This document shows, piece after piece, positions 1-64,000 of a stretch of DNA of 64,000 nt. Each line of letters opens with the position of its first letter. Within the stretch, counting starts at the first letter, position 1. Below the pieces are notes generated by a model that saw only the letters and a program-made list of their open reading frames with translations, had not been told where the DNA came from and made no database searches. The position numbers and the translations under genes were made by a program. Origin of the DNA: a virus; IMG/VR virus record IMGVR_UViG_3300029258_004337, positions 62,001-126,000 of that record. One strand, written 5' to 3'.

Positions 1-1
1 C

Positions 2-922
2 TGCAAGAAGTGCGACCGCGAGCTCGACCCGATGACGCAGGGGACGTGGGTACGGCACGGGGCCAGCAGCGCGGAGTGGGAGGGCTTCCGGGTTCCTCAG
101 CCCATCGTCGAGTACGTGTACAGAGACCAGCCCAAGATCTTCTGGCGGAAGTGGGAGACCCTGCTCCACAAGGTCCAGAACTACCCTCGCGGCAAGCTAC
201 AGAACGAGGTCTTCGCCCGCAGCCACGACAGCGGCACGAAGCCCGTCACCTTCCAGCAGGTCCGGCGCTGCGCCCTCCCCGACCTGGAGTTCGTGGACAA
301 GCCCACCTCCATGTTCCGGCAGAGCGCGAAGTGGGCGGGCATCGACTGGGGCACCGGCGACGCCTCCTTCTCGGTCCTGTCCATCTGGGGCTACGACAGC
401 TACGGCCGCTTCCGGTGCATCTTCGCGAAGAAGTACGTCGGGCACGAGGCGGACCCCGACTACTCCTGGCGCGACATGGAGAAGATCTGCAAGCGGTACG
501 GCGTCAACCGCATCGGGGCAGACTGGGGCTTCGGCTTCGAGACGAACCGCCACCTCCTCAAGGCCTTCGGCGCGGAGCGCTTCCACCAGTTCCAGCACTC
601 CGACGGGCAGGCCAAGCTGGTGAAGTACGACGGCGACCGCAACGTCTACACCACCCACCGGTCGCGCGTCCTGGCCCTGGCCTTCGAGCTCATCAAGAGG
701 GGGCCGGTGAGCCAGGGGACGTGCTTCCCGAACTGGGAGGACTTCGAGCCGTACGCCAACGACATCCTCGCCGTCTACAGCGAGTACAGCCGGCTGCGCC
801 GCCAGATCGTGTACGACCACCCCCGGACCCAGCCCGACGACTTCCTGCACACGATGGTCTACGCCCTGCTCGTCTCGATGAACGACGTCCGCCGGAAGGA
901 CCTGATCAACGCTGTGTCGTAG
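2..922 (+). CDS. terL: terminase large subunit, 3' part
   Basis: This is the C-terminal part (306 codons seen) of the packaging ATPase/nuclease; the frame is open through the left edge, so the ATPase half lies outside. It starts in a Cys-rich stretch (CKKCDREL). The RNase H-like nuclease domain is clear: GIDWGTGDASFSVL carries the first catalytic Asp, GADWGFGFETN the second acidic segment, and DDFLHTMVYALL closes the domain. In this fold two to three acidic residues bind metal and cut concatemeric DNA at the portal. Its position immediately before the head genes fits a terminase. Family assignment is from motifs only. Confidence 0.85.
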   Translation, partial: CKKCDRELDPMTQGTWVRHGASSAEWEGFRVPQPIVEYVYRDQPKIFWRKWETLLHKVQNYPRGKLQNEVFARSHDSGTKPVTFQQVRRCALPDLEFVDKPTSMFRQSAKWAGIDWGTGDASFSVLSIWGYDSYGRFRCIFAKKYVGHEADPDYSWRDMEKICKRYGVNRIGADWGFGFETNRHLLKAFGAERFHQFQHSDGQAKLVKYDGDRNVYTTHRSRVLALAFELIKRGPVSQGTCFPNWEDFEPYANDILAVYSEYSRLRRQIVYDHPRTQPDDFLHTMVYALLVSMNDVRRKDLINAVS

Positions 923-991
923 CGAAGAAGAACGGGGGCGCGAGCCACCGCCCGCCCCCACGGTGGGGACGGGCGGCGCCGCCGCACAGCA

Positions 992-1306
992 TCAGCCGTG
1001 CGCGGCCATCAGGGGCTCGACGTTGTCGGCACCGGCCAGGTCGGCCTCGGCCTGGGCGAGGCCCTGGCTGACACCGTACTTGTAGCCGCCGACGCCGGCG
1101 GCGACGGTGGTGACGGTGCCGATGGCGGCGGTGGTGGCGATGTCCAGGATGCGGCGGTTGCGCATGGCCTTGAGCGTGGCGTCGGTGACCTCGAGGGTCT
1201 GGCCCGCCTTCAGGCCGCCCAGGTCCTTGACGGTCTCGGCCTTGACGAGGACGTTCTCCTCGGTGGTGGTGGTCTCGGTGGTCTCGGTCTTCTTCTCGTC
1301 GGGCAT
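992..1306 (-). CDS. small membrane-associated protein
   Basis: A 104-residue protein that I do not recognise. The N-terminal third is charged and Thr/Glu-rich, followed by a beta-rich stretch (LGGLKAGQTLEVTDATLKAM). Then comes a hydrophobic, Gly/Ala/Thr-rich segment (about residues 57-80) that could be one membrane helix. The ATG at 1306 was preferred over an upstream in-frame ATG because GAGGAAC lies just before it. It stands alone, opposite in direction to the flanking structural genes, and has its own CAYAAG-class promoter at 1361-1388. Confidence 0.6.
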   Translation of the reverse strand: MPDEKKTETTETTTTEENVLVKAETVKDLGGLKAGQTLEVTDATLKAMRNRRILDIATTAAIGTVTTVAAGVGGYKYGVSQGLAQAEADLAGADNVEPLMAAHG

Positions 1307-1360
1307 GATGGTGTTCCTCGGCAGTGGTTCAGGGGGGCGGGTTCTCCGTCCTCCATTCTC

Positions 1361-1388
1361 CTTATTGTGCATTGGAGCACGGTTTTTC
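1361..1388 (-). promoter_or_regulatory. CAYAAG-class promoter
   Basis: On the minus strand, GAAAA (1388-1384), 17 bp, then AATAAG (1366-1361), about 55 bp before the gene starting at 1306. It is a weaker match to the bipartite element found before most minus-strand operons in this window. Promoter function is inferred from position and recurrence. Confidence 0.4.
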
Positions 1389-1393
1389 ACTGT

Positions 1394-1978
1394 TCACGAA
1401 CCGGCCGAGATCCGCCTCCGAGCGTGCGTGCGGAGGGCCTCGATACGGACCTGAGCGTCCTCGATGAGCGCGTAGACGTCGGGCATGTCCAGTCGGCGCT
1501 CGTCCTCGAGGTGCCGCCGCATCCTCTGAAGGCGTCGGTCGAGGTCTCCCAGCGCATCGTCACCGTGCTGCTCCAAGTCGAGGACCGTCTCGTCGACAGA
1601 GGTGCGCATCGCCTCCGACACGGCGGCGAGCACCTGCTCGACGGACCAGGGAGGGACGTCTTCCTCCCTCTCCGCGCGCCGAGCGGCCCTGGCCTGGGCT
1701 GTGGGGACTGCTCTTGGGGGGTGGGTCGCGTACCTCGAGCGGAGGGCGGCCTCGTGCTCCAAGATCTCGACGCGTCGCAGCAGCCTGCAGAGGTCCTGGC
1801 GGAGCCGCGCAGGGTTCGCGAGGTCCTCGACCAGAGCATCGATGTCCTCCTGGGCGTAGAGGACCTGCCCTCCCTGATGCGTGGAAGACAGCGCTCCCTG
1901 CCTGCGGAAGACCGCGAGTTCCTGCGCGTCTACCCCCGTCAGAGAGGCCGCCTCGTCCTCGGTGTAGTAGAGTGCCAA
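1394..1978 (-). CDS. MerR/excisionase-like helix-turn-helix protein
   Basis: A 194-residue protein. Residues about 5-52 match a winged-helix MerR/excisionase-type DNA-binding domain: YYTEDEAASLTGVDAQEL, then FRRQGAL and a VLYAQEDIDALVEDL wing/helix. The rest is strongly helical, rich in Arg/Glu/Leu (LLRRVEILEHEAALRSR and a C-terminal amphipathic stretch), suggesting a coiled-coil dimer. It is divergent from the structural operon beginning at 2044 with a 65-bp intergenic region, so it could regulate that promoter. A small terminase-like role cannot be excluded, since small terminases also carry an N-terminal HTH and an oligomerisation helix. The function is inference. Confidence 0.6.
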   Translation of the reverse strand: MALYYTEDEAASLTGVDAQELAVFRRQGALSSTHQGGQVLYAQEDIDALVEDLANPARLRQDLCRLLRRVEILEHEAALRSRYATHPPRAVPTAQARAARRAEREEDVPPWSVEQVLAAVSEAMRTSVDETVLDLEQHGDDALGDLDRRLQRMRRHLEDERRLDMPDVYALIEDAQVRIEALRTHARRRISAGS

Positions 1979-1993
1979 CCACCACCTCCGGCA

Positions 1994-2022
1994 TTGTCGG
2001 GGGGATCGTAACGCCCTACCCT
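1994..2022 (+). promoter_or_regulatory. SigA-like promoter of the first structural operon
   Basis: TTGTCG (1994-1999), a 17-bp spacer, then TACCCT (2017-2022). The predicted start lies just upstream of the GCAGGAGG ribosome binding site of the gene at 2044. It sits in the divergent gap with the HTH gene at 1978. Confidence 0.5.
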
Positions 2023-2043
2023 CTCGATGATGCAGGAGGCTCG

Positions 2044-2913
2044 ATGAGCGCCGAAGAGACCTTCATGGAGAAGCTGGCCCACATCAAGGTGGCGGAGCGC
2101 CGGGAGACCGTGCCCGTTCAGCTCCTCGGCAAGCAGGCGGCTCGCCGCTTCCTGGACGGGGAGAGCGGGACCATGACGGAGGCCGTCACCGAGATCGTGA
2201 AGGAGGCCGACCTCAACCCCGAGCACGCTCGCCGGGTCGCGGAGTCCGGCAACCAGGCGGTGTGGGCACACACGAAGTCGAGCGGCGAGCGCTCCCAGTT
2301 CGAGCCCGCCAACCCCGACGAGGTCATCGGCTCCCTCGACCGGACGCCCGAGGACATGGGCATGCCCGTCCTCGACTACGCCCAGGAACCTCCCGGGCGC
2401 GTCGACGCACCCGAGGGCGACCTCTACTCGATGTTCGGCCTGTCCGAGCCAGAGCAGGAGAAGGTGGCATCGGCCAAGGTCGGCTGGCGCGACGTCGCCC
2501 GCATCGAAGGACGGATGGAGCGGGCACGTCACGACGTCGACCGGCTCACGCTGGCGATGTCTTCGACGGGCGAGGAGCTCTACCAGATGGTGAAGCAGGC
2601 CCACCTCGAGCACGGCCACAGCCTCGGCCAGATGGGCCGCGCCGTCATGGACACCTGCGAGAGCTCGCAGTTCGGTGCGCGCCTCGTCCAGCAGATCGCG
2701 ACGCGTGCCGACCGGGAGGGGTGGTACCGCCTCACCGACGAGCAGGAGAAGGTCGCCTCTGCGGAGGTCCTGGTCATCGACCACGAGCACCCCATCCTGG
2801 CCGCGGCCCTGTCTCTCGAGACCATGGCCACCACCCACTACTCGCGACAGCAGAACATGGAGCAGGCCCGGCAGGAGCACCTGGAGGCGTCCCGCACCTA
2901 CCGGCGGATGTGA
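2044..2913 (+). CDS. virion protein with EK-[VL]-A motifs
   Basis: A 289-residue, mostly helical acidic protein that I do not recognise. It carries the recurrent short motif three times: MEKLA at residues 8-12, EKVAS at 139-143 and EKVAS at 235-239. The ATG at 2044 was chosen because AGGAGG lies 7 bp upstream; the open frame extends further left without a ribosome binding site. It is first in the structural operon, and its stop overlaps the next start (TGATG). Location and motif suggest a head or internal virion protein. Confidence 0.6.
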   Translation: MSAEETFMEKLAHIKVAERRETVPVQLLGKQAARRFLDGESGTMTEAVTEIVKEADLNPEHARRVAESGNQAVWAHTKSSGERSQFEPANPDEVIGSLDRTPEDMGMPVLDYAQEPPGRVDAPEGDLYSMFGLSEPEQEKVASAKVGWRDVARIEGRMERARHDVDRLTLAMSSTGEELYQMVKQAHLEHGHSLGQMGRAVMDTCESSQFGARLVQQIATRADREGWYRLTDEQEKVASAEVLVIDHEHPILAAALSLETMATTHYSRQQNMEQARQEHLEASRTYRRM

Positions 2914-3698
2914 TGGACAAGCACGCCGGAGTCCTTGGGTGGGGCCTGAAGAAGGGCATCAACCTCACCGCCAAGACCGGTGACGCGCTGGCGCACGGGG
3001 TAGTACACTCCCCTGGCCAGACCGCGATGGGCGTAGGCGGGCTGGCTCTCACGGTGCCGGCCCTCAAGACGCCCCCCGAAGCCAAGGCCAAGCGCAAGAT
3101 CAACCGCGAACTCTCCCGCCGCCAGGCGCAGCAGCTCAAGAGGACCCTCATGCCGAACACGTCGATGGCGAAGTCAGCCGCCGTACTGCCTGGAGCCTCC
3201 CGCCTCTACGAGCAGGAGGAGCTGGAGAAGCAGGCCGCCCGCCTGCCCAAGCCTCACGAGCTGTTCCTGCTCGGCGCGGGCCTCGCGCTGGGCAACCAGG
3301 CCATCGAGGGCTTGAGCTCCGGAGCCGAGGCCGGCTTCCAGGGCATCAAGGACGGGATGCGTGCCAAGACCCGCCAGAGCCGGTGGCGTCGGGTGGTCAA
3401 GTTCGACAACGACCTGCAGGACCTGCCTCATGCGCGCGCCGCCTTCGACGCGCTCGACCGCGCCAGTCCCTACCTCTCGGGTGAGCCCATGCTCGCGGCT
3501 TCCGCGGTGCGGCAGCTTGCGTCCTACGGCTCCAGCTACGAGGGCGGGCCGCCCAACGTGCCCATGAGCGCCGTCAAGTCGGTGCTGGACATCCAGCGCG
3601 GCCGCGGTGAGACCCGGGCCGGCATGCGCCGTACCGGGGCCTTCGGTGCGACGAAGGTCGACGCCAAGGATGGCGCCGAGATCCTCGGGGTCATCTGA
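2913..3698 (+). CDS. virion-associated protein, unknown function
   Basis: A 261-residue protein starting in the TGATG overlap with the previous gene. The N-terminus has a Gly/Ala/Val hydrophobic stretch (MGVGGLALTVPAL) and the middle a second one (ELFLLGAGLALGNQAIEGL), either of which could contact a membrane. A variant of the recurrent motif occurs as LEKQAA near residue 108. The C-terminal half (SPYLSGEPMLAASAVRQLAS) is helical. No family is recognised. Tight coupling to the protease gene, whose ATG overlaps this stop, supports a structural role. Confidence 0.6.
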   Translation: MDKHAGVLGWGLKKGINLTAKTGDALAHGVVHSPGQTAMGVGGLALTVPALKTPPEAKAKRKINRELSRRQAQQLKRTLMPNTSMAKSAAVLPGASRLYEQEELEKQAARLPKPHELFLLGAGLALGNQAIEGLSSGAEAGFQGIKDGMRAKTRQSRWRRVVKFDNDLQDLPHARAAFDALDRASPYLSGEPMLAASAVRQLASYGSSYEGGPPNVPMSAVKSVLDIQRGRGETRAGMRRTGAFGATKVDAKDGAEILGVI

Positions 3699-5284
3699 TG
3701 AACTCGGACCGCTTCGACATCGAGGGTAAGGTCATCTCCTGCGCGACGGTGGACTCCCCGGGCCACATCTTCGCGCAGGCCGTCCTCGTCTCGCGCCGGG
3801 GCGGCGAGCTCGAGAAGACCGCCGGGGCAGGCAAGAGGCATCCCGCTGTCGAGGCGTTCCTCCGGGACCTGCGCCCGGACCCCCGCTACCAGTACGTGCT
3901 GATGCAGCCGATGGGGGCGTCCGAGTACTGGGGGCGGAACATCAACGGGGACTACTTCCCCGAGATCAGCCTCAGCTACGACCACAAGAAGGATGCCTCC
4001 GGACGAGACGAGCGCATCCGGCAGATCGTGGACAAGTTCTTGAAGCCCTTCGGCAAGGACCTGCCACCCTTCCCCCTGCGGGAGTTCGGGTTCCGGACCT
4101 TCGAGGATGCCCTCCGCTACCGGCACCACATCAACAAGAACCCGGAGATCGCGTACGGGGACATCCCCCTGGCGGTGTGGAACCCCTTCACCAAGAAGGT
4201 CGAGGTCGTCGTCCGGCACTGGCGCGACAAGGCCCGGGAGCTGGGTGCCCACGACATCATCGCGGACATCGACGCGCGACGTCCTCGGCAGATTTCGATG
4301 GGCTGCCGGGTCCCGTTCGACGTGTGCACCATCTGCGGCCACGCCAGCCGCACCCGCGACAACTACTGCGAGCACCTGAAGTACCAGCTCGGGCACATCC
4401 TGCCTGACGGCCGCGTCGTCGCGGCCCTCAACCTGTTCCCCCGCTTCTTCGACCTGTCGGACGTCATCGTGCCGGCCGCGAGCGAGAGCGGGGTGCTCGA
4501 GAAGGTCGCCCAGGTCGCTGGGTCGGAGCCCGCCCAGGGCGGGCAAGCCGCGGATGCAGAGTCCGGCGACATGACGAAGCGCATGCCGGCCAAGCCCGAG
4601 TCGAACGCTGCGGTCGAGGTCTCCCGGCGAGAGCCGGACCTGCCCAAGCAGCTCCTCGAGCAGGGGTCCCTGTCCCAGCTCCTCACGACCCTCGCCGGCT
4701 TGGGCATCGTGCTGAAGCCGTCCGAGTTCCAGTACAGCGTCCTGCACCGCCGACAGGGCTGCGGGGGCATGGCCCGTCTGCTGGCTTCCCGGAACTTGTG
4801 CTTCGCTCCGACGGCGTCGCCCTGCTCCCCCATGCCGATGAGCGTGCGGGACTTCCACCCAGATCTGGCCATGCGCGCCGCGCCTCACCTCGACCAGCGC
4901 TCCGGCATGAGCCCCTTCTTCCCATCCCGCGTCATCGCAGTGATGTCGAAGACCGCGGGGGCAGAGCAGCCTTCGCCCACCTACACGCATGCCGAGCCGG
5001 TGCTCCGTGGCATGGCGGACGACTACGCGTCGTACAGGGCAGGTCTCGTCAAGACCGCGGCCATCGTGGAGCAGGCGAACCGGGCGCATCCCGCCCTCTT
5101 CCGCCGCCTCACCGGCGGTGCCCTCCTCGACTGGCACATGACCAAGACGGCCTCCCGGAGCGACTTCGGGTTGTCAGGATGCTCTCTACCGGTGTACGTC
5201 CACAACGCGTACCGGTCGGAGCCCGAAGACGCCCCCAGGGGCCACGCCTTCGCAGACACCGTTCGACCCTTCCTCTTCCCGTGA
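3698..5284 (+). CDS. putative head maturation protease
   Basis: A 528-residue protein resembling the prohead proteases of large tailed phages. The visible signature is GASEYWGRNINGDYFPE (residues about 74-90), then a His-containing HHINKNPEIAYGDIPLAVWN, then RQISMGCRVPFDVCTICG with a Cys pair and NYCEHLKYQLG, and finally FFDLSDVIVPA. This order (NGD...HINK...SMGC.VP.D.C.ICG..A.TR..YC.H) is typical of that family as I know it; the active residues cannot be assigned with certainty. It carries LEKTAG (39-43) and LEKVAQ (268-272), plus SKTAG, VKTAA and TKTAS near the C-terminus. It lies upstream of the capsid gene as expected. The start is in a TGATG overlap. Confidence 0.6.
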   Translation: MNSDRFDIEGKVISCATVDSPGHIFAQAVLVSRRGGELEKTAGAGKRHPAVEAFLRDLRPDPRYQYVLMQPMGASEYWGRNINGDYFPEISLSYDHKKDASGRDERIRQIVDKFLKPFGKDLPPFPLREFGFRTFEDALRYRHHINKNPEIAYGDIPLAVWNPFTKKVEVVVRHWRDKARELGAHDIIADIDARRPRQISMGCRVPFDVCTICGHASRTRDNYCEHLKYQLGHILPDGRVVAALNLFPRFFDLSDVIVPAASESGVLEKVAQVAGSEPAQGGQAADAESGDMTKRMPAKPESNAAVEVSRREPDLPKQLLEQGSLSQLLTTLAGLGIVLKPSEFQYSVLHRRQGCGGMARLLASRNLCFAPTASPCSPMPMSVRDFHPDLAMRAAPHLDQRSGMSPFFPSRVIAVMSKTAGAEQPSPTYTHAEPVLRGMADDYASYRAGLVKTAAIVEQANRAHPALFRRLTGGALLDWHMTKTASRSDFGLSGCSLPVYVHNAYRSEPEDAPRGHAFADTVRPFLFP

Positions 5285-5292
5285 GGCCTCAC

Positions 5293-5694
5293 ATGCAGTC
5301 CCTCGTCGACCAGATGTTCGGAACCCCCTCTGCCGCCGCCCAGCCGGGTGCCGGCATCGAGAAGACCGCCGAGGCGAACTTCGTGGAGGGCCTCGGTGCT
5401 CCCAGCATCGAGGACTTCGACGCGCTCGACGACGAGACGCTCGACCAGACCATCGCCGACCTCGAGGCCCAGGCCGCTGCTGCCGAGGCCCAGGCCAACC
5501 CGCAGGCAGAGCTCGACAAGGTCGCGTCCAGTCGCCTCTTCGGCGAGGTCGCGTGCCACTCCTTCCTCCACGAGGAGGAAGCCATCAAGATCGCGATGGT
5601 GAACGGCAACTGCCGCTCCTGCAAGGAGACCCCCATCGACCGCTCTGCCGGCGGCCATCCCTCCCTCTGCCCGAGCTGCAACCCCTCCGCGTGA
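5293..5694 (+). CDS. small virion protein with C-terminal zinc ribbon
   Basis: A 133-residue protein. The N-terminal half is acidic and Ala-rich with GIEKTAE (about residue 22) and ELDKVASS (about residue 76), both copies of the motif seen across the virion genes. The C-terminus has CRSCKETP...LCPSC, a four-Cys zinc ribbon. It lies between the protease and capsid genes, so a scaffold or assembly role is possible but not shown. Confidence 0.6.
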   Translation: MQSLVDQMFGTPSAAAQPGAGIEKTAEANFVEGLGAPSIEDFDALDDETLDQTIADLEAQAAAAEAQANPQAELDKVASSRLFGEVACHSFLHEEEAIKIAMVNGNCRSCKETPIDRSAGGHPSLCPSCNPSA

Positions 5695-5709
5695 TGCACG
5701 CCGATCGGC

Positions 5710-5738
5710 TTGACGCGTCGATCTCAAGTTGCCATGCT
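5710..5738 (+). promoter_or_regulatory. possible SigA-like promoter
   Basis: TTGACG (5710-5715), a 17-bp spacer, then CATGCT (5733-5738), in the 74-bp gap before the gene at 5769. The -10 box lacks the usual first T, so strength is doubtful. Confidence 0.35.
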
Positions 5739-5768
5739 GCACCAGGCTCCCTTCTCTCCGAGGCCCTC

Positions 5769-6293
5769 ATGAACAAGACGCTCTCTCAGCTGATCGACAG
5801 CGAGCTCGGCATCGAAGACGGCACGCCCTCCGTGGCCGCCGACACCGGAACCGTCCCTGTCCGTGAGCAGGCGTTCCAGGGCGAGACGCTCGCCGACGAG
5901 GCCGAGAAGGTCGCCAGCGTGCTCGAGTACCTGGTCGACGGGGGCCTCGAGAAGGTCGCCTCGGCCTACCAGCTCCCCGCCGGCGAGGTCGGCTCGATGG
6001 CCGGCGACAACGACGCGGGCCGGAAGGTCCCTCGTCACGGCACCGGCATCAACACGCTGCGCATGCAGCGTGGCACCAGCCACCCCGCCCTCGCGAGTGC
6101 GGAGGCCGCCGCCGCCGCTGGACCCAGCGACGTGTCGCGTCAGAACGCGCCGGCCCTCGGCGCCGCCCTGGACCACACCCCGTACGATGACGGCTTCACG
6201 CCGCAGGTGCTCGGTGGCAAGGTGGACCACAAGGACATCAACGCACGCCTCAAGGCCGCCAAGGCCGCGAAGGCCCGCCGGCAGGGAGCCTGA
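5769..6293 (+). CDS. virion/scaffold-like protein with paired EKVAS motifs
   Basis: A 174-residue protein, acidic at the N-terminus and basic at the C-terminus (RLKAAKAAKARRQG). Two motif copies stand close together, EAEKVASVLEYL and GLEKVASAYQL. Charge asymmetry and a position between protease and capsid genes resemble scaffolding or internal-core proteins, but no family is recognised. The next gene starts two bases after its stop. Confidence 0.55.
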   Translation: MNKTLSQLIDSELGIEDGTPSVAADTGTVPVREQAFQGETLADEAEKVASVLEYLVDGGLEKVASAYQLPAGEVGSMAGDNDAGRKVPRHGTGINTLRMQRGTSHPALASAEAAAAAGPSDVSRQNAPALGAALDHTPYDDGFTPQVLGGKVDHKDINARLKAAKAAKARRQGA

Positions 6294-6295
6294 TC

Positions 6296-6673
6296 ATGTC
6301 GCTCGAGAAGATCGCATCCGTCGACGACCTCAAGCAGGTCCTCACCAAGACCGCCGGCGTGTGTCGGGGCCTCGCGGCCGAGAACCGCGAGCTCCGAGCC
6401 AAGAACGCGCGCTTCGAGCGGCGTGAAGAGCTCGAGAAGATCGCCTCCGAAGGCGTGACCCGCGGCGTCATGGACGACGCCGACGTCGACTCCTTCGTCG
6501 AGCGCTGGTCCGACGACGACACCCCGCTCCAGGTCCTCGGCGACTTCGTGGAGCGCACCACCTCCGGCGTACCCCTCGGGGAGCTCGGCGAGGGGCACGA
6601 GAAGCTGGCGTCCGCCGATGGCGACGACGTCCTCACCTCCTTCCTCACGTCGCAGGATCCGGGCTCCTACTGA
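6296..6673 (+). CDS. small coiled virion protein with repeated EK-[IL]-AS
   Basis: A 125-residue, acidic, helical protein. Motif copies are SLEKIASVDD at the very N-terminus, LTKTAG, ELEKIASEG after a Glu/Arg-rich coiled stretch, and HEKLASADG near the C-terminus. Four copies in so short a protein make it mostly motif and linker. It immediately precedes the decoration/capsid pair, which favours a head assembly role. The function is unknown. Confidence 0.55.
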   Translation: MSLEKIASVDDLKQVLTKTAGVCRGLAAENRELRAKNARFERREELEKIASEGVTRGVMDDADVDSFVERWSDDDTPLQVLGDFVERTTSGVPLGELGEGHEKLASADGDDVLTSFLTSQDPGSY

Positions 6674-6763
6674 GCCCGTTCCGCAGAACTTCCCACTTCC
6701 CACTTCACGCTTCGATCTCATCGGTATAGCCCATCGGCAACCGGAACTCCCCCGGAGGAACTC

Positions 6764-7249
6764 ATGGCCGTCCGCCCCGTCACTCCCGTCAGCAAGATCC
6801 AGCGTCTCTCGCGGGACGTCGCGACGGCTCTCCAGCCGGCGCTCAACCCGTACGCGGCCAACGCCCTCGAGCAGGGTGAGTGGCTGACCGAGACCGCCAC
6901 CGGCTGGGACCGCATCTCCGGGACCGATCCCGCCGCCGGCGGCGCTGCCGCCGCCGAGATGGTCTGGAGCAAGCGGGGCGAGGCCCCGACCGCGGCCCTC
7001 AACAAGGTCGCCTGCTTCACGGTCCACGAGTTCATCGTCGAGACCGACATGTTCGACGACTCCCTCACCCCCGCGCTCGGCCAGCACCTCACGGTGCACG
7101 CCTGCACGGTGGGCGGCGTCGCCGACCGCTCCGCGCTCACGCTCGCCGCCACCGGCGAGCCGACCCGCGCCCTGGTCCAGGGCCCGCTCCCCGCCGACAA
7201 CTCCGGCTGGCTGCGTGTCAAGGTGACCTCTCCGTTCGCCGCGCCCTGA
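6764..7249 (+). CDS. possible capsid decoration protein
   Basis: A 161-residue protein with mixed beta content (FTVHEFIVETDMF, HLTVHACTVGGVADRSALTLAATG, WLRVKVTSPF). Size and position directly before the major capsid gene match decoration/stabilisation proteins of tailed phages, but no motif proves it. One LNKVA variant of the virion motif is present. The CCCGGAGG ribosome binding site lies a few bases upstream. The 90-bp leader before it has repeated CTTCCCA/CACTTC units and a TATAGC box at 6725-6730 without a good -35. Confidence 0.45.
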   Translation: MAVRPVTPVSKIQRLSRDVATALQPALNPYAANALEQGEWLTETATGWDRISGTDPAAGGAAAAEMVWSKRGEAPTAALNKVACFTVHEFIVETDMFDDSLTPALGQHLTVHACTVGGVADRSALTLAATGEPTRALVQGPLPADNSGWLRVKVTSPFAAP

Positions 7250-7305
7250 TCCACCACCAGTTCCCCCATCTTCCTGACGTCTGATCGTCCCTCGAGGAGA
7301 CAACC

Positions 7306-8346
7306 ATGCCGCACCCGCTCACCAAGCAGTTCGTCGCGCACATCAATGCGGGACGAGAGGGCATCGAGAAGACCGCAGCGGTGTCGCAGGCCTTCACCCG
7401 CGACAAGCTGCGCGAGAACTCGGTGTTCCGCAAGATCATCACGCCCGACTCCGTCGACGCGTCCGATCTGCAGCCCTCGCCGAACCACGACACCCTGGTC
7501 TACCTCGACCACATCGAGCCGAACTCGCGTGCGATGACGCTGACGTTCCGGGACCAGCCCGAGGCGCAGTACATCGAGGGCGACAAGTACGAGATCCCGT
7601 TCCACCGCATCTCGTCCGAGCGTGTCGAGAAGGCGGAGGAGGAGCTCCTCGCCTACCCGTACCCGATCACCAAGGTCATCGAGAACAACATCGTTCGCGA
7701 CATCCAGGAGATCGAGGACCACCGCGGGCTCACGTACAGCGAGCAGGCCGTCCAGACCACGGGCAACATCATCCGCGGCCAGCAGGCCCTCGAGGACGAG
7801 GCCATCAACGGCGCCGGCAACGGCCTCCGTGGCCAGGTCCAGCGGAGCGACCTCATCGAGCTCGCCAAGGTGCTGAACGGCAGCCGCCGGATGTGCGACT
7901 GCTTCCTGATGGCCGAGACCGACGCCAACGACGTCATGCACTGGACCATCGAGACCTGGGGCGACGAGGCTGGCCAGATCACCAAGGACGGCTTCACCTA
8001 CGACAAGCTCCTCGGCTACAAGCTGGTCCGGACCATCAAGCAGGAGATCCTGCAGCCCGGCAACATCTACGCCTTCACCGAGAAGGGGATGCTGGGCAAG
8101 TTCCTCATCCTGAACGGGACGCGGTTCTTCCTGGACAAGGACGTGAACATGATCTCGTTCCAGGCGTACGAGATCGTCGGCATGTCCATCAGCAACATCG
8201 CCTCCGTGGCGAAGTGCGAGCTCTACAACGGCCAGGGCGGCGGCGACGACAGCTCCGACTCGCTCATCAGCGAGCGCGAGGTGGGCGGCGGCGTCTTCAA
8301 CCAGGTCGCCGCGGGCAACTTCTTCCCCACGTTCCACCACTTCTGA
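7306..8346 (+). CDS. major capsid protein, HK97-like fold
   Basis: A 346-residue protein that forms the icosahedral shell. It is assigned by length, central position in the head cluster and HK97-type features: an N-terminal helical arm, a long charged/aromatic segment (EGDKYEIPFHRISSERVEKAEEEL) resembling the E-loop/spine region, and a C-terminal P/A-domain-like stretch (PGNIYAFTEKGMLGKFL then KDVNMISFQAYEIVGMSI). Residues 20-24 are IEKTA, a copy of the motif also found in the protease and scaffold-like genes. This would be a candidate N-terminal processing site, which is inference. Confidence 0.8.
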   Translation: MPHPLTKQFVAHINAGREGIEKTAAVSQAFTRDKLRENSVFRKIITPDSVDASDLQPSPNHDTLVYLDHIEPNSRAMTLTFRDQPEAQYIEGDKYEIPFHRISSERVEKAEEELLAYPYPITKVIENNIVRDIQEIEDHRGLTYSEQAVQTTGNIIRGQQALEDEAINGAGNGLRGQVQRSDLIELAKVLNGSRRMCDCFLMAETDANDVMHWTIETWGDEAGQITKDGFTYDKLLGYKLVRTIKQEILQPGNIYAFTEKGMLGKFLILNGTRFFLDKDVNMISFQAYEIVGMSISNIASVAKCELYNGQGGGDDSSDSLISEREVGGGVFNQVAAGNFFPTFHHF

Positions 8347-8361
8347 TCGAGGAGGGCCCTC

Positions 8362-8967
8362 ATGGGCTTCGCCATCATCAGGAACCCGGCACACCGGCGT
8401 GCGGTCACCTACGGGAACCGCACGCTCGCTGGGCGCTACTCCGGCGGGAAGGACACGTGCCGCGTGTCCCTCGCCGAGTTCTGCGGTCGCGGTGTGCAGG
8501 TTCGCCTCGCGTCCGGCCAGCTGGTGGTCGACTCCTTCTCGGACTCTGGCGCCGCAGCTGCCTGGGAGGCCGACGGCCTCGAGGGCCTGCAGGCGTACAT
8601 CTCGGGCACGGCCTCGGAGCCCGAGGTTCTCCAGGTCGACCAGGCTGCGTCCGAGGTCGTGCCTCCCGAGCCCGAGCCTGCTCCCGAGCCGACTCCCGAG
8701 CCCGAGCCTGCTCCCGAGCCCGAGCCGACTCCCGAGCCGACTCCGGAGCCTGCCTCCGAGGCTGACCCTGTGACCGAGCCCGAGGCTCCCGAGCCCGAGG
8801 CTCCCGAGCCCGAGGCCGAGCCCACCGTCTGGACCGAGGAGACGCTCGCCGCGTTGCCGTGGTCCGGTGAGGGCAGCATCCGCGACCTGGCCAACGACCT
8901 CGGCGTCGAGGGCCGGGCCAAGGCCGACCTCATCGCCGGCATCCTGGCCCTGCAGGAGGCAGCGTGA
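8362..8967 (+). CDS. virion protein with Pro-Glu linker and SAP/HeH-like C-terminus
   Basis: A 201-residue protein in three parts. Residues 1-85 are a small beta-rich domain ([31 protein letters not shown]). Next comes a long low-complexity Pro-Glu/Ala linker encoded by imperfect hexanucleotide repeats. The C-terminal 45 residues ([20 protein letters not shown]...ADLIAGIL) resemble the helix-extended-helix/SAP fold used for nucleic-acid or protein binding. It follows the capsid gene closely, suggesting a head fibre or linker protein. The final stop overlaps a GTG start. Confidence 0.55.
8669..8820 (+). repeat. Pro-Glu coding repeat tract
   Basis: Imperfect tandem copies of CCCGAG with GCTCCC/ACTCCC variants encode a [12 protein letters not shown]-type linker inside the gene at 8362. 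Such tracts vary in length between relatives by slippage. Confidence 0.8.
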
Positions 8968-9140
8968 ACAAGCCGTCCACTCGTGCGGTCCTCGGCCACC
9001 TGCTGACCATCGGCGGCAAGGCCGTGGACGTCCTCGAGAGCAAGGTGACCACTGCGGTGCGTCTCAAGGCAGAGCGGGGTGTGCTGAGCATCCTGCCCTC
9101 CTCGAAGCCGGGACACGTCCAGATCCGCGCCCTGAAGTGA
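8964..9140 (+). CDS. 58-residue basic protein
   Basis: GTG start at 8964 overlapping the previous stop (GTGA), with CAGGAGG spaced correctly upstream. The product is small and basic ([21 protein letters not shown], then [16 protein letters not shown]). No family is recognised. Position between capsid-associated and connector-like genes suggests a minor virion component. Confidence 0.6.
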
Positions 9141-9147
9141 GGGATCG

Positions 9148-9615
9148 GTGCCTGTCCCGAACGACACGGTGAAGTTCTCGGAGGAGGTCCGCGCCTGGTT
9201 GCGCGACTTCCCCGAGCTCAACCGACTGCTGGCCGGCGAGGAGAGCTCTCCTCGCATGGTCCAGTTCTGTGCCCACATGGCCCTGGACGAGTGGAACGCC
9301 TACTCGCCCGTCCAGTTCGGCTCCGTGGGTGCCTTCCCGAACAAGACCATCCTCATCCAGCTGACCGTCATCTACATCCTGATGTCGGCCGGAATTCTGC
9401 ACTCGCGCAACCGGTTCGACTTCAACTCGGGCGGCTTCGTCGCCGACACCGAGCGCCAGGCCGATGAGTACCCCAAGTGGATTCAGCTCATCCGCGCGCA
9501 GCTCGCCGGGCTGATGAAGAACCTCAGCATCAGGCTCAACATCAGCTCAGCATCCGGTGGGGGCGGAGTCCCTTCTGAGTACTCCATGCTCCACAACTGG
9601 TATGGATGGGCTTGA
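9148..9615 (+). CDS. putative head-tail connector protein
   Basis: A 155-residue, mainly helical protein with a GTG start. The central sequence (ALDEWNAYSPVQFGSVGAFPNKT followed by ILIQLTVIYILMSAGILHSRN) and its position just after the capsid module suggest a neck or connector component. The assignment rests on order rather than a proven motif. The stop overlaps the -35 box of the promoter at 9612. Confidence 0.45.
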   Translation: MPVPNDTVKFSEEVRAWLRDFPELNRLLAGEESSPRMVQFCAHMALDEWNAYSPVQFGSVGAFPNKTILIQLTVIYILMSAGILHSRNRFDFNSGGFVADTERQADEYPKWIQLIRAQLAGLMKNLSIRLNISSASGGGGVPSEYSMLHNWYGWA

Positions 9616-9640
9616 CCCCTCAGTCTCCACTTCATAGGCT
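9612..9640 (+). promoter_or_regulatory. SigA-like promoter
   Basis: TTGACC (9612-9617), exactly 17 bp, TAGGCT (9635-9640), upstream of the gene at 9677. One of the two best-formed plus-strand promoters in the window. Confidence 0.6.
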
Positions 9641-9676
9641 GTCACCGATCCCTGCGATCCCACCCCGGAGTCCTCA

Positions 9677-10531
9677 ATGTCCGTCCTCGACCAGATCTAC
9701 GGCTCGTCCGTCGCCGACCATGAGAAGGTCGCTGGCGCCGAGCTCACCGCAGACGACCTCTCCAACATCTCCGCCGCCGACTACGTCCAGGCGCTCGGTG
9801 ACGACGACTTCGAGAAGGTCGCGTCGGTCCCGGGCATCGAGGACGTCGACCTCTCCCAGATCTCGGCGCTGGACCTCATCCAGGGCATGATCGAGCTCGA
9901 GGAGGGTCCCGAGAAGGTCGCCACCGGCCTCGAGGGCGTCGACCTGTCGACCGTCCCCGCCTCCGAGCTCGCCGAGTACCTCGAGGAGGTCGAGCTGCAG
10001 AAGGTGGCTCACGCCGAGACCGCTCTCGTCGAGGCGATGATCGACGACGGCGACTTCGACCGCGCCGACATGGCCGGCCGCATCATGGCTCGCGCCCAGG
10101 TGGACGAGCTGCAGAAGCTCGCCTCCGCCGAGGACGACCTGCCCGACTTCATCGACCTCGACGACCTCAACGGCGCGGAGCTCCAGGAGCTGCTCGACTC
10201 CGGCGAGTACGAGCTCGAGAAGGACGCGTCGGCGATGGGCGGCATGAAGCGCTTCGCCGAGGGCGCCCGTGACGTGCTCACCGCCAAGCGCGCGCGCGGC
10301 GGCGTCGACACCTTCAAGAAGGGCCGTCGCTTCGCGGCGCGCGGCAAGGAGAACACGGGTCGCCGCATCGGCGAGCGGTTCTCCCACCAGGGTCGCCGCC
10401 TCAAGCGCAAGGGCGCCCGGCAGTTCGCCCGCGGTGTCGCCGAGACCGGTGCCGCCTACGGCACCCCCGTCGCGGCCGCCGGGGCCACCGCCTACGGCCT
10501 CCGTCGCAAGAAGAAGAACCGCAAGGGCTGA
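9677..10531 (+). CDS. six-motif acidic/basic virion protein
   Basis: A 284-residue protein built from an acidic N-terminal two thirds and a strongly basic C-terminal third (Arg/Lys-rich, ending RRKKKNRKG with a Gly/Ala hydrophobic stretch before it). The acidic part contains six spaced copies of the virion motif: HEKVAG, FEKVAS, PEKVAT, LQKVAH, LQKLAS and LEKDAS, separated by 30-45 residues of Asp/Leu-rich helices. This regular spacing looks like a poly-site substrate or multivalent ligand. A scaffold cut into pieces by the head protease is one reading. A DNA-binding tail for a packaged internal protein is another. The function is unknown. Confidence 0.6.
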   Translation: MSVLDQIYGSSVADHEKVAGAELTADDLSNISAADYVQALGDDDFEKVASVPGIEDVDLSQISALDLIQGMIELEEGPEKVATGLEGVDLSTVPASELAEYLEEVELQKVAHAETALVEAMIDDGDFDRADMAGRIMARAQVDELQKLASAEDDLPDFIDLDDLNGAELQELLDSGEYELEKDASAMGGMKRFAEGARDVLTAKRARGGVDTFKKGRRFAARGKENTGRRIGERFSHQGRRLKRKGARQFARGVAETGAAYGTPVAAAGATAYGLRRKKKNRKG

Positions 10532-10581
10532 TCGCTCTGCGCCTTCGCTCACCTGATGCCTGACGTCCCGAGGAGCCTGCC

Positions 10582-11307
10582 ATGGAGTCGCCGAACTTCG
10601 ACCTCGCCCTGATCTACAACACGGGCGGCGCCTTCGAGAAGGTCGCCTCCTCTGCCCAGGGTCAGGTGAGCCGTCCCGGTCTCGACGACTACGCGGTGCA
10701 CATCGTGTACGGCGACGACGTGCCGGAGCAGGTGGACCTCGAGAAGGTGGCCCAGGCTCACGAGTTCCTGCTCGACGCCGACCGCACGGGCCGTGCGCAG
10801 GCGCAGATGCAGTTCTCCGAGCTGGAGGCACGGTACCTGTCCGGCGACGCCGAGGCGGGTGCCGCGATGCGCGCCATGTTCGACGGCAGCGGTGACGACG
10901 ACCTCGACAAGGTGGCGTCCAGCATCCGGGCCGAGCTCGAGCGGCGTGCCGCCGAAGCCGGCCTCGCCAAGCAGGCGGGCGTCGGCAGCTTCCTGGCCGG
11001 CAAGATCGACGACGTGGCGGGGAACATCACCCGCCGGGTGACCAAGGCCAACGCGGCGGGCATCAAGGCCGCCAAGACGCCCGTCCCGATGCAGGGGCCG
11101 GTCCAGCAGGGCCGCGGACCTCTGCGTGGTGTGCGCAAGACCAAGGGCGAGCAGGCCCGAGAGCGCCTCAAGGCCCTGGGCGGTGAGTTCAAGAAGGAGC
11201 TCATCGGCACGGGCGTGGCTGCGGGTACGGGCGGCGCTGCCCTCGCCGGCGGCGGCTACCTGGCCGGACGCAGCAAGGGCAAGAAGACCACCGTCGTCTA
11301 CCGCTGA
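10582..11307 (+). CDS. virion protein, acidic N-terminus and basic C-terminus
   Basis: A 241-residue protein with the same plan as its upstream neighbour: acidic first half with FEKVASS, LEKVAQ and LDKVASS, then a basic second half (TRRVTKANAAGIKAAKT, RGVRKTKGEQARERLK). It ends in a Gly/Ala segment (AAGTGGAALAGGGYLAG) that could be a short membrane-active helix. It is probably a paralogue or functional partner of the protein at 9677. Family unknown. Confidence 0.55.
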   Translation: MESPNFDLALIYNTGGAFEKVASSAQGQVSRPGLDDYAVHIVYGDDVPEQVDLEKVAQAHEFLLDADRTGRAQAQMQFSELEARYLSGDAEAGAAMRAMFDGSGDDDLDKVASSIRAELERRAAEAGLAKQAGVGSFLAGKIDDVAGNITRRVTKANAAGIKAAKTPVPMQGPVQQGRGPLRGVRKTKGEQARERLKALGGEFKKELIGTGVAAGTGGAALAGGGYLAGRSKGKKTTVVYR

Positions 11308-11321
11308 CGCGCTTCGTCCGG

Positions 11322-11358
11322 TAGGTTGAAGGGGCCGTGGCGCAAGCTGCGGCCCTTC
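11322..11358 (+). other. TAGGTT box and GC-rich hairpin between virion genes
   Basis: A TAGGTT box (11322-11327) is followed by a hairpin whose arms GAAGGGGCCG (11328-11337) and CGGCCCTTC (11350-11358) pair with one bulged G. There is no T-run, so it may be a weak terminator, a processing site or a leader structure. No convincing -35 box. Confidence 0.3.
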
Positions 11359-11373
11359 GTGCTTGGAGATGCG

Positions 11374-12558
11374 ATGACGTTCAGCCCCGACCTCGACGCG
11401 GACATGGAGAAGGTCGCCTCGGTGACCTACCGGGGCAAGACCTTCCCTGGCTACAACCAGCCCATCGCCAGCGACCGAGCCCAGAAGAAGAGGATGGTGC
11501 TGGTCAAGCGCGGCGACAGGGTGAAGCTCGTCCACTTCGGGCAGAAGGGCTACCGGCACAACTACTCGGACAAGGCCAAGGCCAACTACCTGCGCCGCAG
11601 CGCCGGCATCAAGGGCAAGGACGGCCGGTCCACCAAGGACGATCCGTTCAGCCCCAACTACTGGGCGCGCAAGGTCCTGTGGCCCGAGGGCGAGAAGACC
11701 GCAGCCCTGGACATCCTGGGGGCGGGTCTACGGCGCTTCGGGGCACGGAAGACGGGTGACGCCCTGGTGAGGGCTCACCACGCCGCAGGGGACGCCGTGG
11801 AGAGCCGCGTGAAGCGAGCCCTGGACTGGGAGGTGCCCTACACGAAGGGGAAGCACCTGCCGGGTCTGTCGAAGGCTCGGCGCGAGGACTTGTCCGGCCG
11901 GGCAGCGAAGATGAGCAGGGCCTTCGCAGAGGACCCGCTCGTCGCCGGGATGGTCGTGGTCCCCGCCCCCGGCAGCGTGATCGCGGCGGGAGCCTTGAAG
12001 AAGAGCAAGGACGCGCTGCGTCGCCGCATGAACATCCAGCCCCCGATGCAGAAGGCGGCGTCGCTCTTGCTGGACATGGAGAAGATCGCGCTTCCGGTGC
12101 GTAGGTTGAGCGATGCCGAGGTGTTCGAGCGTCTGACGAGCCACGCGCGCGCCCAAGCAGCGGCCGTCGCGGAGCCTCCGGAAGCGGTCCGGTCCTTGGC
12201 CCGCGACCGGGTCAACGCGTCAGGCCTTCCGGTCAACGACACCGTCGCCTCGGACGACGAGGTCTGGTACGAGGCAGCGTACGGCATTCCCGCGCCCACG
12301 CGCCTGGCCTCCGACGTCGAGAAGGTGGCGGCCTCCCGAGACCCGTCCAAGTTCGCGGGCAAGAAGCGCCTGCCCCTCACCCCGCAGGACAAGCGCGACC
12401 TGGCGGACCTGAAGCGGCGAGCGGGCAAGAGCGGCTTCAGCGCGGTGCGGACCGAGGCTGGCGTGGCCATCTACACCCACCGCTCGCGCTCGGACTTCAA
12501 GCCCTCGTTCGCGCAGATCTCGACGTCGCGCGCGCGCTTCGTCGACTCCACGGGGTGA
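11374..12558 (+). CDS. virion protein with scattered EK-[VIT]-A motifs
   Basis: A 394-residue basic protein starting at the ATG at 11374, preceded by TTGGAGATGCG; an upstream TTG in frame lies inside the hairpin and was rejected. The N-terminus (TYRGKTFPGYNQPIASDR...KRMVLVKRGDRVKLVHFGQ) looks like a compact beta domain. Motif copies are MEKVAS, GEKTAA, MQKAAS next to MEKIAL, and VEKVAA. The central part has a Val/Ala/Gly stretch (LVAGMVVVPAPGSVIAAGAL). No recognised family. Confidence 0.55.
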   Translation: MTFSPDLDADMEKVASVTYRGKTFPGYNQPIASDRAQKKRMVLVKRGDRVKLVHFGQKGYRHNYSDKAKANYLRRSAGIKGKDGRSTKDDPFSPNYWARKVLWPEGEKTAALDILGAGLRRFGARKTGDALVRAHHAAGDAVESRVKRALDWEVPYTKGKHLPGLSKARREDLSGRAAKMSRAFAEDPLVAGMVVVPAPGSVIAAGALKKSKDALRRRMNIQPPMQKAASLLLDMEKIALPVRRLSDAEVFERLTSHARAQAAAVAEPPEAVRSLARDRVNASGLPVNDTVASDDEVWYEAAYGIPAPTRLASDVEKVAASRDPSKFAGKKRLPLTPQDKRDLADLKRRAGKSGFSAVRTEAGVAIYTHRSRSDFKPSFAQISTSRARFVDSTG

Positions 12559-12561
12559 TCC

Positions 12562-13530
12562 ATGATCTGGCTCAAGAACATCCAGGTCTACACCGTCGAG
12601 CTCGACGCAGTCACCGTCGAGTGGGCGGTCGCGGACACGGTCCGTCCCCTCGAGGACTACACGGTGAGCGTGTGGCGCTCGGAGACGGTGGGCGGGGAGT
12701 TCACGCAGGTCAGCGGTGAGATCGACGCCTCCGCCTACAACACCTTCCGGGACAGCAGCGTCAACCGCCTGGTGTCCCGCCGGCAGCACGTCTACCGACT
12801 GCGAGTGCGTAGGACCTCGGACGACGCCGTCCTCTTCTTCGGCTCCGAGGACACGAAGAAGGTCATCGACGAGGGTGCGGACCCGGGCGGCATCGCCCTC
12901 GAGGCGCGGCCCGACATCTACGCGGCCGAGGCCATCCGTCGCTTCGAGCTCACGGCGCAGGAGTTCACCGGCACCAGGTCCCTGCTGCTGCGTCGCCGGA
13001 CCACGGGCCAGTACTGCCCCGAGTGCTGGGAGTACGAGACAGGCAGGTCCATCAACGACAGGTGCCAGACGTGCTGGGGCGCCTACCGGGCGGGCGGCTA
13101 CTACAAGGCCCAGGAGTTCTGGCCGACCGAGATGACCTCGCAGGACGACCAGCCAGTCCTCACCCGCATGTTCGAGCTCGAGCAGCAGGACGTCGTGGTC
13201 CGCGTGTCGAGCAGGACCCGGGTGGCCCCTCGCGACATCGTCGTCTACGCCACGGGCGAGCGGTGGCGCGTGCTCATGACGAAGAAGCACCACCGGGGCG
13301 GGGCCGCCATCTGGTACCTGGCCCACCTCCGCCGCATCGTGCCCTCGGACATCGAGCACCAGATCCCCATCACCTGGGACGCGGACGCCTACGACGCCGT
13401 GCCTGTCCGTCAGCACATCCGTGCTACGGACATCGAGTCGTACCGCGCCGCAGTCCAGGACAAGGGCCTGGGCGACCGCAAGGTCGGCGACGCCGGCTTC
13501 CCCACCACTCCCCTGATCGAATCGGGGTAG
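12562..13530 (+). CDS. putative neck protein with zinc ribbon
   Basis: A 322-residue protein. Residues about 1-100 look like a fibronectin-III-type beta sandwich (VYTVELDAVTVEWAV, YTVSVWRSE, VYRLRVRR). The middle holds a four-Cys zinc ribbon (YCPECWEYE and RCQTCWG). The rest is beta-rich (QDVVVRVSSRTRVAPRDIVVY). Its position between capsid and tail genes suggests a head-tail joining role. This is inference from order. Confidence 0.5.
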   Translation: MIWLKNIQVYTVELDAVTVEWAVADTVRPLEDYTVSVWRSETVGGEFTQVSGEIDASAYNTFRDSSVNRLVSRRQHVYRLRVRRTSDDAVLFFGSEDTKKVIDEGADPGGIALEARPDIYAAEAIRRFELTAQEFTGTRSLLLRRRTTGQYCPECWEYETGRSINDRCQTCWGAYRAGGYYKAQEFWPTEMTSQDDQPVLTRMFELEQQDVVVRVSSRTRVAPRDIVVYATGERWRVLMTKKHHRGGAAIWYLAHLRRIVPSDIEHQIPITWDADAYDAVPVRQHIRATDIESYRAAVQDKGLGDRKVGDAGFPTTPLIESG

Positions 13531-13538
13531 GATGCTGC

Positions 13539-14099
13539 ATGTTCACCGACGCCTACATCGGCGAGCTCGAGAAGCTCGCCAGCCCGCAGCCCGAGAAGGA
13601 CTGGGGCTCCGAGCTCGAGCGGAAGAAGTTCTTCAAGGCCATGCTGGGCCTTGCCGCCTACGGGGCGGTCAGCCGTGGAGGTCCTCCGGTCATGCGGAAG
13701 CTCCGCGAGCTGGCCAAGGTCGCTCCGCGCAAGGCGCTCACCCAGGGGCAGAACCGGGCCTTGTCGCTCGGCCAGGCCCTCGCAGACGCCGGGGTGATCT
13801 ACCAGGCAGGAGCGTACGTCCATGACCCGCGCAGAGGATCAGGCCGCCAACGAGGCCCTGTGGGAGAGCCACAACCCAAGGACCGGGGACTTCATCAGCG
13901 ACGGCAAGCACGTCCTGCTGCGGTTCCTCCGCCAAGTGTTCTTCGAGACCCCGCGCGAAAGCGGGACGTCGGGGAGGAGGGGCCCCTCGTTTCACTGGGA
14001 GGCCGATCCCTCGGCGACCGAGCTCGTGATTTCGGACAAGAACAGTCTCGATACGAGTTCACTGGGCACACGCCCCGCCGTCATCGTTGGAAGGCGTGA
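13539..14099 (+). CDS. small virion protein with anomalous 3' overlap
   Basis: Starts MFTDAYIGELEKLASPQPE, so the N-terminus carries the virion motif. The first about 94 codons (to 13821) read as real protein, including LGLAAYGAV and VMRKLRELAKVAP. After that the frame runs out-of-phase through the next gene (start 13822) for 278 bp with Arg/Gly/Pro-rich shadow-like composition. The true stop may therefore have been displaced by an indel, or the long overlap is real. The ATG lies 5 bp after a TAGGAT box. Confidence 0.45.
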   Translation: MFTDAYIGELEKLASPQPEKDWGSELERKKFFKAMLGLAAYGAVSRGGPPVMRKLRELAKVAPRKALTQGQNRALSLGQALADAGVIYQAGAYVHDPRRGSGRQRGPVGEPQPKDRGLHQRRQARPAAVPPPSVLRDPARKRDVGEEGPLVSLGGRSLGDRARDFGQEQSRYEFTGHTPRRHRWKA

Positions 14100-14601
14100 G
14101 TTCCAGTACGGCAACATCGCCTTCGACCACATGCAGACGACCAACGCCGCCGCCGGCGTCCGCAAGCACACCGACCTGGTGGCCGGCTCCTACGTCGTCC
14201 ACTGCGTAGCGTCCGAGGGACGCGTGGCCGAGATCTTGGCCATGTACGTCACCCGCGCGCTGCGCGTCTTCCGGCGCGAGCTGCAGAAGGCTGGCTACCA
14301 CCTCATCGGCACCCACATCAGCGTGGGCGAGGAGAGCAACGCCGGCGAGCTGTTCGGCCAGGACTCGTCCAGCAAGTACCGCCAGGTGCCCGTCGTCTTC
14401 CCCGTCTACTACCAGGACAACTGGACCGTCACGGAAGAGGAGCGTCTCCTGCAGGAGATCAGCATGAAGCTCCTGGCCGTCGCGACCAAGTTCGGCGGTG
14501 GACTGGTCGATCCTGACTCGGTAGACGAACAGGGCAGGCCGGTCGAGGAGTCTGACCTCGTCATCGTCGTCGAGTGGACTGTTCCAACGCCTTCCCCTTG
14601 A
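13822..14601 (+). CDS. putative tail completion/terminator protein
   Basis: A 259-residue protein. A hydrophobic/beta pattern (VAGSYVVHCVASEGRVAEILAMYVTRALRVFRRELQKAG), followed by THISVGEESN and VVFPVYYQDNWTV, is reminiscent of tail-terminator proteins that cap the tube. Its place immediately before the sheath gene agrees. A GCAGGAG ribosome binding site lies upstream. The 5' part is overlapped out of frame by the preceding reading frame. Confidence 0.45.
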   Translation: MTRAEDQAANEALWESHNPRTGDFISDGKHVLLRFLRQVFFETPRESGTSGRRGPSFHWEADPSATELVISDKNSLDTSSLGTRPAVIVGRREFQYGNIAFDHMQTTNAAAGVRKHTDLVAGSYVVHCVASEGRVAEILAMYVTRALRVFRRELQKAGYHLIGTHISVGEESNAGELFGQDSSSKYRQVPVVFPVYYQDNWTVTEEERLLQEISMKLLAVATKFGGGLVDPDSVDEQGRPVEESDLVIVVEWTVPTPSP

Positions 14602-14648
14602 ACTTTCGACCCGTCGATGGAATCACCGACTGATCCCAGGAGACCAAC

Positions 14649-17600
14649 ATGGCTGGCCTGAGCATCCCGCGCCCCTCGACCACCGTCGAGCAGGAGTTCG
14701 TCGCCGAGACGCCGAGCTACCCGACCCCGTCCCAGCAGTCCTGCGTCGTCGGTCCGTGCTACCAGATCGTCTCGGCCTTCGACGACAACCAGCTCCCGCT
14801 GGACGCTGCCTACGCCGGCCCCTACCGGGATGGCCTGGGCGTCATCAGCTACGACTTCCCGTCCCTCATCGACGGCGCGCTGGTCGCGGACTTCCTCGCC
14901 GACATCCGCGTCTTCCTGGTGCTCGGCTCCGAGTCCACCGAGCTCAACAGCTCCTTCGACGAGGCCACGGTCTTCTCGGGTGCTGGCGGCGAGCTCGACG
15001 GCACTTCGGCGGCCGACACGGTGTTCACCGACCCTGGTGTGGACTTCGTCACCGAGGGCGTGGTCGCCGGCGACGCCATCCGCTTCTCCTACAAGGGGCG
15101 GACCGTCGACATCATCGTGGATGCCGTCGCGGCGACCGAGCTAGGCCTCGACGACGACAGCGTCACGGATGCCATCGGCGACGAGCTCGAGATGGGCGGC
15201 TCCATCGACCTCACGCTCGCCACGTACACCATCATCCGCAACCCCGCGCAGTTCCAGTACAGCGCGGTGGCGGCGAACGCCTCGGCGCAGTTCGGTCCGG
15301 CGTCTGCCTACTTCCAGCTCGGCCTCAAGGCGGATGCCGGCGAGGAGTTCCAGGGAAGCGCCGGCGACGGCGTCCAGGCCGTCCTCTCGCAGCAGCCCGC
15401 CTTCCTGGCCGACGACACCGTCTTCACCGGGGAGCACATCTTCTGGGCCGTGGACCAGGGCGAGGACTTCCTCGTCTCGGTCGGCCCGGCGGGTGCTGCG
15501 CCCGCAGGCTTCCTCCTGTTCACCGGCGCCGCCGGCGGCGCGAACGCCTTCCGTGACGTGCTCTACGTCGTGAGCTCCGAGATCCTCATCATCGATGCCG
15601 ATGGCGCAGGCACCGTGAACGCCGACTACAAGGTCCTGTCGCAGGCGACGACGTCGGACGACGGCGTCACCGCCGGCGGCGACGAGACCGACTTCAGCTC
15701 GGCGGGCGCGGCCTTCAACACCACGATCCCGAACACGGCCGGCACTCCCGACGCCGACACCTACCTCGAGATCAACGGGAACATCGTCACGGTGGTCTCC
15801 GTCGACAGCGACACCGAGCTCACCCTCGGCGCTGGGGCGGGCGCCGGCCTGTCGGGCGAGACCTACACGGTCGGCACCCTGGTCCTCGAGGAGACGGCCA
15901 AGGGCAACACCGGGACCGCGAACCACGTCTGCTTCGCCGGCGGCGGCCTCACGTCCGACATCGTCACGGGTCGCGCGATCATCGCCGAGTCGGCCGACGA
16001 TGGGAACACCTGGGAGGGTGCTCTCTTCGACTCCCTGGCCAGCGAGGCCTACCTCGAGGCCTACCTCGCGACCGGTGACGCAGCCTACACCGCCTACGGG
16101 GTGGGGACCTCCGGCGAGATCGTCGCCCCCGACCAGCCCATCGCCCTGCTGTGGGACTCGGACACGCGCATCCTCACCATCCAGCTCGCGCGTGGTGCGG
16201 ACGGCCTGAGCACGGGCGGCGTCGTCGATCCCGGCGACAACGACGGCCTCTACATCGACGGGGCACTGACCGACCCCGACGACCCCAGCTACAGCGCGGC
16301 CGTCGCCGCCATCTTCGAGTTCTCGGAGTCGGGCGCCTCCTCCATCGTGTTCAACGAGGGCGCTGGTCGGTCCGGCGTCACGCTGGTGTTCGACGGCGGC
16401 ACCGACGTCGGCGACCTCCTGCTCGACGAGAACCTCATCGGCTCCACGACGCCGACGGCGCGCATCCACGTCTCGTACAAGGCGCTGCGCACCGACGTCA
16501 CCGCGGCGGCCGAGGACCCTCTGTTCTACGAGATCAACGACGCGACCCAGGTGGTCCCCCTCCTCGGTGACCTGCCGGGCAACCCCCTGGCGATCGCGGC
16601 CTGGTTCAACCTGGCCTCGGCTCCCCGGAGCCCGGTGCGCGCCCTTGGCGTGTCGGACGCGGACGCTGCCAACCCCAACGGCACCAGCACGGCGTACGGC
16701 GAGGCGTTCGCGTTCCTCGAGTCGAAGAGCGTCTACGTCATCGTCCCGCTGACGCAGGACCCGGTGGTCGGGCAGCTCCTGACCGCGCACGTCGACGCCA
16801 TGTCCGAGCCCGAGAACGCGGCCGAGCGGCTGGGCATCGTGAACAGCCAGATGCCCACGCACTCCCAGGCCGAGGTCATCGCCTCCGGCATCACGGGCAA
16901 CACCGCCACCGTCGAGGGTGAGGCCACGGCCGAGTTCACGACCTCGGTGGACTTCGCCCTCGCTGCGGCCGAGCCCGGAGACGTCATCGTCGTCGCGGCC
17001 AAGGCCGGGGCAGCGGAGCACCTGGAGGCCGTCAACGGCACCATCGGGCCGCTGTACGGCGCGACCATCACCGCCATCAAGACCACCGACCGGTTCGTGC
17101 TCGAGTTCGACGGCACGGACTTCCCGTCCGACTGGAACGACCTGGTGGACGTCACCTGGACGCTCTACCGTCCGGGCTCGGCCATCAGCATCCCCGCCGA
17201 CCAGGCCGAGGCCATCGCCAAGATCGGCGAGGGCTACGCCAACCGGCGCATGATCCACGTCTGGCCGGACACGGTCACGGGCCCTGTCGACAGCGTCGAG
17301 TCGGTGCTCGAGGGCTTCTACGCCGCCGCCGGCGTCGCTGGCCTCATCTCCGGCAAGAAGCCTGCCGACCCGCTCACCAACGCCAACGTCCAGGCCTTCA
17401 CCGGGGTCAAGCACTCCACCGGCTACTTCACCAAGAAGCAGCAGGACCGCATCGCCGGCGGTGGGTCGCTCATCCTGGTGCAGGACGCCGACGGCCAGCC
17501 GCTCAAGGTCCGGCACCAGCTCTCGACGGACACCAGCTCCATCGAGAAGCGGGAGATCTCGGTCACCACGGCCCTCGACTACATGTCGGTGATCTACCGG

Positions 17601-17840
17601 ACGACGCTGGACCCGCAGATCGGCATCGTCAACATCACCGACGCGCTGCTCACCGACATCGGCACGAAGAGCGACGGCCTCAACACCGCCTTCATCGAGC
17701 AGGGCGTGTGCCGCAACGCCGCGCTCCTGTCGGTGGCGGAGGATCCCTCGCAGTCCGACCGCATCGTCATCGAGGTCGGCATCCGGTCCCTCATCCCGAA
17801 CAACTACAACCGGGTGAAGCTCCTCGTCGGCGGGGCGTGA
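14649..17840 (+). CDS. tail sheath protein
   Basis: A 1063-residue protein that forms the contractile outer tail tube. The C-terminal domain is diagnostic: GFYAAAGVAGLISGKKPADP, then VQAFTGVKHSTGYFTKKQQD, ILVQDADGQPLKVRHQLSTD and SIEKREISVTTALDYMSVI. The N-terminal segment (ETPSYPTPSQQSCVVGPCYQIV) is also typical. Sheaths are usually about 400-700 residues. Here a long acidic, beta-rich middle (about residues 80-650, Asp/Thr/Gly-rich) looks like inserted surface domains. No copy of the EKVA motif was noticed in it. AGGAGACC lies 5 bp upstream of the ATG. Confidence 0.85.
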   Translation: MAGLSIPRPSTTVEQEFVAETPSYPTPSQQSCVVGPCYQIVSAFDDNQLPLDAAYAGPYRDGLGVISYDFPSLIDGALVADFLADIRVFLVLGSESTELNSSFDEATVFSGAGGELDGTSAADTVFTDPGVDFVTEGVVAGDAIRFSYKGRTVDIIVDAVAATELGLDDDSVTDAIGDELEMGGSIDLTLATYTIIRNPAQFQYSAVAANASAQFGPASAYFQLGLKADAGEEFQGSAGDGVQAVLSQQPAFLADDTVFTGEHIFWAVDQGEDFLVSVGPAGAAPAGFLLFTGAAGGANAFRDVLYVVSSEILIIDADGAGTVNADYKVLSQATTSDDGVTAGGDETDFSSAGAAFNTTIPNTAGTPDADTYLEINGNIVTVVSVDSDTELTLGAGAGAGLSGETYTVGTLVLEETAKGNTGTANHVCFAGGGLTSDIVTGRAIIAESADDGNTWEGALFDSLASEAYLEAYLATGDAAYTAYGVGTSGEIVAPDQPIALLWDSDTRILTIQLARGADGLSTGGVVDPGDNDGLYIDGALTDPDDPSYSAAVAAIFEFSESGASSIVFNEGAGRSGVTLVFDGGTDVGDLLLDENLIGSTTPTARIHVSYKALRTDVTAAAEDPLFYEINDATQVVPLLGDLPGNPLAIAAWFNLASAPRSPVRALGVSDADAANPNGTSTAYGEAFAFLESKSVYVIVPLTQDPVVGQLLTAHVDAMSEPENAAERLGIVNSQMPTHSQAEVIASGITGNTATVEGEATAEFTTSVDFALAAAEPGDVIVVAAKAGAAEHLEAVNGTIGPLYGATITAIKTTDRFVLEFDGTDFPSDWNDLVDVTWTLYRPGSAISIPADQAEAIAKIGEGYANRRMIHVWPDTVTGPVDSVESVLEGFYAAAGVAGLISGKKPADPLTNANVQAFTGVKHSTGYFTKKQQDRIAGGGSLILVQDADGQPLKVRHQLSTDTSSIEKREISVTTALDYMSVIYRTTLDPQIGIVNITDALLTDIGTKSDGLNTAFIEQGVCRNAALLSVAEDPSQSDRIVIEVGIRSLIPNNYNRVKLLVGGA

Positions 17841-18541
17841 TGAGCCCCACTCCCCGGACGCCGTCGTCCATCGCAGGCTCGGTCCAGCCTGCGGCGGGTG
17901 ACGTGCGTCCGGCGCAGGGGCCCTCCGGCTTCAAGGCGTTCATGGAGGGGGTGGCTGCCGCGAGCTCCGGAGCCCTCGGCGTGGCCGCCATCGGCGAGGC
18001 CATGTTCGGGCGGGGAGCTCGCAAGGCGGCCTACCAGCGCGCCCTCGAGGACAGCCTCGTCACGCAGTACATCCAGGACTACCAGGGGAAGAGCGCCCCC
18101 GTCGCCCGGCACGAGGCGGCCAAGATCACCGACTTCCTGCGGAGGCGCGACGCGGGAGTCATCTCCCAGAACGCGCAGAACCTCCTGGACGAGGTCGCTG
18201 GCGTGCGTGCGGGCAGCAACGAGACCAACCTGTTCGCCGTCGAGAAGATGTTCCCCGGGAAGTCGAAGCCCGAGGTCAGGAAGATCTACCGGGACCAGGT
18301 CAACCGCTTCGCGGACGGCCCCAAGGCACCCGTCCGGCCCGAGGTCGCCCCCGGTAGCCTGGACGAGGTGCTGCGACAGCTCCGCACCCGGTACAAGCCG
18401 CAGGGCGGCGCACGGTTGCGTGCGAAGGTCTGGGGCCGTAGACTTGGACCCATGGTTGCGGGCACCGCCCCTCTCGCCATCTACGGCGGGTTCGATGCGT
18501 GGCGACGTAGCCGAGACCAGGCCCGGGAGGCACGTCGATGA
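17840..18541 (+). CDS. tail-region protein, unknown function
   Basis: A 233-residue basic protein whose ATG overlaps the sheath stop (TGATG). It has a Gly/Ala-rich helix (FMEGVAAASSGALGVAAIG), an amphipathic middle with FLRRRDAGVISQNAQNLL, and a C-terminal hydrophobic patch (PMVAGTAPLAIYGGFDAW). Translational coupling to the sheath suggests a tail or tail-assembly role. Family not recognised. Confidence 0.55.
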   Translation: MSPTPRTPSSIAGSVQPAAGDVRPAQGPSGFKAFMEGVAAASSGALGVAAIGEAMFGRGARKAAYQRALEDSLVTQYIQDYQGKSAPVARHEAAKITDFLRRRDAGVISQNAQNLLDEVAGVRAGSNETNLFAVEKMFPGKSKPEVRKIYRDQVNRFADGPKAPVRPEVAPGSLDEVLRQLRTRYKPQGGARLRAKVWGRRLGPMVAGTAPLAIYGGFDAWRRSRDQAREARR

Positions 18542-19203
18542 GCCGCTCGCTCGCCGAGCTCGAGGAGGAGGATGCGCGCCTTGCGTACGAGGCGGCCGTC
18601 TTCGGCCGTTCCGCACGGCAGCACTTCATCTCCGAGATCGAGAAGGTGGCCCAGGAAGGCACCTGCACTCCTCTCATGGCCGCGGCGTTCCCTCACCTCG
18701 AGAAGGTGGCTGCCGCCGCCGACTCTGGGGGCGACAGCGACGAGACCGGCAAGATGGAAGCGCAGGAAGAGGGGGAGGTGGACCGGATCAGCCCCATCCA
18801 CGACCTCCTGGGCGTCAGGGCAGAGGCGAAGAGCAAGGGAGGAGCTCGCGGCATTCCCGTGCTGGCTCCTCCGCCGGGCTACGTCTACGACCCCATCCTG
18901 GGCGCGATGACTCCCAAGCAGGACGACCCTGGCTGGGTGAAGCCCGAGGAAGCCATGCTGCAGCGCTCCGAGGCCGTCGGCCAGGAGAAGGCACAGCAGG
19001 GTGCGATGGAGCAGGCCGTGGCCCAACAGCAGCAGCAGGCCGCTGCTGCCGGCGCAGAAGCGCAGCCAGGCACTCCCGGCGCACCGACCCCTGCCGCCGG
19101 CGACGACAAGAAGCCCACACCCCCCAAGCCCACGTCGCCGTCGGCGGCAGGGGTCCCCCAGCCCGCAACACCACCCGGAATCGCCGGGCGACTTCCTCGG
19201 TAG
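18538..19203 (+). CDS. virion protein with Gln/Pro-rich C-terminus
   Basis: A 221-residue acidic protein starting in an ATGA overlap. The N-terminal helix holds IEKVAQ and LEKVAA motif copies about 20 residues apart. The C-terminal half is low complexity (poly-Gln, Ala, then Pro/Thr/Lys), probably disordered. It lies between sheath and tube genes, where tail assembly chaperones often sit, but no family match or frameshift signal was seen. Confidence 0.5.
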   Translation: MSRSLAELEEEDARLAYEAAVFGRSARQHFISEIEKVAQEGTCTPLMAAAFPHLEKVAAAADSGGDSDETGKMEAQEEGEVDRISPIHDLLGVRAEAKSKGGARGIPVLAPPPGYVYDPILGAMTPKQDDPGWVKPEEAMLQRSEAVGQEKAQQGAMEQAVAQQQQQAAAAGAEAQPGTPGAPTPAAGDDKKPTPPKPTSPSAAGVPQPATPPGIAGRLPR

Positions 19204-19242
19204 CTCTCCACAGGCTACAGGGACCCCACCAGGAGCATCGAC

Positions 19243-19992
19243 ATGGCTGATCTGAAGAACTGGAACATGTTCAACAAGAACGTCCAGTCCGGCCTCATGG
19301 AGGGCCGGTTCATGAACGCGGCGTTCCTGCTGCTCGCAGCGGGGCCCCCGCGTCTGGCTGCGGTGCTCCCCGAGAACACCCAGCTCTCCGCGCAGAAGGA
19401 CGTGGCCTACCCCATCGGGGTGCTGCAGAGCATCCAGATCGGCATCCAGGCCAACATCATGCGCCTCTTCGAGATCGGCTCGATGCGCAGCTACTACATC
19501 CGCGGGCGCGTCGTGGGCAACGTGAGCCTGTCTCGCGTCCAGTACCACGGCCCGAACCTGCTGCGGGTGCTCTACGCGTACCTGTCGAGCAACGACGAGG
19601 ACTTCAGCTTCGAGGCGCTGTACGACAACAACGCCAGCGCCAAGCTGAACACCAACGCGGTGCCCGGCGGCAAGCAGCGCTACCAGATCAAGCCCGGCTA
19701 CGAGAACCTGTGGATGGAGCTCGGCTCCGACGTGTTCGACCAGCCCATCGGCCTGCTGCTCTACATGAAGGACAGCAACGACCAGGTCGTCGGCGCCTTC
19801 TACCTCGAGTACTGCAACGTCACCCAGTACGGCTGGGGCGCGGACGCCAACAACACGATCATCACCGAGAACACGGGCATCCTCTACGAGCGCATGGTCC
19901 CGGTCAACGTGAAGCCCGTCGGCCTCATCCGCGACAAGGACAGCGACGCCGTCCGCAACGTGGTCGGCGACGCCATCGGGTCCGCCGCCTGA
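19243..19992 (+). CDS. putative tail tube protein
   Basis: A 249-residue, beta-rich protein with no charged tails. It follows the sheath region and contains IGSMRSYYIRGRVVGNVSLS, VQYHGPNLLRVLYAYL and FDQPIGLLLYMKDSNDQVVG, consistent with a tube or tube-like fold built of beta strands. In contractile phages the tube gene normally follows the sheath gene, here with two small genes between. Assignment is by order, size and composition. Confidence 0.5.
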   Translation: MADLKNWNMFNKNVQSGLMEGRFMNAAFLLLAAGPPRLAAVLPENTQLSAQKDVAYPIGVLQSIQIGIQANIMRLFEIGSMRSYYIRGRVVGNVSLSRVQYHGPNLLRVLYAYLSSNDEDFSFEALYDNNASAKLNTNAVPGGKQRYQIKPGYENLWMELGSDVFDQPIGLLLYMKDSNDQVVGAFYLEYCNVTQYGWGADANNTIITENTGILYERMVPVNVKPVGLIRDKDSDAVRNVVGDAIGSAA

Positions 19993-20006
19993 TCTAGGAG
20001 GCGCCC

Positions 20007-21047
20007 GTGGGCAAGACCTGGTTCGTCGAGCACCCCGACGCCGCCAAGGGACGCAAGGGCAGCAGCGTAGAGGCCCGCCGGGGCCGCGCTGCTGCCGCCT
20101 ACGTGTCCGACGGGGACATGGGGAGTCTCGTCGCGCGCTCGGAGCGCTACCTGGCGCACCGCAAGGCCGCGCAGAGGTACTCCGACGACGCGCTGCTCGC
20201 CCGGCTACGCAAGGTGCAGGGTGGGGCCAAGCTGCGGGCCACGGCCTTCGCAGACGAGGCCCGAGGCCGCGGCCTGGAGGTAGGCCCCGAGGCGCCCTCC
20301 CTGCCTGGTCACGTCAGGAACGACGGGGACAAGGCTGCGCTCGGTGCCTCCCTTGGCGCCCTTGCCGTCGGCCTGGGCGCCGGCGCGCTCACGAACCAGA
20401 CCATCTCCGCCCCCTCGGCCGAGGGCCCGACGGAGGGCATGGGTCCGCTGGTCGACCGCATGAGGCGGGAGCACGGCACGCAGTTCGTGCTCGACCCCAG
20501 CGTGGGTGACCACTTCAACCCGAGCACCAACACGGTCTCGGTGCGACCGTCGTCTCACCGGGCGGTGCTGGCGCACGAGATCGGCCACGCGACTCCGCCC
20601 AAGGGGCTCTCGCGGCTCATGTCCCGGGGCTACGGTCCCTCCCGCACGGCAGCGATGCTCCTGGCGCCGGCGTTGGCCTCGGCCGCCATCTACCACGGGT
20701 ACGACACGTCCCTCCAGTCGGACAAGGACGCCGTCCGGGACACGAAGCGGGGTCAGGCCGCTGCTGCAGCCACGGGCGGACTCGCGCTGCCCATGCTCTG
20801 GGAGGAGGCGCGCGCGACCAAGAACGCCACCCAGGAGATGAGGAAGCTGTTCGGGACGAGGAAGGCCCTGGGCGGCCTGGCACGCCTGCTTCCCGCCTAC
20901 GGCACCTACCTGGCCGCCGGCGCCGCTGCCCCCGCCATTGGCGTCGCCATGCTGCGTCGCAAGCAGCGGCAGATCGAGAAGAAGATGTCCAAGGCCGAGG
21001 CAGCCAAGAAGGCCCTCGAGGGCCTCGGAGCGAAGAAGGCGGCGTAG
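20007..21047 (+). CDS. virion protein with HExxH zinc-protease motif
   Basis: A 346-residue protein with a GTG start after TAGGAGGCGCCC. The central domain has VLAHEIGHATPP, an HExxH motif at residues 190-194 typical of zinc metallopeptidases, preceded by a beta strand (NTVSVRPSS). It is flanked by hydrophobic helices (ALGASLGALAVGLGAGAL, AMLLAPALASAAIYHG and a C-terminal one), so it may be membrane-active. The third zinc ligand is not obvious. A virion-borne protease acting during entry or assembly is possible. It ends the plus-strand structural block. Confidence 0.5.
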   Translation: MGKTWFVEHPDAAKGRKGSSVEARRGRAAAAYVSDGDMGSLVARSERYLAHRKAAQRYSDDALLARLRKVQGGAKLRATAFADEARGRGLEVGPEAPSLPGHVRNDGDKAALGASLGALAVGLGAGALTNQTISAPSAEGPTEGMGPLVDRMRREHGTQFVLDPSVGDHFNPSTNTVSVRPSSHRAVLAHEIGHATPPKGLSRLMSRGYGPSRTAAMLLAPALASAAIYHGYDTSLQSDKDAVRDTKRGQAAAAATGGLALPMLWEEARATKNATQEMRKLFGTRKALGGLARLLPAYGTYLAAGAAAPAIGVAMLRRKQRQIEKKMSKAEAAKKALEGLGAKKAA

Positions 21048-21066
21048 GCCGCCCGGCCCCGAGGCT

Positions 21067-21597
21067 TCATGCCCCGGGACCGAACCCCAACACGCACTCA
21101 ATGCACTGGCTGCTGTCCGGCTCGGCTGCGAGCAGAGCATGCACCTGGCTGTTCCACGGACCCATCGGCCGTCGGCAGCTCTCGCACGCCTTGAGGTGCA
21201 CCTCGAGGTCGCCCCGGCTGGGCTTGGGCGTGCCCGAGTTCAGGACGTAGCCCTCGGGGGCCTTGACCGTGCCTGCCAGGACCATCGGACAGCTGTCGTC
21301 CAGCCACATCTCCGGTGCGCCCGGCGGCGGGTGCATCTTCCACAGGCCGAGGTGGTGGCCCAGGGAGATGGCCACCTTGGCGTCGGTGTTGTCGAACGCC
21401 ACGTAGGGTCGCACAGCCAGCCAGCTCGCTCCCTCGGAGAGGCCCGGAACAGATCGGAGCGCCGCCACGATCTCGCCCTTCCTCTCCTCGATGCGCGCCA
21501 CGCTCAGGAGGATGACGTCCTCGACGCCCGGGCCGATGCGGAGGGTGACGGCGGGCTCGAGGTCGCGAGCCACCAGGGGGTGACGGGAGAAGCTCAT
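21067..21597 (-). CDS. small protein with C-terminal zinc-binding cysteines
   Basis: A 176-residue protein that I do not recognise. The N-terminal part is alpha/beta (VTLRIGPGVEDVILLSVARIEERKGEIVAAL). The C-terminal part has CESCRRP and CIEC pairs about 30 residues apart, a likely zinc site. It converges on the end of the HExxH gene and is divergent from the membrane gene at 21648. Confidence 0.5.
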   Translation of the reverse strand: MSFSRHPLVARDLEPAVTLRIGPGVEDVILLSVARIEERKGEIVAALRSVPGLSEGASWLAVRPYVAFDNTDAKVAISLGHHLGLWKMHPPPGAPEMWLDDSCPMVLAGTVKAPEGYVLNSGTPKPSRGDLEVHLKACESCRRPMGPWNSQVHALLAAEPDSSQCIECVLGFGPGA

Positions 21598-21647
21598 GGG
21601 GAAGTCCCGGGAAGTAGGTTAGGCCGCACCATACCCTGGAGGCAGCA

Positions 21648-22175
21648 ATGGCGAAGGTCGTGGTGGATGGACGGAAGGTCACGGTGCTCAACGCGGAGGG
21701 CTGGTTCAAGTTCCTGGAGTGGTTCCTGCACAACATCTTCAGGATGAAGGGCTTCACCATCGGGGCCCAAGCGCCGGTCCCCGGGCTCATCCTGAAGCGA
21801 GGGGCCCGGAAGTTGCCGACCTCCACGCTGCGCGAGGAGATGATCCACCACGCGCAGTTCCTCGAGCTCATCATCCTCTTCGCTGGCGTCGCCTTCCTGT
21901 CGACGCTCGTGGCCCTCCTGGGCGGTGCGCTGCCGTGGTCCAAGGCGTGGGTCTTGACCACCACTCCTCCGCTCGCCGCGCTGTGCGTGTGGCCCTTCTA
22001 CGGCCTCATCTGGCTGGCGGGCCTGGGAGGTGGCATCGACGCAGACGGCGACGGAGATGCAGACGGCCAGGACGCCTACCTCCGCTCCCTCTTCGAGACG
22101 GAGCCCGCACGGCACCGGCACGAAGAGGGCTACCTGGCACGTCGCCCGATGTTCGCGAACTTCCGGGGGCTCTAG
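21648..22175 (+). CDS. membrane protein with acidic Asp-rich loop
   Basis: A 175-residue protein. Two hydrophobic helices (LELIILFAGVAFLSTLVALLGG and TTPPLAALCVWPFYGLIWLAG) form a hairpin, followed by DADGDGDADGQD, which resembles a calcium-binding loop. A ribosome binding site (CTGGAGG) precedes the ATG. A TAGGTT box at 21615-21620 and TACCCT at 21632-21637 are possible -10 elements without good -35 partners. Function unknown; a lysis or entry role is conceivable. Confidence 0.5.
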   Translation: MAKVVVDGRKVTVLNAEGWFKFLEWFLHNIFRMKGFTIGAQAPVPGLILKRGARKLPTSTLREEMIHHAQFLELIILFAGVAFLSTLVALLGGALPWSKAWVLTTTPPLAALCVWPFYGLIWLAGLGGGIDADGDGDADGQDAYLRSLFETEPARHRHEEGYLARRPMFANFRGL

Positions 22176-22176
22176 C

Positions 22177-22575
22177 TCACGAGCAGCCCTCCTTGGCTCG
22201 CAGGAGGGCCTCGAGCACGTCGGCCCCTCGGTAGTAGGTGCCGCGCTGGTCCTCGCCCTCGAGCACGTCCAGGCGCACCACGCACCCGCTCTCGCCGTCG
22301 ACGTCGATGGGGCCGACAGCGCTGTCCAGGCGTCCCTGCACGGGGCTGTCCTCGTCCTCGTAGGCCTCGAGCTCGAACACCAGCTTGCGCTTGTCCTCGA
22401 ACTGGCCCAGCAGGTCGGACAGCACGTCCGAGGCCGTGATGCCTCCTCGGAGCTCCGCGAGGGCGAGGCGCAGGGCGTCGAGGGCCTCGCCAGTGTCGAT
22501 GTGCTCCTCGGCCTCGCTGCGCTCGAGCAGCTCGATGATGATGGCTGCGGCGCTCACGTGGTCAGTCAGTCCCAT
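22177..22575 (-). CDS. small acidic protein
   Basis: A 132-residue acidic protein; the ATG at 22575 was preferred over the longer open frame because upstream composition is shadow-like. It has an amphipathic helix (AAAIIIELLERSEAEEHIDTG) and a beta-rich C-terminus (GCVVRLDVLEGEDQRGTYYRG). It is last gene of the operon from 24445, overlapping the previous gene by 14 bp. Not recognised. Confidence 0.5.
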   Translation of the reverse strand: MGLTDHVSAAAIIIELLERSEAEEHIDTGEALDALRLALAELRGGITASDVLSDLLGQFEDKRKLVFELEAYEDEDSPVQGRLDSAVGPIDVDGESGCVVRLDVLEGEDQRGTYYRGADVLEALLRAKEGCS

Positions 22576-23161
22576 AGGGAACTCCCAGGTCGATGGTCTG
22601 TGTCCAGGGCTTGGACAGGGTGATGAGCACGGCGGCTCGGCGGATGTCGATGTCCTTGACGTTCTGCGTCTCGAGCTCGGCGAGGTCGGGGACGTGGATG
22701 ACGTGGTCGGGGTCGGAGAGCTCGTACACCATCTGCGCCGCGTCCCCGCTGAAGCACCAGCCGTAGCCGAGGAGCTGCAGGCACCAGACCTCGATGCTGT
22801 GGTCGTAGCGAAGCGTGGGCATGAGCGCGCCACCGTCCACGAAGTGCGGAGGCACGGCAGGCCCCTTGAAGCTCGGCGGCCCCATCAGAGACCGGCCCAG
22901 CATGCGCACCAGCGTCGGGAGGGCGTCGGTGCCTAGCACGCCGGTGTGCTGGGCGAGCTCGTGCGGTGCTCGCACGTCGAGCATCAGGTCGTCTTCGGAG
23001 AGGGCGACTCGCTCGTCTCCGAAGACGACCTCGACGGGAAGGCGACGACCGTGCTCTCGCCGGACGAGCACACCGTGTCCTCCTCCTCGCAGCTGGACGG
23101 GGGAGTGGATGGGGATCCGGGCGGGGAGCTGGTCGTTGGGCACGACGAGGGTGACGGGCAT
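22562..23161 (-). CDS. hypothetical protein, 199 residues
   Basis: Starts at an ATG preceded by GGAGGTCTC. Beta-rich N-terminus (MPVTLVVPNDQL, PVEVVFGDERVALSEDDLML), aromatic middle (HSIEVWCLQLLGYGWCF) and an alpha/beta end (DIRRAAVLITLSKPW). No family recognised. The 5' 178 bp are overlapped out of frame by the small membrane gene at 22984-23274. Confidence 0.5.
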   Translation of the reverse strand: MPVTLVVPNDQLPARIPIHSPVQLRGGGHGVLVRREHGRRLPVEVVFGDERVALSEDDLMLDVRAPHELAQHTGVLGTDALPTLVRMLGRSLMGPPSFKGPAVPPHFVDGGALMPTLRYDHSIEVWCLQLLGYGWCFSGDAAQMVYELSDPDHVIHVPDLAELETQNVKDIDIRRAAVLITLSKPWTQTIDLGVPYGTD

Positions 23162-23274
23162 GAGACCTCCTTGCGGCCGAACAGGCGGACGCGGAACCAG
23201 AGCAGGACGTAGGACAGGAAGGGGAGGGCAGCGGCGATGGCGGCCGCCTCGTGCGGGCAGAAGTGGAAGGGCAT
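22984..23274 (-). CDS. small membrane protein of the HFC-helix type
   Basis: Starts MPFHFCPHEAAAIAAALPFL, with a GGAGG ribosome binding site. One hydrophobic helix (AAAIAAALPFLSYVLLWF) is followed by a basic patch (RVRLFGRK). Small phage proteins of this form (short Met-His-Phe-Cys start, one helix, basic tail, about 40 residues) are familiar to me. Here the frame continues to 96 residues, the last 58 lying inside the next gene with Ser/Pro-rich, shadow-like sequence. Only the first about 40 residues look constrained. Confidence 0.45.
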   Translation of the reverse strand: MPFHFCPHEAAAIAAALPFLSYVLLWFRVRLFGRKEVSCPSPSSCPTTSSPPGSPSTPPSSCEEEDTVCSSGESTVVAFPSRSSSETSESPSPKTT

Positions 23275-23507
23275 CAGGCCTCCTTGGGCGCGGTCGGGTC
23301 GATGAGGAACATGTGCCGGGCCGGGATGACGTCGCACCCCAGCAGCGGGGCCTCCTTCACGTGCACGAAGGAGCTGAGATCCAGCCGGTCGGGGCCGTGG
23401 TGCTTCGCGACGAAGGCGCGCGCGCTGTCGCGCACGCCCGCCAGGTCTCCGCCCGGGGGCACGATGGCGAAGGCCGTGTCGTTGACGAGTACGATGTGCC
23501 AGTTCAC
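23274..23507 (-). CDS. hypothetical protein, 77 residues
   Basis: GTG start overlapping the upstream stop (GTGA). Short alpha/beta protein (WHIVLVNDTAFAIVPPGGD, then SSFVHVKEAPLLGCDVIPA). No family recognised. It is inside the operon that runs from 24445 to 22177. Confidence 0.5.
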   Translation of the reverse strand: MNWHIVLVNDTAFAIVPPGGDLAGVRDSARAFVAKHHGPDRLDLSSFVHVKEAPLLGCDVIPARHMFLIDPTAPKEA

Positions 23508-24445
23508 GAGCCACGCTCCTGCGTCTCGCTGACGCTGAACCCGATGGAGGAGACGAGGACGCCGTTCCGGCGCCAGAAGCGCATGGGCCCCTCCCACGAG
23601 TAGTTGCGACGCTCGTACTCCTCGACGTCCTCGTCCTCGGGCTCCAGCGTGTTGCGGCTCTCGTCCACGCCCAGCACCAGGCAGTCGTCGTGGACCTCCA
23701 CGACCTTGGCCGCGATGTGAGGCGCTGCCCAGGGCTCGGAGATGGGCATCTGCGGCGCCACCCAGGTCTCGGCCCCGACGACGAGGCTGTCCACGTAGGC
23801 CGCGGGCAAGATCTCGTAGCCGGTCTCGTCGGTGTCCCAGTCCGAGTTGCCGTGCGCGTCGAGGTGGAAGCGGACCTCTCCCTTGAGCATGCCGTCGAGG
23901 ATGCGGATCGCCACGTCGCAGTCGTTGCCGAGGTCGATCTCGTCGGTCCAGTTCTGCTCGATGTGCCCCCAGGGCCACTCCCCCTTGTCGAACAGGGCGG
24001 AGGCGCAGTGCGAGTACCCGGGCAGGCACAGGACGCGGTGCGCCTCGTCGCGCGCGCCCGTGGTGCTGCGCATGACCTTCTGCTGGTACACCTTGGAGAC
24101 CAGGCTGCGCAGATCGGCGACGTCGACGTCGCGGTCGAGCAGGATGGCGTGACCCGCGATGCAGGCCGTGGTCCCGCACCAGTCCTCCTGCTCCTCGGCA
24201 GGCAGGTAGGGCAGGAGCTCGCCCGGGAGCGTCGGGAGCGTGTCTTCGTAGACGTGAGAGGGCGTGACCTTCTCGGTGAGGTCCACGCCGTCGGCGATGG
24301 CGCTGCTGAGGGCGCTGTGCATGGTGCGGCTGAGATCCCCGTTCGGCTGGAACCACACGTCCATGTCGAAGGAGTCGGGCTTGGCGGCGAGCGCGCCTCG
24401 GACGCGGGAGAGCAGGTCGAAGTTGATGTCGCGGATGGTGAGCAT
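23504..24445 (-). CDS. hypothetical protein, 313 residues
   Basis: First gene of a five-gene minus-strand operon, with its own promoter at 24477-24505 and a GGAGG-type site before the ATG. It contains CGTTACIAGHAILL (residues about 89-102), a motif I associate with uncharacterised phage proteins, plus a YSHCASALFD segment. The second half is beta-rich and acidic (VVEVHDDCLVLGVDE). The conserved Cys/His residues could bind metal. Function unknown. Confidence 0.55.
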   Translation of the reverse strand: MLTIRDINFDLLSRVRGALAAKPDSFDMDVWFQPNGDLSRTMHSALSSAIADGVDLTEKVTPSHVYEDTLPTLPGELLPYLPAEEQEDWCGTTACIAGHAILLDRDVDVADLRSLVSKVYQQKVMRSTTGARDEAHRVLCLPGYSHCASALFDKGEWPWGHIEQNWTDEIDLGNDCDVAIRILDGMLKGEVRFHLDAHGNSDWDTDETGYEILPAAYVDSLVVGAETWVAPQMPISEPWAAPHIAAKVVEVHDDCLVLGVDESRNTLEPEDEDVEEYERRNYSWEGPMRFWRRNGVLVSSIGFSVSETQERGS

Positions 24446-24476
24446 GAGGGTCCTCCGAAGTTCTGGGCCTCACACC

Positions 24477-24505
24477 CTTATGCGCCAGACGGCGCGCGAA
24501 CCTTC
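24477..24505 (-). promoter_or_regulatory. CAYAAG-class promoter
   Basis: Minus strand: GAAGG (24505-24501), 18 bp, CATAAG (24482-24477), about 30 bp before the gene starting at 24445. The -35 side overlaps the stop of the upstream gene. Confidence 0.5.
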
Positions 24506-24866
24506 AGTCGTAGGCCACAGCCCACCAGGCGTCCTGGAAGTCGAAGGGCCCAATGCTGGACGGACCCAAGAAGGCCAGCACGCCGGTCTTGCGCAGGTTG
24601 CCCTTGCTCACCGGGGACAGGCCAGGCCTGTCTCCGTAGACGGCGAGCTGCCCGTGACCTCTGACCACGACGTGCGTGCCGTCCCGCTCGAGGTTGTCGA
24701 GCAGGGTCGCGAGCTCGCGCCAGATCTGCCGAGGAGCTCCGCGCTGCATCGCCTCCTGGATGAGGGCGTGCAGGCCCGTCATCCAGGCCCAGGCGTCCTC
24801 GTCGAAGTAGATGCGCGGCGGGAGGCCGGGGAGCTCGTAGAACCGCTCCCCGTCGACCCCGATCAC
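24504..24866 (-). CDS. hypothetical protein, 120 residues
   Basis: Alpha/beta protein (RIYFDEDAWAWMTGLHALIQEAM, THVVVRGHGQLAVYGDR) starting in an ATGA overlap with the gene upstream. Not recognised. Confidence 0.5.
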   Translation of the reverse strand: MIGVDGERFYELPGLPPRIYFDEDAWAWMTGLHALIQEAMQRGAPRQIWRELATLLDNLERDGTHVVVRGHGQLAVYGDRPGLSPVSKGNLRKTGVLAFLGPSSIGPFDFQDAWWAVAYD

Positions 24867-25246
24867 TCGTCGTCGGCGGTGGGCGTGAAGGACTTGAGGA
24901 CCTGCCCCTTCTTCGGGCCCCGGGACGCCGTGATGGTGACCTTCTCGCCCAGGTGCACGACCTGACGCACGTTGGTCGCGATCTTGCCCTCCACGGCCAC
25001 CTCGCCGGCGCGCACGTGGCGGGCAGCGACGCCGGCGTTCTGCACATCCATGTCGTCGACCAGGAGGTCGATGAGGTGCTTCTCCTGCAGCTCGGGCACC
25101 GCGTCGAGGATGGCCCGGGCGACGTCGAGGCCCTCGGTGCGCTTCGCCTTGATGGCCTTGGCCGCGGCGCGTCGCACGTTCTCGCTCGGATGGGACCGGA
25201 GACGGTGGGCGCGGCTGTCGAACTTGATGGCTTCCTGGACATCCAT
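24863..25246 (-). CDS. hypothetical protein with HEAT-like helices and beta C-terminus
   Basis: A 127-residue protein. The first half (AHRLRSHPSENVRRAAAKAIK, then DVARAILDAVPEL) has helical repeats like a HEAT element. The second half (VAVEGKIATNVRQVVHLGEKVTITASRG) is beta-rich. The ATG at 25246 follows GGAGGTGCCCATC; the longer frame has no ribosome binding site. First gene of a two-gene unit. Confidence 0.5.
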   Translation of the reverse strand: MDVQEAIKFDSRAHRLRSHPSENVRRAAAKAIKAKRTEGLDVARAILDAVPELQEKHLIDLLVDDMDVQNAGVAARHVRAGEVAVEGKIATNVRQVVHLGEKVTITASRGPKKGQVLKSFTPTADDE

Positions 25247-25277
25247 GATGGGCACCTCCGTCGTCTCCTTACCACAT

Positions 25278-25283
25278 CTTGTG
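25278..25283 (-). promoter_or_regulatory. lone CACAAG box
   Basis: Minus-strand CACAAG (25283-25278) lies 32 bp before the gene starting at 25246, in the position of the CAYAAG promoters, but no GAA-type box is present at the usual distance. Confidence 0.3.
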
Positions 25284-25317
25284 AAGGCGGGCGAAGAAGG
25301 AGGGAGCACGGGGACGA

Positions 25318-25350
25318 CCCGACCGGGTACCCATCAGGTACCCGGTCGGG
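25318..25350 (-). terminator. perfect 14-bp hairpin
   Basis: Arms CCCGACCGGGTACC (25318-25331) and GGTACCCGGTCGGG (25337-25350) with loop CATCA. It lies just past the stop of the gene ending at 25361 and before the next transcription unit. No T-run, as is usual in GC-rich phages. Confidence 0.65.
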
Positions 25351-25360
25351 CCGCGTCGCA

Positions 25361-25612
25361 TCAGCCCACGGGGAGCTCGCTGTTCAGGCGCACGTTGACC
25401 TCGACGGTCGGCACGTGCTGCACGCCGGGCGCGGCGCCGGGCGGGTGCTGCTTGACCCAGTCCCAGACCACGTAGGCCACGCGGCACGGCCGGGGGTGGT
25501 CGTGCTCGCCGCGCACCATGACGTAGCTGCCCTCGACGGGGGCGGGAGCCACCGACCAGAACTCGCCCAGCCTCTTGCCGGTGATGCTGTCCTTGATGGT
25601 GACGAGCACCAT
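25361..25612 (-). CDS. hypothetical beta-rich protein, 83 residues
   Basis: Small protein (VLVTIKDSITGKRLGEFWSV, SYVMVRGEHDHPRPCRVAYVV, VPTVEVNVRLNSELP) made mainly of strands. It abuts the upstream gene and is followed by a strong hairpin terminator. Not recognised. Confidence 0.5.
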   Translation of the reverse strand: MVLVTIKDSITGKRLGEFWSVAPAPVEGSYVMVRGEHDHPRPCRVAYVVWDWVKQHPPGAAPGVQHVPTVEVNVRLNSELPVG

Positions 25613-25860
25613 CAGCGCAGCCCCTTGGCGGTGAACGCCTTGCGCGCCACCGGCAGGTACTTCCGCAGGGCGCGGCGCTGCCAGTTGGAGAGGGGCGGCT
25701 GGGCCTCGCGGATGCGCCGGCGGGTCAGGGTGCCCTGGCCCTCGAACTGGGCGAGGTACGCCTTGGCCCACCGCTTCTGCCGGGCCTGCTCGTGGTTGAG
25801 ACGCTGGTGGCGCGTATTGCCGTGGACGGCTCCGCCCTTGACCTTGTGCTTGTCGCTCAT
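25612..25860 (-). CDS. small basic protein, 82 residues
   Basis: Very basic, Arg/Lys/Gln-rich helical protein (HGNTRHQRLNHEQARQKRWA, NWQRRALRKYLPVARKAF). The AGGAGAACCCC site fits the ATG at 25860. A nucleic-acid-binding role is plausible from charge only. Confidence 0.5.
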   Translation of the reverse strand: MSDKHKVKGGAVHGNTRHQRLNHEQARQKRWAKAYLAQFEGQGTLTRRRIREAQPPLSNWQRRALRKYLPVARKAFTAKGLR

Positions 25861-26051
25861 GGGGTTCTCCTGGGTTCGGGGAACAGCGTCCCCTGCTGGT
25901 TCTCGATCTTGGCACGCGCCTCGGCGCGGCGAGATGCGTCCGGGAACCGACACGCGTAGTGGGCCCAGCCGTCTCCGGCCCAGACCATGCGCGCACCGAC
26001 CTCCATCCGCTTCTCGCAGAGGAGACACGTTCGGTGTTCGTTGTCGTTCAT
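25857..26051 (-). CDS. small zinc-finger protein, 64 residues
   Basis: CLLCEKRM followed 18 residues later by HYAC gives a Cys-Cys-His-Cys zinc site; the remainder is a charged helix. First gene of the unit with the promoter at 26081-26108. Function unknown. Confidence 0.5.
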   Translation of the reverse strand: MNDNEHRTCLLCEKRMEVGARMVWAGDGWAHYACRFPDASRRAEARAKIENQQGTLFPEPRRTP

Positions 26052-26080
26052 CCTCACGAATGCCTCCTTCTCTCCAAGTT

Positions 26081-26108
26081 CTTGTGCGACGCAGAAGAAG
26101 GCGATTTC
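26081..26108 (-). promoter_or_regulatory. CAYAAG-class promoter
   Basis: Minus strand: GAAAT (26108-26104), 17 bp, CACAAG (26086-26081) followed by AACTTGGAG, about 30 bp before the ATG at 26051. One of the best matches to the recurrent element. Confidence 0.6.
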
Positions 26109-26115
26109 GTGCCGG

Positions 26116-26141
26116 ACGGGGACGCCCGAAGGCGCCCCCGT
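26116..26141 (-). terminator. GC-rich hairpin terminator
   Basis: Arms ACGGGGACGCC (26116-26126) and GGCGCCCCCGT (26131-26141) pair with a single A-C mismatch around a CGAA loop, directly past the stop of the gene ending at 26147. Confidence 0.6.
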
Positions 26142-26146
26142 GTAGG

Positions 26147-26377
26147 TCAGATGAGGTCGATGGTGACGACCGCCTCGCAGTGCACGCGGTCCATGCCCTG
26201 GAGGGACTCGGGCCACTTTCTCTCGTCGTACTGCCAGCGGGACCAGGACACGCGCCGCTCGCCCCTGCCGTCTCCGAGATCGATGAGCGTGTCGCGCGAG
26301 CCCGGGACGGTGGTCGTGTGGTGCTTGGTGCCCAGCACCTCTCCGGTCTCGCGGTCCTCGTAGATGACGTAGATCAC
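26147..26377 (-). CDS. hypothetical protein, 76 residues
   Basis: GTG start (VIYVIYEDRETGEVLGTKHH) after GGAGGACGGAGC, overlapping the upstream stop. Its start context closely resembles that of its upstream neighbour at 26763 (GAGC-GTG-ATCTAC). Mostly beta strands. Not recognised. Last gene of the operon from 28122. Confidence 0.5.
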   Translation of the reverse strand: MIYVIYEDRETGEVLGTKHHTTTVPGSRDTLIDLGDGRGERRVSWSRWQYDERKWPESLQGMDRVHCEAVVTIDLI

Positions 26378-26763
26378 GCTCCGTCCTCCTTCGGCGGGTC
26401 CATGGCCCTCGCCGCGTTGTCGAGCAGGTTGGTCAGCTTGGTCACCGCGATGGCGGCCAGGCCGAGCGTGCCCACCAGCGGGTGGCTCTGGATGAAGGAC
26501 AGGCGGGTCCAGATGGCATCGAGGTAGCCGATGCTCTTCAGCAGCCCCGCCTTGAGCTCGAGCAGGCGCGCGGCATCCTCGGGCATGTGCGAGGGCACCA
26601 GGTCGAGCAGACCCTCGACGTGCGTAGCCTCCTCGTCCTCGGTCACGGAGGCCAGGACGTTGCCGAGCATCACCTCGCCGCTGGCGTCGGCCGAGGTGTC
26701 TGCCTCCACCCACACCGTGCGGGTGCGGGTCACGGTCTCTCGGATGCGGGCCTTGTAGATCAC
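26374..26763 (-). CDS. hypothetical protein, 129 residues
   Basis: GTG start after CGGAGGGAGC. N-terminal strands (IYKARIRETVTRTRTVWVEA) followed by an acidic linker and a C-terminal helical part (LLELKAGLLKSIGYLDAI, VGTLGLAAIAVTKLTNLL) that could include one membrane-associated helix. Not recognised. Confidence 0.5.
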   Translation of the reverse strand: MIYKARIRETVTRTRTVWVEADTSADASGEVMLGNVLASVTEDEEATHVEGLLDLVPSHMPEDAARLLELKAGLLKSIGYLDAIWTRLSFIQSHPLVGTLGLAAIAVTKLTNLLDNAARAMDPPKEDGA

Positions 26764-27038
26764 GCTCCCTCCGGGTTGGCGGCGGGCCAGTGCGCGGGGC
26801 CCTTGTGGTGACGGTCGTTGGCGGCCACGCTGCCGGGCACGGCGAGCAGGGCAGCGTCCACCCAGCTCCGGACGGGGGAGTTCGGGTCGGTGGCTCGCCA
26901 CTTCACCTGCACCCACGTTCCGGAGGGCGGGTCGTCGGTGACCGTCCCTCGCCAGCGCGCCTGGGGGTCGAGGGGGTTGACGGCGCTGGCACGGTAGCAG
27001 ACTTGCGTTCCCGGGGCGGGGAGGTTGTTGTCAGTCAA
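26760..27038 (-). CDS. hypothetical SH3-like protein, 92 residues
   Basis: Uses a TTG start with GAGGTGCCCC upstream. TQVCYRASAVN...WRGTVTDDPPSGTWVQVKWR resembles a small SH3-like barrel. The function is unknown; the fold suggestion is inference. Confidence 0.45.
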   Translation of the reverse strand: MTDNNLPAPGTQVCYRASAVNPLDPQARWRGTVTDDPPSGTWVQVKWRATDPNSPVRSWVDAALLAVPGSVAANDRHHKGPAHWPAANPEGA

Positions 27039-27357
27039 GGGGCACCTCTGCGGGGTTGAAGGTCCAGATGGGGTAGCTGACGCCCTCGACCACCTGGCGG
27101 CGGTCGGCGGGCGTGAAGAAGGGCAGGTGGTCGAGGATGGACATCACGACGCGGCTGTTCGCATCCGCAACGAACTCGAGCTCACCCACCGGCGCGGCGG
27201 GCTCACGCGAGAGCTGCGTGTACGGCATCCCGTCCGAGGCCACGAAGACCACGAACGAGATGCTGCCACTGTCGAGGTACGCCGTCCTGACCAGGCGCAG
27301 GCGCAGCTCCTTCCCCCCGCGGCGCGGGAGGCTGAAGGTGCACACCTCGGCAGGCAT
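27031..27357 (-). CDS. hypothetical protein, 108 residues
   Basis: Alpha/beta protein (LRLRLVRTAYLDSGSISFVVFVASDG, VADANSRVVMSILDHLPFF). The ATG at 27357 overlaps the upstream stop. Not recognised. Confidence 0.5.
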   Translation of the reverse strand: MPAEVCTFSLPRRGGKELRLRLVRTAYLDSGSISFVVFVASDGMPYTQLSREPAAPVGELEFVADANSRVVMSILDHLPFFTPADRRQVVEGVSYPIWTFNPAEVPLD

Positions 27358-27602
27358 CACGTCGGCACCTCCAGGTGGGTGTCGGTCCAGGCGCGCAGAG
27401 CCCGGGCGGCGTCCTCGTCGATGGGCCAGTACAGGACAGGCCTCGCCGACTGCGGGACCGACACCGTGAGATGGCAGTCGTCGCCGTTGAACAGGTAGGT
27501 GCCCATCTCGTCGGGACTCAAGCCCTCGACGTCGCGGGCGCTGATGGGACAGCATCGGTAGCCGCGGGCCGAGCCGGGCGCGGGCATGTAGGGATGGCTC
27601 AT
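27357..27602 (-). CDS. hypothetical protein, 81 residues
   Basis: Small protein with a CC pair (GYRCCPISARDVEGLSPDE) and a VLYWPIDEDAARALRAW helix. The stop shares its last base with the next gene's start. Not recognised. Confidence 0.5.
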   Translation of the reverse strand: MSHPYMPAPGSARGYRCCPISARDVEGLSPDEMGTYLFNGDDCHLTVSVPQSARPVLYWPIDEDAARALRAWTDTHLEVPT

Positions 27603-27910
27603 GGACGCTCCTTGGCGCGGGCGACCAGGGCGATGGCCGCGGTGTGACACTCTTCCCAGGACGCGGTGCACGACCCGGAGAGCACGTAGCCGAGCACACC
27701 GACGGGATCACCGCCGTGGATGTCGGCCTCGAGGTGGTCGAGCACGTACTCGACGGGGACCTCGTCGAGGCTCTCGATGGGGACGTAGAGCACTCCCGCA
27801 TCATCGAGCACCTCCTCCTCGGCGGCGGTCTCCCGCACCTCCCAGTACACCAGGTACCAGGGGTAGCGATGTCCGTTCCAGAGGTACCCGTCCGTGGTGA
27901 CGACGCTCAT
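27599..27910 (-). CDS. hypothetical acidic protein, 103 residues
   Basis: Aromatic N-terminus (YLWNGHRYPWYLVYWEVRE) followed by acidic segments (EEEVLDDAGVLYVPIESLDEVP) and a helical end. GGAGGCCGCAGC precedes the ATG. Not recognised. Confidence 0.5.
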   Translation of the reverse strand: MSVVTTDGYLWNGHRYPWYLVYWEVRETAAEEEVLDDAGVLYVPIESLDEVPVEYVLDHLEADIHGGDPVGVLGYVLSGSCTASWEECHTAAIALVARAKERP

Positions 27911-28122
27911 GCTGCGGCCTCCTTGGCGTAGATGGTGTTGCTCCACTCGGTGGGGCAGGTGGGGTTGTGGTCCAGCAGGCGACGCACGAGGTCTCGATCT
28001 TGTTCGTCCAGCTCCGACCAGGGCACCCAGCCGTCCTGCGACAGGACCGAGAGGCCGAAGATCAAGCACTTGGTGAGGGACACGCGTCCGTTGGTGAAGA
28101 CGTTTCCGAGGGGGTTGGGCAT
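27907..28122 (-). CDS. hypothetical protein, 71 residues
   Basis: First gene of a seven-gene operon (28122 to 26147), with CAGGAGAACCTC upstream and a CATAAG element at 28146-28151. The C-terminal part (SELDEQDRDLVRRLLDHNP) is a charged helix. Not recognised. Confidence 0.5.
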   Translation of the reverse strand: MPNPLGNVFTNGRVSLTKCLIFGLSVLSQDGWVPWSELDEQDRDLVRRLLDHNPTCPTEWSNTIYAKEAAA

Positions 28123-28178
28123 GAGGTTCTCCTGTTCTCCAGGTACTTATGCGAGGTCCAACCTGAACTCTTGCGTGT

Positions 28179-28322
28179 TCAAGAACATGTGGTGGTAGGT
28201 TTGGTGAGCACCGGCTCGTACTTGTCCAAGGTGCAACCTGGGGTATCGACCAACGCTCGGGGTACTTCAGAAATCGATGCCGTGCCTGACCCGCACAGAG
28301 CGCAGATCTGCTCCCCGCACAT
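28179..28322 (-). CDS. possible 47-residue Cys-rich peptide
   Basis: Open frame MCGEQICALCGSGTASISE with CxxC and two later Cys residues. Base composition is less GC-rich than its neighbours, and the ribosome binding site is poor (ACAGG). Its stop overlaps the inverted repeat at 28176. May be spurious. Confidence 0.25.
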   Translation of the reverse strand: MCGEQICALCGSGTASISEVPRALVDTPGCTLDKYEPVLTKPTTTCS

Positions 28323-28429
28323 GAACCTGTAGGCCCCGCGATGCACATGAAGTGGGAAAGGTCGTCCGCATACCAAGAAGTGGTAGGGCTGCGTCCCGTC
28401 ACGGGCACGTGGCCGAAGATGACTGGACG

Positions 28430-28446
28430 GCCCGGAGGCCCCGGGC
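28430..28446 (-). terminator. short GC hairpin after 28448 gene
   Basis: GCCCGG (28430-28435) and CCGGGC (28441-28446) pair around AGGCC, starting two bases after the TAA stop of the gene ending at 28448. Confidence 0.4.
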
Positions 28447-28447
28447 G

Positions 28448-28666
28448 TTACCCCGAGGCCTCCTCCATCTGTTGCTGCTGCACCTGGCGGAGCATGCACG
28501 TGAGCGTGCGGCTCGCCCCCTTGCGTCGGGCGTTGTGCACGACCCGCTTGTCGCCGTAGACGAACCGGAGCTCGCCGGTGCGCCGGATGCACTCGACCTT
28601 CACTCCGAGCTCGCGGGCCAGCTTCTTCGCCACCCGCAAGCTCATCCCCGCGTGGGCTTCCTTCAT
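28448..28666 (-). CDS. small basic protein, 72 residues
   Basis: Single-gene unit with GGGAGGTCTC before its ATG and a good CAYAAG-class promoter at 28702-28730. Basic alpha/beta protein (SLRVAKKLARELGVKVECIR, GELRFVYGDKRVVHNARRK), a pattern like small nucleic-acid-binding proteins. Not recognised. Confidence 0.5.
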   Translation of the reverse strand: MKEAHAGMSLRVAKKLARELGVKVECIRRTGELRFVYGDKRVVHNARRKGASRTLTCMLRQVQQQQMEEASG

Positions 28667-28701
28667 GAGACCTCCCGTGAAGGGAACGTCCCCTCCACTC
28701 T

Positions 28702-28730
28702 CTTGTGCGTGCGTGGCCCGGGCGGATTGC
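28702..28730 (-). promoter_or_regulatory. CAYAAG-class promoter
   Basis: Minus strand: GCAAT (28730-28726), 18 bp, CACAAG (28707-28702), then AGAGTGGAG; 35 bp before the ATG at 28666. Confidence 0.5.
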
Positions 28731-28779
28731 ACGTCAGGAGGATGCCTTCGGGCTATGCTCGGCCCGTCCAGGAGGTCTC

Positions 28780-29961
28780 ATGGCTCGCGTTCCCAAGCTC
28801 TCGCTCCGCGGCAAGCTCCGCTACGCTGCCCCCGTCGCCGGCGGGGCGCTCGGTGCCGGTACCCTCGGAGCCGCCATCGGCCATGACGTAGGCGAGGCCA
28901 ACTGGCGCAAGAAGAAGGGCGACAAGAAGACGTTCAAGCGGAACGCGGTGCTGAAGGGCCTGGGCATCGGGGCCGCAGTCGGCGCTGGTGCTGGCGGCGT
29001 GGGATCTGCGGGTCGCTACCTCAAGAACCGAGCGAACCTCGGCACTCGGCAGGCCAGCTTCAAGCGGTTCACCGACGCCGTCAACCAGCAGAAGGCGCGC
29101 GCCACCCAGGAGGCGGGCTCCAACTTCGACCGCACCTACAGGTTCAACCGCCCCGCCGACGCCGACGAGGCCACCTGGTCCCGGTTCCAGAGCGCGAGGC
29201 AGGCCGACCGCTCGAGCTTCACGTCTCGGGCAGAGCGGCATGCCGACTCGCCCATCTGGCGGAACAGCCGGAAGAGCGATCTGGACGACGACATCCAGAA
29301 GTTCAAGGACGGGAAGTCGGTCTTCCGTAGCTGGACCCGTGCGAAGCCCACCTACTTCGCCCCAGGGGACCCGAGCTCGTGGGACATGAGGGAGACGAGG
29401 CGTGCCTGGGACGGCGTGGTCAACGACCGTGCCTCGGAGCTGGCCAAGCACCTGCGTGCACAGGGCGTCTCGCCCTCGATGGCCGAGCTCCGGGCAGCGC
29501 AGTTCCGCTCTGCCCAGTCCTTGCGGGGCCTGCGCGGCGGGGTCAACTTCGACCAGCAGTGGCGAGACCTGCAGCGCGACTTCGCGGAGGCCAAGAACTA
29601 CCGGGCATCGAGCGGCGGCTCCCGGGGAAGCGACGACTGGCGCCGCACCTACGGCGGCGGCAGCTCGGGAGGCGGAAGAAGCGGGTGGGGCTCCGGAGGC
29701 CGAGGCAGCACCCCGCCCCGGTCCAGCGTGAACGTCGCCCCGCTGTCCAAGGCCTTCGGCGTCGACCTCAAGGGCGTGAAGACGAAGAAGGAGGTCAAGC
29801 GGGCCTACCGGGCCTGGGCGATGAAGAACCACCCAGACCGCGGCGGCAGCACGGCTGAATTCCAGCGCGTGCAGGGCCTCTTCGACTCGTACAAGAGCAG
29901 CCCCGACTTCGAGAAGCTGGCCTACCTGCGAGAGCTCAGCTTCCTGTTCCGCCAGGGCTGA
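28780..29961 (+). CDS. J-domain protein with virion motif
   Basis: A 393-residue basic protein. The N-terminus has a Gly/Ala hydrophobic hairpin (APVAGGALGAGTLGAAIGH and GLGIGAAVGAGAGGVGSAG). The middle is Arg/Ser/Gln-rich, followed by a Gly/Ser linker. The C-terminal about 70 residues are a J-domain with HPD at 351-353 (AYRAWAMKNHPDRGG, then EFQRVQGLFDSYK). J-domains stimulate Hsp70 ATPase, so this protein could recruit host DnaK. It also ends with FEKLAYL, the motif of the structural genes, hinting that it is a virion protein. A TATGCT box at 28754-28759 precedes a GGAGGTCTC site. Confidence 0.65.
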   Translation: MARVPKLSLRGKLRYAAPVAGGALGAGTLGAAIGHDVGEANWRKKKGDKKTFKRNAVLKGLGIGAAVGAGAGGVGSAGRYLKNRANLGTRQASFKRFTDAVNQQKARATQEAGSNFDRTYRFNRPADADEATWSRFQSARQADRSSFTSRAERHADSPIWRNSRKSDLDDDIQKFKDGKSVFRSWTRAKPTYFAPGDPSSWDMRETRRAWDGVVNDRASELAKHLRAQGVSPSMAELRAAQFRSAQSLRGLRGGVNFDQQWRDLQRDFAEAKNYRASSGGSRGSDDWRRTYGGGSSGGGRSGWGSGGRGSTPPRSSVNVAPLSKAFGVDLKGVKTKKEVKRAYRAWAMKNHPDRGGSTAEFQRVQGLFDSYKSSPDFEKLAYLRELSFLFRQG

Positions 29962-30166
29962 CCGGGCCCAGCACGATGAGCCCTCGATGGGTCGTGCGGA
30001 CCTTGCGCTCGTCGAGTCGGTGCCTGTCCCGGAACGCCTGCACCTCGGCCTCGCCGACGGCGGCATCCTCGACCATGAGGGTGTCGCCGTCGGCGCGCAT
30101 GAGGGTCATGGCCGGGCGGGAGGTCTCGTCCCCGAGGTCGAAGCCGATCACACGACGGCCCGTCAT
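29936..30166 (-). CDS. hypothetical protein, 76 residues
   Basis: Begins MTGRRVIGFDLGDETSRPAM, a strand-turn-strand with conserved Asp/Gly similar to the first segment of actin/RNase H-like folds, but far too short for one. Its 3' end overlaps the end of the J-domain gene by 26 bp. Not recognised. Confidence 0.45.
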   Translation of the reverse strand: MTGRRVIGFDLGDETSRPAMTLMRADGDTLMVEDAAVGEAEVQAFRDRHRLDERKVRTTHRGLIVLGPVSPGGTGS

Positions 30167-30354
30167 GGCACGTCCCCCTGCTCGACCTGGTCGGCGAGGA
30201 TGTCCAGGGTTCGGGCCACCTCGTCGGCGTCGTCGCCGTCTTCGGTGTCGTCGATGCCCGCCTCGTAGAGCGAGCTGCGCACGACGGCGGCGACGTTGGC
30301 GTCCGAGTCTCGGACCCAGGCGGCGAGGTTGCGTAGGAACTTGGCGGTCTTCAT
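30163..30354 (-). CDS. hypothetical acidic protein, 63 residues
   Basis: Helical protein with a basic start (MKTAKFLRNLAAWVRDSD) and a very acidic middle (AGIDDTEDGDDADEVARTLD). The ATG follows AGAGGAGACCTC and overlaps the upstream stop. Not recognised. Confidence 0.45.
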   Translation of the reverse strand: MKTAKFLRNLAAWVRDSDANVAAVVRSSLYEAGIDDTEDGDDADEVARTLDILADQVEQGDVP

Positions 30355-30506
30355 GAGGTCTCCTCTCGCCGGATGAGCTCCTCCCGCACGGACGGCGGCA
30401 GGTAGGCCCATCGAGGCAGGATGGTGGGGTACAGGTGCTCTCGGCGCCAGGCGTGCTTCCAGCGAGCACGTCCCTCGGGCGCCAGGTGGTCGGGCGGGTC
30501 AGGCAT
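30351..30506 (-). CDS. hypothetical basic protein, 51 residues
   Basis: Short Pro/Arg/Trp-rich helical protein (PEGRARWKHAWRREHLYP, LPPSVREELIRREE). Starts in overlap with the large gene upstream. Not recognised. Confidence 0.4.
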   Translation of the reverse strand: MPDPPDHLAPEGRARWKHAWRREHLYPTILPRWAYLPPSVREELIRREETS

Positions 30507-32101
30507 CACTCCTCGCCTCCCTCGGTCTGGTACATGTCGAGCTTCGCCACCGACTTCACGTTGAAGAGGCCCTTCCCGTCGAGGTTGGACTTCCTTGCTC
30601 GACCGGATCCCTTGCACACGTAGCAGAGCATCTCGAGACCTGAAGGAGGACCTCCCTGCGCCTTGCCGGTGCCCTTGCAGTAGAGGCACGCGCTGTCCCT
30701 CAACGGCAGCTCCACGGTGCCCCCGTCGACGCTCAGCGACACCGACTCAGCGTTCGCCGGCATGTCGTCGACGTGCATGAAGTCGGTGGTCTGTCCCCGG
30801 ACCCGGCCGGGCACGACGGGGTTGGCCTCCAGGCACGAGATCGCGTTGGGGTAGCGCTTCAGGACCTCGGGGCCCTTCTCGGCAAGCCACGCGTCGAGCT
30901 GCCGCTCCAGCAGAATGCGCGACGACGGCAGCAGGGTCCTGCCGCCCATCGTCTGCTCGGTGAGGTAGCGGTGCGCCTCGAGGAGGTCCTCCTTCGAGAT
31001 CGGCGGCCTCTCGGCCTCCTCCGTGGGCAGCGGCTCGTTGGCCATCGCCTCCATGTCGTCCCGGCACTCGACGTCGCACAGCTCGGCACGGGGGCACGGC
31101 TCCCGCTCGCTCTCGCGCCACCCGCGGGGGCAGTCCACGCACGCCGGGAGGTCGCCCAGGAAGTGCGTCAGGCAGGCCCGGCACGTGCACCCGGTCATGC
31201 GCACCCACGGCGCGTGGACCCCTGGGACCGAGGGGGTCAGCTGGTACTCCTGGACGTAGCTGTCCTTCGTGACCCGATGCAGGACCGAGGGCTCCTCCCC
31301 AGGGAGGGGGACGTGCTTGCCCGGCTCGGCCAGCCGCTCCTTGATCTCGTCGGCGACGGCGCTCGACAGGTTGGGCAGGCCCTCCCCCTTCACCAGGTAC
31401 GTGACCAGGCCCTCCTTGAACGGGCTCGAGCCTCCCTCCCGAGGGGTCGAGTCGAAGGTCACGGGGTCGTCGACCTCGCCCTGCGCCAGATCAGCCCACA
31501 CCGCCTCCTGCTGGGCCTCATCCATCGGCTCCAGGTGGAAGGGTGGGACATCGGTGCGGATGCCTCGGAGGTCGAGCCGGCCAGGGTCGCCGGTCCCGTA
31601 GTGCCGGTCGTACACCACCCGCTCCCACGCTTGCCAGTAGAAGCGGCGCTCCAGCACCGACCTCACGACCTCGGCGGGGTCTGCCTCCTTGGTGGCCAGG
31701 TAGGGGTCGATGCCGAGCCCCTTCAGGACCGCCTGCGCGAACATCTTCCACGCCCCGCCGGTGGCCTCCACGTCCTCGGACTTCCCCGCGCGGCGCAGCA
31801 GCGTCTCCAGGTACTTGAGCTGGTGCAGGGCCGAGGCCACGGAGCGAAGAGCGGTGAGGGTCGAGTTCCCTGCCTCCGAGTGGAGGTCGACGTCGTCGGC
31901 GGTCTTGATGCCCTGGGCCAGCTCCACGCCCTCGATGGCGGCATCGAACTGCTGGGGCGTGACGAGGTCGATGCCCAGGATGCGCTTGATGCGGGGCACG
32001 TGCTCGGACAGGTCGAACTCGCCGCCGTTGCTGTCGATGGCCAGCAGGTAGCGGAGGAACTGCTGGGCCTCGCCGGCGGTGTAGTCGGGGTCAGTGGACA
32101 T
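30506..32101 (-). CDS. large protein with DnaJ-type zinc motifs
   Basis: A 531-residue acidic protein. The helical N-terminal half shows no recognised domain. A Cys cluster follows (CTCRACLTHFLGDLPACVDC, then CPRAELCDVEC). Near the C-terminus CLYCKGTGKAQGG and CYVCKGSGRARKS are two CxxCxGxG repeats, as in the zinc domain of DnaJ. It has no J-domain, but a J-domain gene lies next to its operon (28780-29961). Function unknown; chaperone-like or metal-binding roles are inference. Confidence 0.55.
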   Translation of the reverse strand: MSTDPDYTAGEAQQFLRYLLAIDSNGGEFDLSEHVPRIKRILGIDLVTPQQFDAAIEGVELAQGIKTADDVDLHSEAGNSTLTALRSVASALHQLKYLETLLRRAGKSEDVEATGGAWKMFAQAVLKGLGIDPYLATKEADPAEVVRSVLERRFYWQAWERVVYDRHYGTGDPGRLDLRGIRTDVPPFHLEPMDEAQQEAVWADLAQGEVDDPVTFDSTPREGGSSPFKEGLVTYLVKGEGLPNLSSAVADEIKERLAEPGKHVPLPGEEPSVLHRVTKDSYVQEYQLTPSVPGVHAPWVRMTGCTCRACLTHFLGDLPACVDCPRGWRESEREPCPRAELCDVECRDDMEAMANEPLPTEEAERPPISKEDLLEAHRYLTEQTMGGRTLLPSSRILLERQLDAWLAEKGPEVLKRYPNAISCLEANPVVPGRVRGQTTDFMHVDDMPANAESVSLSVDGGTVELPLRDSACLYCKGTGKAQGGPPSGLEMLCYVCKGSGRARKSNLDGKGLFNVKSVAKLDMYQTEGGEE

Positions 32102-32363
32102 GGTCGGTCTCCTTGAGGGGGGTGTCCTCGGCGGGCACGATCTCGCCGACCTCCTGGTCGACGAGGTGGAAGGCCATCACGGTGCCTTCGTAGGGGGTGT
32201 CTCCGTCGAGCTCGCCCTGCACCTCGAGCAGGGAGCCCGCCATGCGAACGAGGTCGAGGCCTCGGTCGCCGTCGTAGGCGCGGACGATGCCGACAGGCAG
32301 GTCTCCTTCGGCCTCGACGACGGAATTCAGGTGGGCGATCAGCTCGGACAGCTTCATCAGCAT
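32091..32363 (-). CDS. hypothetical protein, 90 residues
   Basis: Starts MLMKLSELIAHLNSVVEAEG after GGAGACGACTC; a second in-frame ATG two codons later is also possible. Pattern helix-strand-acidic turn (DLPVGIVRAYDGDRGLDLVR) like the small phage proteins that follow SELI-type starts. Not recognised. Confidence 0.5.
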   Translation of the reverse strand: MLMKLSELIAHLNSVVEAEGDLPVGIVRAYDGDRGLDLVRMAGSLLEVQGELDGDTPYEGTVMAFHLVDQEVGEIVPAEDTPLKETDHVH

Positions 32364-33265
32364 GAGTCGTCTCCGGTAGGTGTGAGGTGGCCGGCAGCCA
32401 CCAAGGTGCTCCACGCCTCGTAGGCGGTGAGCGGGTTCTCTCCCTTCAGGATCCCGAAGGAGAGGTTGAGGCGCGAGAACCACGCATCGCAGAGGACCGC
32501 GAACTCCTCGCCGACCTCCTGGTACTGCGCGCGCCTCACGAGCTCATCGCGGTCCAGGCAGAGCAGCCGGTACGCGGGCTGCAGCAGGTTGTTCTGGGTC
32601 ACCAACCCCTCGAGGCCCCGGGCCTGGGCGAACTCCCAGTAGGGGCAGACCCGCAGCTCCCGCAGGGCGGCCCCGCCTTCCTCTCTCTGCCGCTTCACCC
32701 GCTTCGCGATGACGAGGGCCTTCTCTGCGGCCTCCACGCGGCGAGCCTCGACCCTCTCCAGGTGCTGGATTCGCTGCTCGAGCTCCCGCGCATCCCGTTC
32801 CGCCCTCTGCTGGTCCCTCTCCTGCTGGCGCGCCCGGGCTTCGGCCACCCGGCGTTTCCGGACCTTCGCGGCCTGCGCCGAGGTGATGAGGTCCTGCTTG
32901 CGCCGGAGCATCCCCTTCTCGAGGTACTGGTAGATGACCTCGTCCCAGTCGGTCAGCCCGTTGTCGTACCAGTACCAGTGCCTCCACGGGCTCGCCCACC
33001 GCGTGGCCCTCTTCAGGGCAGTGTCGATCTCGAGCGAGATGTGGCGGTACGAGTGGCCCTGGAGGCGCAGGCAGATGGCCTTCCGTACCTGTCCTTCCTT
33101 GGGGCGCACGGCCGTGCTGATCTTCTTGCTGTACCCGTCCTCCACGAACCAGACGAAGCGGTCCAGGAGGTTGTCGGCGAGCACGAGGTCTTCGCCCGTG
33201 GGACCCTCGTCGACGAGCACGACGTCGTCCAGCGCAACGAGGATCCCGTGATCCAGCGCGTCCAT
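32357..33265 (-). CDS. coiled-coil protein, 302 residues
   Basis: The N-terminal part (RFVWFVEDGYSKKISTAVR, AICLRLQGHSYRHISLEIDTALKRA) includes a possible HTH. Residues about 125-205 form a long Arg/Glu/Gln coiled coil (RARQQERDQQRAERDARELE). The C-terminal 90 residues are globular and aromatic. First gene of the operon 33265 to 29936. DNA binding and oligomerisation are inferred from sequence pattern only. Confidence 0.5.
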   Translation of the reverse strand: MDALDHGILVALDDVVLVDEGPTGEDLVLADNLLDRFVWFVEDGYSKKISTAVRPKEGQVRKAICLRLQGHSYRHISLEIDTALKRATRWASPWRHWYWYDNGLTDWDEVIYQYLEKGMLRRKQDLITSAQAAKVRKRRVAEARARQQERDQQRAERDARELEQRIQHLERVEARRVEAAEKALVIAKRVKRQREEGGAALRELRVCPYWEFAQARGLEGLVTQNNLLQPAYRLLCLDRDELVRRAQYQEVGEEFAVLCDAWFSRLNLSFGILKGENPLTAYEAWSTLVAAGHLTPTGDDSC

Positions 33266-33295
33266 GTTCCCTCCAAGAAGTTGTGGGTCCAGGCT

Positions 33296-33324
33296 CTTAT
33301 GGGTTGCCCATCCCCGCGGCGTTC
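33296..33324 (-). promoter_or_regulatory. CAYAAG-class promoter
   Basis: Minus strand: GAACG (33324-33320), 18 bp, CATAAG (33301-33296), then AGCCTGGA, about 30 bp before the ATG at 33265. It lies within the 3' end of the upstream gene. Confidence 0.45.
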
Positions 33325-33920
33325 AGGGCTCTCCATGCCAGAGACCGACCGATGCGCACCCTCCACGCAGCGCACTCCTCCGAGGTGACCTCGCGCAGCC
33401 TGCGGGCGGAGATGACCGAGATGGGGTCCTTGCCTCGGTCAGGCACGACCAACAGCCCCCACTTCTCGGGGAGGTCGAGGTCTTCGACGGCAGCCCGGCA
33501 GTCCCTCGAGGTGGCTCCGACGTCGAGCAAGAGCGCCTGCTTCGTGACCAGGAGCCAGGCGTGGCTGCACCATGGGCTGTAGGTGTGCATCTTCTTCTGC
33601 CGCAAGTCCGACATCAGGTCCGCACGGGTGGCCTTGGCCTCCACGAAGCCGATCTGGGGAGCCACCGCCGTCTTGGGCCAGTGGGCGGCCCGCTTCCGCT
33701 TCATCTTCTCGCCCCGCTGGCGAGCCTCCACGATCTCGTTCAGGTGGTGCTCCCACTCGGCCTTGTACCGGGCGAGCTCATGGCCGTGGTCGACCGAGAC
33801 GCCCACGGCGTCGAGCCTGCCCTGGGCGTAGCTGATCTCCATCGCCGCAGTGGAGCACCAGCCCCGGGTGAGCAGCCACCGGAGCCCGTAGGCGCTGACA
33901 TCGTCGTGGGTGATGCTCAT
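33297..33920 (-). CDS. PD-(D/E)xK nuclease-like protein
   Basis: A 207-residue protein. RLDAVGVSV supplies an Asp (about residue 37), and IGFVEAKATRADLMSDLRQKK supplies the Glu-x-Lys (E94, K96) of a restriction-like nuclease core. HAWLLVTKQALLLDV continues the central sheet. This VEAKATRADLMSDLR.KKM..Y signature resembles MmcB-type repair nucleases. The active core looks intact. In phages such enzymes act in DNA repair, recombination or host DNA degradation. Specific role unknown. Confidence 0.6.
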   Translation of the reverse strand: MSITHDDVSAYGLRWLLTRGWCSTAAMEISYAQGRLDAVGVSVDHGHELARYKAEWEHHLNEIVEARQRGEKMKRKRAAHWPKTAVAPQIGFVEAKATRADLMSDLRQKKMHTYSPWCSHAWLLVTKQALLLDVGATSRDCRAAVEDLDLPEKWGLLVVPDRGKDPISVISARRLREVTSEECAAWRVRIGRSLAWRALNAAGMGNP

Positions 33921-34291
33921 GCGAAGCGCCCCGAGGAAGGCATGCCGTTGGCGACCGCCTTCTCGTGCTCGGCCCGGGCCTCGTTGCACATGGGGCGCCG
34001 GAAGGTGCAGCGCATCTCCTGGCAGAAGCGGCACACGGGCCGCTCTCCTCGACGGCCCCGCTCGACGACAGACACGACCCGCCACCCGAAGGACCTCCAG
34101 CGAGCTCCTCGAGGCGACTGCCCGTGCGAGCTCCGGAGGACGACGGTGTAGCCCTCCTCGGGGTGCTCGTTCTTGTACCAGGACTCCGCGATGCGGTTGG
34201 AGTCGCTCTCGTCGTGAGGGATGCAGCCCTCGTAGCGCAGCATGTCGATGGGGAAGTCCCGCGCCCCGGTGACGGTCATGGTCTCGATCAT
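33917..34291 (-). CDS. hypothetical protein with cysteines, 124 residues
   Basis: The N-terminal part starts MIETMTVTGARDFPIDMLRY. The C-terminal part has CRFCQEMRCTFRRPMC, four Cys likely binding zinc. Starts in an ATGA overlap with the HTH gene. Not recognised. Confidence 0.5.
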   Translation of the reverse strand: MIETMTVTGARDFPIDMLRYEGCIPHDESDSNRIAESWYKNEHPEEGYTVVLRSSHGQSPRGARWRSFGWRVVSVVERGRRGERPVCRFCQEMRCTFRRPMCNEARAEHEKAVANGMPSSGRFA

Positions 34292-34650
34292 GGCTTCTCC
34301 AGCTTCGTGGGGTCCAGGGTGAACCGCGGTGGCCACGGCTTCTCGGCGGCGCGCGCCCAGCTCTTGGCGCAGGTCCGTGCACTGGCACCTGAAGCGTAGC
34401 CGAGCTGCTCGGAGATGAAGGACCACGTGAGGTCTCGCGCCTTCATCCCGTAGGCCTTCCCCGCCCGCTCCGAGCGAGGGTGCTTCTGCAGGGGCCGCAG
34501 GTCTTGAGCCTTCAGCCGCTTCGCATACGACGCGACGGCGCGCGCAGCGCCAGAGGCGTCTGCGTACCCCAGCTCCAGGGAGATCTCCTTGAAGGTCCAT
34601 CCCTCTCCTCGGAGCCGGTGGGCCTTCCCGTGCCTGCTGACGTTCACCAT
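34288..34650 (-). CDS. tandem helix-turn-helix protein
   Basis: A 120-residue basic protein with two HTH-like units: KAHRLRGEGWTFKEISLELG with YADASGAARAVASYAKRL, and KAYGMKARDLTWSFISEQLG with YASGASARTCAKSWARA. The repeats align over about 37 residues, suggesting internal duplication. It is a likely DNA-binding regulator, first in a three-gene unit next to the regulatory gap at 34651-34804. Confidence 0.55.
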   Translation of the reverse strand: MVNVSRHGKAHRLRGEGWTFKEISLELGYADASGAARAVASYAKRLKAQDLRPLQKHPRSERAGKAYGMKARDLTWSFISEQLGYASGASARTCAKSWARAAEKPWPPRFTLDPTKLEKP

Positions 34651-34804
34651 CGCTCCTCCCTTCTCTTGCAGAACACACAAGAAGTGGTAAGTGAAGGGGG
34701 TATAGACTAGACAGGCCAAAGACGCAACTTCTTCGGCACCCGCGTACAGACGTGGGCCGAGGGTGGCCATACCCAAGAAGTGGGAATCCCCCAGGAGCCG
34801 CAGC
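34651..34804. promoter_or_regulatory. divergent regulatory gap with repeated AAGAAGTGG elements
   Basis: Between divergent genes. On the plus strand it has CACAAGAAGTGGTAAG (about 34675) and CCAAGAAGTGGGAAT (about 34781), two copies of an element also present near 28374. A TATAGACT box sits at 34701-34708. It probably contains start sites for both the HTH operon and the membrane/mini-A genes. Exact starts cannot be set by eye. Confidence 0.4.
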
Positions 34805-35044
34805 ATGAGCCCGATGTCCGTCTTCGTTGTCGTCGACCTGACGATCGTGTCCCTCCTCTTCTTCGCCCTGATCTTCTACGCTGCGCGGACGGCCTACAGA
34901 ACCCGCCGCGCTGTCGAGGGTGGCATGGCCGACGTCGCAGGGATCCTTCCCTTGGCGCATTGGCTCTCCGTCCTCGTGGTGACCGTGTCTCTGGTGGGCT
35001 TGCTCACCGCCACCGGCCTGCTGGCCTGGACCTTGGGAGTCTGA
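34805..35044 (+). CDS. small two-helix membrane protein
   Basis: A 79-residue protein with two hydrophobic segments (VFVVVDLTIVSLLFFALIFY and HWLSVLVVTVSLVGLLTATG) joined by a basic loop (ARTAYRTRRAVEGG). The ATG at 34805 follows CCAGGAGCCGCAGC. Size and topology are compatible with a holin, but there is no endolysin nearby to support it. Function unknown. Confidence 0.5.
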   Translation: MSPMSVFVVVDLTIVSLLFFALIFYAARTAYRTRRAVEGGMADVAGILPLAHWLSVLVVTVSLVGLLTATGLLAWTLGV

Positions 35045-35045
35045 C

Positions 35046-36110
35046 ATGAGCGACATCGACGACATCGACAACGGCGTGGAGCTGCTCTCCAAGGAGGAGA
35101 TCCTCGAGCACGCCATCCCCATCTGCCTCGAGTACTACGAGGACAACGCCACCCTCACGGTGCGAGGCCTCTACTACAAGTTCATCGGCCGAGGCATCGT
35201 CTCGCCCGAGGAGCTGTCCCGCACCAACGAGAGGGGCAAGGTCATCGGGGCCGAGAGGTTCTGCAAGCGGGTGGGGGACGTCTGCCGGGACGCGCGCCTG
35301 GACGGCCTCCTGCCGATGGAGCACATCATCGACGAGGGCCGGGACGTCATCGAGGGGGACTTCCGTCGCGAGGACCTCGACGTCGACGCTGCTCACGACA
35401 CCGCGGGCTCCTGGATTCAGGAGATGCACACGACGGTGATGGCCACGGACCGCTGGGTCCACCAGCCCAAGTTCGTCTCGGTGTGGGTGGAGAAGCAGGG
35501 CCTGACCACCGCCATCAAGCCGCTCTGCACGAGGCAGGGCGTGACCTTCCTGGCGACCAAGGGCTACCCGAGCATCACGGTGCTCGAGGACTGGCGCAAG
35601 CTCGCCGACTTCGCCATCAACGGGGACGTGGACGAGAAGAGCTGGCGCCTGGGGTCCTCCCTGCTCTACGACGAACGGCAGATCGGGGGCTACGCCAACG
35701 AGGCGGTGGTCCTCTACGCCGGCGACGCCGATCCGGACGGCTACGAGATCCCCCGGTCGGCCGAGCGCAACCTGCGGCGGCTCATGGACACCGCCGGCTC
35801 GCACTTCCCGCTGCGGTTCGAGCGCGTGGGGCTCAACGTCGACCAGGCGCGCGAGCTCGACCTGCCTCCCTTCCAGGCCAAGCCCACCTCCTCTCGGTAC
35901 AAGAAGTTCCGGGCCGAGCACAACACCGACGATGCGTGGGAGGTCGATGCGATGGACCTGCGCCACCTTCGGCAGCTGTTCGAGGACGGCATCGCGCGGC
36001 ACTGGGACGCCGAGATCGGACGGAGGGTGGCCCGAGAGGCCGCGCGCCGCAGCGACGAGCTCCTCGACCGCATCTCGGACCCCGACTGGCTGCGTGGCCT
36101 GTTCGAGTGA
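35046..36110 (+). CDS. Spo11/topoisomerase VI A-like protein (Topo mini-A type)
   Basis: A 354-residue protein. NATLTVRGLYYKFIGRG (Tyr pair at 43-44) matches the catalytic-tyrosine region of topoisomerase VI subunit A/Spo11. A TOPRIM domain follows, with VWVEKQGL (acidic Glu149) and VVLYAGDADPDG (Asp227, 229, 231). Stand-alone A-subunit homologues on mobile elements are known as Topo mini-A. They lack the ATPase B subunit, and none is seen in this window. Expected chemistry is a tyrosine-DNA break; the role in the phage is unknown. It follows the membrane gene by one base and is ended by a strong hairpin. Confidence 0.7.
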   Translation: MSDIDDIDNGVELLSKEEILEHAIPICLEYYEDNATLTVRGLYYKFIGRGIVSPEELSRTNERGKVIGAERFCKRVGDVCRDARLDGLLPMEHIIDEGRDVIEGDFRREDLDVDAAHDTAGSWIQEMHTTVMATDRWVHQPKFVSVWVEKQGLTTAIKPLCTRQGVTFLATKGYPSITVLEDWRKLADFAINGDVDEKSWRLGSSLLYDERQIGGYANEAVVLYAGDADPDGYEIPRSAERNLRRLMDTAGSHFPLRFERVGLNVDQARELDLPPFQAKPTSSRYKKFRAEHNTDDAWEVDAMDLRHLRQLFEDGIARHWDAEIGRRVAREAARRSDELLDRISDPDWLRGLFE

Positions 36111-36135
36111 CGGCGAAGAAGCGTAGGCGGGAGCC

Positions 36136-36166
36136 GGTGCCGACGAGGGAACACCTCGCCGGCACC
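36136..36166. terminator. bidirectional hairpin terminator
   Basis: Arms GGTGCCGACGAGG (36136-36148) and CCTCGCCGGCACC (36154-36166) pair with one A-C mismatch around GAACA. It lies between the convergent genes ending at 36110 and 36254, so it can serve both. Confidence 0.65.
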
Positions 36167-36253
36167 GACCGAGCATCGCTAGCCCCTAGGGGGGGTTGAC
36201 GGGGCTGCGCAGCTCCACGGGCCCTGGCGTCCACCAGACCGTGCCCATCGCCG

Positions 36254-36817
36254 TCAGGCCTCGACGATCTCCCGGCGGGGAGTCGTCTTGATGCCGGACA
36301 GCTCGTACGCCCGGACCTCATCGAGCACTGCCTTCGCCATGGCGTTGCTGTCGCCCAGGCGCAGGTTGTGGCAGAGGGTGGTCAGCCGCTGACGCACCTC
36401 GGGGGCCAGGTCGAGCCCGCTCAGGACGCGCCGGGTGCGCCGGCTCGCCCAGGCCGCCTTGCTCGAGTTGACCACGACCGCCCAGGTAGGCGTGCCACCT
36501 GCGATGGTGCAGGGGCTCGTGTCCTCGATGATGACGGGCTCGTAGATGCCGAACTCGGCGCCGCGGCGGTCGTGCAGGCGCAGCGACACGATCTTGGTGC
36601 CCAGGCGCGTCACCCAGTGGTTGCGCCCGCCGTCGATGGTGGTGATGGTGCGGGTGTTGAAGTCCTGGCGGATGCCGCGGCCGGGTGCCTCGTTCGCCCA
36701 CTCCTCGGCGGCGGCACGTCCCTCCTCCTGCTGGCTCTCGTTGAACTCGTTGGCCGTCTGCCAAGAGGCGCCCCACAGCGCGGCAAGCAGGTCATTCGTG
36801 GCGGTCAGATCGATCAT
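36254..36817 (-). CDS. hypothetical protein, 187 residues
   Basis: Single-gene minus-strand unit with its own promoter (36840-36868) and GGAGGACTTC site. N-terminal helix with Gln/Glu (QTANEFNESQQEEGRAAAEE), beta middle (FNTRTITTIDGGRNHWVTRL, KIVSLRLHDRRG) and helical end. Not recognised. Confidence 0.5.
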   Translation of the reverse strand: MIDLTATNDLLAALWGASWQTANEFNESQQEEGRAAAEEWANEAPGRGIRQDFNTRTITTIDGGRNHWVTRLGTKIVSLRLHDRRGAEFGIYEPVIIEDTSPCTIAGGTPTWAVVVNSSKAAWASRRTRRVLSGLDLAPEVRQRLTTLCHNLRLGDSNAMAKAVLDEVRAYELSGIKTTPRREIVEA

Positions 36818-36839
36818 GAAGTCCTCCGGGTCTCAAGCT

Positions 36840-36868
36840 CTTGTGCGGCGGCCGAGGGGGCGGATTTC
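36840..36868 (-). promoter_or_regulatory. CAYAAG-class promoter
   Basis: Minus strand: GAAAT (36868-36864), 18 bp, CACAAG (36845-36840), then AGCTTGAGA, about 22 bp before the ATG at 36817. Confidence 0.6.
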
Positions 36869-36976
36869 ACCGAGTCGGTTACGCTCTCGACGGACCCCCT
36901 GGCTACAGCTTCTCTCGTTCAGCGAGCGGCGACACAGATGCTTCGGGGGTCCTTCTCGCGTTCTGGGAGGCCCTAC

Positions 36977-37618
36977 GTGGACGTCAAGACCCGCAACATC
37001 ATCCTCGGGAGCGTGGGCGGAGCCTTCTCCCTCGTGGTCATCACGCTCCTCATCATCCTGCACGCCTACCCGCCCTACGTGCCCGGCCTGCCCGGCTACG
37101 AGGCCCCCAGCCCGAACACGCTCCGGGTCACGCAGTGCGGGACATCCGACTGGGCCCGTCCGCTCGTTCTGTACGCCGCGGCCGAGGTCATCGAAGCGGG
37201 TCACAACGTCGAGTACGTGCCCGAGGCAGAGGCTGCGCCTTGCGCCTCCCTCGGCATCCCCACCCCTCGTGGGTGGCTCGTGTTCGTCACCGACGACGCT
37301 GCCGTGCAGGCCGCCGGACCCGATGCGCGCGCCGTCGCTGACCCCCAGTTCGCCTTCGGTTCGCCCTCGAGGTGTCGCATCGCGCTGACGGGCCCTCACC
37401 CTGGGCAGTACGGCATGGAGGACGCCCCGCTCGATGCCGAGGCACTGGTGGCGCATGAGCTCCTGCACTGCCTCGGGGCCGACCACGCCGTCAACATCCT
37501 GGGCGCGCAGGCCAACGGGCACGTGATGGCTGCCGGCGTCGGCGCGCGCAACGACGACTGGCGCGGGACGGGTCCCGACGAGATCGGCGTACTGGACCGC
37601 CCGGCGATGGTCCGGTAG
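36977..37618 (+). CDS. membrane-anchored metzincin-type metalloprotease
   Basis: A 213-residue protein. A basic N-terminus is followed by a hydrophobic segment (GGAFSLVVITLLIILHAY, residues about 14-31), a signal anchor or uncleaved signal peptide. The catalytic motif is HELLHCLGADH (residues 160-170), the HExxHxxGxxH zinc site of metzincins. GHVMAAG (Met184) fits the Met-turn. Two Cys pairs may form disulfides, consistent with export. The GTG at 36977 has GGGAGG 6 bp upstream; an upstream ATG (36938) lacks one. An exported phage protease could act on host surface proteins; this is inference. Confidence 0.65.
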   Translation: MDVKTRNIILGSVGGAFSLVVITLLIILHAYPPYVPGLPGYEAPSPNTLRVTQCGTSDWARPLVLYAAAEVIEAGHNVEYVPEAEAAPCASLGIPTPRGWLVFVTDDAAVQAAGPDARAVADPQFAFGSPSRCRIALTGPHPGQYGMEDAPLDAEALVAHELLHCLGADHAVNILGAQANGHVMAAGVGARNDDWRGTGPDEIGVLDRPAMVR

Positions 37619-37621
37619 GCT
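37593..37621 (+). promoter_or_regulatory. possible SigA-like promoter
   Basis: TGGACC (37593-37598), 17 bp, TAGGCT (37616-37621), overlapping the protease stop and 20 bp before the GTG at 37641. Confidence 0.4.
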
Positions 37622-37640
37622 GGACGTGCCTGGAGGTCCC

Positions 37641-38015
37641 GTGATCACCGAAGCCGACATCGACCAGCTGCTCTACGACCGCCACCTCACCCCCGAGGGC
37701 GCGCGCATCCTCCGCACCAAGCTCCAGGCGAAGGCGCCCCTCGATGCCGAGAAGCTGCAGGAGGTCATCGAGAAGCTGAGGCCCTCCATCCCGCTCGAGC
37801 GCATCACGGAGCCTCTGCCCGAGCCATTCCAGATCCCGCCCTTCGTGACGGGAGGCCGGGACTGCCTGTTCGAGCAGTTCCAGCGGGCCAACCCGCAGCA
37901 CACGGGCCCGCTGGGCCTGTCGTGCCCATGTCCTCGCTGCACGCCGCAGTGCCTGACTTCCTACGCGGGCACGTCCGAGTTCCAGGCACTCGCCGGCGTC
38001 CGCGCAGAGGCGTGA
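37641..38015 (+). CDS. hypothetical protein with Cys cluster, 124 residues
   Basis: GTG start chosen for the GGAGGT 3 bp before; an upstream in-frame GTG lacks a site. N-terminal helices (EADIDQLLYDRHLTPEGAR), Pro-rich middle, and a C-terminal cluster LSCPCPRCTPQC that could bind metal. The stop overlaps the next GTG start. Not recognised. Confidence 0.5.
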   Translation: MITEADIDQLLYDRHLTPEGARILRTKLQAKAPLDAEKLQEVIEKLRPSIPLERITEPLPEPFQIPPFVTGGRDCLFEQFQRANPQHTGPLGLSCPCPRCTPQCLTSYAGTSEFQALAGVRAEA

Positions 38016-38569
38016 ACCAGGTCAGCTGGTACCGGATCTACTCGCTGCTCGCCGTCCTGGCAGGGCAGCTGCTGCTCGCCGGCGGCGTGCTGTACCTGTC
38101 CCTCGAGGGCCTTCTGGCAGGCGTCCCCGACGCTACGCTCGCGGCCACGGCGGCAGCCGGGATGCTGGGGGGCGTCTACCACGCGATGTCGAGCTTCGGC
38201 GCAAAGCTGGGCTCGCGCACCTTCCAAGACAGCTGGGCGGCGTGGTACCTGCTCCACCCCGTCGAGTCCGCAGTCTTGGCGCTCGCGGTGGGCCTCATCC
38301 TCTTGGCGGGGATGGGCGCCGACGCCGACAACGCCTGGGGCTACCCGGCCGCAGGGGTTCTCGCGGGGCTGTTCACGAAGGAAGCGAGCCGCTGGCTCGG
38401 ACGCGTCGCCCGGTCTATCTTCGCTCCGGAGGCTCCCGATGAACCACAAGCGAGGTCGGCCGAAGAGTGCCCGTGCCGGGTGCTTGCTCTGCAAGCCACA
38501 CAAGCACCAGGCCGTGAAGAAGACGGCATCCGCCCAGACCCGTCAGGAGCAAGCGGCTCGCCTTCGTGA
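38012..38569 (+). CDS. multi-helix membrane protein
   Basis: A 185-residue protein with GTG start in the previous stop. Four hydrophobic segments are visible (YSLLAVLAGQLLLAGGVLYL, LAATAAAGMLGGVYHAM, AVLALAVGLILLAGMGA, WGYPAAGVLAGLF), then a hydrophilic tail. The last 43 codons overlap the small gene at 38439 in another frame and look less constrained. Function unknown. Confidence 0.5.
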   Translation: MNQVSWYRIYSLLAVLAGQLLLAGGVLYLSLEGLLAGVPDATLAATAAAGMLGGVYHAMSSFGAKLGSRTFQDSWAAWYLLHPVESAVLALAVGLILLAGMGADADNAWGYPAAGVLAGLFTKEASRWLGRVARSIFAPEAPDEPQARSAEECPCRVLALQATQAPGREEDGIRPDPSGASGSPS

Positions 38570-38606
38570 GCGCGAACAGCTTGCGGCGGCCTCCGGGCGA
38601 GAGTAG
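38439..38606 (+). CDS. small basic Cys protein, 55 residues
   Basis: ATG at 38439 after CCGGAGGCTCCCG. MNHKRGRPKSARAGCLLCKP carries an AT-hook-like RGRP, then CLLCKPHKHQ (Cys2 plus His, probable zinc), then a charged helix. Small GCLLCKPHK proteins of this kind are familiar from phages. It overlaps the 3' end of the membrane gene out of frame; the TAG stop is part of the next -10 box. Confidence 0.6.
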   Translation: MNHKRGRPKSARAGCLLCKPHKHQAVKKTASAQTRQEQAARLREREQLAAASGRE

Positions 38607-38609
38607 GGT
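38581..38609 (+). promoter_or_regulatory. promoter of the Pro/Met tRNA unit
   Basis: TTGCGG (38581-38586), exactly 17 bp, TAGGGT (38604-38609). The next ATG begins 8 bases after the -10 box, so the transcript would start at or near the ATG (leaderless). Confidence 0.55.
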
Positions 38610-38616
38610 GCGGGCC

Positions 38617-38688
38617 ATGATCGACCTCTCCCGACTCCAGCTGAACCGAATGCCGGTTCACACGCCCCGACCGACCAAGCGGGCGTAG
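38617..38688 (+). CDS. leaderless leader peptide, 23 residues, Met/Pro-containing
   Basis: Short open frame MIDLSRLQLNRMPVHTPRPT... placed at the predicted transcription start with no ribosome binding site. It has three Pro codons (CCG, CCC, CCG) and an internal Met next to the first Pro. Immediately downstream are tRNA-Pro(TGG) and a CAT-anticodon tRNA. TGAACCG/CGGTTCA (38642-38660) forms a hairpin around the Met-Pro codons. The TAG stop lies in the left arm of the hairpin at 38679-38705. Read as a regulatory leader peptide; this is inference, supported by the parallel arrangement at 38931. Confidence 0.45.
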   Translation: MIDLSRLQLNRMPVHTPRPTKRA

Positions 38689-38705
38689 CGTCGAGCTGCG
38701 CCCGC
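38679..38705 (+). promoter_or_regulatory. leader hairpin competing with tRNA-Pro 5' end
   Basis: Arms GCGGGCGTAGC (38679-38689) and GCTGCGCCCGC (38695-38705) pair (one T-G) around GTCGA. The right arm can alternatively pair with CGGGCGTAGC (38717-38726 region) at the start of tRNA-Pro, since GGGCGTAGCG occurs both in the leader and in the tRNA. The alternatives are mutually exclusive. Confidence 0.4.
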
Positions 38706-38714
38706 GGTCTTCGA

Positions 38715-38788
38715 CCGGGCGTAGCGCAGTCTGGTAGCGCACCTGCCTTGGGAGCAGGGGGTCGGTGGTTCGAGTCCACCCGTCCGGA
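38715..38788 (+). tRNA. tRNA-Pro (anticodon TGG)
   Basis: Complete cloverleaf: acceptor CCGGGCG/CGTCCGG (one G-T), D stem GCGC/GCGC, anticodon stem CCTGC/GCAGG with loop CTTGGGA, T stem GGTGG/CCACC with TTCGAGT loop, discriminator A. No CCA is encoded (TCT follows), so CCA must be added. 74 nt. Confidence 0.9.
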
Positions 38789-38801
38789 TCTCACACCCTG
38801 T

Positions 38802-38877
38802 CGCGGGGTAGCTCAGCTGGTAGAGCGGCGGACTCATAATCCGCAGGTCGGCGGTTCAAGTCCGCTCCCCGCAACCA
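38802..38877 (+). tRNA. tRNA-Met type (anticodon CAT) with C1-A72 mismatch
   Basis: Cloverleaf with anticodon loop CTCATAA on stem GCGGA/TCCGC, T arm GGCGG-TTCAAGT-CCGCT, and encoded CCA. The acceptor is CGCGGGG/CCCCGCA, leaving C1 opposite A72, the hallmark of bacterial initiator tRNA; both arms are the same as those I know for E. coli tRNA-fMet. However, the D stem (GCTC/GAGC) is elongator-like and the anticodon stem has only two of the three consecutive G-C pairs of initiators. Identity (initiator, elongator or Ile2) is therefore uncertain. Confidence 0.85.
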
Positions 38878-38895
38878 TCTCTCAACTACTTCCCC

Positions 38896-38924
38896 TTGAC
38901 GCCCGCGCGCCGCGTGAGTAGGGT
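38896..38924 (+). promoter_or_regulatory. promoter of the Tyr-Trp-Phe tRNA unit
   Basis: TTGACG (38896-38901), exactly 17 bp, TAGGGT (38919-38924). The ATG of the leader peptide starts 7 bases after the -10 box, giving a leaderless transcript. The best promoter match in the window. Confidence 0.7.
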
Positions 38925-38930
38925 CTCGGC

Positions 38931-39011
38931 ATGAACAGCACCCGCCAGCGCAACCTCCTCGCCGCCACCTATTGGTTTGGCTGCCCTCGGAGCACTGCGC
39001 CGGCATCCTGA
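38931..39011 (+). CDS. Tyr-Trp-Phe leader peptide, 26 residues
   Basis: Leaderless reading frame with MNSTRQRNLLAA, then Thr, the consecutive codons TAT TGG TTT (38970-38978, Tyr-Trp-Phe), then GCPRSTAPAS and TGA at 39009-39011. The three codons match, in order, the three tRNA genes downstream (Tyr 39076, Trp 39163, Phe 39244). TAT and TTT are the less common synonyms in this GC-rich genome. The frame overlaps the left arm of a long pairing that excludes the terminator at 39036-39067. Reading it as an attenuator leader peptide is inference, but codon identity, order, spacing and RNA pairing all agree. Confidence 0.75.
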   Translation: MNSTRQRNLLAATYWFGCPRSTAPAS

Positions 39012-39063
39012 CGAGAGACAGCACCTCTCCTTGATGAAGCCCTCGGCGCACCAGCTCCGAGGG
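38984..39063 (+). promoter_or_regulatory. antiterminator pairing of the tRNA attenuator
   Basis: CCCTCGGAG (38984-38992) pairs perfectly with CTCCGAGGG (39055-39063), and TGCGCC (38996-39001) with GGCGCA (39045-39050), across a CAC/CCAG internal loop: 15 bp in all. This uses both arms of the terminator, so only one structure can form. A ribosome held at the Tyr-Trp-Phe codons leaves most of the left arm free. A ribosome at the stop codon (39009-39011) would cover TGCGCC. Confidence 0.65.
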
Positions 39064-39067
39064 CTTC
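39036..39067 (+). terminator. attenuator terminator hairpin
   Basis: Uninterrupted 11-bp stem GAAGCCCTCGG (39036-39046) with CCGAGGGCTTC (39057-39067), loop of 10 bases, followed by the T-containing stretch GTCGTTCT and tRNA-Tyr 9 bases later. It begins 25 bases after the leader stop codon, so a terminating ribosome would not block it. Confidence 0.7.
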
Positions 39068-39075
39068 GTCGTTCT

Positions 39076-39156
39076 GGGAGGGACGCGTCGGGGTGACCAA
39101 GCTGGCTGTAAACCGGCTGCCGTTCGGCATGGTGGGTTCGACCCCCACTCCTCCCA
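39076..39156 (+). tRNA. tRNA-Tyr (anticodon GTA)
   Basis: Class II tRNA: acceptor GGGAGGG/TCCTCCC (last pair G-T), anticodon stem GCTGG/CCGGC with loop CTGTAAA, long variable arm TGCC-GTTC-GGCA, T arm GTGGG-TTCGACC-CCCAC, discriminator A. The D arm pairs poorly (GTC/GAC at best). No CCA encoded. First tRNA after the attenuator. Confidence 0.75.
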
Positions 39157-39162
39157 CTCACC

Positions 39163-39239
39163 GGGAGAGAGCTGGGGTATCAGCCGGGCGGATTCCAAAT
39201 CCGACTGCGAGTGGGGTTCGAGTCCCCCCTGTCCCGCCA
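39163..39239 (+). tRNA. tRNA-Trp (anticodon CCA)
   Basis: Acceptor GGGAGAG/CTGTCCC with one G-G mismatch, D arm GCTG/CAGC, anticodon loop TTCCAAA on stem GCGGA/TCCGA (top pair mismatched), T loop TTCGAGT with a GGGG/CCCC core, discriminator G and encoded CCA. The mismatches and short D loop make it a somewhat degenerate cloverleaf, but identity as Trp is clear from the anticodon. Confidence 0.7.
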
Positions 39240-39243
39240 CACC

Positions 39244-39316
39244 GGTTGGGTAGCTCAGTTGGTAGAGCACTGGCTTGAAACACCAGGTGTCGTCGGTTCG
39301 ACTCCGGCCCCGACCA
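39244..39316 (+). tRNA. tRNA-Phe (anticodon GAA)
   Basis: Acceptor GGTTGGG/CCCGACC (one T-G), D stem GCTC/GAGC, anticodon stem CTGGC/ACCAG with the closing pair C-A, loop TTGAAAC, T arm GTCGG-TTCGACT-CCGGC, discriminator A. No CCA encoded. Last tRNA of the cluster, five bases after tRNA-Trp. Confidence 0.85.
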
Positions 39317-39365
39317 CTCGCATCCTAGATCTGGAAGCAGTATGCTCCCGTCCACGGAGGTCCCC

Positions 39366-39926
39366 ATGCTGCACGACGCGTTCGTCACCGAGATGGAGAA
39401 GATCGCAGGCCCCTTCTCTCCCTACGAGCGCATGCGTCGCTCGGCGAAGAAGGACCGCACCCTGTCGCCGGGCGAGCGCGAGAACATGCAGCGCCAGTAC
39501 ATGGAGGCCCGGGGCAAGGACAAGAGCCGCGGAGCGCGCGTGGGAGGAGCCGCCGGCGGAGCCGCCGGTGCCTTGGCCACGCTGGGCAGCTTCGCGAACG
39601 ATGCAGACATCCACCACCACAGCGTCCGCATGGGCATCCCTTCGCGCCCACCCAGCAAGGGCAAAGCCGCTGCGATGGGCGCCGCCGCGGCTCTCGGCGT
39701 GGGAGGCATCACCGGCGCCATCTCCGAAGTCCGCCGCCGTCAGGCTGCGGCAGGCTCCAAGAACCCGGCCCGGGTCAAGGCCGAGCTCGCCGGCGCCAAC
39801 AGCCCTCGTCGCGTGAACCAGCGCAGCCGCCTCATCCGCAACCGGAACGCGGCGGTCCGGGGCGAGAAGCCCAGCTCGGCCATGTTCCGCAGGCGGGCCG
39901 CTGGTCGGGGCAGCGAGAAGCTGTAG
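39366..39926 (+). CDS. basic virion-like protein with N-terminal MEKIAG
   Basis: A 186-residue, very basic protein. FVTEMEKIAGPFSPYERM at the N-terminus carries the motif otherwise seen in structural genes. Two Gly/Ala segments (RVGGAAGGAAGALATLGSF, AAAMGAAAALGVGGITGAI) could be membrane-active. The Arg-rich end could bind DNA. The ATG at 39366 follows GGAGGTCCCC; an upstream ATG at 39342 overlaps a TATGCT box and lacks a site. Likely packaged in the virion; inference. Confidence 0.5.
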   Translation: MLHDAFVTEMEKIAGPFSPYERMRRSAKKDRTLSPGERENMQRQYMEARGKDKSRGARVGGAAGGAAGALATLGSFANDADIHHHSVRMGIPSRPPSKGKAAAMGAAAALGVGGITGAISEVRRRQAAAGSKNPARVKAELAGANSPRRVNQRSRLIRNRNAAVRGEKPSSAMFRRRAAGRGSEKL

Positions 39927-39927
39927 C

Positions 39928-40155
39928 GTGAAGCCTCCCGGAGCCACGTGCCCTCGTATCGATCGAGTGCAGAGGGCCCTGCGGCGGCTGGCCTGGAGGG
40001 TGAAGAACCGTCCGGGAGCACCGGACACGGCCGCCCTGCTGCAGAAGGCGCTGGCCGACCTCGAGCTGGTGCGCGAGGAGAACAGCCACATGCGCGCCGC
40101 CTACTACGCCATGAAGGAAGCGAAGAAGCGTGCCGAGGGTGCCCCGACGCCATGA
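39928..40155 (+). CDS. small basic helical protein, 75 residues
   Basis: GTG start two bases after the previous stop, with a weak ribosome binding site. Basic N-terminus (RVQRALRRLAWRVKNRPG) and an amphipathic helix (ALLQKALADLELVREENSHM). Not recognised. Confidence 0.45.
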   Translation: MKPPGATCPRIDRVQRALRRLAWRVKNRPGAPDTAALLQKALADLELVREENSHMRAAYYAMKEAKKRAEGAPTP

Positions 40156-40173
40156 CGGCGCCGGGGCGGGGTG

Positions 40174-40407
40174 TCACGGGTTTGACCGTGACGGTGGCAT
40201 GGGTGCCTCCTCTTCTTCCTTCCCGGTGCCGCAGGGGCAGCCGGGGCAGCACGGCTCGGGGACGTGGACCAGGCCACAGTCCTCGCAGACGTGTTCCTCC
40301 GCATCCTCGGGAGGCCTTGGGTCGGGGACCCAGTGGTCGGACCAGCAGTCCTCGCCGGTGCGGGCCCGCTCGTAGCACCACGCCTCCTCGCAGCTGACGT
40401 ACGGCAT
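40174..40407 (-). CDS. Cys-rich zinc-binding protein, 77 residues
   Basis: Contains VSCEEAWCYERARTGEDCW, then HVCEDCGLVHVPEPCCPGCPC, giving at least two zinc-ribbon-like sites, and a Glu/Pro tail. The ATG overlaps the upstream stop. Function unknown. Confidence 0.5.
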   Translation of the reverse strand: MPYVSCEEAWCYERARTGEDCWSDHWVPDPRPPEDAEEHVCEDCGLVHVPEPCCPGCPCGTGKEEEEAPMPPSRSNP

Positions 40408-40814
40408 CAGGCCACCGCCGCGATGAAGGTGGTGTCCGTGCTCTCGGAGGCGCGCACCAGGTGGCTGTGCCCGTCCTCGTTGTCGGGGTCCTCCTCCACC
40501 CAGTAGATCCAGGCGTCGAGCTCGGCCTCGTCCTGCGGGCCGGGGTACCCGAACCGGTCGAGGCGCAGCTGCACGCCGTCGACATGCCACCCCGGGCGGA
40601 AGCCGTGAGGCGCGTCGGGGTCGTCGACGTCGCCCGTGTAGCGGAAGCCGGGCACGCCCACGATGAGCAGCGCCGACCACAGGCCGACCTCGTCGTCCTC
40701 GGCGTACAGCTTGGCAGCCTGGTACTCCCCGTCGTCACGCGTCACCGTGATCTGGTCGTACCGGATGTCTCGCGCGTCCAGTGCTGCGCGCAGGTCTGCG
40801 ATGTCGTCGAACAT
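40407..40814 (-). CDS. hypothetical acidic protein, 135 residues
   Basis: N-terminal helix (DIADLRAALDARDIRYDQI), strand-rich middle (ALLIVGVPGFRYTGDVDD, GWHVDGVQLRLDRFGYP) and an acidic loop (VEEDPDNEDGHSH). First gene of a two-gene unit; GGAGGCGACC precedes the ATG. Not recognised. Confidence 0.5.
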   Translation of the reverse strand: MFDDIADLRAALDARDIRYDQITVTRDDGEYQAAKLYAEDDEVGLWSALLIVGVPGFRYTGDVDDPDAPHGFRPGWHVDGVQLRLDRFGYPGPQDEAELDAWIYWVEEDPDNEDGHSHLVRASESTDTTFIAAVA

Positions 40815-40836
40815 GGTCGCCTCCGTGGAAGTTCTC

Positions 40837-40884
40837 GGGCCTCCGCCCTTCTCGTCAACCTCTTGTGCGAGAGGGCGGAGGCCC
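40837..40884 (-). terminator. 13-bp inverted repeat enclosing a promoter box
   Basis: GGGCCTCCGCCCT (40837-40849) pairs with AGGGCGGAGGCCC (40872-40884). It lies between the minus-strand operon ending at 40889 and the gene starting at 40814. The CACAAG box of the next promoter lies in the loop. Confidence 0.5.
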
Positions 40885-40890
40885 TATTTC
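40862..40890 (-). promoter_or_regulatory. CAYAAG-class promoter
   Basis: Minus strand: GAAAT (40890-40886), 18 bp, CACAAG (40867-40862), then AGGTTGACGAG, about 48 bp before the ATG at 40814. The spacer is one arm of the inverted repeat 40837-40884. Confidence 0.55.
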
Positions 40891-41107
40891 ACTCCTCAGC
40901 GGCGTCCTCCCCCGGCCACTTGAAGCCCGGGTGGGGGTCCTTCATGTAGCCGGGGCAGTCGGGAGCCTCGCAGAAGTCGCTGGCCACTGCAGCGGCCACG
41001 TCGCGGCCCCAGGGCGCCTTGGGCTTCTCGCACACCGTGCAGCGGACGAACGGGTCCTCCGACGTCCGCACAGGCTCACTGCGGGTCCACACGTGCGCCC
41101 CCGGCAT
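40889..41107 (-). CDS. small zinc-binding protein, 72 residues
   Basis: RCTVCEKPK and [12 protein letters not shown] supply four Cys for a zinc site. Its 5' end overlaps the RecA-like gene by 32 bp, with GAGGAAGCAG before the ATG. Last gene of the polymerase/recombinase operon. Function unknown. Confidence 0.5.
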
Positions 41108-41852
41108 CTGCTTCCTCGACCTCGATGTCGCGGAAGCCCTTGCCGTGGAGGAGATCGACCTTCGCGCTCCGGAAGGGCACGGCCAGCTTGTTCTTCACCA
41201 CCTTCAGGCGGACGAGGGCACCCGCCTGCTTGCCCTCTCGGGTGATCGCACCCACACGCCGGACATCCAGCCGGACGGAGGCGTAGAACTTGAGCGCGTT
41301 GCCACCCGGAGTGGTCTCGCCGTTGCCGAACACCGTGCCGACCTTCTGGCGAGTCGGGTTGATGAAGATGACGGTCACGCCGGTGCGGTGGGCGACCGCG
41401 GTGAGCTTGCGCAGCGCCTGGGACATCAGCCGGGCATGCAGGCCCAGGAGCGCATCCTGCTGCTGGGCCTCGAGGTCTGCCTGAGGCACAAGGCCGGCCA
41501 CGTGGTCGACGACCACCAGGTCGACGGCGCCGGACCTGGACAGCGCCTCGGCGACCTCCAGCGCCTGCTCCGCGGAGTCGGGCTGACTCACCAGCATCTG
41601 GTCGACGTCGACACCCAGCGTGGTCGCGTACGCCACATCGAGCTCATGCCCGGCATCGACGAAGGCGGCCGTGCCTCCGCGCGCCTGCACCTCGGCGACA
41701 GCATGCAGGGCCAGAGTCGTCTTGCCCGCCTTCTCGGGCCCGTAGATCTCCGCCACGCGGCCTCGCGGCCAGCCGCCGATGCCCAGCAGGTCATCCAGCG
41801 TCGCGGACCCCGTGGGGGTCACCTCAACCTTCGTGTTCTCGTCGCTCGTCAT
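41076..41852 (-). CDS. RecA-like recombinase
   Basis: A 258-residue RecA core. [20 protein letters not shown] contains the Walker A motif (residues 38-46). [16 protein letters not shown] is the Walker B strand. The segment [29 protein letters not shown] matches the RecA loop 2 region that contacts DNA, followed by SVRLDVRR. It is shorter than cellular RecA (about 350), lacking a long C-terminal domain. It presumably drives strand exchange during phage replication and repair. GGAGACATC precedes the ATG, which overlaps the upstream gene. Confidence 0.85.
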
Positions 41853-42073
41853 GATGTCTCCGGGTCGGTGGGGAAGATCTTGTCGTAGTAGGCGGCCACG
41901 GCCTCGGGGACCGCGCGGGGACCGCGCACGGTCTCCATGAAGGTGCCGATGTCGATGATGCCCAGGGAGCACAGCTCGGCGTAGCACTCGTCGCAGATGT
42001 ACCCGAATGCGCCGGAGTACCTGTCGCACATGATGTTCTCGCAGGCACGGCGGCTGCAGCTCATGACGCCCAT
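41849..42073 (-). CDS. small Cys-rich protein, 74 residues
   Basis: [20 protein letters not shown] then [10 protein letters not shown]: a Cys-rich zinc module of a type I have seen in small uncharacterised phage proteins, followed by an acidic helix. An alternative in-frame ATG lies at 42064. The stop overlaps the RecA-like start. Function unknown. Confidence 0.55.
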
Positions 42074-42663
42074 CAGGCACCCCCTTCGTCGTCGTCGTCG
42101 TCCGGGACATCCCCGAGGTCTCCCTGCAGGAAGCCGGTGAGCAGATCGTTGAGCGCGAACCGCTCTTCGGCGGTGAGCTCACGGAGCAGCCGCTCCTCCA
42201 GGCGCGCGCCGGCGTCCAGGGTGGCGTTGTTGAGGGCGTCGTCCTGGGACTCGGCCTGGGCCAACGTCTTCCAGTTGGCCACCGGATCCCGCAGCACGTC
42301 TCGCCGCCCTCGCTGGTAGTCCTGCAGCTCGTTGGGGTGGGTGATGCCCTCCTCGTCCTGCGCCGTGACGCAGTAGCCTGCGGGCCGCGAGAGGCTGACC
42401 TGCTCGCACATCGCCTCGAGCTGCAGGGTGAGGGACACCCAGGCGCGCTGCCACGCCTCGGGCATGGACTGCAGGATGCTGCGCTCGACCACGTGGTAGT
42501 GGGCGTAGGACAGCCCGAAGTGGTCGTGGACGGGGGTCGTGGAGAACACGTGGTTGCGTGTGGGCCCGCGGCTCTGCACGGTCAGCCAGTTGGCGAAGCT
42601 GGAGGTGGTCTCGCCGCCGGCGACGGCAGCGCGCCAGTCAGCCAAGGTCAGGGGGTCGTTCAT
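42073..42663 (-). CDS. hypothetical protein, 196 residues
   Basis: Helical, acidic C-terminus ([12 protein letters not shown]). [20 protein letters not shown] and [20 protein letters not shown] are notable conserved-looking segments. The ATG at 42663 follows CCGAGGAAGACG. It sits in the operon with RecA-like and polymerase genes, so a replication role is possible. Not recognised. Confidence 0.5.
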
Positions 42664-42736
42664 CGTCTTCCTCGGGGTGAAGATGGGGGGAGGACGCGAG
42701 CCCGCCGCCCCACGAGGGGACGACGGGCCGCAGGGT

Positions 42737-43105
42737 TCACGCACCGGCCTCCAGCGCCGCGCGCGCGAGGGCTTCGATACCGGTCGTGCCCGGGGGCAGG
42801 CAGGCCACCGTGCGGTACCGCCGGCTCACCTGGAACCAGGTTCGCACGAAGGCAGAAGCTGCCTGCCCCCGGATCGACGGCTCGTCATCGTCGTCGTCCT
42901 TGTCCCAGACGGACGGGGTGCGGAGCTCCACCTCCCGGGGCGAGAAGTAGGTCGTCGACCCGCTGCGCCGTGCGTGGTCGGCCGCGTCCTCCTCCGTGTC
43001 GAAGAGGAGGAGGTTGCCGTCGTTGTCGCCCATGCACTTCTCGATGCCTCGCCACCCTCCGTCGGGGTAGGCGGAGTGCAGGACCCAGCGCTGGTGCCTG
43101 TTCAC
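42737..43105 (-). CDS. hypothetical protein, 122 residues
   Basis: GTG start in the upstream stop (GTGA), with GGAGGACAT before it. Mixed alpha/beta (RWVLHSAYPDGGWRGIEKCM, NLLLFDTEEDAADHARRSG) with an acidic DKDDDDDEP loop and a helical, Arg-containing end. Not recognised. Confidence 0.5.
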   Translation of the reverse strand: MNRHQRWVLHSAYPDGGWRGIEKCMGDNDGNLLLFDTEEDAADHARRSGSTTYFSPREVELRTPSVWDKDDDDDEPSIRGQAASAFVRTWFQVSRRYRTVACLPPGTTGIEALARAALEAGA

Positions 43106-43383
43106 ATGTCCTCCATCGTGCCGTCGGGCAGCATGGTCTGGATGAGGGAGGGCACCTCGGGGTTCATGCGGTTCACGAGGTCCTGGCACCGGGCGCAGTA
43201 CGCCAGGCCGCTGTGCTGGTGGATGCGGTTGTCGTGGGGGCTCGTGCACGCCTCCCTGCTGCAGTGACCCTCGTCGTTCCACCGGTAGCGGGTGTCCTCC
43301 CACCCCCGGTCGTCGTCGAGCTTCTCCTTCGGTGGGAGGTCGGTGCGGGGCACGGTCTCCCGGAACTTGGGCATGTAGGGCAT
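43102..43383 (-). CDS. Cys/His zinc-binding protein, 93 residues
   Basis: HCSREACTSPHDNRIHQHSG followed by AYCARCQDLVNRMNPEVPS gives paired Cys/His ligands. The ATG at 43383 follows GGAGACCTG and shares a base with the next stop. Not recognised. Confidence 0.5.
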   Translation of the reverse strand: MPYMPKFRETVPRTDLPPKEKLDDDRGWEDTRYRWNDEGHCSREACTSPHDNRIHQHSGLAYCARCQDLVNRMNPEVPSLIQTMLPDGTMEDM

Positions 43384-43676
43384 CAGGTCTCCTCGGCTGC
43401 GGCGAGCGCAGCCTTCAGCCGCGCGACGGCGGCGGACAGGGATAGGCGAAGGATGCTGCGGCCATCCACGAAGACGCTGGTGTCCTCGAAGACGGCCACG
43501 AGCTCGCGCACCGACAGGCCGCCCCTCTGCTGAAGCCGAGCCACCGTCTGCTGGTGGTTCCGCTTCACCCGCTGCTCGCGTTCGAGCATCAGGTGCATGG
43601 GGATGGTCTTTGGTGCGCCGAGATCCTCCAGCATGGGGCGGTCCCGGTAGGACCACATCACGGTGAAGTCGGCCAT
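43383..43676 (-). CDS. hypothetical protein, 97 residues
   Basis: Basic helical middle (LMLEREQRVKRNHQQTVARL) and C-terminal amphipathic helix (LSLSAAVARLKAALAAAEE). The ATG directly follows the polymerase stop (GGAGGAGTAG-ATG). Not recognised. Confidence 0.5.
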   Translation of the reverse strand: MADFTVMWSYRDRPMLEDLGAPKTIPMHLMLEREQRVKRNHQQTVARLQQRGGLSVRELVAVFEDTSVFVDGRSILRLSLSAAVARLKAALAAAEET

Positions 43677-45827
43677 CTACTCCTCCCCGACGCCTGGGTC
43701 GGTGGGCATCGTCTCGAAGTCGAGGCCCACCGGCGGGTTGTCGCAGGTGTGGGGGTGGAGGTTCGTGCCGGTGAAGAACACCGCCATGCAGGCTCCGCAG
43801 GAAGGCTCGGTGCCGACGTTGCGCAAGGCCTTCATGAGACCCTCCGGCCCCAGGCGGGTGATCTCGACGAACAGCGAGGCCTGCTCTGCCTCCTCTGACT
43901 TCGCGTAGAGGCCGACTTGGACGAGGTGCTCGGCGCGCGTCTTGAGTCCGGGGTGGTACGAGACCTCACCGCTGCTGCACTCAGGGCAGTGGAAGATGTC
44001 CTCGCCCTGCTTGCTCCGCATCAGCTCTTCACGGTCGGAGCCACTCGCGTCGCAGTTCCGGCACCACCAGCGGGGGACGGCCGCCGTCTTGGCCAGGTCC
44101 TGCAGCACGCTGGTCTTCATCGACGACGTCGAGCCGGTGATGAAGGCCAGCGTGTCGCGCGGATCCCTGGGCGCGTCCTCGCGCATCGGCGTCGCGGACA
44201 GGCCGCGGCGGTAGCTGGCCGCGATGGGCTTGCGCTGCCACCGTCCGACGCCGTGCTCCTTGTCGAGCGAGTAGACCGTCACGTCCTCGGACTCACAGGC
44301 AGGGCACGTCTTGATGTCGGGGTCGTCCGACGGGATCTCGTCTGACGCCTCGCACGCGTGGCAGAACCAATTCGTGGGCGTGGTGTCCGCCTCGGCGATG
44401 CGCTCGGCCACCGACTTCTCGCGACCGAAGTGCGGCACGAAGGTGTCCGTCTCGGGCTTCTTGTACAGCGGCAGGTCGCTGTGAGGGTTGTCGTTCGGGC
44501 TCACGAGGGCCTCCAGGGGTGTGTCGTACATCATGGCGTGGAGCATCTCGGCGGCGAGGCGCGTGCTCTTGCCGCGAGAGAACGGGGGGATGAAGACGTC
44601 CCTCGGACGGAAGGGCTGCTGGTAGAGCTCCTTCAGCCAGGGACGCCGCTCCCAGGACACGGGCAGCATGACCTCTGGGAAGCTGATCTCCCCGGCCTTG
44701 AGGGCTTCGATGACCGCCTTCTGGTCGTCGCTGAAGGCGTTCTCCGCCAAGATCTCGCCGACGGCGTCCTCGTGTCCCTTGGGCACGTCGACCACCACCT
44801 CGTCGTGGACGAAGCTCATCGGCACGATCGCGGGCAGGTCGTGCTTCAGCGCGTACGCCTTCAGCTTCTCGTAGACCCGCCGCGAGCGGTCCAGGTCCTT
44901 GTCGGAGTGGTGCACGTTCTTCAGCCGGGCGGCGTCGAGGAACTGCCCCTCGGCGTCGTGGCTGATGGCGAAGAGGTCACGGCTGTAGTCAGGCTGGTGC
45001 GCGGGAGCGTCCTGAATCCACATGCCGTCGTAGGGAGGCCACGCGTCCGAGGCGAGCGGCTCCGAGCCCTCGGGCACGGTCATGTGCTCGCAGGTGGGCG
45101 GGTCGGCGTCTGCCGCGCAGATGGAGCAGGGTGGAGGACCCGGCACGTGTGCGCCCATCGACAGCATCTTGATCTCGCCAGCAGGCGCCGGCTTGCCGAA
45201 GGTGTAGGGAGCGCCCTGGGTGTCGGGTGGCACGTTGTCGGGGAAGTGCTGCCGCATGAACTCCGACACCGCAGCGGGGTTGGCCCCCTCCTCGAACTTC
45301 TTCGCCATCTCGACCGCACGGCCGTGGTCGACGAAGAGGATGCGGGAGAGGGGCTCGCCTCGGTCCATGCGCTTGAGGACGTCCTGCGGGGTGCCGAAGG
45401 AGCTCAGCACCCGCATCTCGCTCTGCCCGTAGTCGATGCCGACGAAGACCTCGCCGTACTTCTCGAAGTCCTCGTCGTTGTCGAAGTCCTCGCGCCGGGG
45501 GAAGTTCGACTTCGAGCCGTTGCCGAAGCGGTCGACGCCCGGGAAGGCGCGCTTCCACTGGTCGAGGACTTCCTGTGCCTCGGGGCTCAAGGGACGGGGG
45601 ATGCGCTGCATCTCCGGCTCGTGGTCCCGGAAGCGACCGGTGTCGACGCCGGGGCGCGCGTCGGGGTTGGGGTGGGCGGTCTGGATGCGTCCCGTGAGGG
45701 AGCGTCCGTACAGGTAGGCGAAGTTGTCGCGCTTGATGCGCGCGCGCTCCTCGATGCGGTGCCGGTCGTGGACGGGGTGGTCGGCGTGCTCGGGGTGCGT
45801 GCAGTGGGGGACAGGCTCGGTGGTCAT
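43677..45827 (-). CDS. family A DNA polymerase-like protein with permuted motif order
   Basis: A 716-residue protein. KRDNFAYLYG (residues 32-41) matches finger motif B of family A polymerases. TGRIQ and TGRFRDHEPEMQRIPRP resemble the segment before motif A. FVGIDYGQSEMRVLS (128-142) is motif A with its metal-binding Asp, and FVHDEVVVDVP (339-349) is motif C. The usual order is A-B-C; here it is B-A-C, with no second motif B between A and C. The region after about 400 has two zinc ribbons (CHACE...CPACE; CRNC...CPEC), a degenerate P-loop-like GSTSSMKTS and further Cys. Whether it polymerises is unknown. The ATG at 45827 follows GGAGACCTC. Confidence 0.6.
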   Translation of the reverse strand: MTTEPVPHCTHPEHADHPVHDRHRIEERARIKRDNFAYLYGRSLTGRIQTAHPNPDARPGVDTGRFRDHEPEMQRIPRPLSPEAQEVLDQWKRAFPGVDRFGNGSKSNFPRREDFDNDEDFEKYGEVFVGIDYGQSEMRVLSSFGTPQDVLKRMDRGEPLSRILFVDHGRAVEMAKKFEEGANPAAVSEFMRQHFPDNVPPDTQGAPYTFGKPAPAGEIKMLSMGAHVPGPPPCSICAADADPPTCEHMTVPEGSEPLASDAWPPYDGMWIQDAPAHQPDYSRDLFAISHDAEGQFLDAARLKNVHHSDKDLDRSRRVYEKLKAYALKHDLPAIVPMSFVHDEVVVDVPKGHEDAVGEILAENAFSDDQKAVIEALKAGEISFPEVMLPVSWERRPWLKELYQQPFRPRDVFIPPFSRGKSTRLAAEMLHAMMYDTPLEALVSPNDNPHSDLPLYKKPETDTFVPHFGREKSVAERIAEADTTPTNWFCHACEASDEIPSDDPDIKTCPACESEDVTVYSLDKEHGVGRWQRKPIAASYRRGLSATPMREDAPRDPRDTLAFITGSTSSMKTSVLQDLAKTAAVPRWWCRNCDASGSDREELMRSKQGEDIFHCPECSSGEVSYHPGLKTRAEHLVQVGLYAKSEEAEQASLFVEITRLGPEGLMKALRNVGTEPSCGACMAVFFTGTNLHPHTCDNPPVGLDFETMPTDPGVGEE

Positions 45828-45857
45828 GAGGTCTCCAGGGAAGATGTTCTCCAAGTC

Positions 45858-45885
45858 CTTATGCGGTCGAAACGGCCCGCCCTTC
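45858..45885 (-). promoter_or_regulatory. CAYAAG-class promoter
   Basis: Minus strand: GAAGG (45885-45881), 17 bp, CATAAG (45863-45858), then GACTTGGAG, about 30 bp before the polymerase ATG at 45827. Confidence 0.55.
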
Positions 45886-45910
45886 TACCGAAGAAGGCCG
45901 TCAACGCGGA

Positions 45911-45938
45911 AGGCCCCGCCGCGTGAGCGACGGGGCCT
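45911..45938 (-). terminator. GC hairpin terminator
   Basis: AGGCCCCG (45911-45918) pairs with CGGGGCCT (45931-45938). It is in the 204-bp gap between the gene ending at 46032 and the polymerase gene; the rest of this gap holds the promoter at 45858-45885 and nothing else recognised. Confidence 0.5.
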
Positions 45939-46031
45939 GGAGGCGGGCAGAACTGGAGGGCGAGGTGTCGTGAGCAGGTCGCCTCGACGGAAGGACCGGG
46001 GGCGTGACTCCCCGGCATCAGGCAGCGTACC

Positions 46032-46640
46032 TCAGCCGAGGGCGGCCTGGAGCTCGAGGCCCTGCGCGAGCCGCCGCTTCGCGACCACGCTGCTGCTGAA
46101 CCCGTGCGGCAGCAGCGGCACGACCTCGGCGTGGGACACGAGGGTGGCCGTGCCCGTCCGCTCGAAGCGCACGGTCGGCTCGCCGCCGTAGTCGACGCCG
46201 ACGATGACGCCTCGCTCGCCCTTGGCACCGTGCACGTAGGCGGGGTCGAAGCTCTCGCCCTTGCTCGTGTCCGGCGGCGAGATCTCGTGGTTGGCGAGGT
46301 CCTCGTGCCCGCTCTCGGTCACGTCACGGAGCGCCACCACGGGCATGCCGACCTTGTAGCCGGCCTGGGCAGCCAGCTTGGTCGCGCGCATGTACCGCTT
46401 CGCCTTGGCGGCGCGGAGGCGATCCTCGACCTGCTCGGGCGTGCGCCAGGCTCGGAGCACGTTGGCGGGGCCGGACAGGTCGATGCTGATGCCGCCGCCG
46501 CCCTGGTGTCCGTCGGGACCCGCGGGGTTGCTGGGGGAGGGCTTCGCGGCGTTGCCGTCGGCCGAGGCCTCTGGCGCGCCGCTGGATGCGCCGATGCCGG
46601 CGAAGAGGGCGAGGGTGGTGAGGAAGGTGTTGCGTCGCAT
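46032..46640 (-). CDS. exported protein with signal peptide
   Basis: A 202-residue protein starting MRRNTFLTTLALFAGIGASS: basic n-region, hydrophobic core and small residues followed by EASADG, a plausible signal peptidase site near residue 27. The mature part has a Gly/Pro/Ser-rich linker, a helical stretch (EDRLRAAKAKRYMRATKLAA) and a beta-rich end (KGERGVIVGVDYGGEPTVRF). One of the few clearly exported phage products here besides the metzincin. Function unknown. Confidence 0.55.
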   Translation of the reverse strand: MRRNTFLTTLALFAGIGASSGAPEASADGNAAKPSPSNPAGPDGHQGGGGISIDLSGPANVLRAWRTPEQVEDRLRAAKAKRYMRATKLAAQAGYKVGMPVVALRDVTESGHEDLANHEISPPDTSKGESFDPAYVHGAKGERGVIVGVDYGGEPTVRFERTGTATLVSHAEVVPLLPHGFSSSVVAKRRLAQGLELQAALG

Positions 46641-46666
46641 GGTTGCTCCAGGTCTGGGGTAGGCCG

Positions 46667-46951
46667 TCAGGCGGCCTCGTAGGTGGCCTCGAGCTCGTCG
46701 GCGAGCTTGAGGATGGTCTTGCCCCGCACCGTGGTCTCGCGACCGTCGGCGTGGGAACGGATGAGTCCGATGATCTCGTGGAGGGAAGGTCCCCCCTCGG
46801 CGGGCCGGGTCTCCAGCTCCTTGATGCGCTGACGGCGCAGGGCATCGTGCTGGTGCAGGGCGATCCGGTCTCGGAGCGAGGGGAACTTGTCGATGAGGCT
46901 CTCGTACTCGCGGTCTGTCAGGATGCGGGCGTCTCCGCCACGGGTGGTCAC
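46667..46951 (-). CDS. hypothetical protein, 94 residues
   Basis: GTG start after CTGGAGGACACT. Charged, helical (DREYESLIDKFPSLRDRIAL, LRRQRIKELETRPAEGG, TILKLADELEATYE). Not recognised. Confidence 0.5.
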   Translation of the reverse strand: MTTRGGDARILTDREYESLIDKFPSLRDRIALHQHDALRRQRIKELETRPAEGGPSLHEIIGLIRSHADGRETTVRGKTILKLADELEATYEAA

Positions 46952-47009
46952 AGTGTCCTCCAGGGGTGCCCAGCAGGGTAACCGGGCACCTCGGACAGTG
47001 GGGTGGGCT

Positions 47010-47426
47010 TCAGGTGGAGGGGTGGAGCACCTCCGGCGGGTGAACCTCGCGCCGGGCGACGACGAGGGCGTGGGCTGCGCGGAGCACCGACTTGGGAGAG
47101 AGGCCCTTCTCGAGGATCTTCTCGTCCATCGACGCGTACTCCTCGGGGCCGGGCCCGTAGCGGGCGACGATGGTGGCGCCGAAGACCCTCTTGTCGGACG
47201 CGGACGCGGCGGGGCACTCGTACACGTCGCACAGCCCGTGGTGCTCGTGCACCACCTGCCCCGCGAACAGGCAGCAGTCCCGATCGTGGGGGTACAGCGG
47301 CGTGGGCACGACGGTGTGCATCCAGGCCATGACGTGGTCACAGGCACGCTGCCGCTCCTCTTCGGTGTCGAGGCAGCACCCGTCGATCTGGGTCAGCACG
47401 TCCATCAGGGCGGTCTTGAGGCTCAT
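47010..47426 (-). CDS. hypothetical Cys-containing protein, 138 residues
   Basis: Several Cys/His residues (IDGCCLDTEEERQRACDH, PHDRDCCLFAGQVVHEHHGLC) suggest metal binding. The C-terminal half is helical (EKILEKGLSPKSVLRAAHAL). The ATG follows CCGGAGACGCC. Not recognised. Confidence 0.5.
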   Translation of the reverse strand: MSLKTALMDVLTQIDGCCLDTEEERQRACDHVMAWMHTVVPTPLYPHDRDCCLFAGQVVHEHHGLCDVYECPAASASDKRVFGATIVARYGPGPEEYASMDEKILEKGLSPKSVLRAAHALVVARREVHPPEVLHPST

Positions 47427-47758
47427 GGCGTCTCCGGGCGGAGGTGGTCAGGGAAGGTCCGAGAGATCTGGTGCTCGAGGCGAACCAGCTTCTTGCGGAG
47501 GTCGAGACGAAGTCCGTCCAGGCGGTCGTGGACGGGGTGCGGCTTGATGGCGTCGCTGGAGAGGCGCGCGCCGGTGTTGAGCTCTCGCCAGTGGTCGAGG
47601 CGAGCCATGTAGACTCCTGCCTTCGTGAGGTCGCCAGTGCCGCTGGTGTGCGGGCCCGCGTACCTCCCGCTGCGCCGCAGGTCCGTCGTCCTCTCCAAGA
47701 TGAACAGGTCGACGGACGTCAGCGTCCAGGTGTGGACATCCAGCACATCGTCGTACAT
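47423..47758 (-). CDS. hypothetical protein, 111 residues
   Basis: The ATG at 47758 (MYDDVLDVHTWTLTSVDLFI) has GGAGGTGG just before it; a later in-frame ATG at 47608 is weaker. Its 5' end overlaps the upstream gene by 40 bp. The C-terminal half is basic (DRLDGLRLDLRKKLVRLEHQ). Not recognised. Confidence 0.45.
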   Translation of the reverse strand: MYDDVLDVHTWTLTSVDLFILERTTDLRRSGRYAGPHTSGTGDLTKAGVYMARLDHWRELNTGARLSSDAIKPHPVHDRLDGLRLDLRKKLVRLEHQISRTFPDHLRPETP

Positions 47759-48033
47759 CCACCTCCATGCCTCGCACGTCCCCCTGCCTCCAAGAGCCGG
47801 GTGCGGCGCCACACGAGGGCGTCGATGGTGTGACCTCGCGCCTCCCACTCTGCCCAGGAGGAGTCCTTGAGCACGGCGCTGACCGCCGCGGACAAGGACT
47901 CCTGCCAGCGGTTCCCCGCCAGGCACGAGGGCGGGGCCTGCACGATGCGCGCACCGCAGGGCACCACCTTGTAGACGACAGCGCCCGGGTCGGGGATGAC
48001 CTCGCCCGTGAGGGCATCAGGAACGTCTCGCAT
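47719..48033 (-). CDS. hypothetical protein, 104 residues
   Basis: Starts MRDVPDALTGEVIPDPGAVV after GAGGAGG. Middle: VVPCGARIVQAPPSCLAGNRW; helix SAAVSAVLKDSSWAEWEARG. The last 13 codons overlap the next gene and look less constrained. Not recognised. Confidence 0.45.
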   Translation of the reverse strand: MRDVPDALTGEVIPDPGAVVYKVVPCGARIVQAPPSCLAGNRWQESLSAAVSAVLKDSSWAEWEARGHTIDALVWRRTRLLEAGGRARHGGGCTTMCWMSTPGR

Positions 48034-48538
48034 GAGCATCCTCCTCGTAGACCAGGCCGCCTTCGGCTGCGCAGCCCTTCTCGACCTTGAGTCGGCCGAG
48101 GAAGGTGGTGCCGACGGTCGGGAACCGGTCGCTGATGCCGTCCGGGAAGCAGCGGGCATGCACGCTGACGCGGCGCGGTGCACGAGCCGCGGCCGTCGCG
48201 TAGTTGGACGTGATGCACCACACCTCGCAGGGCACCCAGGGACCGGACCGCATGCCCTTGACGGTCACATGGTACTCGTAGCCGCCGCGCCGCGCCTTGA
48301 CGGTGAAGGCGCCGCCGATGGACACTGCCAGGTTCTCGGCCCAGGAGCCGTCGATCCGGTCTCGCGAGGAGTCGAACAGGGCGCGGCGGTGCACCTCCAT
48401 CAGCTCCTCGGCCCAGAACCATCGCATGCGCTGGTTCACCCGCGCGTTGAGGAACAGGATGCAGCCCAGCAGGAACACCGTCAGCAGGTAGAGCCATGCC
48501 GGGATGGGCTCCTGCATCTGAGCGTAGAACAGGTTCAT
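48017..48538 (-). CDS. single-helix membrane protein, 173 residues
   Basis: MNLFYAQMQEPIPAWLYLLT leads into one hydrophobic helix (LYLLTVFLLGCILFLNARV), then a charged globular domain with beta strands (GGAFTVKARRGGYEYHVTVK, CEVWCITSNYATAAARAPRR). Probably a type II-like anchored protein. The ATG overlaps the upstream stop. Function unknown. Confidence 0.5.
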   Translation of the reverse strand: MNLFYAQMQEPIPAWLYLLTVFLLGCILFLNARVNQRMRWFWAEELMEVHRRALFDSSRDRIDGSWAENLAVSIGGAFTVKARRGGYEYHVTVKGMRSGPWVPCEVWCITSNYATAAARAPRRVSVHARCFPDGISDRFPTVGTTFLGRLKVEKGCAAEGGLVYEEDAHARRS

Positions 48539-48759
48539 GCGGCCTCCCAGGCGGTGAGCGCAGCGATGCGCGTCCCGCCGTCGAAGGCGCTGACGGGGTG
48601 GTTGTCGACGAGCGGCCCCTCCTCGAACTCGGCGCTGTCGCCGTTGTCGCGGGAGAGGAGGGCGTAGGTGCCGTTGCGCTGCAGCTTGTAGATCTGGTGG
48701 CAGTAGGAGCCGCCGGTGTCCGCGAACTGGCCTGTGCGGACGAGGATGTAGGTCTTCAC
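48535..48759 (-). CDS. hypothetical beta-rich protein, 74 residues
   Basis: GTG start after AAGGAGTTCTC. Short strands (KTYILVRTGQFADTGGSYCH, IYKLQRNGTYALLSRDNG). Not recognised. Confidence 0.5.
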   Translation of the reverse strand: MKTYILVRTGQFADTGGSYCHQIYKLQRNGTYALLSRDNGDSAEFEEGPLVDNHPVSAFDGGTRIAALTAWEAA

Positions 48760-48992
48760 GAGAACTCCTTCTCGATGGGAGGGATGAGGGGGGCGTGGAC
48801 GGCGCACCGCGGTGCGGTCCGGCGAACGTGATCTTCGAGCTCGCCGTCCGTGAGCACGTCCCCGCACACCGCACACCGGAGACGTCGGTCAGACGTCATC
48901 CAGTGGTGCGGCGGCGGGGCCGAGCCGCGGTCCTTCACCGCCTGGAGCCAGTGCCGGAGCTTCCGGTCCCAGCCGACGAAGGGCTTGCTCAC
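48756..48992 (-). CDS. small zinc-finger protein, 78 residues
   Basis: GTG start overlapping the upstream stop. RRLRCAVCGDVLTDGELEDH, then HVRRTAPRCAVH: CxxC plus later His/Cys, a probable zinc finger. Basic N-terminus. Function unknown. Confidence 0.5.
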   Translation of the reverse strand: MSKPFVGWDRKLRHWLQAVKDRGSAPPPHHWMTSDRRLRCAVCGDVLTDGELEDHVRRTAPRCAVHAPLIPPIEKEFS

Positions 48993-49756
48993 AGCATCCG
49001 CCCGCCGAGCGGGTTCGTGGCGAGCAGGGCGTTGTCCACGATGCCGGGCAGCATGGCGCGCTGCTCCTCCGTCACGACGACCTCGCCGGCGTCGATCTGA
49101 CCCTGCATCTCGGCCTTGGCGGCGTTGAGCAGAGACGTCTTGACGACGTCCCCCTGCAGCGCGTCCGGGTTCTCGCGGCGCGCGCGCTCGAGGGCGGCCA
49201 CGCAGTAGGCGAGGACCTTGTCGTGGAAGACGTCGTTGTCGTACTGGCGAGGGGTGTCCTCCTCCACCTCGATCTCGCCGTTGAGCTCCCGGATGTAGGC
49301 GGCGGTCTCCTCGACGGACAGCGAGCCCTCGGCGACGTCGACGACGAACACCTTCATCTCGAAGGGCGTCCCGTCGTCACGCTTCCGCTTGAGCTCCTGC
49401 ATCCCCTCGAAGGTGACGCGCACCAGGTTGCCCGGCTGCACGTTGCCGGCGTCGATGGCCTGCACGATCTGGGTGCCCGAGATCATGTGCGGGCGACTGA
49501 AGCCGTCGCCGACGGGGACGCCGATGATGACGACCTCGTACTGCCCGTGCTTGCCGTCGCGGACGGACTTGCCGATGTAGTAGCCGACGAGGGTGGTTCC
49601 GGCGGCGGGGCGCCAGGTCTTGGGGCGCTCGATGCGGCGCCAGTTGATGGGTGCGGTCTGGTTCATGAGGGTCTCCTTCTGCGCCGCCCAGTGGGCGACG
49701 AGGTCGTCTGCGTAGTCGGGGTCGTCTGCAAGTCGCCGTAGGTCGAGGGTGCTCAT
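48989..49756 (-). CDS. possible OB-fold single-strand DNA-binding protein
   Basis: A 255-residue acidic protein. TWRPAAGTTLVGYYIGKSVRD, then GQYEVVIIGVPVGDGFSRPH, TQIVQAID and GNLVRVTFEGMQELK look like the strands of an OB barrel. The C-terminal part is acidic and helical (EIEVEEDTPRQYDNDVFHDK). Single-strand binding is a guess. Two starts are possible: 49756 (CGGAGGTCCC) and an internal ATG near 49667 preceded by AAGGAGACCCTC; the longer one is given. Confidence 0.45.
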   Translation of the reverse strand: MSTLDLRRLADDPDYADDLVAHWAAQKETLMNQTAPINWRRIERPKTWRPAAGTTLVGYYIGKSVRDGKHGQYEVVIIGVPVGDGFSRPHMISGTQIVQAIDAGNVQPGNLVRVTFEGMQELKRKRDDGTPFEMKVFVVDVAEGSLSVEETAAYIRELNGEIEVEEDTPRQYDNDVFHDKVLAYCVAALERARRENPDALQGDVVKTSLLNAAKAEMQGQIDAGEVVVTEEQRAMLPGIVDNALLATNPLGGRML

Positions 49757-50076
49757 GGGACCTCCGGCGGTGCGGTCCACGCCTCTGCTGCGAGGGTGGC
49801 CTGTTGGAACTTCTCACTGAGCGACAGCCGAGCGTCGGCAGCGGCCTCGGTGAGAAGCTGTAGGTTGGTGAGGATCTCCACCTTGTGGCGGACAGGGACC
49901 GAGGTGAGCAGCCGGATGCCTACCCGGAGGCACCAGCCGTCGGGCTGGACGGTGTCGAAGGACACCTCGATGTCGCCCACCGAGTAGGTGAACGGCACCA
50001 GGATCTGGTAGTCGCGGAGCTCGTCCTCGATGCCCGTGATGGCGTCGTTCATGCGGTCGAAGTCGAAGGCACCCAT
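49753..50076 (-). CDS. hypothetical protein, 107 residues
   Basis: MGAFDFDRMNDAITGIEDEL, strands (ILVPFTYSVGDIEVSFDTVQ, WCLRVGIRLLTSVPVRH) and a C-terminal helix, resembling small chaperone-like or YbjN-type alpha/beta proteins. Not recognised with certainty. Confidence 0.5.
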   Translation of the reverse strand: MGAFDFDRMNDAITGIEDELRDYQILVPFTYSVGDIEVSFDTVQPDGWCLRVGIRLLTSVPVRHKVEILTNLQLLTEAAADARLSLSEKFQQATLAAEAWTAPPEVP

Positions 50077-50453
50077 CAGTGCTGGTGAGGGGTGATGGTG
50101 GGCCACCAGTCGCCTTCGCGCCCGGGGATCTGCACGAGCCGCCAGGGCCCGCCGCCGCCGCCATCGATGGCGACCCACATGTCGGTGAGCTGCTCCGAGC
50201 GGTGCTCGAGCAGGCTGGCGTGCGGCTCCTGGTTCGCGATGCCCCCGCTCTCCAGCATCGTCTGTTCCACCCGGAACAGCTGGACGTGGCAGGGGATGCC
50301 GAAGCACTGGGCGCTGGCGAACAGGAAGCCCGGCTCCTCGTCGTCGTAGGTGAGGGCCGTCAGCTCCTGGTAGAGGACGTCGGCCAGGCTGTCGTCGGAC
50401 GAGGGGCCCTTGCCGTCGTCCAGCTTGACGCGGACGTTGTCGAGGACGCCCAT
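50076..50453 (-). CDS. hypothetical protein, 125 residues
   Basis: MGVLDNVRVKLDDGKGPSSD, helix SLADVLYQELTALTYDDEE, then strands (IPCHVQLFRVEQTML, DMWVAIDGGGGGPWRLVQIP). The ATG overlaps the upstream stop. Not recognised. Confidence 0.5.
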   Translation of the reverse strand: MGVLDNVRVKLDDGKGPSSDDSLADVLYQELTALTYDDEEPGFLFASAQCFGIPCHVQLFRVEQTMLESGGIANQEPHASLLEHRSEQLTDMWVAIDGGGGGPWRLVQIPGREGDWWPTITPHQH

Positions 50454-50713
50454 CAGCCGTGCCCCCAGTCGTCGACCACGAACTTGCCGCTGACCGGCAC
50501 GACGTCGGCGTTGGGGCTCTTGTACGCGACCGAGCCCGCGACGAGGGACACGGTGCGCACCTTGGTGACGCGGTCGGGGTGGCTGCTCTGGTTGGCGGTG
50601 ACCATCCACACCGTCTCGCAGTTCTTGTGCGCGGGGAGGCGGAACGTGTCTCCCTGCTTGATGGTGTCGAGCTTGACGGTCCCGGGCGGGACGTTGGGAC
50701 GAATGACGTGCAT
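50453..50713 (-). CDS. hypothetical beta-rich protein, 86 residues
   Basis: First gene of the operon 50713 to 46032. The ATG at 50713 follows CAGGAGGCATCG. Strand-rich (GTVKLDTIKQGDTFRLPAH, CETVWMVTANQSS, RTVSLVAGSVAYKSPNA), like a small barrel. Not recognised. Confidence 0.5.
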   Translation of the reverse strand: MHVIRPNVPPGTVKLDTIKQGDTFRLPAHKNCETVWMVTANQSSHPDRVTKVRTVSLVAGSVAYKSPNADVVPVSGKFVVDDWGHG

Positions 50714-50752
50714 CGATGCCTCCTGGGGGCCGAGTCGGGTGGCCTCCAAGTC

Positions 50753-50780
50753 CTTATGCGTCCGTTCAGGCCGACCTTCC
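50753..50780 (-). promoter_or_regulatory. CAYAAG-class promoter
   Basis: Minus strand: GGAAG (50780-50776), 17 bp, CATAAG (50758-50753), then GACTTGGAGG, 40 bp before the ATG at 50713. It overlaps the -35 region of the divergent plus-strand promoter. Confidence 0.55.
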
Positions 50781-50805
50781 GTTGGGATCTACGGCGCGGT
50801 AGGCT
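50777..50805 (+). promoter_or_regulatory. possible SigA-like promoter
   Basis: TTCCGT (50777-50782), 17 bp, TAGGCT (50800-50805), 20 bp before the ATG at 50826. The -35 is weak and shared with the divergent promoter. Confidence 0.35.
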
Positions 50806-50825
50806 GCCCTCACGGAGGTCTGCTC

Positions 50826-51074
50826 ATGGAAGTCACGATCAAGGGTGCTACGGTGAGCAGCCTCCTCGCCCTACTGCTGGGAGGCGGGAGTGCCGCCGCC
50901 TACTTCGGTGGACCCTCCGACAACGAGGAAGCGTGCGAGGCCAAGCTGGCGCGCCTCGAGGGCGCGGTCGAGGTCCGCAAGGAGGCCCGTGCCGCGAAGG
51001 ACGAAGCCCAGGATGCCGTCGAGCAGGCACTGGACTACTGCGAAGTGATGCTCACCCGCTGCGAGGAGAAGTGA
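50826..51074 (+). CDS. possible inner spanin-like protein
   Basis: An 82-residue protein: a short N-terminal hydrophobic segment (VSSLLALLLGGGSAAAYFGG) followed by a charged coiled coil (AKLARLEGAVEVRKEARAAK) with three Cys. GGAGGTCTGCTC precedes the ATG. With the overlapping next gene it resembles an Rz/Rz1-type pair, but spanins are typical of phages of diderm hosts, so this is tentative. Confidence 0.4.
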   Translation: MEVTIKGATVSSLLALLLGGGSAAAYFGGPSDNEEACEAKLARLEGAVEVRKEARAAKDEAQDAVEQALDYCEVMLTRCEEK

Positions 51075-51448
51075 TGCGCCCCAGCTACGCCGTCATCGGC
51101 CCGCTCTTGTTCATGTTCTCGCTGCGCGTCTGCGACAGCGCACCGCCGGCGCATGCCCAAGCGCTGGACGAGCCTCCCGAGGACTGCTGGTGCCCACAGC
51201 CTCCGGAGTGCCCGCCCGAAGGCTTCATCCTGGTGCCCCTCCCGGAGCCCGCCCCTCCGGCAGCCATGAGGGCGGCTCCGCCCCCGGTGGCCGCTCCTGC
51301 TCCCGTTCTGATCGAGCCTCCTCTCCGTGAGGAGGTCGTCGAGCAGGGCATCGAGTACATCCAGCAGGCGCGCGCTGCGGTCAAGAAGGCCAAGGTGGCC
51401 GAGGCAGAAGCCGAAGAAGCTGAGGCCGAAGCAGGGAAGGCCGAGTAG
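51074..51448 (+). CDS. secreted Pro-rich protein, possible outer spanin partner
   Basis: A 124-residue protein starting in the TGATG overlap. MRPSYAVIGPLLFMFSLRVC with PPAHAQA forms a signal peptide. The mature part is Pro-rich with three Cys (EDCWCPQPPECPPEG), then PAPPAAMRAAPPP, then a coiled coil with KVAEAEAEEAEAEAG. The Cys in the signal region does not fit a good lipobox. Function is inferred only from the pairing. Confidence 0.4.
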   Translation: MRPSYAVIGPLLFMFSLRVCDSAPPAHAQALDEPPEDCWCPQPPECPPEGFILVPLPEPAPPAAMRAAPPPVAAPAPVLIEPPLREEVVEQGIEYIQQARAAVKKAKVAEAEAEEAEAEAGKAE

Positions 51449-51478
51449 CCGCCGACCCCGAAGGGCCGGCGGCTGGTG

Positions 51479-51796
51479 TCAGTAGACCCGGCACCGCCCC
51501 GCGGTGACGCGCCGGTCTTCTTCGATGCCGAACAGGGTGTTGTGCTTCACGATCAACGTGCCGATGGAGCCGCCGCAGCGCGCGCACCCGGCCTTCGACT
51601 CGGTGGTCCGGTCGTCGGGGTTGTGGCTGTCGCCGTAGCCGGCCACCTGCAGGTCCTGCGCCCTGCTGCACTCGCACTTGAACTTGGACGCCACCACGTA
51701 CTCGCACTCGGGGAACGGCAGCGTGCACGAGCACGTTCTGCCGTCGTGGAGCTTGAGCGTGATGCTCTTGAGGCCAGCCTTCTCGACGTTGCTCAT
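51479..51796 (-). CDS. Cys-rich protein, 105 residues
   Basis: Eight Cys, including CSCTLPFPEC, KCEC and GCARCGGS, suggest a zinc-binding fold; strands around them (SITLKLHDGRTCSC, GTLIVKHNTLFG). Last gene of the long operon from 63929. Not recognised. Confidence 0.5.
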   Translation of the reverse strand: MSNVEKAGLKSITLKLHDGRTCSCTLPFPECEYVVASKFKCECSRAQDLQVAGYGDSHNPDDRTTESKAGCARCGGSIGTLIVKHNTLFGIEEDRRVTAGRCRVY

Positions 51797-52155
51797 GCCG
51801 CACGCTCCTTGGCCGCAGCCACCTGCTCGTCCGTGGCGAACTCGAACCGGGAGGAGGTGCCCTCCGGTCCGGTGATGGTGACGGGGTTGAGCCGGAACAG
51901 CCCGCCGCCGGCGTAGTCGCAGGGACCCTCGCCCTCACCGCCCAGCGCCTCGCGGGTCTTGTCCGGAGGCATCGTGCGGCCGATGCAGGAGAAGGCGATC
52001 ATGCCCTCGACGCCGGCATCGAGCCACTCCTGGACCTGGGTCACCACCCCGCACACGGGGCAGACGAACCACCACTGCTTGCGGTCGGCGCCGAAGCGCT
52101 CCTCTCCTTCCTTGAGCCAGTCCTCGTAGGGAAGCTCTCGTCGTTCGGTGTTCAT
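51793..52155 (-). CDS. VVA0879-like zinc-binding protein
   Basis: A 120-residue protein. YEDWLKEGEERFGADRKQW, then WFVCPVCGVVTQVQEWLDAG and IAFSCIGRTMPPDKT match the pattern I associate with the uncharacterised phage VVA0879 family (CPVCG ... W.DAG ... AFSCIGR). Binds zinc by inference; role unknown. The ATG follows AAGGAGACCCCCGC. Confidence 0.5.
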   Translation of the reverse strand: MNTERRELPYEDWLKEGEERFGADRKQWWFVCPVCGVVTQVQEWLDAGVEGMIAFSCIGRTMPPDKTREALGGEGEGPCDYAGGGLFRLNPVTITGPEGTSSRFEFATDEQVAAAKERAA

Positions 52156-52592
52156 GCGGGGGTCTCCTTCTGACGGGACGCCACCCATCGGGCGACGCAG
52201 CGGCGCACGAAGCTGGGCTCGGCGCCAGGGTTGGGGACACGCGGTCCTGGTCGGATGAGGGGCGCGACGTCCGCACTGTTGCGGTCGGCGGTGTCGGCGG
52301 CGAATGCCTCGCCCACCGCTCGGATCTCGGCGCACTCGCCCATCCAGTGCTTGCCGCTCTCGTCGAACGCCTCGATGGCGGCAGCGGTCCGGCTCAGGTC
52401 TGGCCAGTCCTCGTTGCCCACCTGGGGGATCTTCACGTTGTAGGCGTACGAGATGTAGAAGATCCGGCCCAGGCCGCCGTTGTTGATGAGGTGCTTCTCG
52501 CTGGTCGAGCCGCACACGGTGCAGGTGACGTCGCCGGAGACCAGCATCTCGAAGTCGTGACCGTTCTCGCAGTGGTAGGTGGCGAAGCTCAA
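52152..52592 (-). CDS. zinc-ribbon protein, 146 residues
   Basis: TTG start with GGAGGGCTC upstream, overlapping the previous stop. YHCENGHDFEMLVSGDVTCT then CTVCG is a Cys-rich ribbon, followed by KHLINNGGLGRIFYISYAYN. The C-terminus is basic. Not recognised. Confidence 0.45.
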   Translation of the reverse strand: MSFATYHCENGHDFEMLVSGDVTCTVCGSTSEKHLINNGGLGRIFYISYAYNVKIPQVGNEDWPDLSRTAAAIEAFDESGKHWMGECAEIRAVGEAFAADTADRNSADVAPLIRPGPRVPNPGAEPSFVRRCVARWVASRQKETPA

Positions 52593-52765
52593 GAGCCCTC
52601 CTTCTGCATGGACGTCATGGCGTCCTTCAGGATCTCGTTGGCGGCAGCGCTCTTGTTGTCGAAGGTGCCCAGCCACTCTGCGACCTTCAGGTCGAGAGTC
52701 AGGCTGGTCTTGACCTTCCGCATCTTCTTCAGGCGCTCCCGCAGCGTCTCTTCCTTGCTCGACAT
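52589..52765 (-). CDS. ribbon-helix-helix-like protein, 58 residues
   Basis: VKTSLTLDLKVAEWLGTFDN followed by KSAAANEILKDAM has the strand-helix-helix pattern of small RHH DNA-binding proteins, after a basic start (ERLKKMRK). Likely a dimeric regulator; target unknown. Confidence 0.5.
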   Translation of the reverse strand: MSSKEETLRERLKKMRKVKTSLTLDLKVAEWLGTFDNKSAAANEILKDAMTSMQKEGS

Positions 52766-52766
52766 G

Positions 52767-53012
52767 TCAGCCTCCCAGCGCGGCGCGCGCGACGGTGGCC
52801 GTCGAGATCTGCGTGTCGGGGTAGTCCTGACGCGCCTTCTCGATGTCCAGGTAGACAGGCATGAAGCCGACCCCGATGTCCTTCGTGTCCTCACCACGCC
52901 CGCCGGCGATGTGAGCTTCAGGAAACACCTGCAGTCCCGTCGGCTGCAGCGTCGTCTCGGACCAGGGCTGGAGCTTCATCACCAGGTAGACGGTGATGCG
53001 GTCGTCAGACAT
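52767..53012 (-). CDS. hypothetical protein, 81 residues
   Basis: Strand-rich (RITVYLVMKLQPWSETTLQP, GVGFMPVYLDIEKARQDYP). Resembles small phage proteins that begin with a beta strand and contain a YLDIEKAR helix; family unknown. GGAGAAGCCCG precedes the ATG. Confidence 0.45.
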   Translation of the reverse strand: MSDDRITVYLVMKLQPWSETTLQPTGLQVFPEAHIAGGRGEDTKDIGVGFMPVYLDIEKARQDYPDTQISTATVARAALGG

Positions 53013-53250
53013 CGGGCTTCTCCTTCCAGCCAGCCGGCGGCACCCACTTCGGGAAGTGGTCCCCCTCCATGGGCACCAGGTACTGGCTCTGCTTCTCGGC
53101 GGAGCGGTGCCGCGGCGTCTCGAGGACCTCGGCCTCGACCCAGTGTGCTGGGTCGTCCTTCTCCTCGTCGGGCACCGGGTAGGGGCTGCCGGTGATGGCG
53201 CCCTTCCACATGAGGACGACGTCGCCTTCCTTCGGTCGCGGGATGCTCAC
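53005..53250 (-). CDS. hypothetical protein, 81 residues
   Basis: GTG start after TTGGAGGCATC. Basic/acidic mixed protein with strands (EGDVVLMWKGAITGSPYPVP, SQYLVPMEGDHFPKWVPP). Overlaps its neighbours by a few bases on both sides. Not recognised. Confidence 0.5.
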   Translation of the reverse strand: MSIPRPKEGDVVLMWKGAITGSPYPVPDEEKDDPAHWVEAEVLETPRHRSAEKQSQYLVPMEGDHFPKWVPPAGWKEKPDV

Positions 53251-53673
53251 GATGCCTCCAAGATGGGTGTGAGTCGGGTGTTCTCGGCGGCGATGCGCGC
53301 CATCAGCTGCTCGTTGTCGTGGCTCTTCACGGCGATGTCCAGCGCGCGCTCCGCCGTGGTGGGGGCCTTGTCGATGCTCCACTTCCCGAACGGCTCCACG
53401 CACTTGAGCAGCGGGGCCATGCCGCCGCCCCAGGTGTCGAGCTCGAGGAAGACGGTCTGGACATCGCCGCTGCCCATCATCGCCCCGATGTTCTGCTCGT
53501 TGAGCAGGACGGCGTTGAGGTTGTTGGCCAGCGCCAGCCAGACGGCCCACGCCTTCGTCCCGAGCGGGGGCGGGTCGTTCGGGAGGTAGCCGTCGTCGCC
53601 GAGCGCCGACAGGAACAGGTCTCGAACGACGGCGGGCAGGGGGGATGGTCTCGATCAGCTTGCGGGTGGTCAT
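53247..53673 (-). pseudogene. frameshifted hypothetical gene
   Basis: The start is good: ATG at 53673 with GGAGACGCCTCC and MTTRKLIETIP. The following sequence reads as natural protein only in another frame (LPAVVRDLFLSALGDDGYLP, KAWAVWLALANNLNAVLLNE, then GSGDVQTVFLELDTWGGG to the stop at 53247). The switch falls at a run of six C (minus strand) around 53640. Removing one C restores a single frame of about 141 residues. The cause is either a sequencing/assembly error in the homopolymer, a real inactivating indel, or programmed slippage. Confidence 0.55.
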
Positions 53674-54395
53674 GGAGGCGTCTCCAGGGAGGCTTCGTAG
53701 GTGGGTGCGCACACGTCGCAGATGCGGCGAGGCACGGAGTAGGCCCAGGTGCGGGCGGGGTCTTGGCGCGGCGTCCAGCCGCACCTGGCGCAGTAGGGGC
53801 CATGGAACGGAGCCAGGGCGTCCCCGATGTCGACCAGGACGTCGACCTTGGCGTCGTAGCCGGCGTTCTCGTCGGAGAGCACGGCCTGTGCCGCCTCGTA
53901 CGCCCCCTCGAGCGCGGCGTGCATGAGGCGGAAGTAGTCGGTCGACTTCGCCGGAATCAGGTAGCGCTGGCGGATCTCGCGCCGGACCTGCATCAGCAGC
54001 TGGCCCAGGTGGTTCTCCCCGACGCCGGCGCAGACACCCCAGTAGGTGTCGCCCCAGCCGTTCCCCTCGACGAGATCCATGTCGCCAGTGGCGAGGAGCT
54101 GCGTCTGGAGGACTTCGTGGTCTCCGAACTTCTGCCGGAGAAGGCCGAGCATCACGCCGAGCTTGACGTCCTCCCAGTCCGGTCGGATCTGGACCTTCTG
54201 GCCCAGGCGCTTGGCTCGCCCCGGCGTCCGTGCCGACCAGATGGCGTAGCGCGTGTCGTCGTCCGTCGTCTTGGCGGCTTGGTAGGCGTGCTCGACAGTG
54301 GGGTACTTGCGGTCGCTGCCGGGCAGGCGCACCACCGCGGGGGTGAAGTTCGAGAGGAACGCGTAGGCTCCCTTGAACGAGGTGATGGCGGTCAT
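53670..54395 (-). CDS. NADAR-family protein
   Basis: A 241-residue protein. FKGAYAFLSNFTPAVVRLPG, then YPTVEHAYQAAKT, TPGRAKRLGQKVQIRPDWED, and VEGNGWGDTYWGVC with GENHLGQLLMQVRREI match the YbiA/NADAR domain (FLSNF, VEH.YQA.K, A...G, W...YWG, N.LG..LM..R). NADAR enzymes act on ADP-ribose compounds, and members remove ADP-ribose from nucleic-acid guanine. A role against host NAD or ADP-ribosylation defences is inferred. The C-terminal extension carries CARCG and CDVC, a possible zinc site. Confidence 0.75.
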   Translation of the reverse strand: MTAITSFKGAYAFLSNFTPAVVRLPGSDRKYPTVEHAYQAAKTTDDDTRYAIWSARTPGRAKRLGQKVQIRPDWEDVKLGVMLGLLRQKFGDHEVLQTQLLATGDMDLVEGNGWGDTYWGVCAGVGENHLGQLLMQVRREIRQRYLIPAKSTDYFRLMHAALEGAYEAAQAVLSDENAGYDAKVDVLVDIGDALAPFHGPYCARCGWTPRQDPARTWAYSVPRRICDVCAPTYEASLETPP

Positions 54396-54586
54396 GGGGC
54401 CTCCGTAGGGCAGTCGCAGTGGGCGCGGGTGGGCCCCTTCTTGCCGAGGGTGCCGCCGCAGGCTTCGCACGTAGGCGTAGGTTCGCGGCCCAGCAGGGCG
54501 TCGAACAGGTGAACGACGCCCGTCTGGTCCTTCTTGGTGCTGTCGAAGGCGATCTCGAGAGACCTGCCCTTGCTCTTGGCCTTCAT
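54392..54586 (-). CDS. small zinc-binding protein, 64 residues
   Basis: Basic start (MKAKSKGRSLEIAFDSTKKD) and CEACGGTLGKKGPTRAHCDC, a four-Cys zinc ribbon. It overlaps the NADAR gene by 4 bp and precedes it in the transcript. Function unknown. Confidence 0.5.
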   Translation of the reverse strand: MKAKSKGRSLEIAFDSTKKDQTGVVHLFDALLGREPTPTCEACGGTLGKKGPTRAHCDCPTEAP

Positions 54587-54942
54587 CAGCTCTCCCCCCG
54601 CCAGGCTCGGTAGGCCTTGCCCCGGTCACCGACATGGATGCCCGGGTTCCTGCTCCCGATGGACAGTCCGGCGTCGAACGCACGCTGCCGCTCGTCCTCG
54701 TGGAAGAAGCCGGCGCGGCGGAGGAACGCCTGCCCCACGGGGGAGCCGAGCCACTGCATGGCCGTTGCGACCACGAGCTCCTCCTCCGGGTTCGCCGGCA
54801 GCTGCTTGTTGGGGTCCGGACTGGTGAGGTACCCCGTGATGGCGCCGTCCCGGTTCACCTCCTTCCACGCGTCGTGCACGCGCTTCTCGGCGGGGTTGCT
54901 CTTCAGGCGGCGGGCGTGCATTCCCTTGTTGACGGTGCTCAT
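54586..54942 (-). CDS. hypothetical protein, 118 residues
   Basis: Basic N-terminus (KGMHARRLKSNPAEKRVHDAW), acidic linker, then helix (ELVVATAMQWLGSPVGQAFL). The ATG follows GGAGGACCTC. Not recognised. Confidence 0.5.
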   Translation of the reverse strand: MSTVNKGMHARRLKSNPAEKRVHDAWKEVNRDGAITGYLTSPDPNKQLPANPEEELVVATAMQWLGSPVGQAFLRRAGFFHEDERQRAFDAGLSIGSRNPGIHVGDRGKAYRAWRGES

Positions 54943-55979
54943 GAGGTCCTCCGGTCGAGGTCACCCAGCGGGTCCACGTGGCGAGGCAGGGACTCCTGCT
55001 TCTCGGCGTCGTCGTCCTGCAGGGTGGCGATGAGCTCGTCGAGGGTCAGGGTGCAGACCTCGTCGATCCAGTCGGCGACGAAGTACAGGCGGTTGCTGCC
55101 CTCGAGCACGCCGAACAGGATGGGGTCCTTGCGGCGCTCGATCTCCGCGTCCGTCTCCAGCCACGACTTCCCTTCGGGGTCGAAGTGCAGGACGACGTAG
55201 TTGTCGAAGATGCAGAGCTCGTCGCAGCGCTTCTTCTTCTCCAGGACCTCGTCCGGGATGTGGCGCACGAAGTTCGCCACCCAGTCGAGGCGCAGGCCCT
55301 TCTCGCACTTCCGCACGAACTCGCAGATCATGGCCTCCTCGAGGTAGGCCGCCTGGTCGATGGCCTTGAGCTGGAGCTCGGCCCGGACCACCTGCAGCTT
55401 GAACTCGAGCTCCTCCTTGAGCGCGACCTGCCCGGCCTCGGCGGCGCGGTCCAGGTAGGCCTCGACGCGGCGCGCGCCGTCGTCGAGCACCGCGAGCTCC
55501 TGGAGGCTGTTCTTGGAGCTCGCGAAGAACTCCTGCACGGTCCACTCCGGCACCCACTCGCCCAGGAGGCCGTCCATCGTGGTGGGGAGGCCGTCGCGCT
55601 GGCGGCGAGGGCTGATGGCGCGCAGGCAGCCGAACAGGAACCGCTGCCAGAAGGTGAGCTCGAACTGGCGCTCCATCATGTCGTTGAGGTGGCTGGCGTC
55701 CCCGGGCTCCATCTGGCGCAGCATCCACTGGCGCCCTGAGATCGGGCTCCCGACCTCCGTGTTCATGGACTGCCGGGAGGCGCGGTGACGCGGGCGACGA
55801 ACGCTCGATGCGCTCAGGGCACCTCCGAACATCATGGGTTCGCTGTTCCCGAAGCCTTCGGTGGCCTGGTCGTCTGCGGGTGCGGCGTGCTTGGGGAGGT
55901 TGCGGTCGACCTGGAACTTCTCGAAGATGCGCAGGCGCTCTCCGTCAGGGGTCAAGATCTGGTGGTTGGCACGGGACAT
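54939..55979 (-). CDS. hypothetical protein, 346 residues
   Basis: Mainly helical, charged protein; long coiled segments (RRVEAYLDRAAEAGQVALKE, EFKLQVVRAELQLKAIDQAA) follow an aromatic region (LTFWQRFLFGCLRAISPRRQ). The C-terminus is alpha/beta and acidic. The ATG at 55979 follows GAGGACCTG. Not recognised; the size and coils suggest a protein-interaction role. Confidence 0.5.
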   Translation of the reverse strand: MSRANHQILTPDGERLRIFEKFQVDRNLPKHAAPADDQATEGFGNSEPMMFGGALSASSVRRPRHRASRQSMNTEVGSPISGRQWMLRQMEPGDASHLNDMMERQFELTFWQRFLFGCLRAISPRRQRDGLPTTMDGLLGEWVPEWTVQEFFASSKNSLQELAVLDDGARRVEAYLDRAAEAGQVALKEELEFKLQVVRAELQLKAIDQAAYLEEAMICEFVRKCEKGLRLDWVANFVRHIPDEVLEKKKRCDELCIFDNYVVLHFDPEGKSWLETDAEIERRKDPILFGVLEGSNRLYFVADWIDEVCTLTLDELIATLQDDDAEKQESLPRHVDPLGDLDRRTS

Positions 55980-56284
55980 CAGGTCCTCTCGGTGAGTGGG
56001 TTGGTGGCGGAGCGGAGCCGCCGGTGCTGACGGTCGAGGGGGTAGCCCTCTCGGTCCATGTTCTGGCTCCACGCCTTGGCGTGGCGGTCGAGGTAGGCCC
56101 CGAGGGCCTGGTCGTCGCGCGGCTCGTCTGCATGGCCCAGGAGCCGTCTCAGCTCCGGGGCGTGCTCACGGGTGAGCCGGTAGCAGTGGAAGTTGCCCCT
56201 GAGGGGCCTCCCCTCCCGCACGATGCCTGCACCCTGCAGGATGCAGTACACGTGGTAGGGGTCGGTCTCGGGAAGGTCGTTCAC
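55979..56284 (-). CDS. hypothetical protein, 101 residues
   Basis: GTG start overlapping the upstream stop. VNDLPETDPYHVYCILQGAG, basic middle (REGRPLRGNFHCYRLTREHA) and helical end. Not recognised. Confidence 0.5.
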   Translation of the reverse strand: MNDLPETDPYHVYCILQGAGIVREGRPLRGNFHCYRLTREHAPELRRLLGHADEPRDDQALGAYLDRHAKAWSQNMDREGYPLDRQHRRLRSATNPLTERT

Positions 56285-56484
56285 AGGATCCCCCAGGTGT
56301 GGGTTGCGGTGGGCTCGGTCTTGATCTGCTCGGAGATCGGCATCCCCTTGGGCCAGCACTTCGCTCGCACTGGGACGGTGAAGCCGATCTTCTCGTCGTG
56401 GAGGTGCTCGACCTCGGTGTGTCCGAGGTCGGACCCATTCTCGTGGGCCCACTTCTTGATGGCTTCGAGCTGCGGGGCGGTCAT
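56281..56484 (-). CDS. hypothetical protein, 67 residues
   Basis: MTAPQLEAIKKWAHENGSDL then HLHDEKIGFTVPVRAKCWP. Small alpha/beta protein; the ATG overlaps the upstream stop. Not recognised. Confidence 0.5.
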   Translation of the reverse strand: MTAPQLEAIKKWAHENGSDLGHTEVEHLHDEKIGFTVPVRAKCWPKGMPISEQIKTEPTATHTWGIL

Positions 56485-56915
56485 GGGCTCTCCGGGGCCA
56501 CGCGGGTGAAGAGCGCGACGTCCTCGACCTTGACGACGTCGCTGGACTCGATGCTGGACTCGATGCCCGTCACCACCATCGTCTCCGGGTCGATGCCGTG
56601 CTCCTCGAAGGCGCGGTCCAGGGCGGCATCGAGCGCGCGGTCGTAGGCGTTCAGGCCTTCCTCGTCGCGCGCGTCCGGGTCGGGGAGGTCCTCGGCCTTG
56701 ACGGTGGCCTGGAGCTTGTACTTCCAGCCGGGTCCGTACTGGGGCGTGTCCGGCATCGGGTCGAGGGCCTCCTTCCTGGTGCACTCGGGCCCGAAGCGGA
56801 GGCACACGATCTTGCCGGCGTCGGCGCTGTCCAGCGCGACGTTCTGGTAGATGGCCCAGGTGCCGCCTCGCTCCTTGATGGTGCGGACGGTCTCGGCCTC
56901 GAGGGTGATGTTCAT
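56481..56915 (-). CDS. hypothetical acidic protein, 144 residues
   Basis: Strands at the N-terminus (MNITLEAETVRTIKERGGTW, DAGKIVCLRFGPECTRKEAL) and an acidic helical C-terminal half. AGATCCCCCG precedes the ATG, a weak site. Not recognised. Confidence 0.5.
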   Translation of the reverse strand: MNITLEAETVRTIKERGGTWAIYQNVALDSADAGKIVCLRFGPECTRKEALDPMPDTPQYGPGWKYKLQATVKAEDLPDPDARDEEGLNAYDRALDAALDRAFEEHGIDPETMVVTGIESSIESSDVVKVEDVALFTRVAPESP

Positions 56916-57556
56916 CGGGGGATCTCCAGCCCGTGCTTGCGGGCGTAGCGGGCGGCCGGAGCCAGCCCTGTGTCGGTGAAGCGGCCGATGAGCCGCCAGG
57001 CGTAGCAGTAGGCATCCCACATCTCGTCAGGCCAGTCCTCATCGTTGGAGACCAGCAGGCCTCGGTCGTAGGAGAGATTCCTGAATCCGGGGTTCTCGTG
57101 CGGGAGGTCCAGCTTCTCGTGCACGAGTCTCCACGCCGCAGCGCGCGCCCGGAAGTCCTGTAGGCAGTCGACCGGGTACTCGAGGTAGGTGCACTTCTTG
57201 TCGGAGTGAGGGCAGCCCCCGGGGTCTGCAGGCTTTGCCCCAACACTCCCGCCACGTACCCACGCCTCCCGGGCCCGGGAGGCCGCGAACCAACGAGAGA
57301 AGGACAGCAGAGCGCGGCCCAGATCGGGGTCCAGCGGCTTCCATCCGGAAGTGTCCCGGGTCCATGTGAGGGGGCTGCGGTTACCGTGAGCAGTCCACCG
57401 AAGGCGGAAGACTGGACGCTCTCGCAGGTTCCCGAGCGCCCACGTGTAGTGGGCGGCGTCGGGACGACACGATTCGCCCCAGCGGGCAGGGTCTTCCATG
57501 ACGCGCAGGGTCTTCTCGTTGGAGTACAGACGGCCAGGAGAGGTGTCTATGCCCAT
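56912..57556 (-). CDS. hypothetical protein, 214 residues
   Basis: Aromatic and Arg-rich (AHYTWALGNLRERPVFRLRW, ALLSFSRWFAASRAREAW) with Cys residues GGCPHSDKKCTYLEYPVDCL. The C-terminal part is helical. The start overlaps the upstream stop; AGGACCTGTACTG is upstream. Not recognised. Confidence 0.5.
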   Translation of the reverse strand: MGIDTSPGRLYSNEKTLRVMEDPARWGESCRPDAAHYTWALGNLRERPVFRLRWTAHGNRSPLTWTRDTSGWKPLDPDLGRALLSFSRWFAASRAREAWVRGGSVGAKPADPGGCPHSDKKCTYLEYPVDCLQDFRARAAAWRLVHEKLDLPHENPGFRNLSYDRGLLVSNDEDWPDEMWDAYCYAWRLIGRFTDTGLAPAARYARKHGLEIPR

Positions 57557-58071
57557 CAGTACAGGTCCTCCGAGTAGAGCTGCTCGGCACCGCCACGGCG
57601 GTGCACCTCGTCCCAGTTGAGCTGGTCGGCGGCCTTGGCGATCTGGAAGCCCTCGACCCGGTCGACCCAGCGGTTGTCGCTGGTGAGGAAGCCCTGCTTC
57701 TCGATCTTGCGGAAGTCGGGCCAGCTCGCGTCGCCCACCAGGTAGCCGGTGGCCGGGTAGATGGAGCTGTGGCGGTGGCCAGCCACGACGACGCCGTTGG
57801 GGACGTTCACCGGCTGGTGCGCGACCGTGGTCGCCGTCGGGTACCAGTTCGCCGCGCACAGGATGTAGGGCGGGTCGGGGTCTCCCTCCTCCTCGATCCA
57901 GCGCTCTTCGAGGCGTTCGCGCAGGGTCAGCGCGGCGTCGCCGGCGAGGGACAGGGGGAAGGAGGAGGCGACGTCCTCGAGGAACTCGTCTCGGTGCTCT
58001 TCAGGCAGGTCCTCGGCGACGTCGACGAGGGCGTCGGCCAGGCGGTCGATCTTCTTGGTGGTGGTGGTCAC
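57556..58071 (-). CDS. hypothetical protein, 171 residues
   Basis: GTG start after GGAGAACCTCCC. Acidic helical N-terminus (DRLADALVDVAEDLPEEHRD), then a beta region with His (NGVVVAGHRHSSIYPATGYL). Not recognised. Confidence 0.5.
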   Translation of the reverse strand: MTTTTKKIDRLADALVDVAEDLPEEHRDEFLEDVASSFPLSLAGDAALTLRERLEERWIEEEGDPDPPYILCAANWYPTATTVAHQPVNVPNGVVVAGHRHSSIYPATGYLVGDASWPDFRKIEKQGFLTSDNRWVDRVEGFQIAKAADQLNWDEVHRRGGAEQLYSEDLY

Positions 58072-58664
58072 GGGAGGTTCTCCTCGGCAGCGATGCGCGC
58101 CGCCTCTGTGTTGGGGTCGAGCAGTTGGGTGAGCTCGGCGTGCAGGTCCCGCACCTTCCGGGCGGTCGATGCGTTGACCTGGTCCTTCTTGATCTGCAGG
58201 GCGGGGTGCCGGGCCGTGGATCCCAGGCGTCGAGCGAGCTCGGCCTTGCTCCACCCCCGCTTCAGCAGGTCGCGGAGCAGCCGCCACGTAGGCGCTGCGT
58301 CGATGCGGTCGCCGTCCAGGGGCTCCCGCTTCGTCGGGACAGCGAGGATGGCCTCGCTCGTCTCCTTGCGGCACTGGGTCTGGGTGCCTCCGCTGATCTT
58401 CTGCAGCGTGGAGTCTGCAACCCCGCACTGCGCGTGCACCCACCGGCGTCCGATGCCGAGCTTCGACAGCTTCAGCAGGTGGGTGCGCGCGGGGCCGGCG
58501 TCGACGAGCGGGTTGCCTCCGTGCCAGATCCGCTTCTTCATCATCGTGTGGTAGTAGGCGGTGTTTGCAGCCCTGCAACTGTCGCAGCGACAGCCGCGGA
58601 CGTACCTCGCCCGCGTGCCGTGCTCGAAGTGGCAGTCCGCGAGGCTGTCGTGTCGTGGGCTCAC
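58068..58664 (-). CDS. actinophage-type double HTH regulator
   Basis: A 198-residue basic protein; the GTG at 58664 follows CCGGAGACGCC. HGTRARYVRGCRCDSCRAAN (residues about 12-31) is a Cys3 motif I associate with actinobacterial phage and plasmid proteins. Two HTH units follow: HLLKLSKLGIGRRWVHAQCG with VADSTLQKISGG, and LLRDLLKRGWSKAELARRLG. The layout suggests a sequence-specific DNA-binding regulator. This gene is a main reason to infer an actinobacterial host. Confidence 0.65.
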   Translation of the reverse strand: MSPRHDSLADCHFEHGTRARYVRGCRCDSCRAANTAYYHTMMKKRIWHGGNPLVDAGPARTHLLKLSKLGIGRRWVHAQCGVADSTLQKISGGTQTQCRKETSEAILAVPTKREPLDGDRIDAAPTWRLLRDLLKRGWSKAELARRLGSTARHPALQIKKDQVNASTARKVRDLHAELTQLLDPNTEAARIAAEENLP

Positions 58665-59143
58665 GGCGTCTCCGGCTTCTGCGGCACCCTCCCGCACCAC
58701 GGGCAGCGCCTGATGTGAACGAAGCGACCCTCGACAGGGTCGTCCGCGTGGCGCAAGACCCAGATGCGGGCAGTGCCGCTCCAGACCTCAACAGGGATGC
58801 GCTCGACGATGACGCCGCGGTCGGCGATGGCTCGCTTCATCTCGCGGCAGCAGTAGCCTCGAGCGGCGTCCCCCTGCTTCCGCCGCTCCCGGCTGACGGC
58901 CTTCGTGCCCGTCAGCCCCCACTTCAGCGCGTGGTAGGTGCACGGCACGAAGCCGTCAGCGATGGCGTACCTCGGATCCAGCAGCTTGCGTACCCGGTAC
59001 ACCTTGCCGGTAGTGACTCCCGGCACGCGCATGACGAGGTCGAACGCCGCCTGGTCTGCGATGAACTGCGCGCGGCAGCAGGGAGGGAAGCCGTGCTTGG
59101 CCCCCTCCTGCCACTCCCGTCTCGCAGACTCACGAAGTCCCAT
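58661..59143 (-). CDS. hypothetical Cys-rich protein, 160 residues
   Basis: FPPCCRAQFIADQAAFDLVM, CTYHALKWGLTGTKAVSRER, YCCREMKRAIADRGVIVERI and RRCPWCGRVPQ: paired Cys at both ends suggest zinc or iron binding, with a C-terminal CPWCG ribbon. GGAGGTGGTGC precedes the ATG. Not recognised. Confidence 0.5.
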   Translation of the reverse strand: MGLRESARREWQEGAKHGFPPCCRAQFIADQAAFDLVMRVPGVTTGKVYRVRKLLDPRYAIADGFVPCTYHALKWGLTGTKAVSRERRKQGDAARGYCCREMKRAIADRGVIVERIPVEVWSGTARIWVLRHADDPVEGRFVHIRRCPWCGRVPQKPETP

Positions 59144-59387
59144 GCACCACCTCCACCTTGACCTTCTTGGGGTAGCCTCGCATCGCCCGCCAGGGTCCTC
59201 CGGCGAAAGGGAGGCGTCCCCGATCGGTCCACGGGTACTGCCCCCACTGGATGTGCATCCCACCGCGCTTGGTGGCTGCCCGCTCGAGGTCGGGGGCCGA
59301 CATCCCAGCCGCGAGCAAGAAGTCGAGCCCATGCACGAACCCGTTGACGTCTACGTCGAGCGAGCGGTACGCCTCCAGGGGCGTCAT
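59130..59387 (-). CDS. hypothetical protein, 85 residues
   Basis: Helical N-terminus (MTPLEAYRSLDVDVNGFVHG, LLAAGMSAPDLERAATKRGG), aromatic loop and a basic strand end (YPKKVKVEVVHGT). Overlaps the next gene by 14 bp. Not recognised. Confidence 0.5.
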   Translation of the reverse strand: MTPLEAYRSLDVDVNGFVHGLDFLLAAGMSAPDLERAATKRGGMHIQWGQYPWTDRGRLPFAGGPWRAMRGYPKKVKVEVVHGTS

Positions 59388-59785
59388 GACAGGGCCCGCG
59401 CGACGCGCTCCAGCGCCTTGGCGTGATGCCACCCTGACGCCTCCCACCCGAGCCTCTCGGTGAAGACGAGGAGCGGGCGCCAGCTGTGGACGATGTTGCC
59501 TTCGCCGTCGATGGCGTGGGCCGTCCACAGGTCGTGCTTCAGCGAGACAGGGCGCACCTCCATCCTGGCGTGGATGATGTGGCCCTCCCTCTGGACGCCG
59601 AACGGGTAGGGCACGTAGACCCTCATGCCCGGCACCAGGTCCTTGCTGCGCGTGAGGGGCCGGCACTCGCTGGCGGGCTTGTCTTCGCACGCCTTCAGGC
59701 AGAACGTACCGACGGCCTGCTCCGTGATGAACTCGTCGTCGGGCCAGGGGTCGCCGCCGCAGCGGGTGTGGACGTGGTCGCTCAT
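59384..59785 (-). CDS. hypothetical protein, 133 residues
   Basis: Cys/His-containing N-terminus (HTRCGGDPWPDDEF, GTFCLKACEDKPASECRPL) and a beta-rich second half (GMRVYVPYPFGVQREGHIIH). The ATG follows GAGGAGTCCTGACC, directly downstream of the HD gene. Not recognised. Confidence 0.5.
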   Translation of the reverse strand: MSDHVHTRCGGDPWPDDEFITEQAVGTFCLKACEDKPASECRPLTRSKDLVPGMRVYVPYPFGVQREGHIIHARMEVRPVSLKHDLWTAHAIDGEGNIVHSWRPLLVFTERLGWEASGWHHAKALERVARALS

Positions 59786-59787
59786 GG

Positions 59788-60606
59788 TCAGGACTCCTCG
59801 GTGGAGGTGAGGTACTCGGTCAGGCGACCGTTCATGGAGATGCCCCAGCCGGTGCCGGGACGTGCGGGGCAGACCTGCTGCAGGACAGCCATCCGGCGTT
59901 CCGCCTCGCGGAAGCCATCCTCGACCCACTCCTTGGTGTTGTCGATGGCCTCATCGCCCTCGAGTGGTCCACCCATGGCGGCGACGGCGCGGTCGGCCAG
60001 GTCATCGAACAGGAGGACGAACAGCTGCTCGAACTCGGGGTACTCGGCCAGCAGCTTGGCGCGCTGAAGGGTGAGCGCTTCTCGCAGGCCCTCGGCGTCG
60101 TCGCCCTGGTGCCGGACGGTGACGCCGTAGTTGAGCGTGTGCGTGACCTTGGGCAGCATCTTGTCCATGAGACGGACGAAGCGCGCCTCGGGGACTTCCT
60201 GGGCCTCGTAGGCCTTGATGGCGTCCACCATCCAGGAGGCGACGTCGTGGAAGCGGTGCTCGATGCGCGCCAGTGCGCGAGCCTCCCGGGCGTCCTTCTC
60301 CTCCGCCGCGGCATCGTCGATGCGGTAGCTGGGCGTGTCGCCGGCGTAGCCTTCGACCAGGTCGTGCACGAGAGCGAACCTCGTCACCTTCGGCACGTCC
60401 AGAAGCGGCAGATCCCACACCTCCGGTTCCGCGCCATTGAGCTCGATGGCGGCCGTGGTCGCCAGGAGCTGCAGCATGACGGTGTGGTCGGAGTCGGTCT
60501 CGGGCCGGACCCCGTCGGGGTGGAAGGTGATGCGCTCGACGCGGCTGAACTGCATCGAGTAGTTGGCCAGCGCGATGAGGCCGGTGAGGAAGGGGTTGTC
60601 GTCCAT
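59788..60606 (-). CDS. HD-domain phosphohydrolase (YfbR-like)
   Basis: A 272-residue protein. TDSDHTVMLQLLA supplies the first His (H41), and FALVHDLVEGYAGDT the HD pair (H81, D82) with the downstream GDT typical of YfbR/HDDC2-type 5'-deoxynucleotidases. A further Asp later in the domain is expected; LMDKMLP near residue 147 is a candidate. Such enzymes dephosphorylate deoxynucleoside monophosphates, so a role in phage nucleotide metabolism is likely. The C-terminal about 80 residues are a helical extension. Motif core intact. Confidence 0.7.
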   Translation of the reverse strand: MDDNPFLTGLIALANYSMQFSRVERITFHPDGVRPETDSDHTVMLQLLATTAAIELNGAEPEVWDLPLLDVPKVTRFALVHDLVEGYAGDTPSYRIDDAAAEEKDAREARALARIEHRFHDVASWMVDAIKAYEAQEVPEARFVRLMDKMLPKVTHTLNYGVTVRHQGDDAEGLREALTLQRAKLLAEYPEFEQLFVLLFDDLADRAVAAMGGPLEGDEAIDNTKEWVEDGFREAERRMAVLQQVCPARPGTGWGISMNGRLTEYLTSTEES

Positions 60607-60863
60607 CAGAAGTTCCCTTGGTAGCCGCCGGAGTCCCGGCGTCGAAGTTCGGTGAGGTGTTCGCGGTCGTAGGCCGCGTCGGAGTTGGCCTTGCTGAGCT
60701 GCTGCTCGAGCTGCTTGATGCGGGAGATGAGCTGGCCCCGCGACCAGTCGTCGAACCGGCCCAGGTCAGGCTTGAGCGGGCTCTCGGGTCCGGCGCCGGA
60801 CGGCACGAGGTCTTCTCGCCCGACTGGGCCGTCGTCGGCAGCGAGACGGTCGTAGTCCCCCAT
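60606..60863 (-). CDS. hypothetical coiled protein, 85 residues
   Basis: Acidic start and a C-terminal coiled coil (RGQLISRIKQLEQQLSKANS). Its stop shares a base with the HD gene start. Not recognised. Confidence 0.5.
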   Translation of the reverse strand: MGDYDRLAADDGPVGREDLVPSGAGPESPLKPDLGRFDDWSRGQLISRIKQLEQQLSKANSDAAYDREHLTELRRRDSGGYQGNF

Positions 60864-61075
60864 CAGTCCCACCCCCGCTCGATGGCGAGCCACTCGGTGA
60901 TGGTGATGGTGCCGGTGTCGCCCTCCTCCGGGATCTCGGAGCGGTCGATGACCTGGCTCAGCGGCAGCCACACCGGCTCGTCTCCGAGCTGCTCGCTGGA
61001 GATCTTGATCGAGGTGGGCCGCTCGTGCATCAGCAGGGCGTCGCAGATCTCGAAGGGTTCGTCTCGTCGTGCCAT
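60863..61075 (-). CDS. hypothetical protein, 70 residues
   Basis: MARRDEPFEICDALLMHERP, strands (TSIKISSEQLGDEPVWLPLS, GTITITEWLAIERGW). GAGGAGAACG precedes the ATG. Not recognised. Confidence 0.5.
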   Translation of the reverse strand: MARRDEPFEICDALLMHERPTSIKISSEQLGDEPVWLPLSQVIDRSEIPEEGDTGTITITEWLAIERGWD

Positions 61076-61097
61076 CGTTCTTCTCCTCGGGTTGTGT

Positions 61098-61121
61098 CCC
61101 ACAGAGCTCCCGCTCCGTGGG
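61098..61121 (-). terminator. hairpin between operon genes
   Basis: CCCACAGAGC (61098-61107) pairs with GCTCCGTGGG (61112-61121) with one A-C mismatch and a TCCC loop, in the 59-bp gap between the genes ending at 61135 and starting at 61075. Could attenuate the long operon or mark an mRNA end. Confidence 0.4.
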
Positions 61122-61134
61122 TAGGCGTAGCGGG

Positions 61135-61965
61135 TCACCAGGCGCTCTTCCGCTGCTCGCGGTAGCTGCGCCCCGCATCGTCGGGGTCGTCCTCCCCTTC
61201 CCCGCGCTCCCAGGCGTCGAGGTGAGCGGCCGAGATGAGGTAGGAACGTCCGCCCTTCGGCCAGCGCCACGGGTCCGTCTGCTCCACCATCAGGTTCTCC
61301 GGGGTCGAGTAGTGCGCGAGCACCGTGAGGCTCACCTCGCCGCGCCGGATGACCTCGCCCTTCCGGCTGGGGTGGGCCTCCAGGAGGCAGGGCTCTGTCC
61401 AGTCCTCCCAGGGCCAGGTGATCTCGTAGGAGGTAGCCTCGCTGGCCAGGACCATGTCCTCGGCCCACGCGGTGACGTGGTCCTGCCCGTACAGGCAGTC
61501 GCAGCGGTCTTCGCGCTTCCCGTTGATGTAGACCTCGGCGTCGTAGACATCGCCGTTGCACCAGGCGGTGTAGATCTCGATCTCGGCGCGCGCGACTCCC
61601 TCCAGGTAGTTGGCCGCGTCATCCTCAACGACTGCGTCCAGGGCGTCGTCGTCGAGATGGAGAACGAGGACGCCGGCGACGCGTGCTCCGTCCCACTGGT
61701 CGACGCTGCCGCCGGCGAGGAACCACCGGCAGCGGCCGTGCTCCTCGTAGGACAGGACGTAGGCCAGGCCGGCGTCGAACTTGGCGCGGAGATCCTTGTT
61801 GAGGATGGTCGGGTTGCCCTCGTCGTCGGGGGGCCCGAGGCCGAGCTCCTCCGGGTCCTTGAACGAGGCGTGTCGCCGGTTGAAGGAGTAGACGATGAAG
61901 CGCCCGTCCTCGACGGGGTTCCGCTGGAAGGCGCAGTTGGTGACGTGGATGAGTGCGGCGGTCAT
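61135..61965 (-). CDS. hypothetical protein, 276 residues
   Basis: Acidic, beta-rich protein (VAGVLVLHLDDDALDAVVED, RAEIEIYTAWCNGDVYDAEV, VSLTVLAHYSTPENLMVEQT) with a small Cys pair (RCDCLYGQ). AAGGAGCCCTCGCC precedes the ATG. Not recognised. Confidence 0.5.
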   Translation of the reverse strand: MTAALIHVTNCAFQRNPVEDGRFIVYSFNRRHASFKDPEELGLGPPDDEGNPTILNKDLRAKFDAGLAYVLSYEEHGRCRWFLAGGSVDQWDGARVAGVLVLHLDDDALDAVVEDDAANYLEGVARAEIEIYTAWCNGDVYDAEVYINGKREDRCDCLYGQDHVTAWAEDMVLASEATSYEITWPWEDWTEPCLLEAHPSRKGEVIRRGEVSLTVLAHYSTPENLMVEQTDPWRWPKGGRSYLISAAHLDAWERGEGEDDPDDAGRSYREQRKSAW

Positions 61966-62408
61966 GGCGAGGGCTCCTTGAGGAGGGTGCGGAGGATCCG
62001 CGCAGCGCGCGGGTCGGCGTGGGCTTGGGCGACGATGTCCTTGGCGCGGCCCGTGGACTTGAGGAACTCGGCGAGCTGCCGGTACGTCCGGCTCTCTTCC
62101 TCAAAGCACTCCTGAACGAAGTTGATGGCGCAGTGAGCGGCGTCCTTCGCGTCCTCGCCCATGTCGTCGAGCTTGATGCGCTTGCCCCAGTTTCGGAAGC
62201 GGTGGACGAGGGCGTTGCCCCAGTCCCTGGCGTCGAGCTCGACGTGGAGCCCGATGCCGCAGCTGGGGTGGTAGGGAACCCGGTTGAAGGACAGGGCCAC
62301 GCGCCAGGGGCCTCGGTGCTCCCGCACCGAGTAGGGGCGGCTGTCCACCAGGAAGTAGCGGTCGGCACCCCCCTCGGGGTGGTCGAACAGGCGGAATCGT
62401 GCAGGCAT
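61962..62408 (-). CDS. hypothetical protein, 148 residues
   Basis: MPARFRLFDHPEGGADRYFL, basic middle (SVREHRGPWRVALSFNRVPY), then helices (AINFVQECFEEESRTYRQLA). The ATG shares a base with the upstream stop. Not recognised. Confidence 0.5.
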   Translation of the reverse strand: MPARFRLFDHPEGGADRYFLVDSRPYSVREHRGPWRVALSFNRVPYHPSCGIGLHVELDARDWGNALVHRFRNWGKRIKLDDMGEDAKDAAHCAINFVQECFEEESRTYRQLAEFLKSTGRAKDIVAQAHADPRAARILRTLLKEPSP

Positions 62409-62737
62409 CAGTCCCCTCCAGGGTGGTCCGGGTGCTTCTTCATCGAGGCGGTGAGGTTGCGGATCCTGCGGCGCGTGGTCTCGGTGACGGCACCGGAGGC
62501 GAGCTCGGCGCGACGCGTGTACATCTCCCGCCAGGTGGAGCCGTCGGGCGGGAAGCCCGTGCTCCACTTCGCCTCGTGCACGCTGTCGACGGGGGCATCC
62601 GTGGTGTCCACGAAGGACGCCCCCACCAAGAGCTGGCCGCGGAACCGGTCGCCCACCTGCTTGACGAGGGCCGCGTTCACGCAGGCAGTGGGGTAGGTGG
62701 CCACCGTGTCGATGACCTTCGTGTCGTTCCAGCTCAT
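62408..62737 (-). CDS. hypothetical protein, 109 residues
   Basis: MSWNDTKVIDTVATYPTACV then GDRFRGQLLVGASFVDTTDA and a basic C-terminal helix (AVTETTRRRIRNLTASMKKH). The ATG overlaps the upstream stop; CGGAGGAAGA lies before it. Not recognised. Confidence 0.5.
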   Translation of the reverse strand: MSWNDTKVIDTVATYPTACVNAALVKQVGDRFRGQLLVGASFVDTTDAPVDSVHEAKWSTGFPPDGSTWREMYTRRAELASGAVTETTRRRIRNLTASMKKHPDHPGGD

Positions 62738-63192
62738 TCTTCCTCCGTTGCGGGGCCGAGGCGGAAGGGGTTCTCCACGTGCTCCGCGACGCCGTCCGGC
62801 ACCGGAAGCTCCTGCCCCTTCTTGAACCGCTTGGTGTCGAAGGGCGCTTCGAGGGGACCATCATCCCGCCAGCACACCCCGTGGCCCATCGAGCTCATCA
62901 TCGCGCCGTGCGCCCATGCGGCGGGGTCTCGCTCGGCCTTGTGCAGGACGTAGAAGGGCGCCACGCCCCAGGCGTTCGTGTAGCTCTGGTAGACCTGGCC
63001 GGCGGTGATGAGCGCCTCCTCCCACGCCTCGCCGTTGCTGGGCGGGTCGTCGACGGTGGTCATCCAGTCCTGCCGCGCCCCCGCCGCCTGGTCGTCGGCG
63101 TCGAAGGCGTCGTCGGTGTCGTCGTGGGCGTCGGCCATCCAGCACACGTAGAGCGTGCGGGCCATGGCGACGCAGAGTTGGGTGTCGTTCAT
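62734..63192 (-). CDS. hypothetical acidic protein, 152 residues
   Basis: Helical N-terminus (DTQLCVAMARTLYVCWMADA) running into an acidic Asp-rich loop (HDDTDDAFDADDQAAG), then an aromatic helical region (EALITAGQVYQSYTNAWGVA). GGAGGAAGC precedes the ATG. Not recognised. Confidence 0.5.
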   Translation of the reverse strand: MNDTQLCVAMARTLYVCWMADAHDDTDDAFDADDQAAGARQDWMTTVDDPPSNGEAWEEALITAGQVYQSYTNAWGVAPFYVLHKAERDPAAWAHGAMMSSMGHGVCWRDDGPLEAPFDTKRFKKGQELPVPDGVAEHVENPFRLGPATEEE

Positions 63193-63929
63193 GCTTCCTC
63201 CGCCGAGACCTTCGGCGTGCCGGGCTCGTGGACGATGTGGTCGGGGTCGATGTCGGGGTCGACCTCGTGCAGGAGGCCGGTGACGTAGCGGGCGATGTCC
63301 TCGTCCTCGAGGTCTTCGTCCGCCCACCGGACGAGGGCGCGGTCCTGCACGCCCGCGACCGTGCGGGTGATGACGCCGGCGACGGTGGTCAGCGGCGCCG
63401 TGTAGCCGCGGCGGTAGAACTTCAGGAGGCGCAGCATGGAGCCGCCGGCGTCCTCGTGGCGCTTGGGCGCGAGGTACACCAGCCGCTTGGCCGCGAGGTC
63501 GGCGTAGAAGTCGGAGTGGCACAGCGAGAACCAGGCCCCCTTCCCGCCGTTGGCCTTCTCCGCCCACCACAGGGCCGAGCACGCGATGGTGAAGTCGAAC
63601 TCGGCCAGGCAGGCTGCCGCGCTGTCGTAGGTCCATCGATGGATGACCTGCACGGCCGGGCGGAAGCGGGTGATGGTGTAGGCGTTGTCGGTCTTCACCA
63701 CCTTCTTCTTGCTGCTGCCCTGCAGCTGGCCCGCGACGACGCCGGCCACGTGGATGTCCTTGACGATCAGGTCGATGTCGTTGATGACCTCGCCGGCGAC
63801 GACGGAGCGGATGAAGCCGCCGGTGAGGAACACCTCTTCTGGGTAGGCCTTGAGGACGTCGACGACCTCGGAAGGAAGGCGGCGGGTGATGCGCAGGACG
63901 TCGTAGTCCTGAAGGGCGTGGTCGAACAT
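63189..63929 (-). CDS. nucleotidyltransferase, tRNA-CCA/poly(A) polymerase head-like
   Basis: A 246-residue protein. VFLTGGFIRSVVAGEVINDI then DLIVKDIH is the GG...R...D-x-D core of the class II tRNA nucleotidyltransferase/poly(A) polymerase head domain (Gly37-Gly38, Arg41, Asp51, Asp53). FDFTIACSALWW gives a later acidic strand. It is shorter than cellular CCA-adding enzymes and lacks an obvious body/tail. Since three of the five phage tRNAs lack CCA, tRNA end repair is an attractive role, but unproven. The ATG at 63929 follows CGGAGCCCTC; an upstream TTG overlaps the promoter. Confidence 0.6.
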   Translation of the reverse strand: MFDHALQDYDVLRITRRLPSEVVDVLKAYPEEVFLTGGFIRSVVAGEVINDIDLIVKDIHVAGVVAGQLQGSSKKKVVKTDNAYTITRFRPAVQVIHRWTYDSAAACLAEFDFTIACSALWWAEKANGGKGAWFSLCHSDFYADLAAKRLVYLAPKRHEDAGGSMLRLLKFYRRGYTAPLTTVAGVITRTVAGVQDRALVRWADEDLEDEDIARYVTGLLHEVDPDIDPDHIVHEPGTPKVSAEEA

Positions 63930-63971
63930 GAGGGCTCCGGGAATGTGCTGAAGGCTCGCTGCCTCCAAGTC

Positions 63972-63996
63972 CTTATGCGACGTCTGCGGGCATTCC
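63972..63996 (-). promoter_or_regulatory. CAYAAG-class promoter of the longest operon
   Basis: Minus strand: GGAAT (63996-63992), 14 bp, CATAAG (63977-63972), then GACTTGGAGG, about 43 bp before the ATG at 63929. The spacer is shorter than in the other copies. It would drive the contiguous run of genes down to 51479. Confidence 0.45.
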
Positions 63997-64000
63997 TACG

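Follow-up and report, generated by a model that had tools for sequence, protein, structure and literature searches.

When would a phage that carries tRNA genes of its own make use of them? The purpose of such genes is an old question, with codon compensation and the replacement of tRNAs cut by host defenses as the main answers (PMC10264068, PMC11555353), the latter having been proposed for phage tRNAs (PMC10264068). The locus described here puts the question in concrete form: what decides whether three adjacent phage genes, for tRNA-Tyr, tRNA-Trp, and tRNA-Phe, are transcribed? Our answer is that their transcription is probably governed by a ribosome-mediated attenuator in the preceding leader, a reading in which we have good confidence even though neither expression data nor covariation support it.

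The window, meaning the whole 64,000-nt stretch that was analyzed, comprises bases 62001-126000 of a 174,678-bp virus record (68% GC). Judged by the major-head-like, tail-sheath-like, and gp5-like proteins that it is predicted to encode, the source is a tailed phage. ARAGORN at default settings finds four tRNA genes in the genome (Pro, Met, Tyr, Phe), and a fifth, an atypical tRNA-Trp(CCA), appears at relaxed settings only. The leader lies between tRNA-Met and tRNA-Tyr. Its features, in window coordinates, are as follows.

38896-38924, plus strand: sigma70-type promoter read from the sequence, TTGACG (38896-38901), 17-nt spacer, TAGGGT (38919-38924)
38931-39011, plus strand: leader peptide reading frame, MNSTRQRNLLAATYWFGCPRSTAPAS*, 26 codons, predicted leaderless
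38944-38958, plus strand: segment 1, 5' arm of the protector hairpin, pairing with 38989-39004 (folding)
38970-38978, plus strand: regulatory codons TAT-TGG-TTT (Tyr-Trp-Phe), codons 14-16
38984-39004, plus strand: segment 2, forming the protector with segment 1 or, through 38984-39001, the antiterminator with 39045-39063
39013-39029, plus strand: small hairpin, GAGAG-loop-CTCTC, between leader frame and terminator (folding)
39033-39070, plus strand: terminator-like hairpin of 14 bp, 39033-39046 with 39057-39070, -30.1 kcal/mol
39045-39063, plus strand: antiterminator right arm, that is, terminator loop and upper part of the 3' arm
39076-39157, plus strand: tRNA-Tyr (GTA), ARAGORN default
about 39163-39239, plus strand: tRNA-Trp (CCA), atypical, CCA end encoded, relaxed ARAGORN only
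39244-39317, plus strand: tRNA-Phe (GAA), ARAGORN default, 62.8 bits with Rfam RF00005
39342-39926, plus strand: reading frame of 194 aa, 24 nt after tRNA-Phe

Promoter, leader frame, and tRNA genes

A preliminary description of this DNA, made from its letters alone, had noticed a TTGACG-17-TAGGGT promoter ahead of an ATG, a 26-codon frame with consecutive TAT TGG TTT codons, and the three tRNA genes following in codon order. All three observations are confirmed, the last with the proviso that tRNA-Trp is recognized at relaxed stringency only; it has mismatches in its acceptor and anticodon stems and falls below the Rfam tRNA gathering score. Overlooked at that time were the protector hairpin, the leaderless start, and how rare the control codons are; the observation is not only real but stronger than originally stated.

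Six nucleotides separate TAGGGT from the ATG at 38931, which stands in a CATG context. From this spacing we infer that transcription starts at the A of the ATG, so that the mRNA would be leaderless. Nowhere else in the 174.7-kb genome does a TTGACN-TAGGGT-type site have a start codon 5-10 nt after it. The codon usage of the leader frame looks like that of a translated gene, except in the control codons and the stem region, and each of the 12 codons preceding Tyr has C or G in third position and is common in the phage. By comparison, TAT accounts for 12 of the 1223 Tyr codons in phage genes and TTT for 12 of the 1444 Phe codons (about 1% in each case), and attenuation has been predicted to be more sensitive when regulatory codons are rare (PMC1183508). 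Given the phage's own amino-acid use, Tyr-Trp-Phe would occur in a 26-codon frame with a probability of about 3e-4; this value is only a guide, since the motif was noticed after the fact and no correction was applied. The 194-aa frame beyond the tRNA genes, which has no Pfam or PHROG match, may be co-transcribed with them and hence come under the same switch.

Competing RNA structures and ribosome position

The minimum free energy fold of the leader consists of the protector hairpin, the small hairpin, and the terminator-like hairpin, and its energy lies well below that of shuffled sequences (z = -5.5). The terminator had been described as an 11-bp hairpin at 39036-39067, which is the core of the 14-bp structure; the hairpin stands and its extent does not. 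Likewise, a 15-bp antiterminator using both terminator arms had been proposed. The pairing of 38984-39001 with 39045-39063 holds up, at 16 bp (9+7) and -31.9 kcal/mol, and "both arms" is barely true, for its right arm, besides the terminator loop, takes in 7 nt from the 3' side of the stem and just 2 nt from the 5' side. When the upstream part was dinucleotide-shuffled against the hairpin, 1 of 500 shuffles matched this pairing. Folding and a masking series indicate that terminator and antiterminator are mutually exclusive. Since the right arm consists mostly of terminator loop and 3' arm, the antiterminator could nucleate as soon as the loop emerges, before the 3' arm is available; such an order is inferred, and the modeled truncation series is consistent with it.

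A weak point is the hairpin's tail, a poor U-tract (GUUCU), because of which a U-tract-based terminator scan does not call the 39033-39070 hairpin; termination there is inferred. The hairpin ends 5 nt before tRNA-Tyr, a proximity that would also suit an RNase processing site for the tRNA precursor, the leader fold then being coincidental. We regard this as very improbable indeed, for it leaves both the matched alternative pairing and the aromatic codons unexplained.

To model the switch, the RNA was masked as far as a ribosome's leading edge, and the probability of the terminator was followed along the growing transcript by partition-function folding; such masking at 37 C is crude. Without a ribosome, the terminator forms with a probability of 0.98-1.00 from an exposed end at 39067 onward, and with a ribosome at the stop codon it reaches 0.85-1.00 from 39063 onward, in keeping with the earlier claim that completed translation leads to the terminator. 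A stall at Tyr holds the probability at 0.00 up to 39069, where both the stop position and the ribosome-free RNA give 1.00, after which it rises to 0.25-0.38 for ends of 39071-39075. When the ribosome stalls at Trp or Phe, the antiterminator persists to about 39063, where the terminator probability is 0.00 for Trp, 0.13 for Phe, and 0.85 for a ribosome at the stop codon.

With RNA polymerase near 39075, some 8-14 nt at the 3' end of the RNA are hidden, so that exposed ends of about 39061-39067 are the relevant ones. Over these ends, ribosome footprints of +9 to +15 nt leave the Tyr stall ON throughout, the Trp stall ON at short-to-middle footprints, and the Phe stall ON at short ones only. The model bears out the earlier proposal that stalls at any of the three codons free the antiterminator, with the correction that the effect is strong for Tyr, intermediate for Trp, and weak for Phe, and the response in cells is predicted to follow the same ranking. 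An untranslated leader should, according to the model, terminate. Subtracting the Tyr-stall value from the stop value at 39071 gives a switch score of 0.748. Among 400 dinucleotide shuffles none switched, and the highest score was 0.006. A masking comparison had been suggested in the preliminary description, and the choice of structure does change with ribosome position as predicted there.

The shuffles bear on a plainer account, in which nothing is regulated: the promoter would be constitutive, the hairpin would insulate or aid tRNA processing, and the reading frame would be due to chance. The weak U-tract speaks for it. Against it, neither the switch (0 of 400 shuffles) nor the antiterminator pairing (1 of 500) arises readily by chance, the frame has the codon usage of a translated one outside its control codons and stem region, and a terminator 5 nt before a tRNA gene on the same promoter makes little sense unless it is regulated. 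We hold this account to be quite improbable.

A different alternative emerges from a scan of stalls over all codons, in which stalls between about codon 3-4 and codon 14-15 gave ON, and those at codon 17 or later gave OFF. The leader might be a general sensor of translation, with any slowing in its first half, whether by shortage, by an inhibitor, or by arrest on an ATYWFG nascent peptide, opening the tRNA genes, and the aromatic codons would then not be special. The breadth of the ON range (about codons 3-15, not Tyr-Trp-Phe alone) is as this idea would have it, and arrest-type leader frames are known (PMC12121999). The same scan, however, places Tyr-Trp-Phe (codons 14-16) on the ON/OFF boundary, the last place at which a stall acts; the three aromatic codons there follow the order of the tRNAs, and two are the phage's rarest synonymous codons. 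We therefore consider a general sensor unlikely.

Apart from the weak U-tract, the leader has the sequence features by which a leader-peptide attenuator is defined, and in the model it behaves as one. The attenuation first proposed for it is supported: every structural element is in the right register, the modeled choice goes as predicted, and shuffled sequences fail. On this attenuation reading, transcription would start at the leader AUG and a ribosome would load on the leaderless mRNA. With an ample supply of charged Tyr, Trp, and Phe tRNAs, the ribosome would reach the stop codon and cover segment 2, the terminator would form, and no tRNAs would be made. A ribosome stalled at UAU, UGG, or, less effectively, UUU would hold segment 1 and leave segment 2 free, which could then nucleate on the emerging terminator loop and zip into the 3' arm, allowing read-through into the tRNA genes. 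In the absence of a ribosome, segments 1 and 2 would pair with each other and the terminator would again form.

Known attenuators and the use of phage tRNAs

It is useful to compare this leader with established systems. Like the trp, his, pheA, and pheST attenuators, it has a leader peptide with cognate codons and a choice among protector, antiterminator, and terminator that depends on ribosome position. It differs from them in controlling tRNA genes rather than biosynthetic or synthetase genes, in sensing three amino acids matched to three tRNAs, in an antiterminator that pairs with the terminator loop and 3' arm rather than mainly with the 5' arm, and in its leaderless start and weak U-tract. 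Leaderless leader peptides and attenuators are present in Actinobacteria, and the phage leader resembles them in its leaderless start and in a TANNNT -10 box close to the ATG; the present one is in a phage, ahead of tRNA genes, and its host has not been established. A T-box riboswitch also senses tRNA charging and sets terminator against antiterminator, but it binds tRNA directly, without translation. We rejected a T-box here because Rfam gave no T-box or specifier loop match, with no T-box family reported within 38000-40000 at E values up to 1. The novelty lies in the target, phage tRNA genes, and in a three-amino-acid leader that matches three tRNAs in order. We found no report of leader-peptide attenuation of phage tRNA genes in the literature searched, which covered few subscription papers; such an attenuator would extend this form of control to them.

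Because the attenuator reads the same three amino acids that its tRNAs carry, the tRNAs would be made available once the corresponding charged tRNAs are exhausted. Codon compensation offers only a weak reason for carrying them, since their anticodons (GTA, CCA, GAA) read TAC, TGG, and TTC, which the phage uses almost exclusively (TAC and TTC make up about 99% of its Tyr and Phe codons). Together, attenuator and codon usage favor replacement over compensation. The likely trigger is that, in the course of infection, aromatic amino acids or functional aromatic tRNAs are lost. The signal may include tRNA destruction by host defenses as well as amino-acid starvation, with the link to this phage being inferred. 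A precedent exists in T5-type phages, whose tRNA-Tyr rescues them from retron-Eco7, a defense that destroys tRNA-Tyr (PMC11555353). In both cases a phage would supply tRNA-Tyr when that of the host is destroyed; for the T5 type a strong promoter is described and attenuation is not mentioned (PMC11555353), whereas here supply would depend on tRNA shortage. The attenuator also makes the purpose of phage tRNAs a question that reporters can address.

Leaders in related phages

A single reading frame of the genome encodes a 2067-aa RNA polymerase of the multisubunit type with beta and beta' fused (L005:5031-11234, genome 45031-51234, outside the window), distant kin of those in Salmonella phage Arash and Vibrio phage D69. 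No sigma factor was recognized among eight further large phage proteins scanned. More than 400 relatives of the polymerase were found in IMG/VR (best 49% identity), and the tRNAs of the records taken from there were then located.

In one of these records, G052 (RNA polymerase L060, 36% identical), tRNA-Trp, tRNA-Tyr, and further tRNAs follow a promoter, a leader of 47 codons, and a terminator whose U-tract is good. Single codons for Tyr (TAT), Phe (TTT), and Trp occur in the leader, and 12 consecutive bases at the end of its frame pair with the 5' side of the terminator (3 of 500 shuffles). In the model it switches by 0.81-0.86 between a ribosome at the stop codon and one stalled at Phe or at the Asp codon before Trp (1 of 200 shuffles). 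A stall at Trp itself gives 0.11 and is not significant (17 of 200 shuffles); only stalls further upstream switch. There is no protector hairpin, and the leader is ON without a ribosome. Its sequence is unrelated to that of the Tyr-Trp-Phe leader, of which it is an independent analogue rather than a homologue, and its switching counts in favor of attenuation in the present phage. That it responds in the model to stalls well 5' of the Trp codon is a further point for a general translation sensor. Returning to attenuation by aromatic codons, the biology leads naturally, as an inference, to an alarm circuit, in which the leader senses aromatic tRNA loss in infection, for example through host defense nucleases, and only then releases replacement tRNAs. 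That this is so, and that fused-RNA-polymerase phages have a group of leader-controlled tRNA operons with this phage and G052 as its first members, is a tentative proposal to which we give less than an even chance.

A third record, G039, has a promoter, a 51-codon leader, and a terminator ahead of 30 tRNAs; its hairpin and that of G014 were considered as further attenuators and rejected, as folding and shuffle tests gave no convincing switch. Five records (G008, G014, G015, G021, and G040) carry TTGAC-16/18-TANNNT-5/8-ATG just 5' of the tRNA region, in each the sole such site, and the loci L255 and L261 also have this promoter before tRNAs. The other 35 records searched contain eight TTGAC-TANNNT-ATG sites, none before a detected tRNA.

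L212:2417, minus strand: promoter-ATG site
L213:2414, plus strand: promoter-ATG site
L214, about 2564, minus strand: promoter-ATG site
L215:1867, minus strand: promoter-ATG site
L255, about 5313, minus strand: promoter-ATG site
L261, about 3074, plus strand: promoter-ATG site

The frames at the predicted starts have 2-6 codons (MA, MQLD, MTCRL, MNRRL, MQSCL, MSSQLP) and no cognate codons. An AUG-starting promoter thus appears to be a habit of such tRNA operons, and the Tyr-Trp-Phe attenuator an elaboration in one record. Because most other relatives have only tiny leaderless frames, the attenuator is not conserved across the family, and that their promoter comes with mini-frames only is a point in favor of an unregulated operon. 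No close relative is available, and distant ones with other tRNAs mostly lack the Tyr-Trp-Phe leader. The search for cognate-codon leaders in relatives, suggested in the preliminary description, therefore yielded a switching analogue in G052 and otherwise mostly frames of 2-6 codons without cognate codons.

Pattern searches found no homologue of the leader. In viral contigs, promoter plus Tyr-Trp-Phe plus T-loop had 8 matches, every one of them the same AT-rich coding sequence, which has no tRNA, and TAT-TGG-TTT before tRNA-Tyr gave 6, none a homologue: three were copies of one chance match inside a tRNA cluster, two lacked a tRNA, and L313 has a 40-50 aa frame without a terminator. A looser TAT-TGG-TTT/tRNA-Tyr pattern gave many matches, with no tRNA among the loci checked, and promoter plus Tyr-Trp-Phe plus tRNA-Tyr gave 2 hits in 84,980 bacterial and archaeal genomes, neither with a tRNA. 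These patterns miss variants, since spacer and codons were fixed. No relatives were found via the 194-aa protein or a topoisomerase-like protein.

Several further observations concern the genes around these operons. In G008, G015, and G040, a Pth2-like reading frame lies between the promoter-ATG site and the tRNAs; at L212 (about 2340-2027, minus strand) and L214 (about 2480-2168, minus strand) this peptidyl-tRNA hydrolase type 2-like frame, recognized by eye, stands between the leaderless mini-frame and the tRNAs. Both L213 and L261 have TGACNGTCAGACCGCTTCGGCGG after the mini-frame and a terminator-like hairpin before the tRNA. A small protein beginning MNHKRGRPKSARAGCLLCKPHK..., at 38439-38606 of the window, is also encoded just 5' of the tRNA leader in G014 (L213) and in L261, and has 59 loci in viral contigs. 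The phage's most aromatic-rich gene encodes a 294-aa predicted protein with 16% Tyr+Trp+Phe (genome 139191-140075, plus strand, outside the window).

Finally, covariance-model alignment gives most tRNAs in the relatives' small clusters non-standard anticodon loops. These clusters are the following.

L213:2553-2705: non-standard-loop tRNA cluster
L261:3198-3272: non-standard-loop tRNA cluster
L212:1787-1946: non-standard-loop tRNA cluster
L214:1932-2162: non-standard-loop tRNA cluster
L215:1699-1775: non-standard-loop tRNA cluster

Several of the tRNAs have 9-nt anticodon loops, for example CGTAAAGAA, ACTAAAGAA, and ACTGTAGAA; the loop is much longer in L212:1864-1946 and is replaced by a 4-nt GAAA loop in L214:2095-2162. 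These may be non-decoding or nuclease-resistant tRNA-like RNAs.
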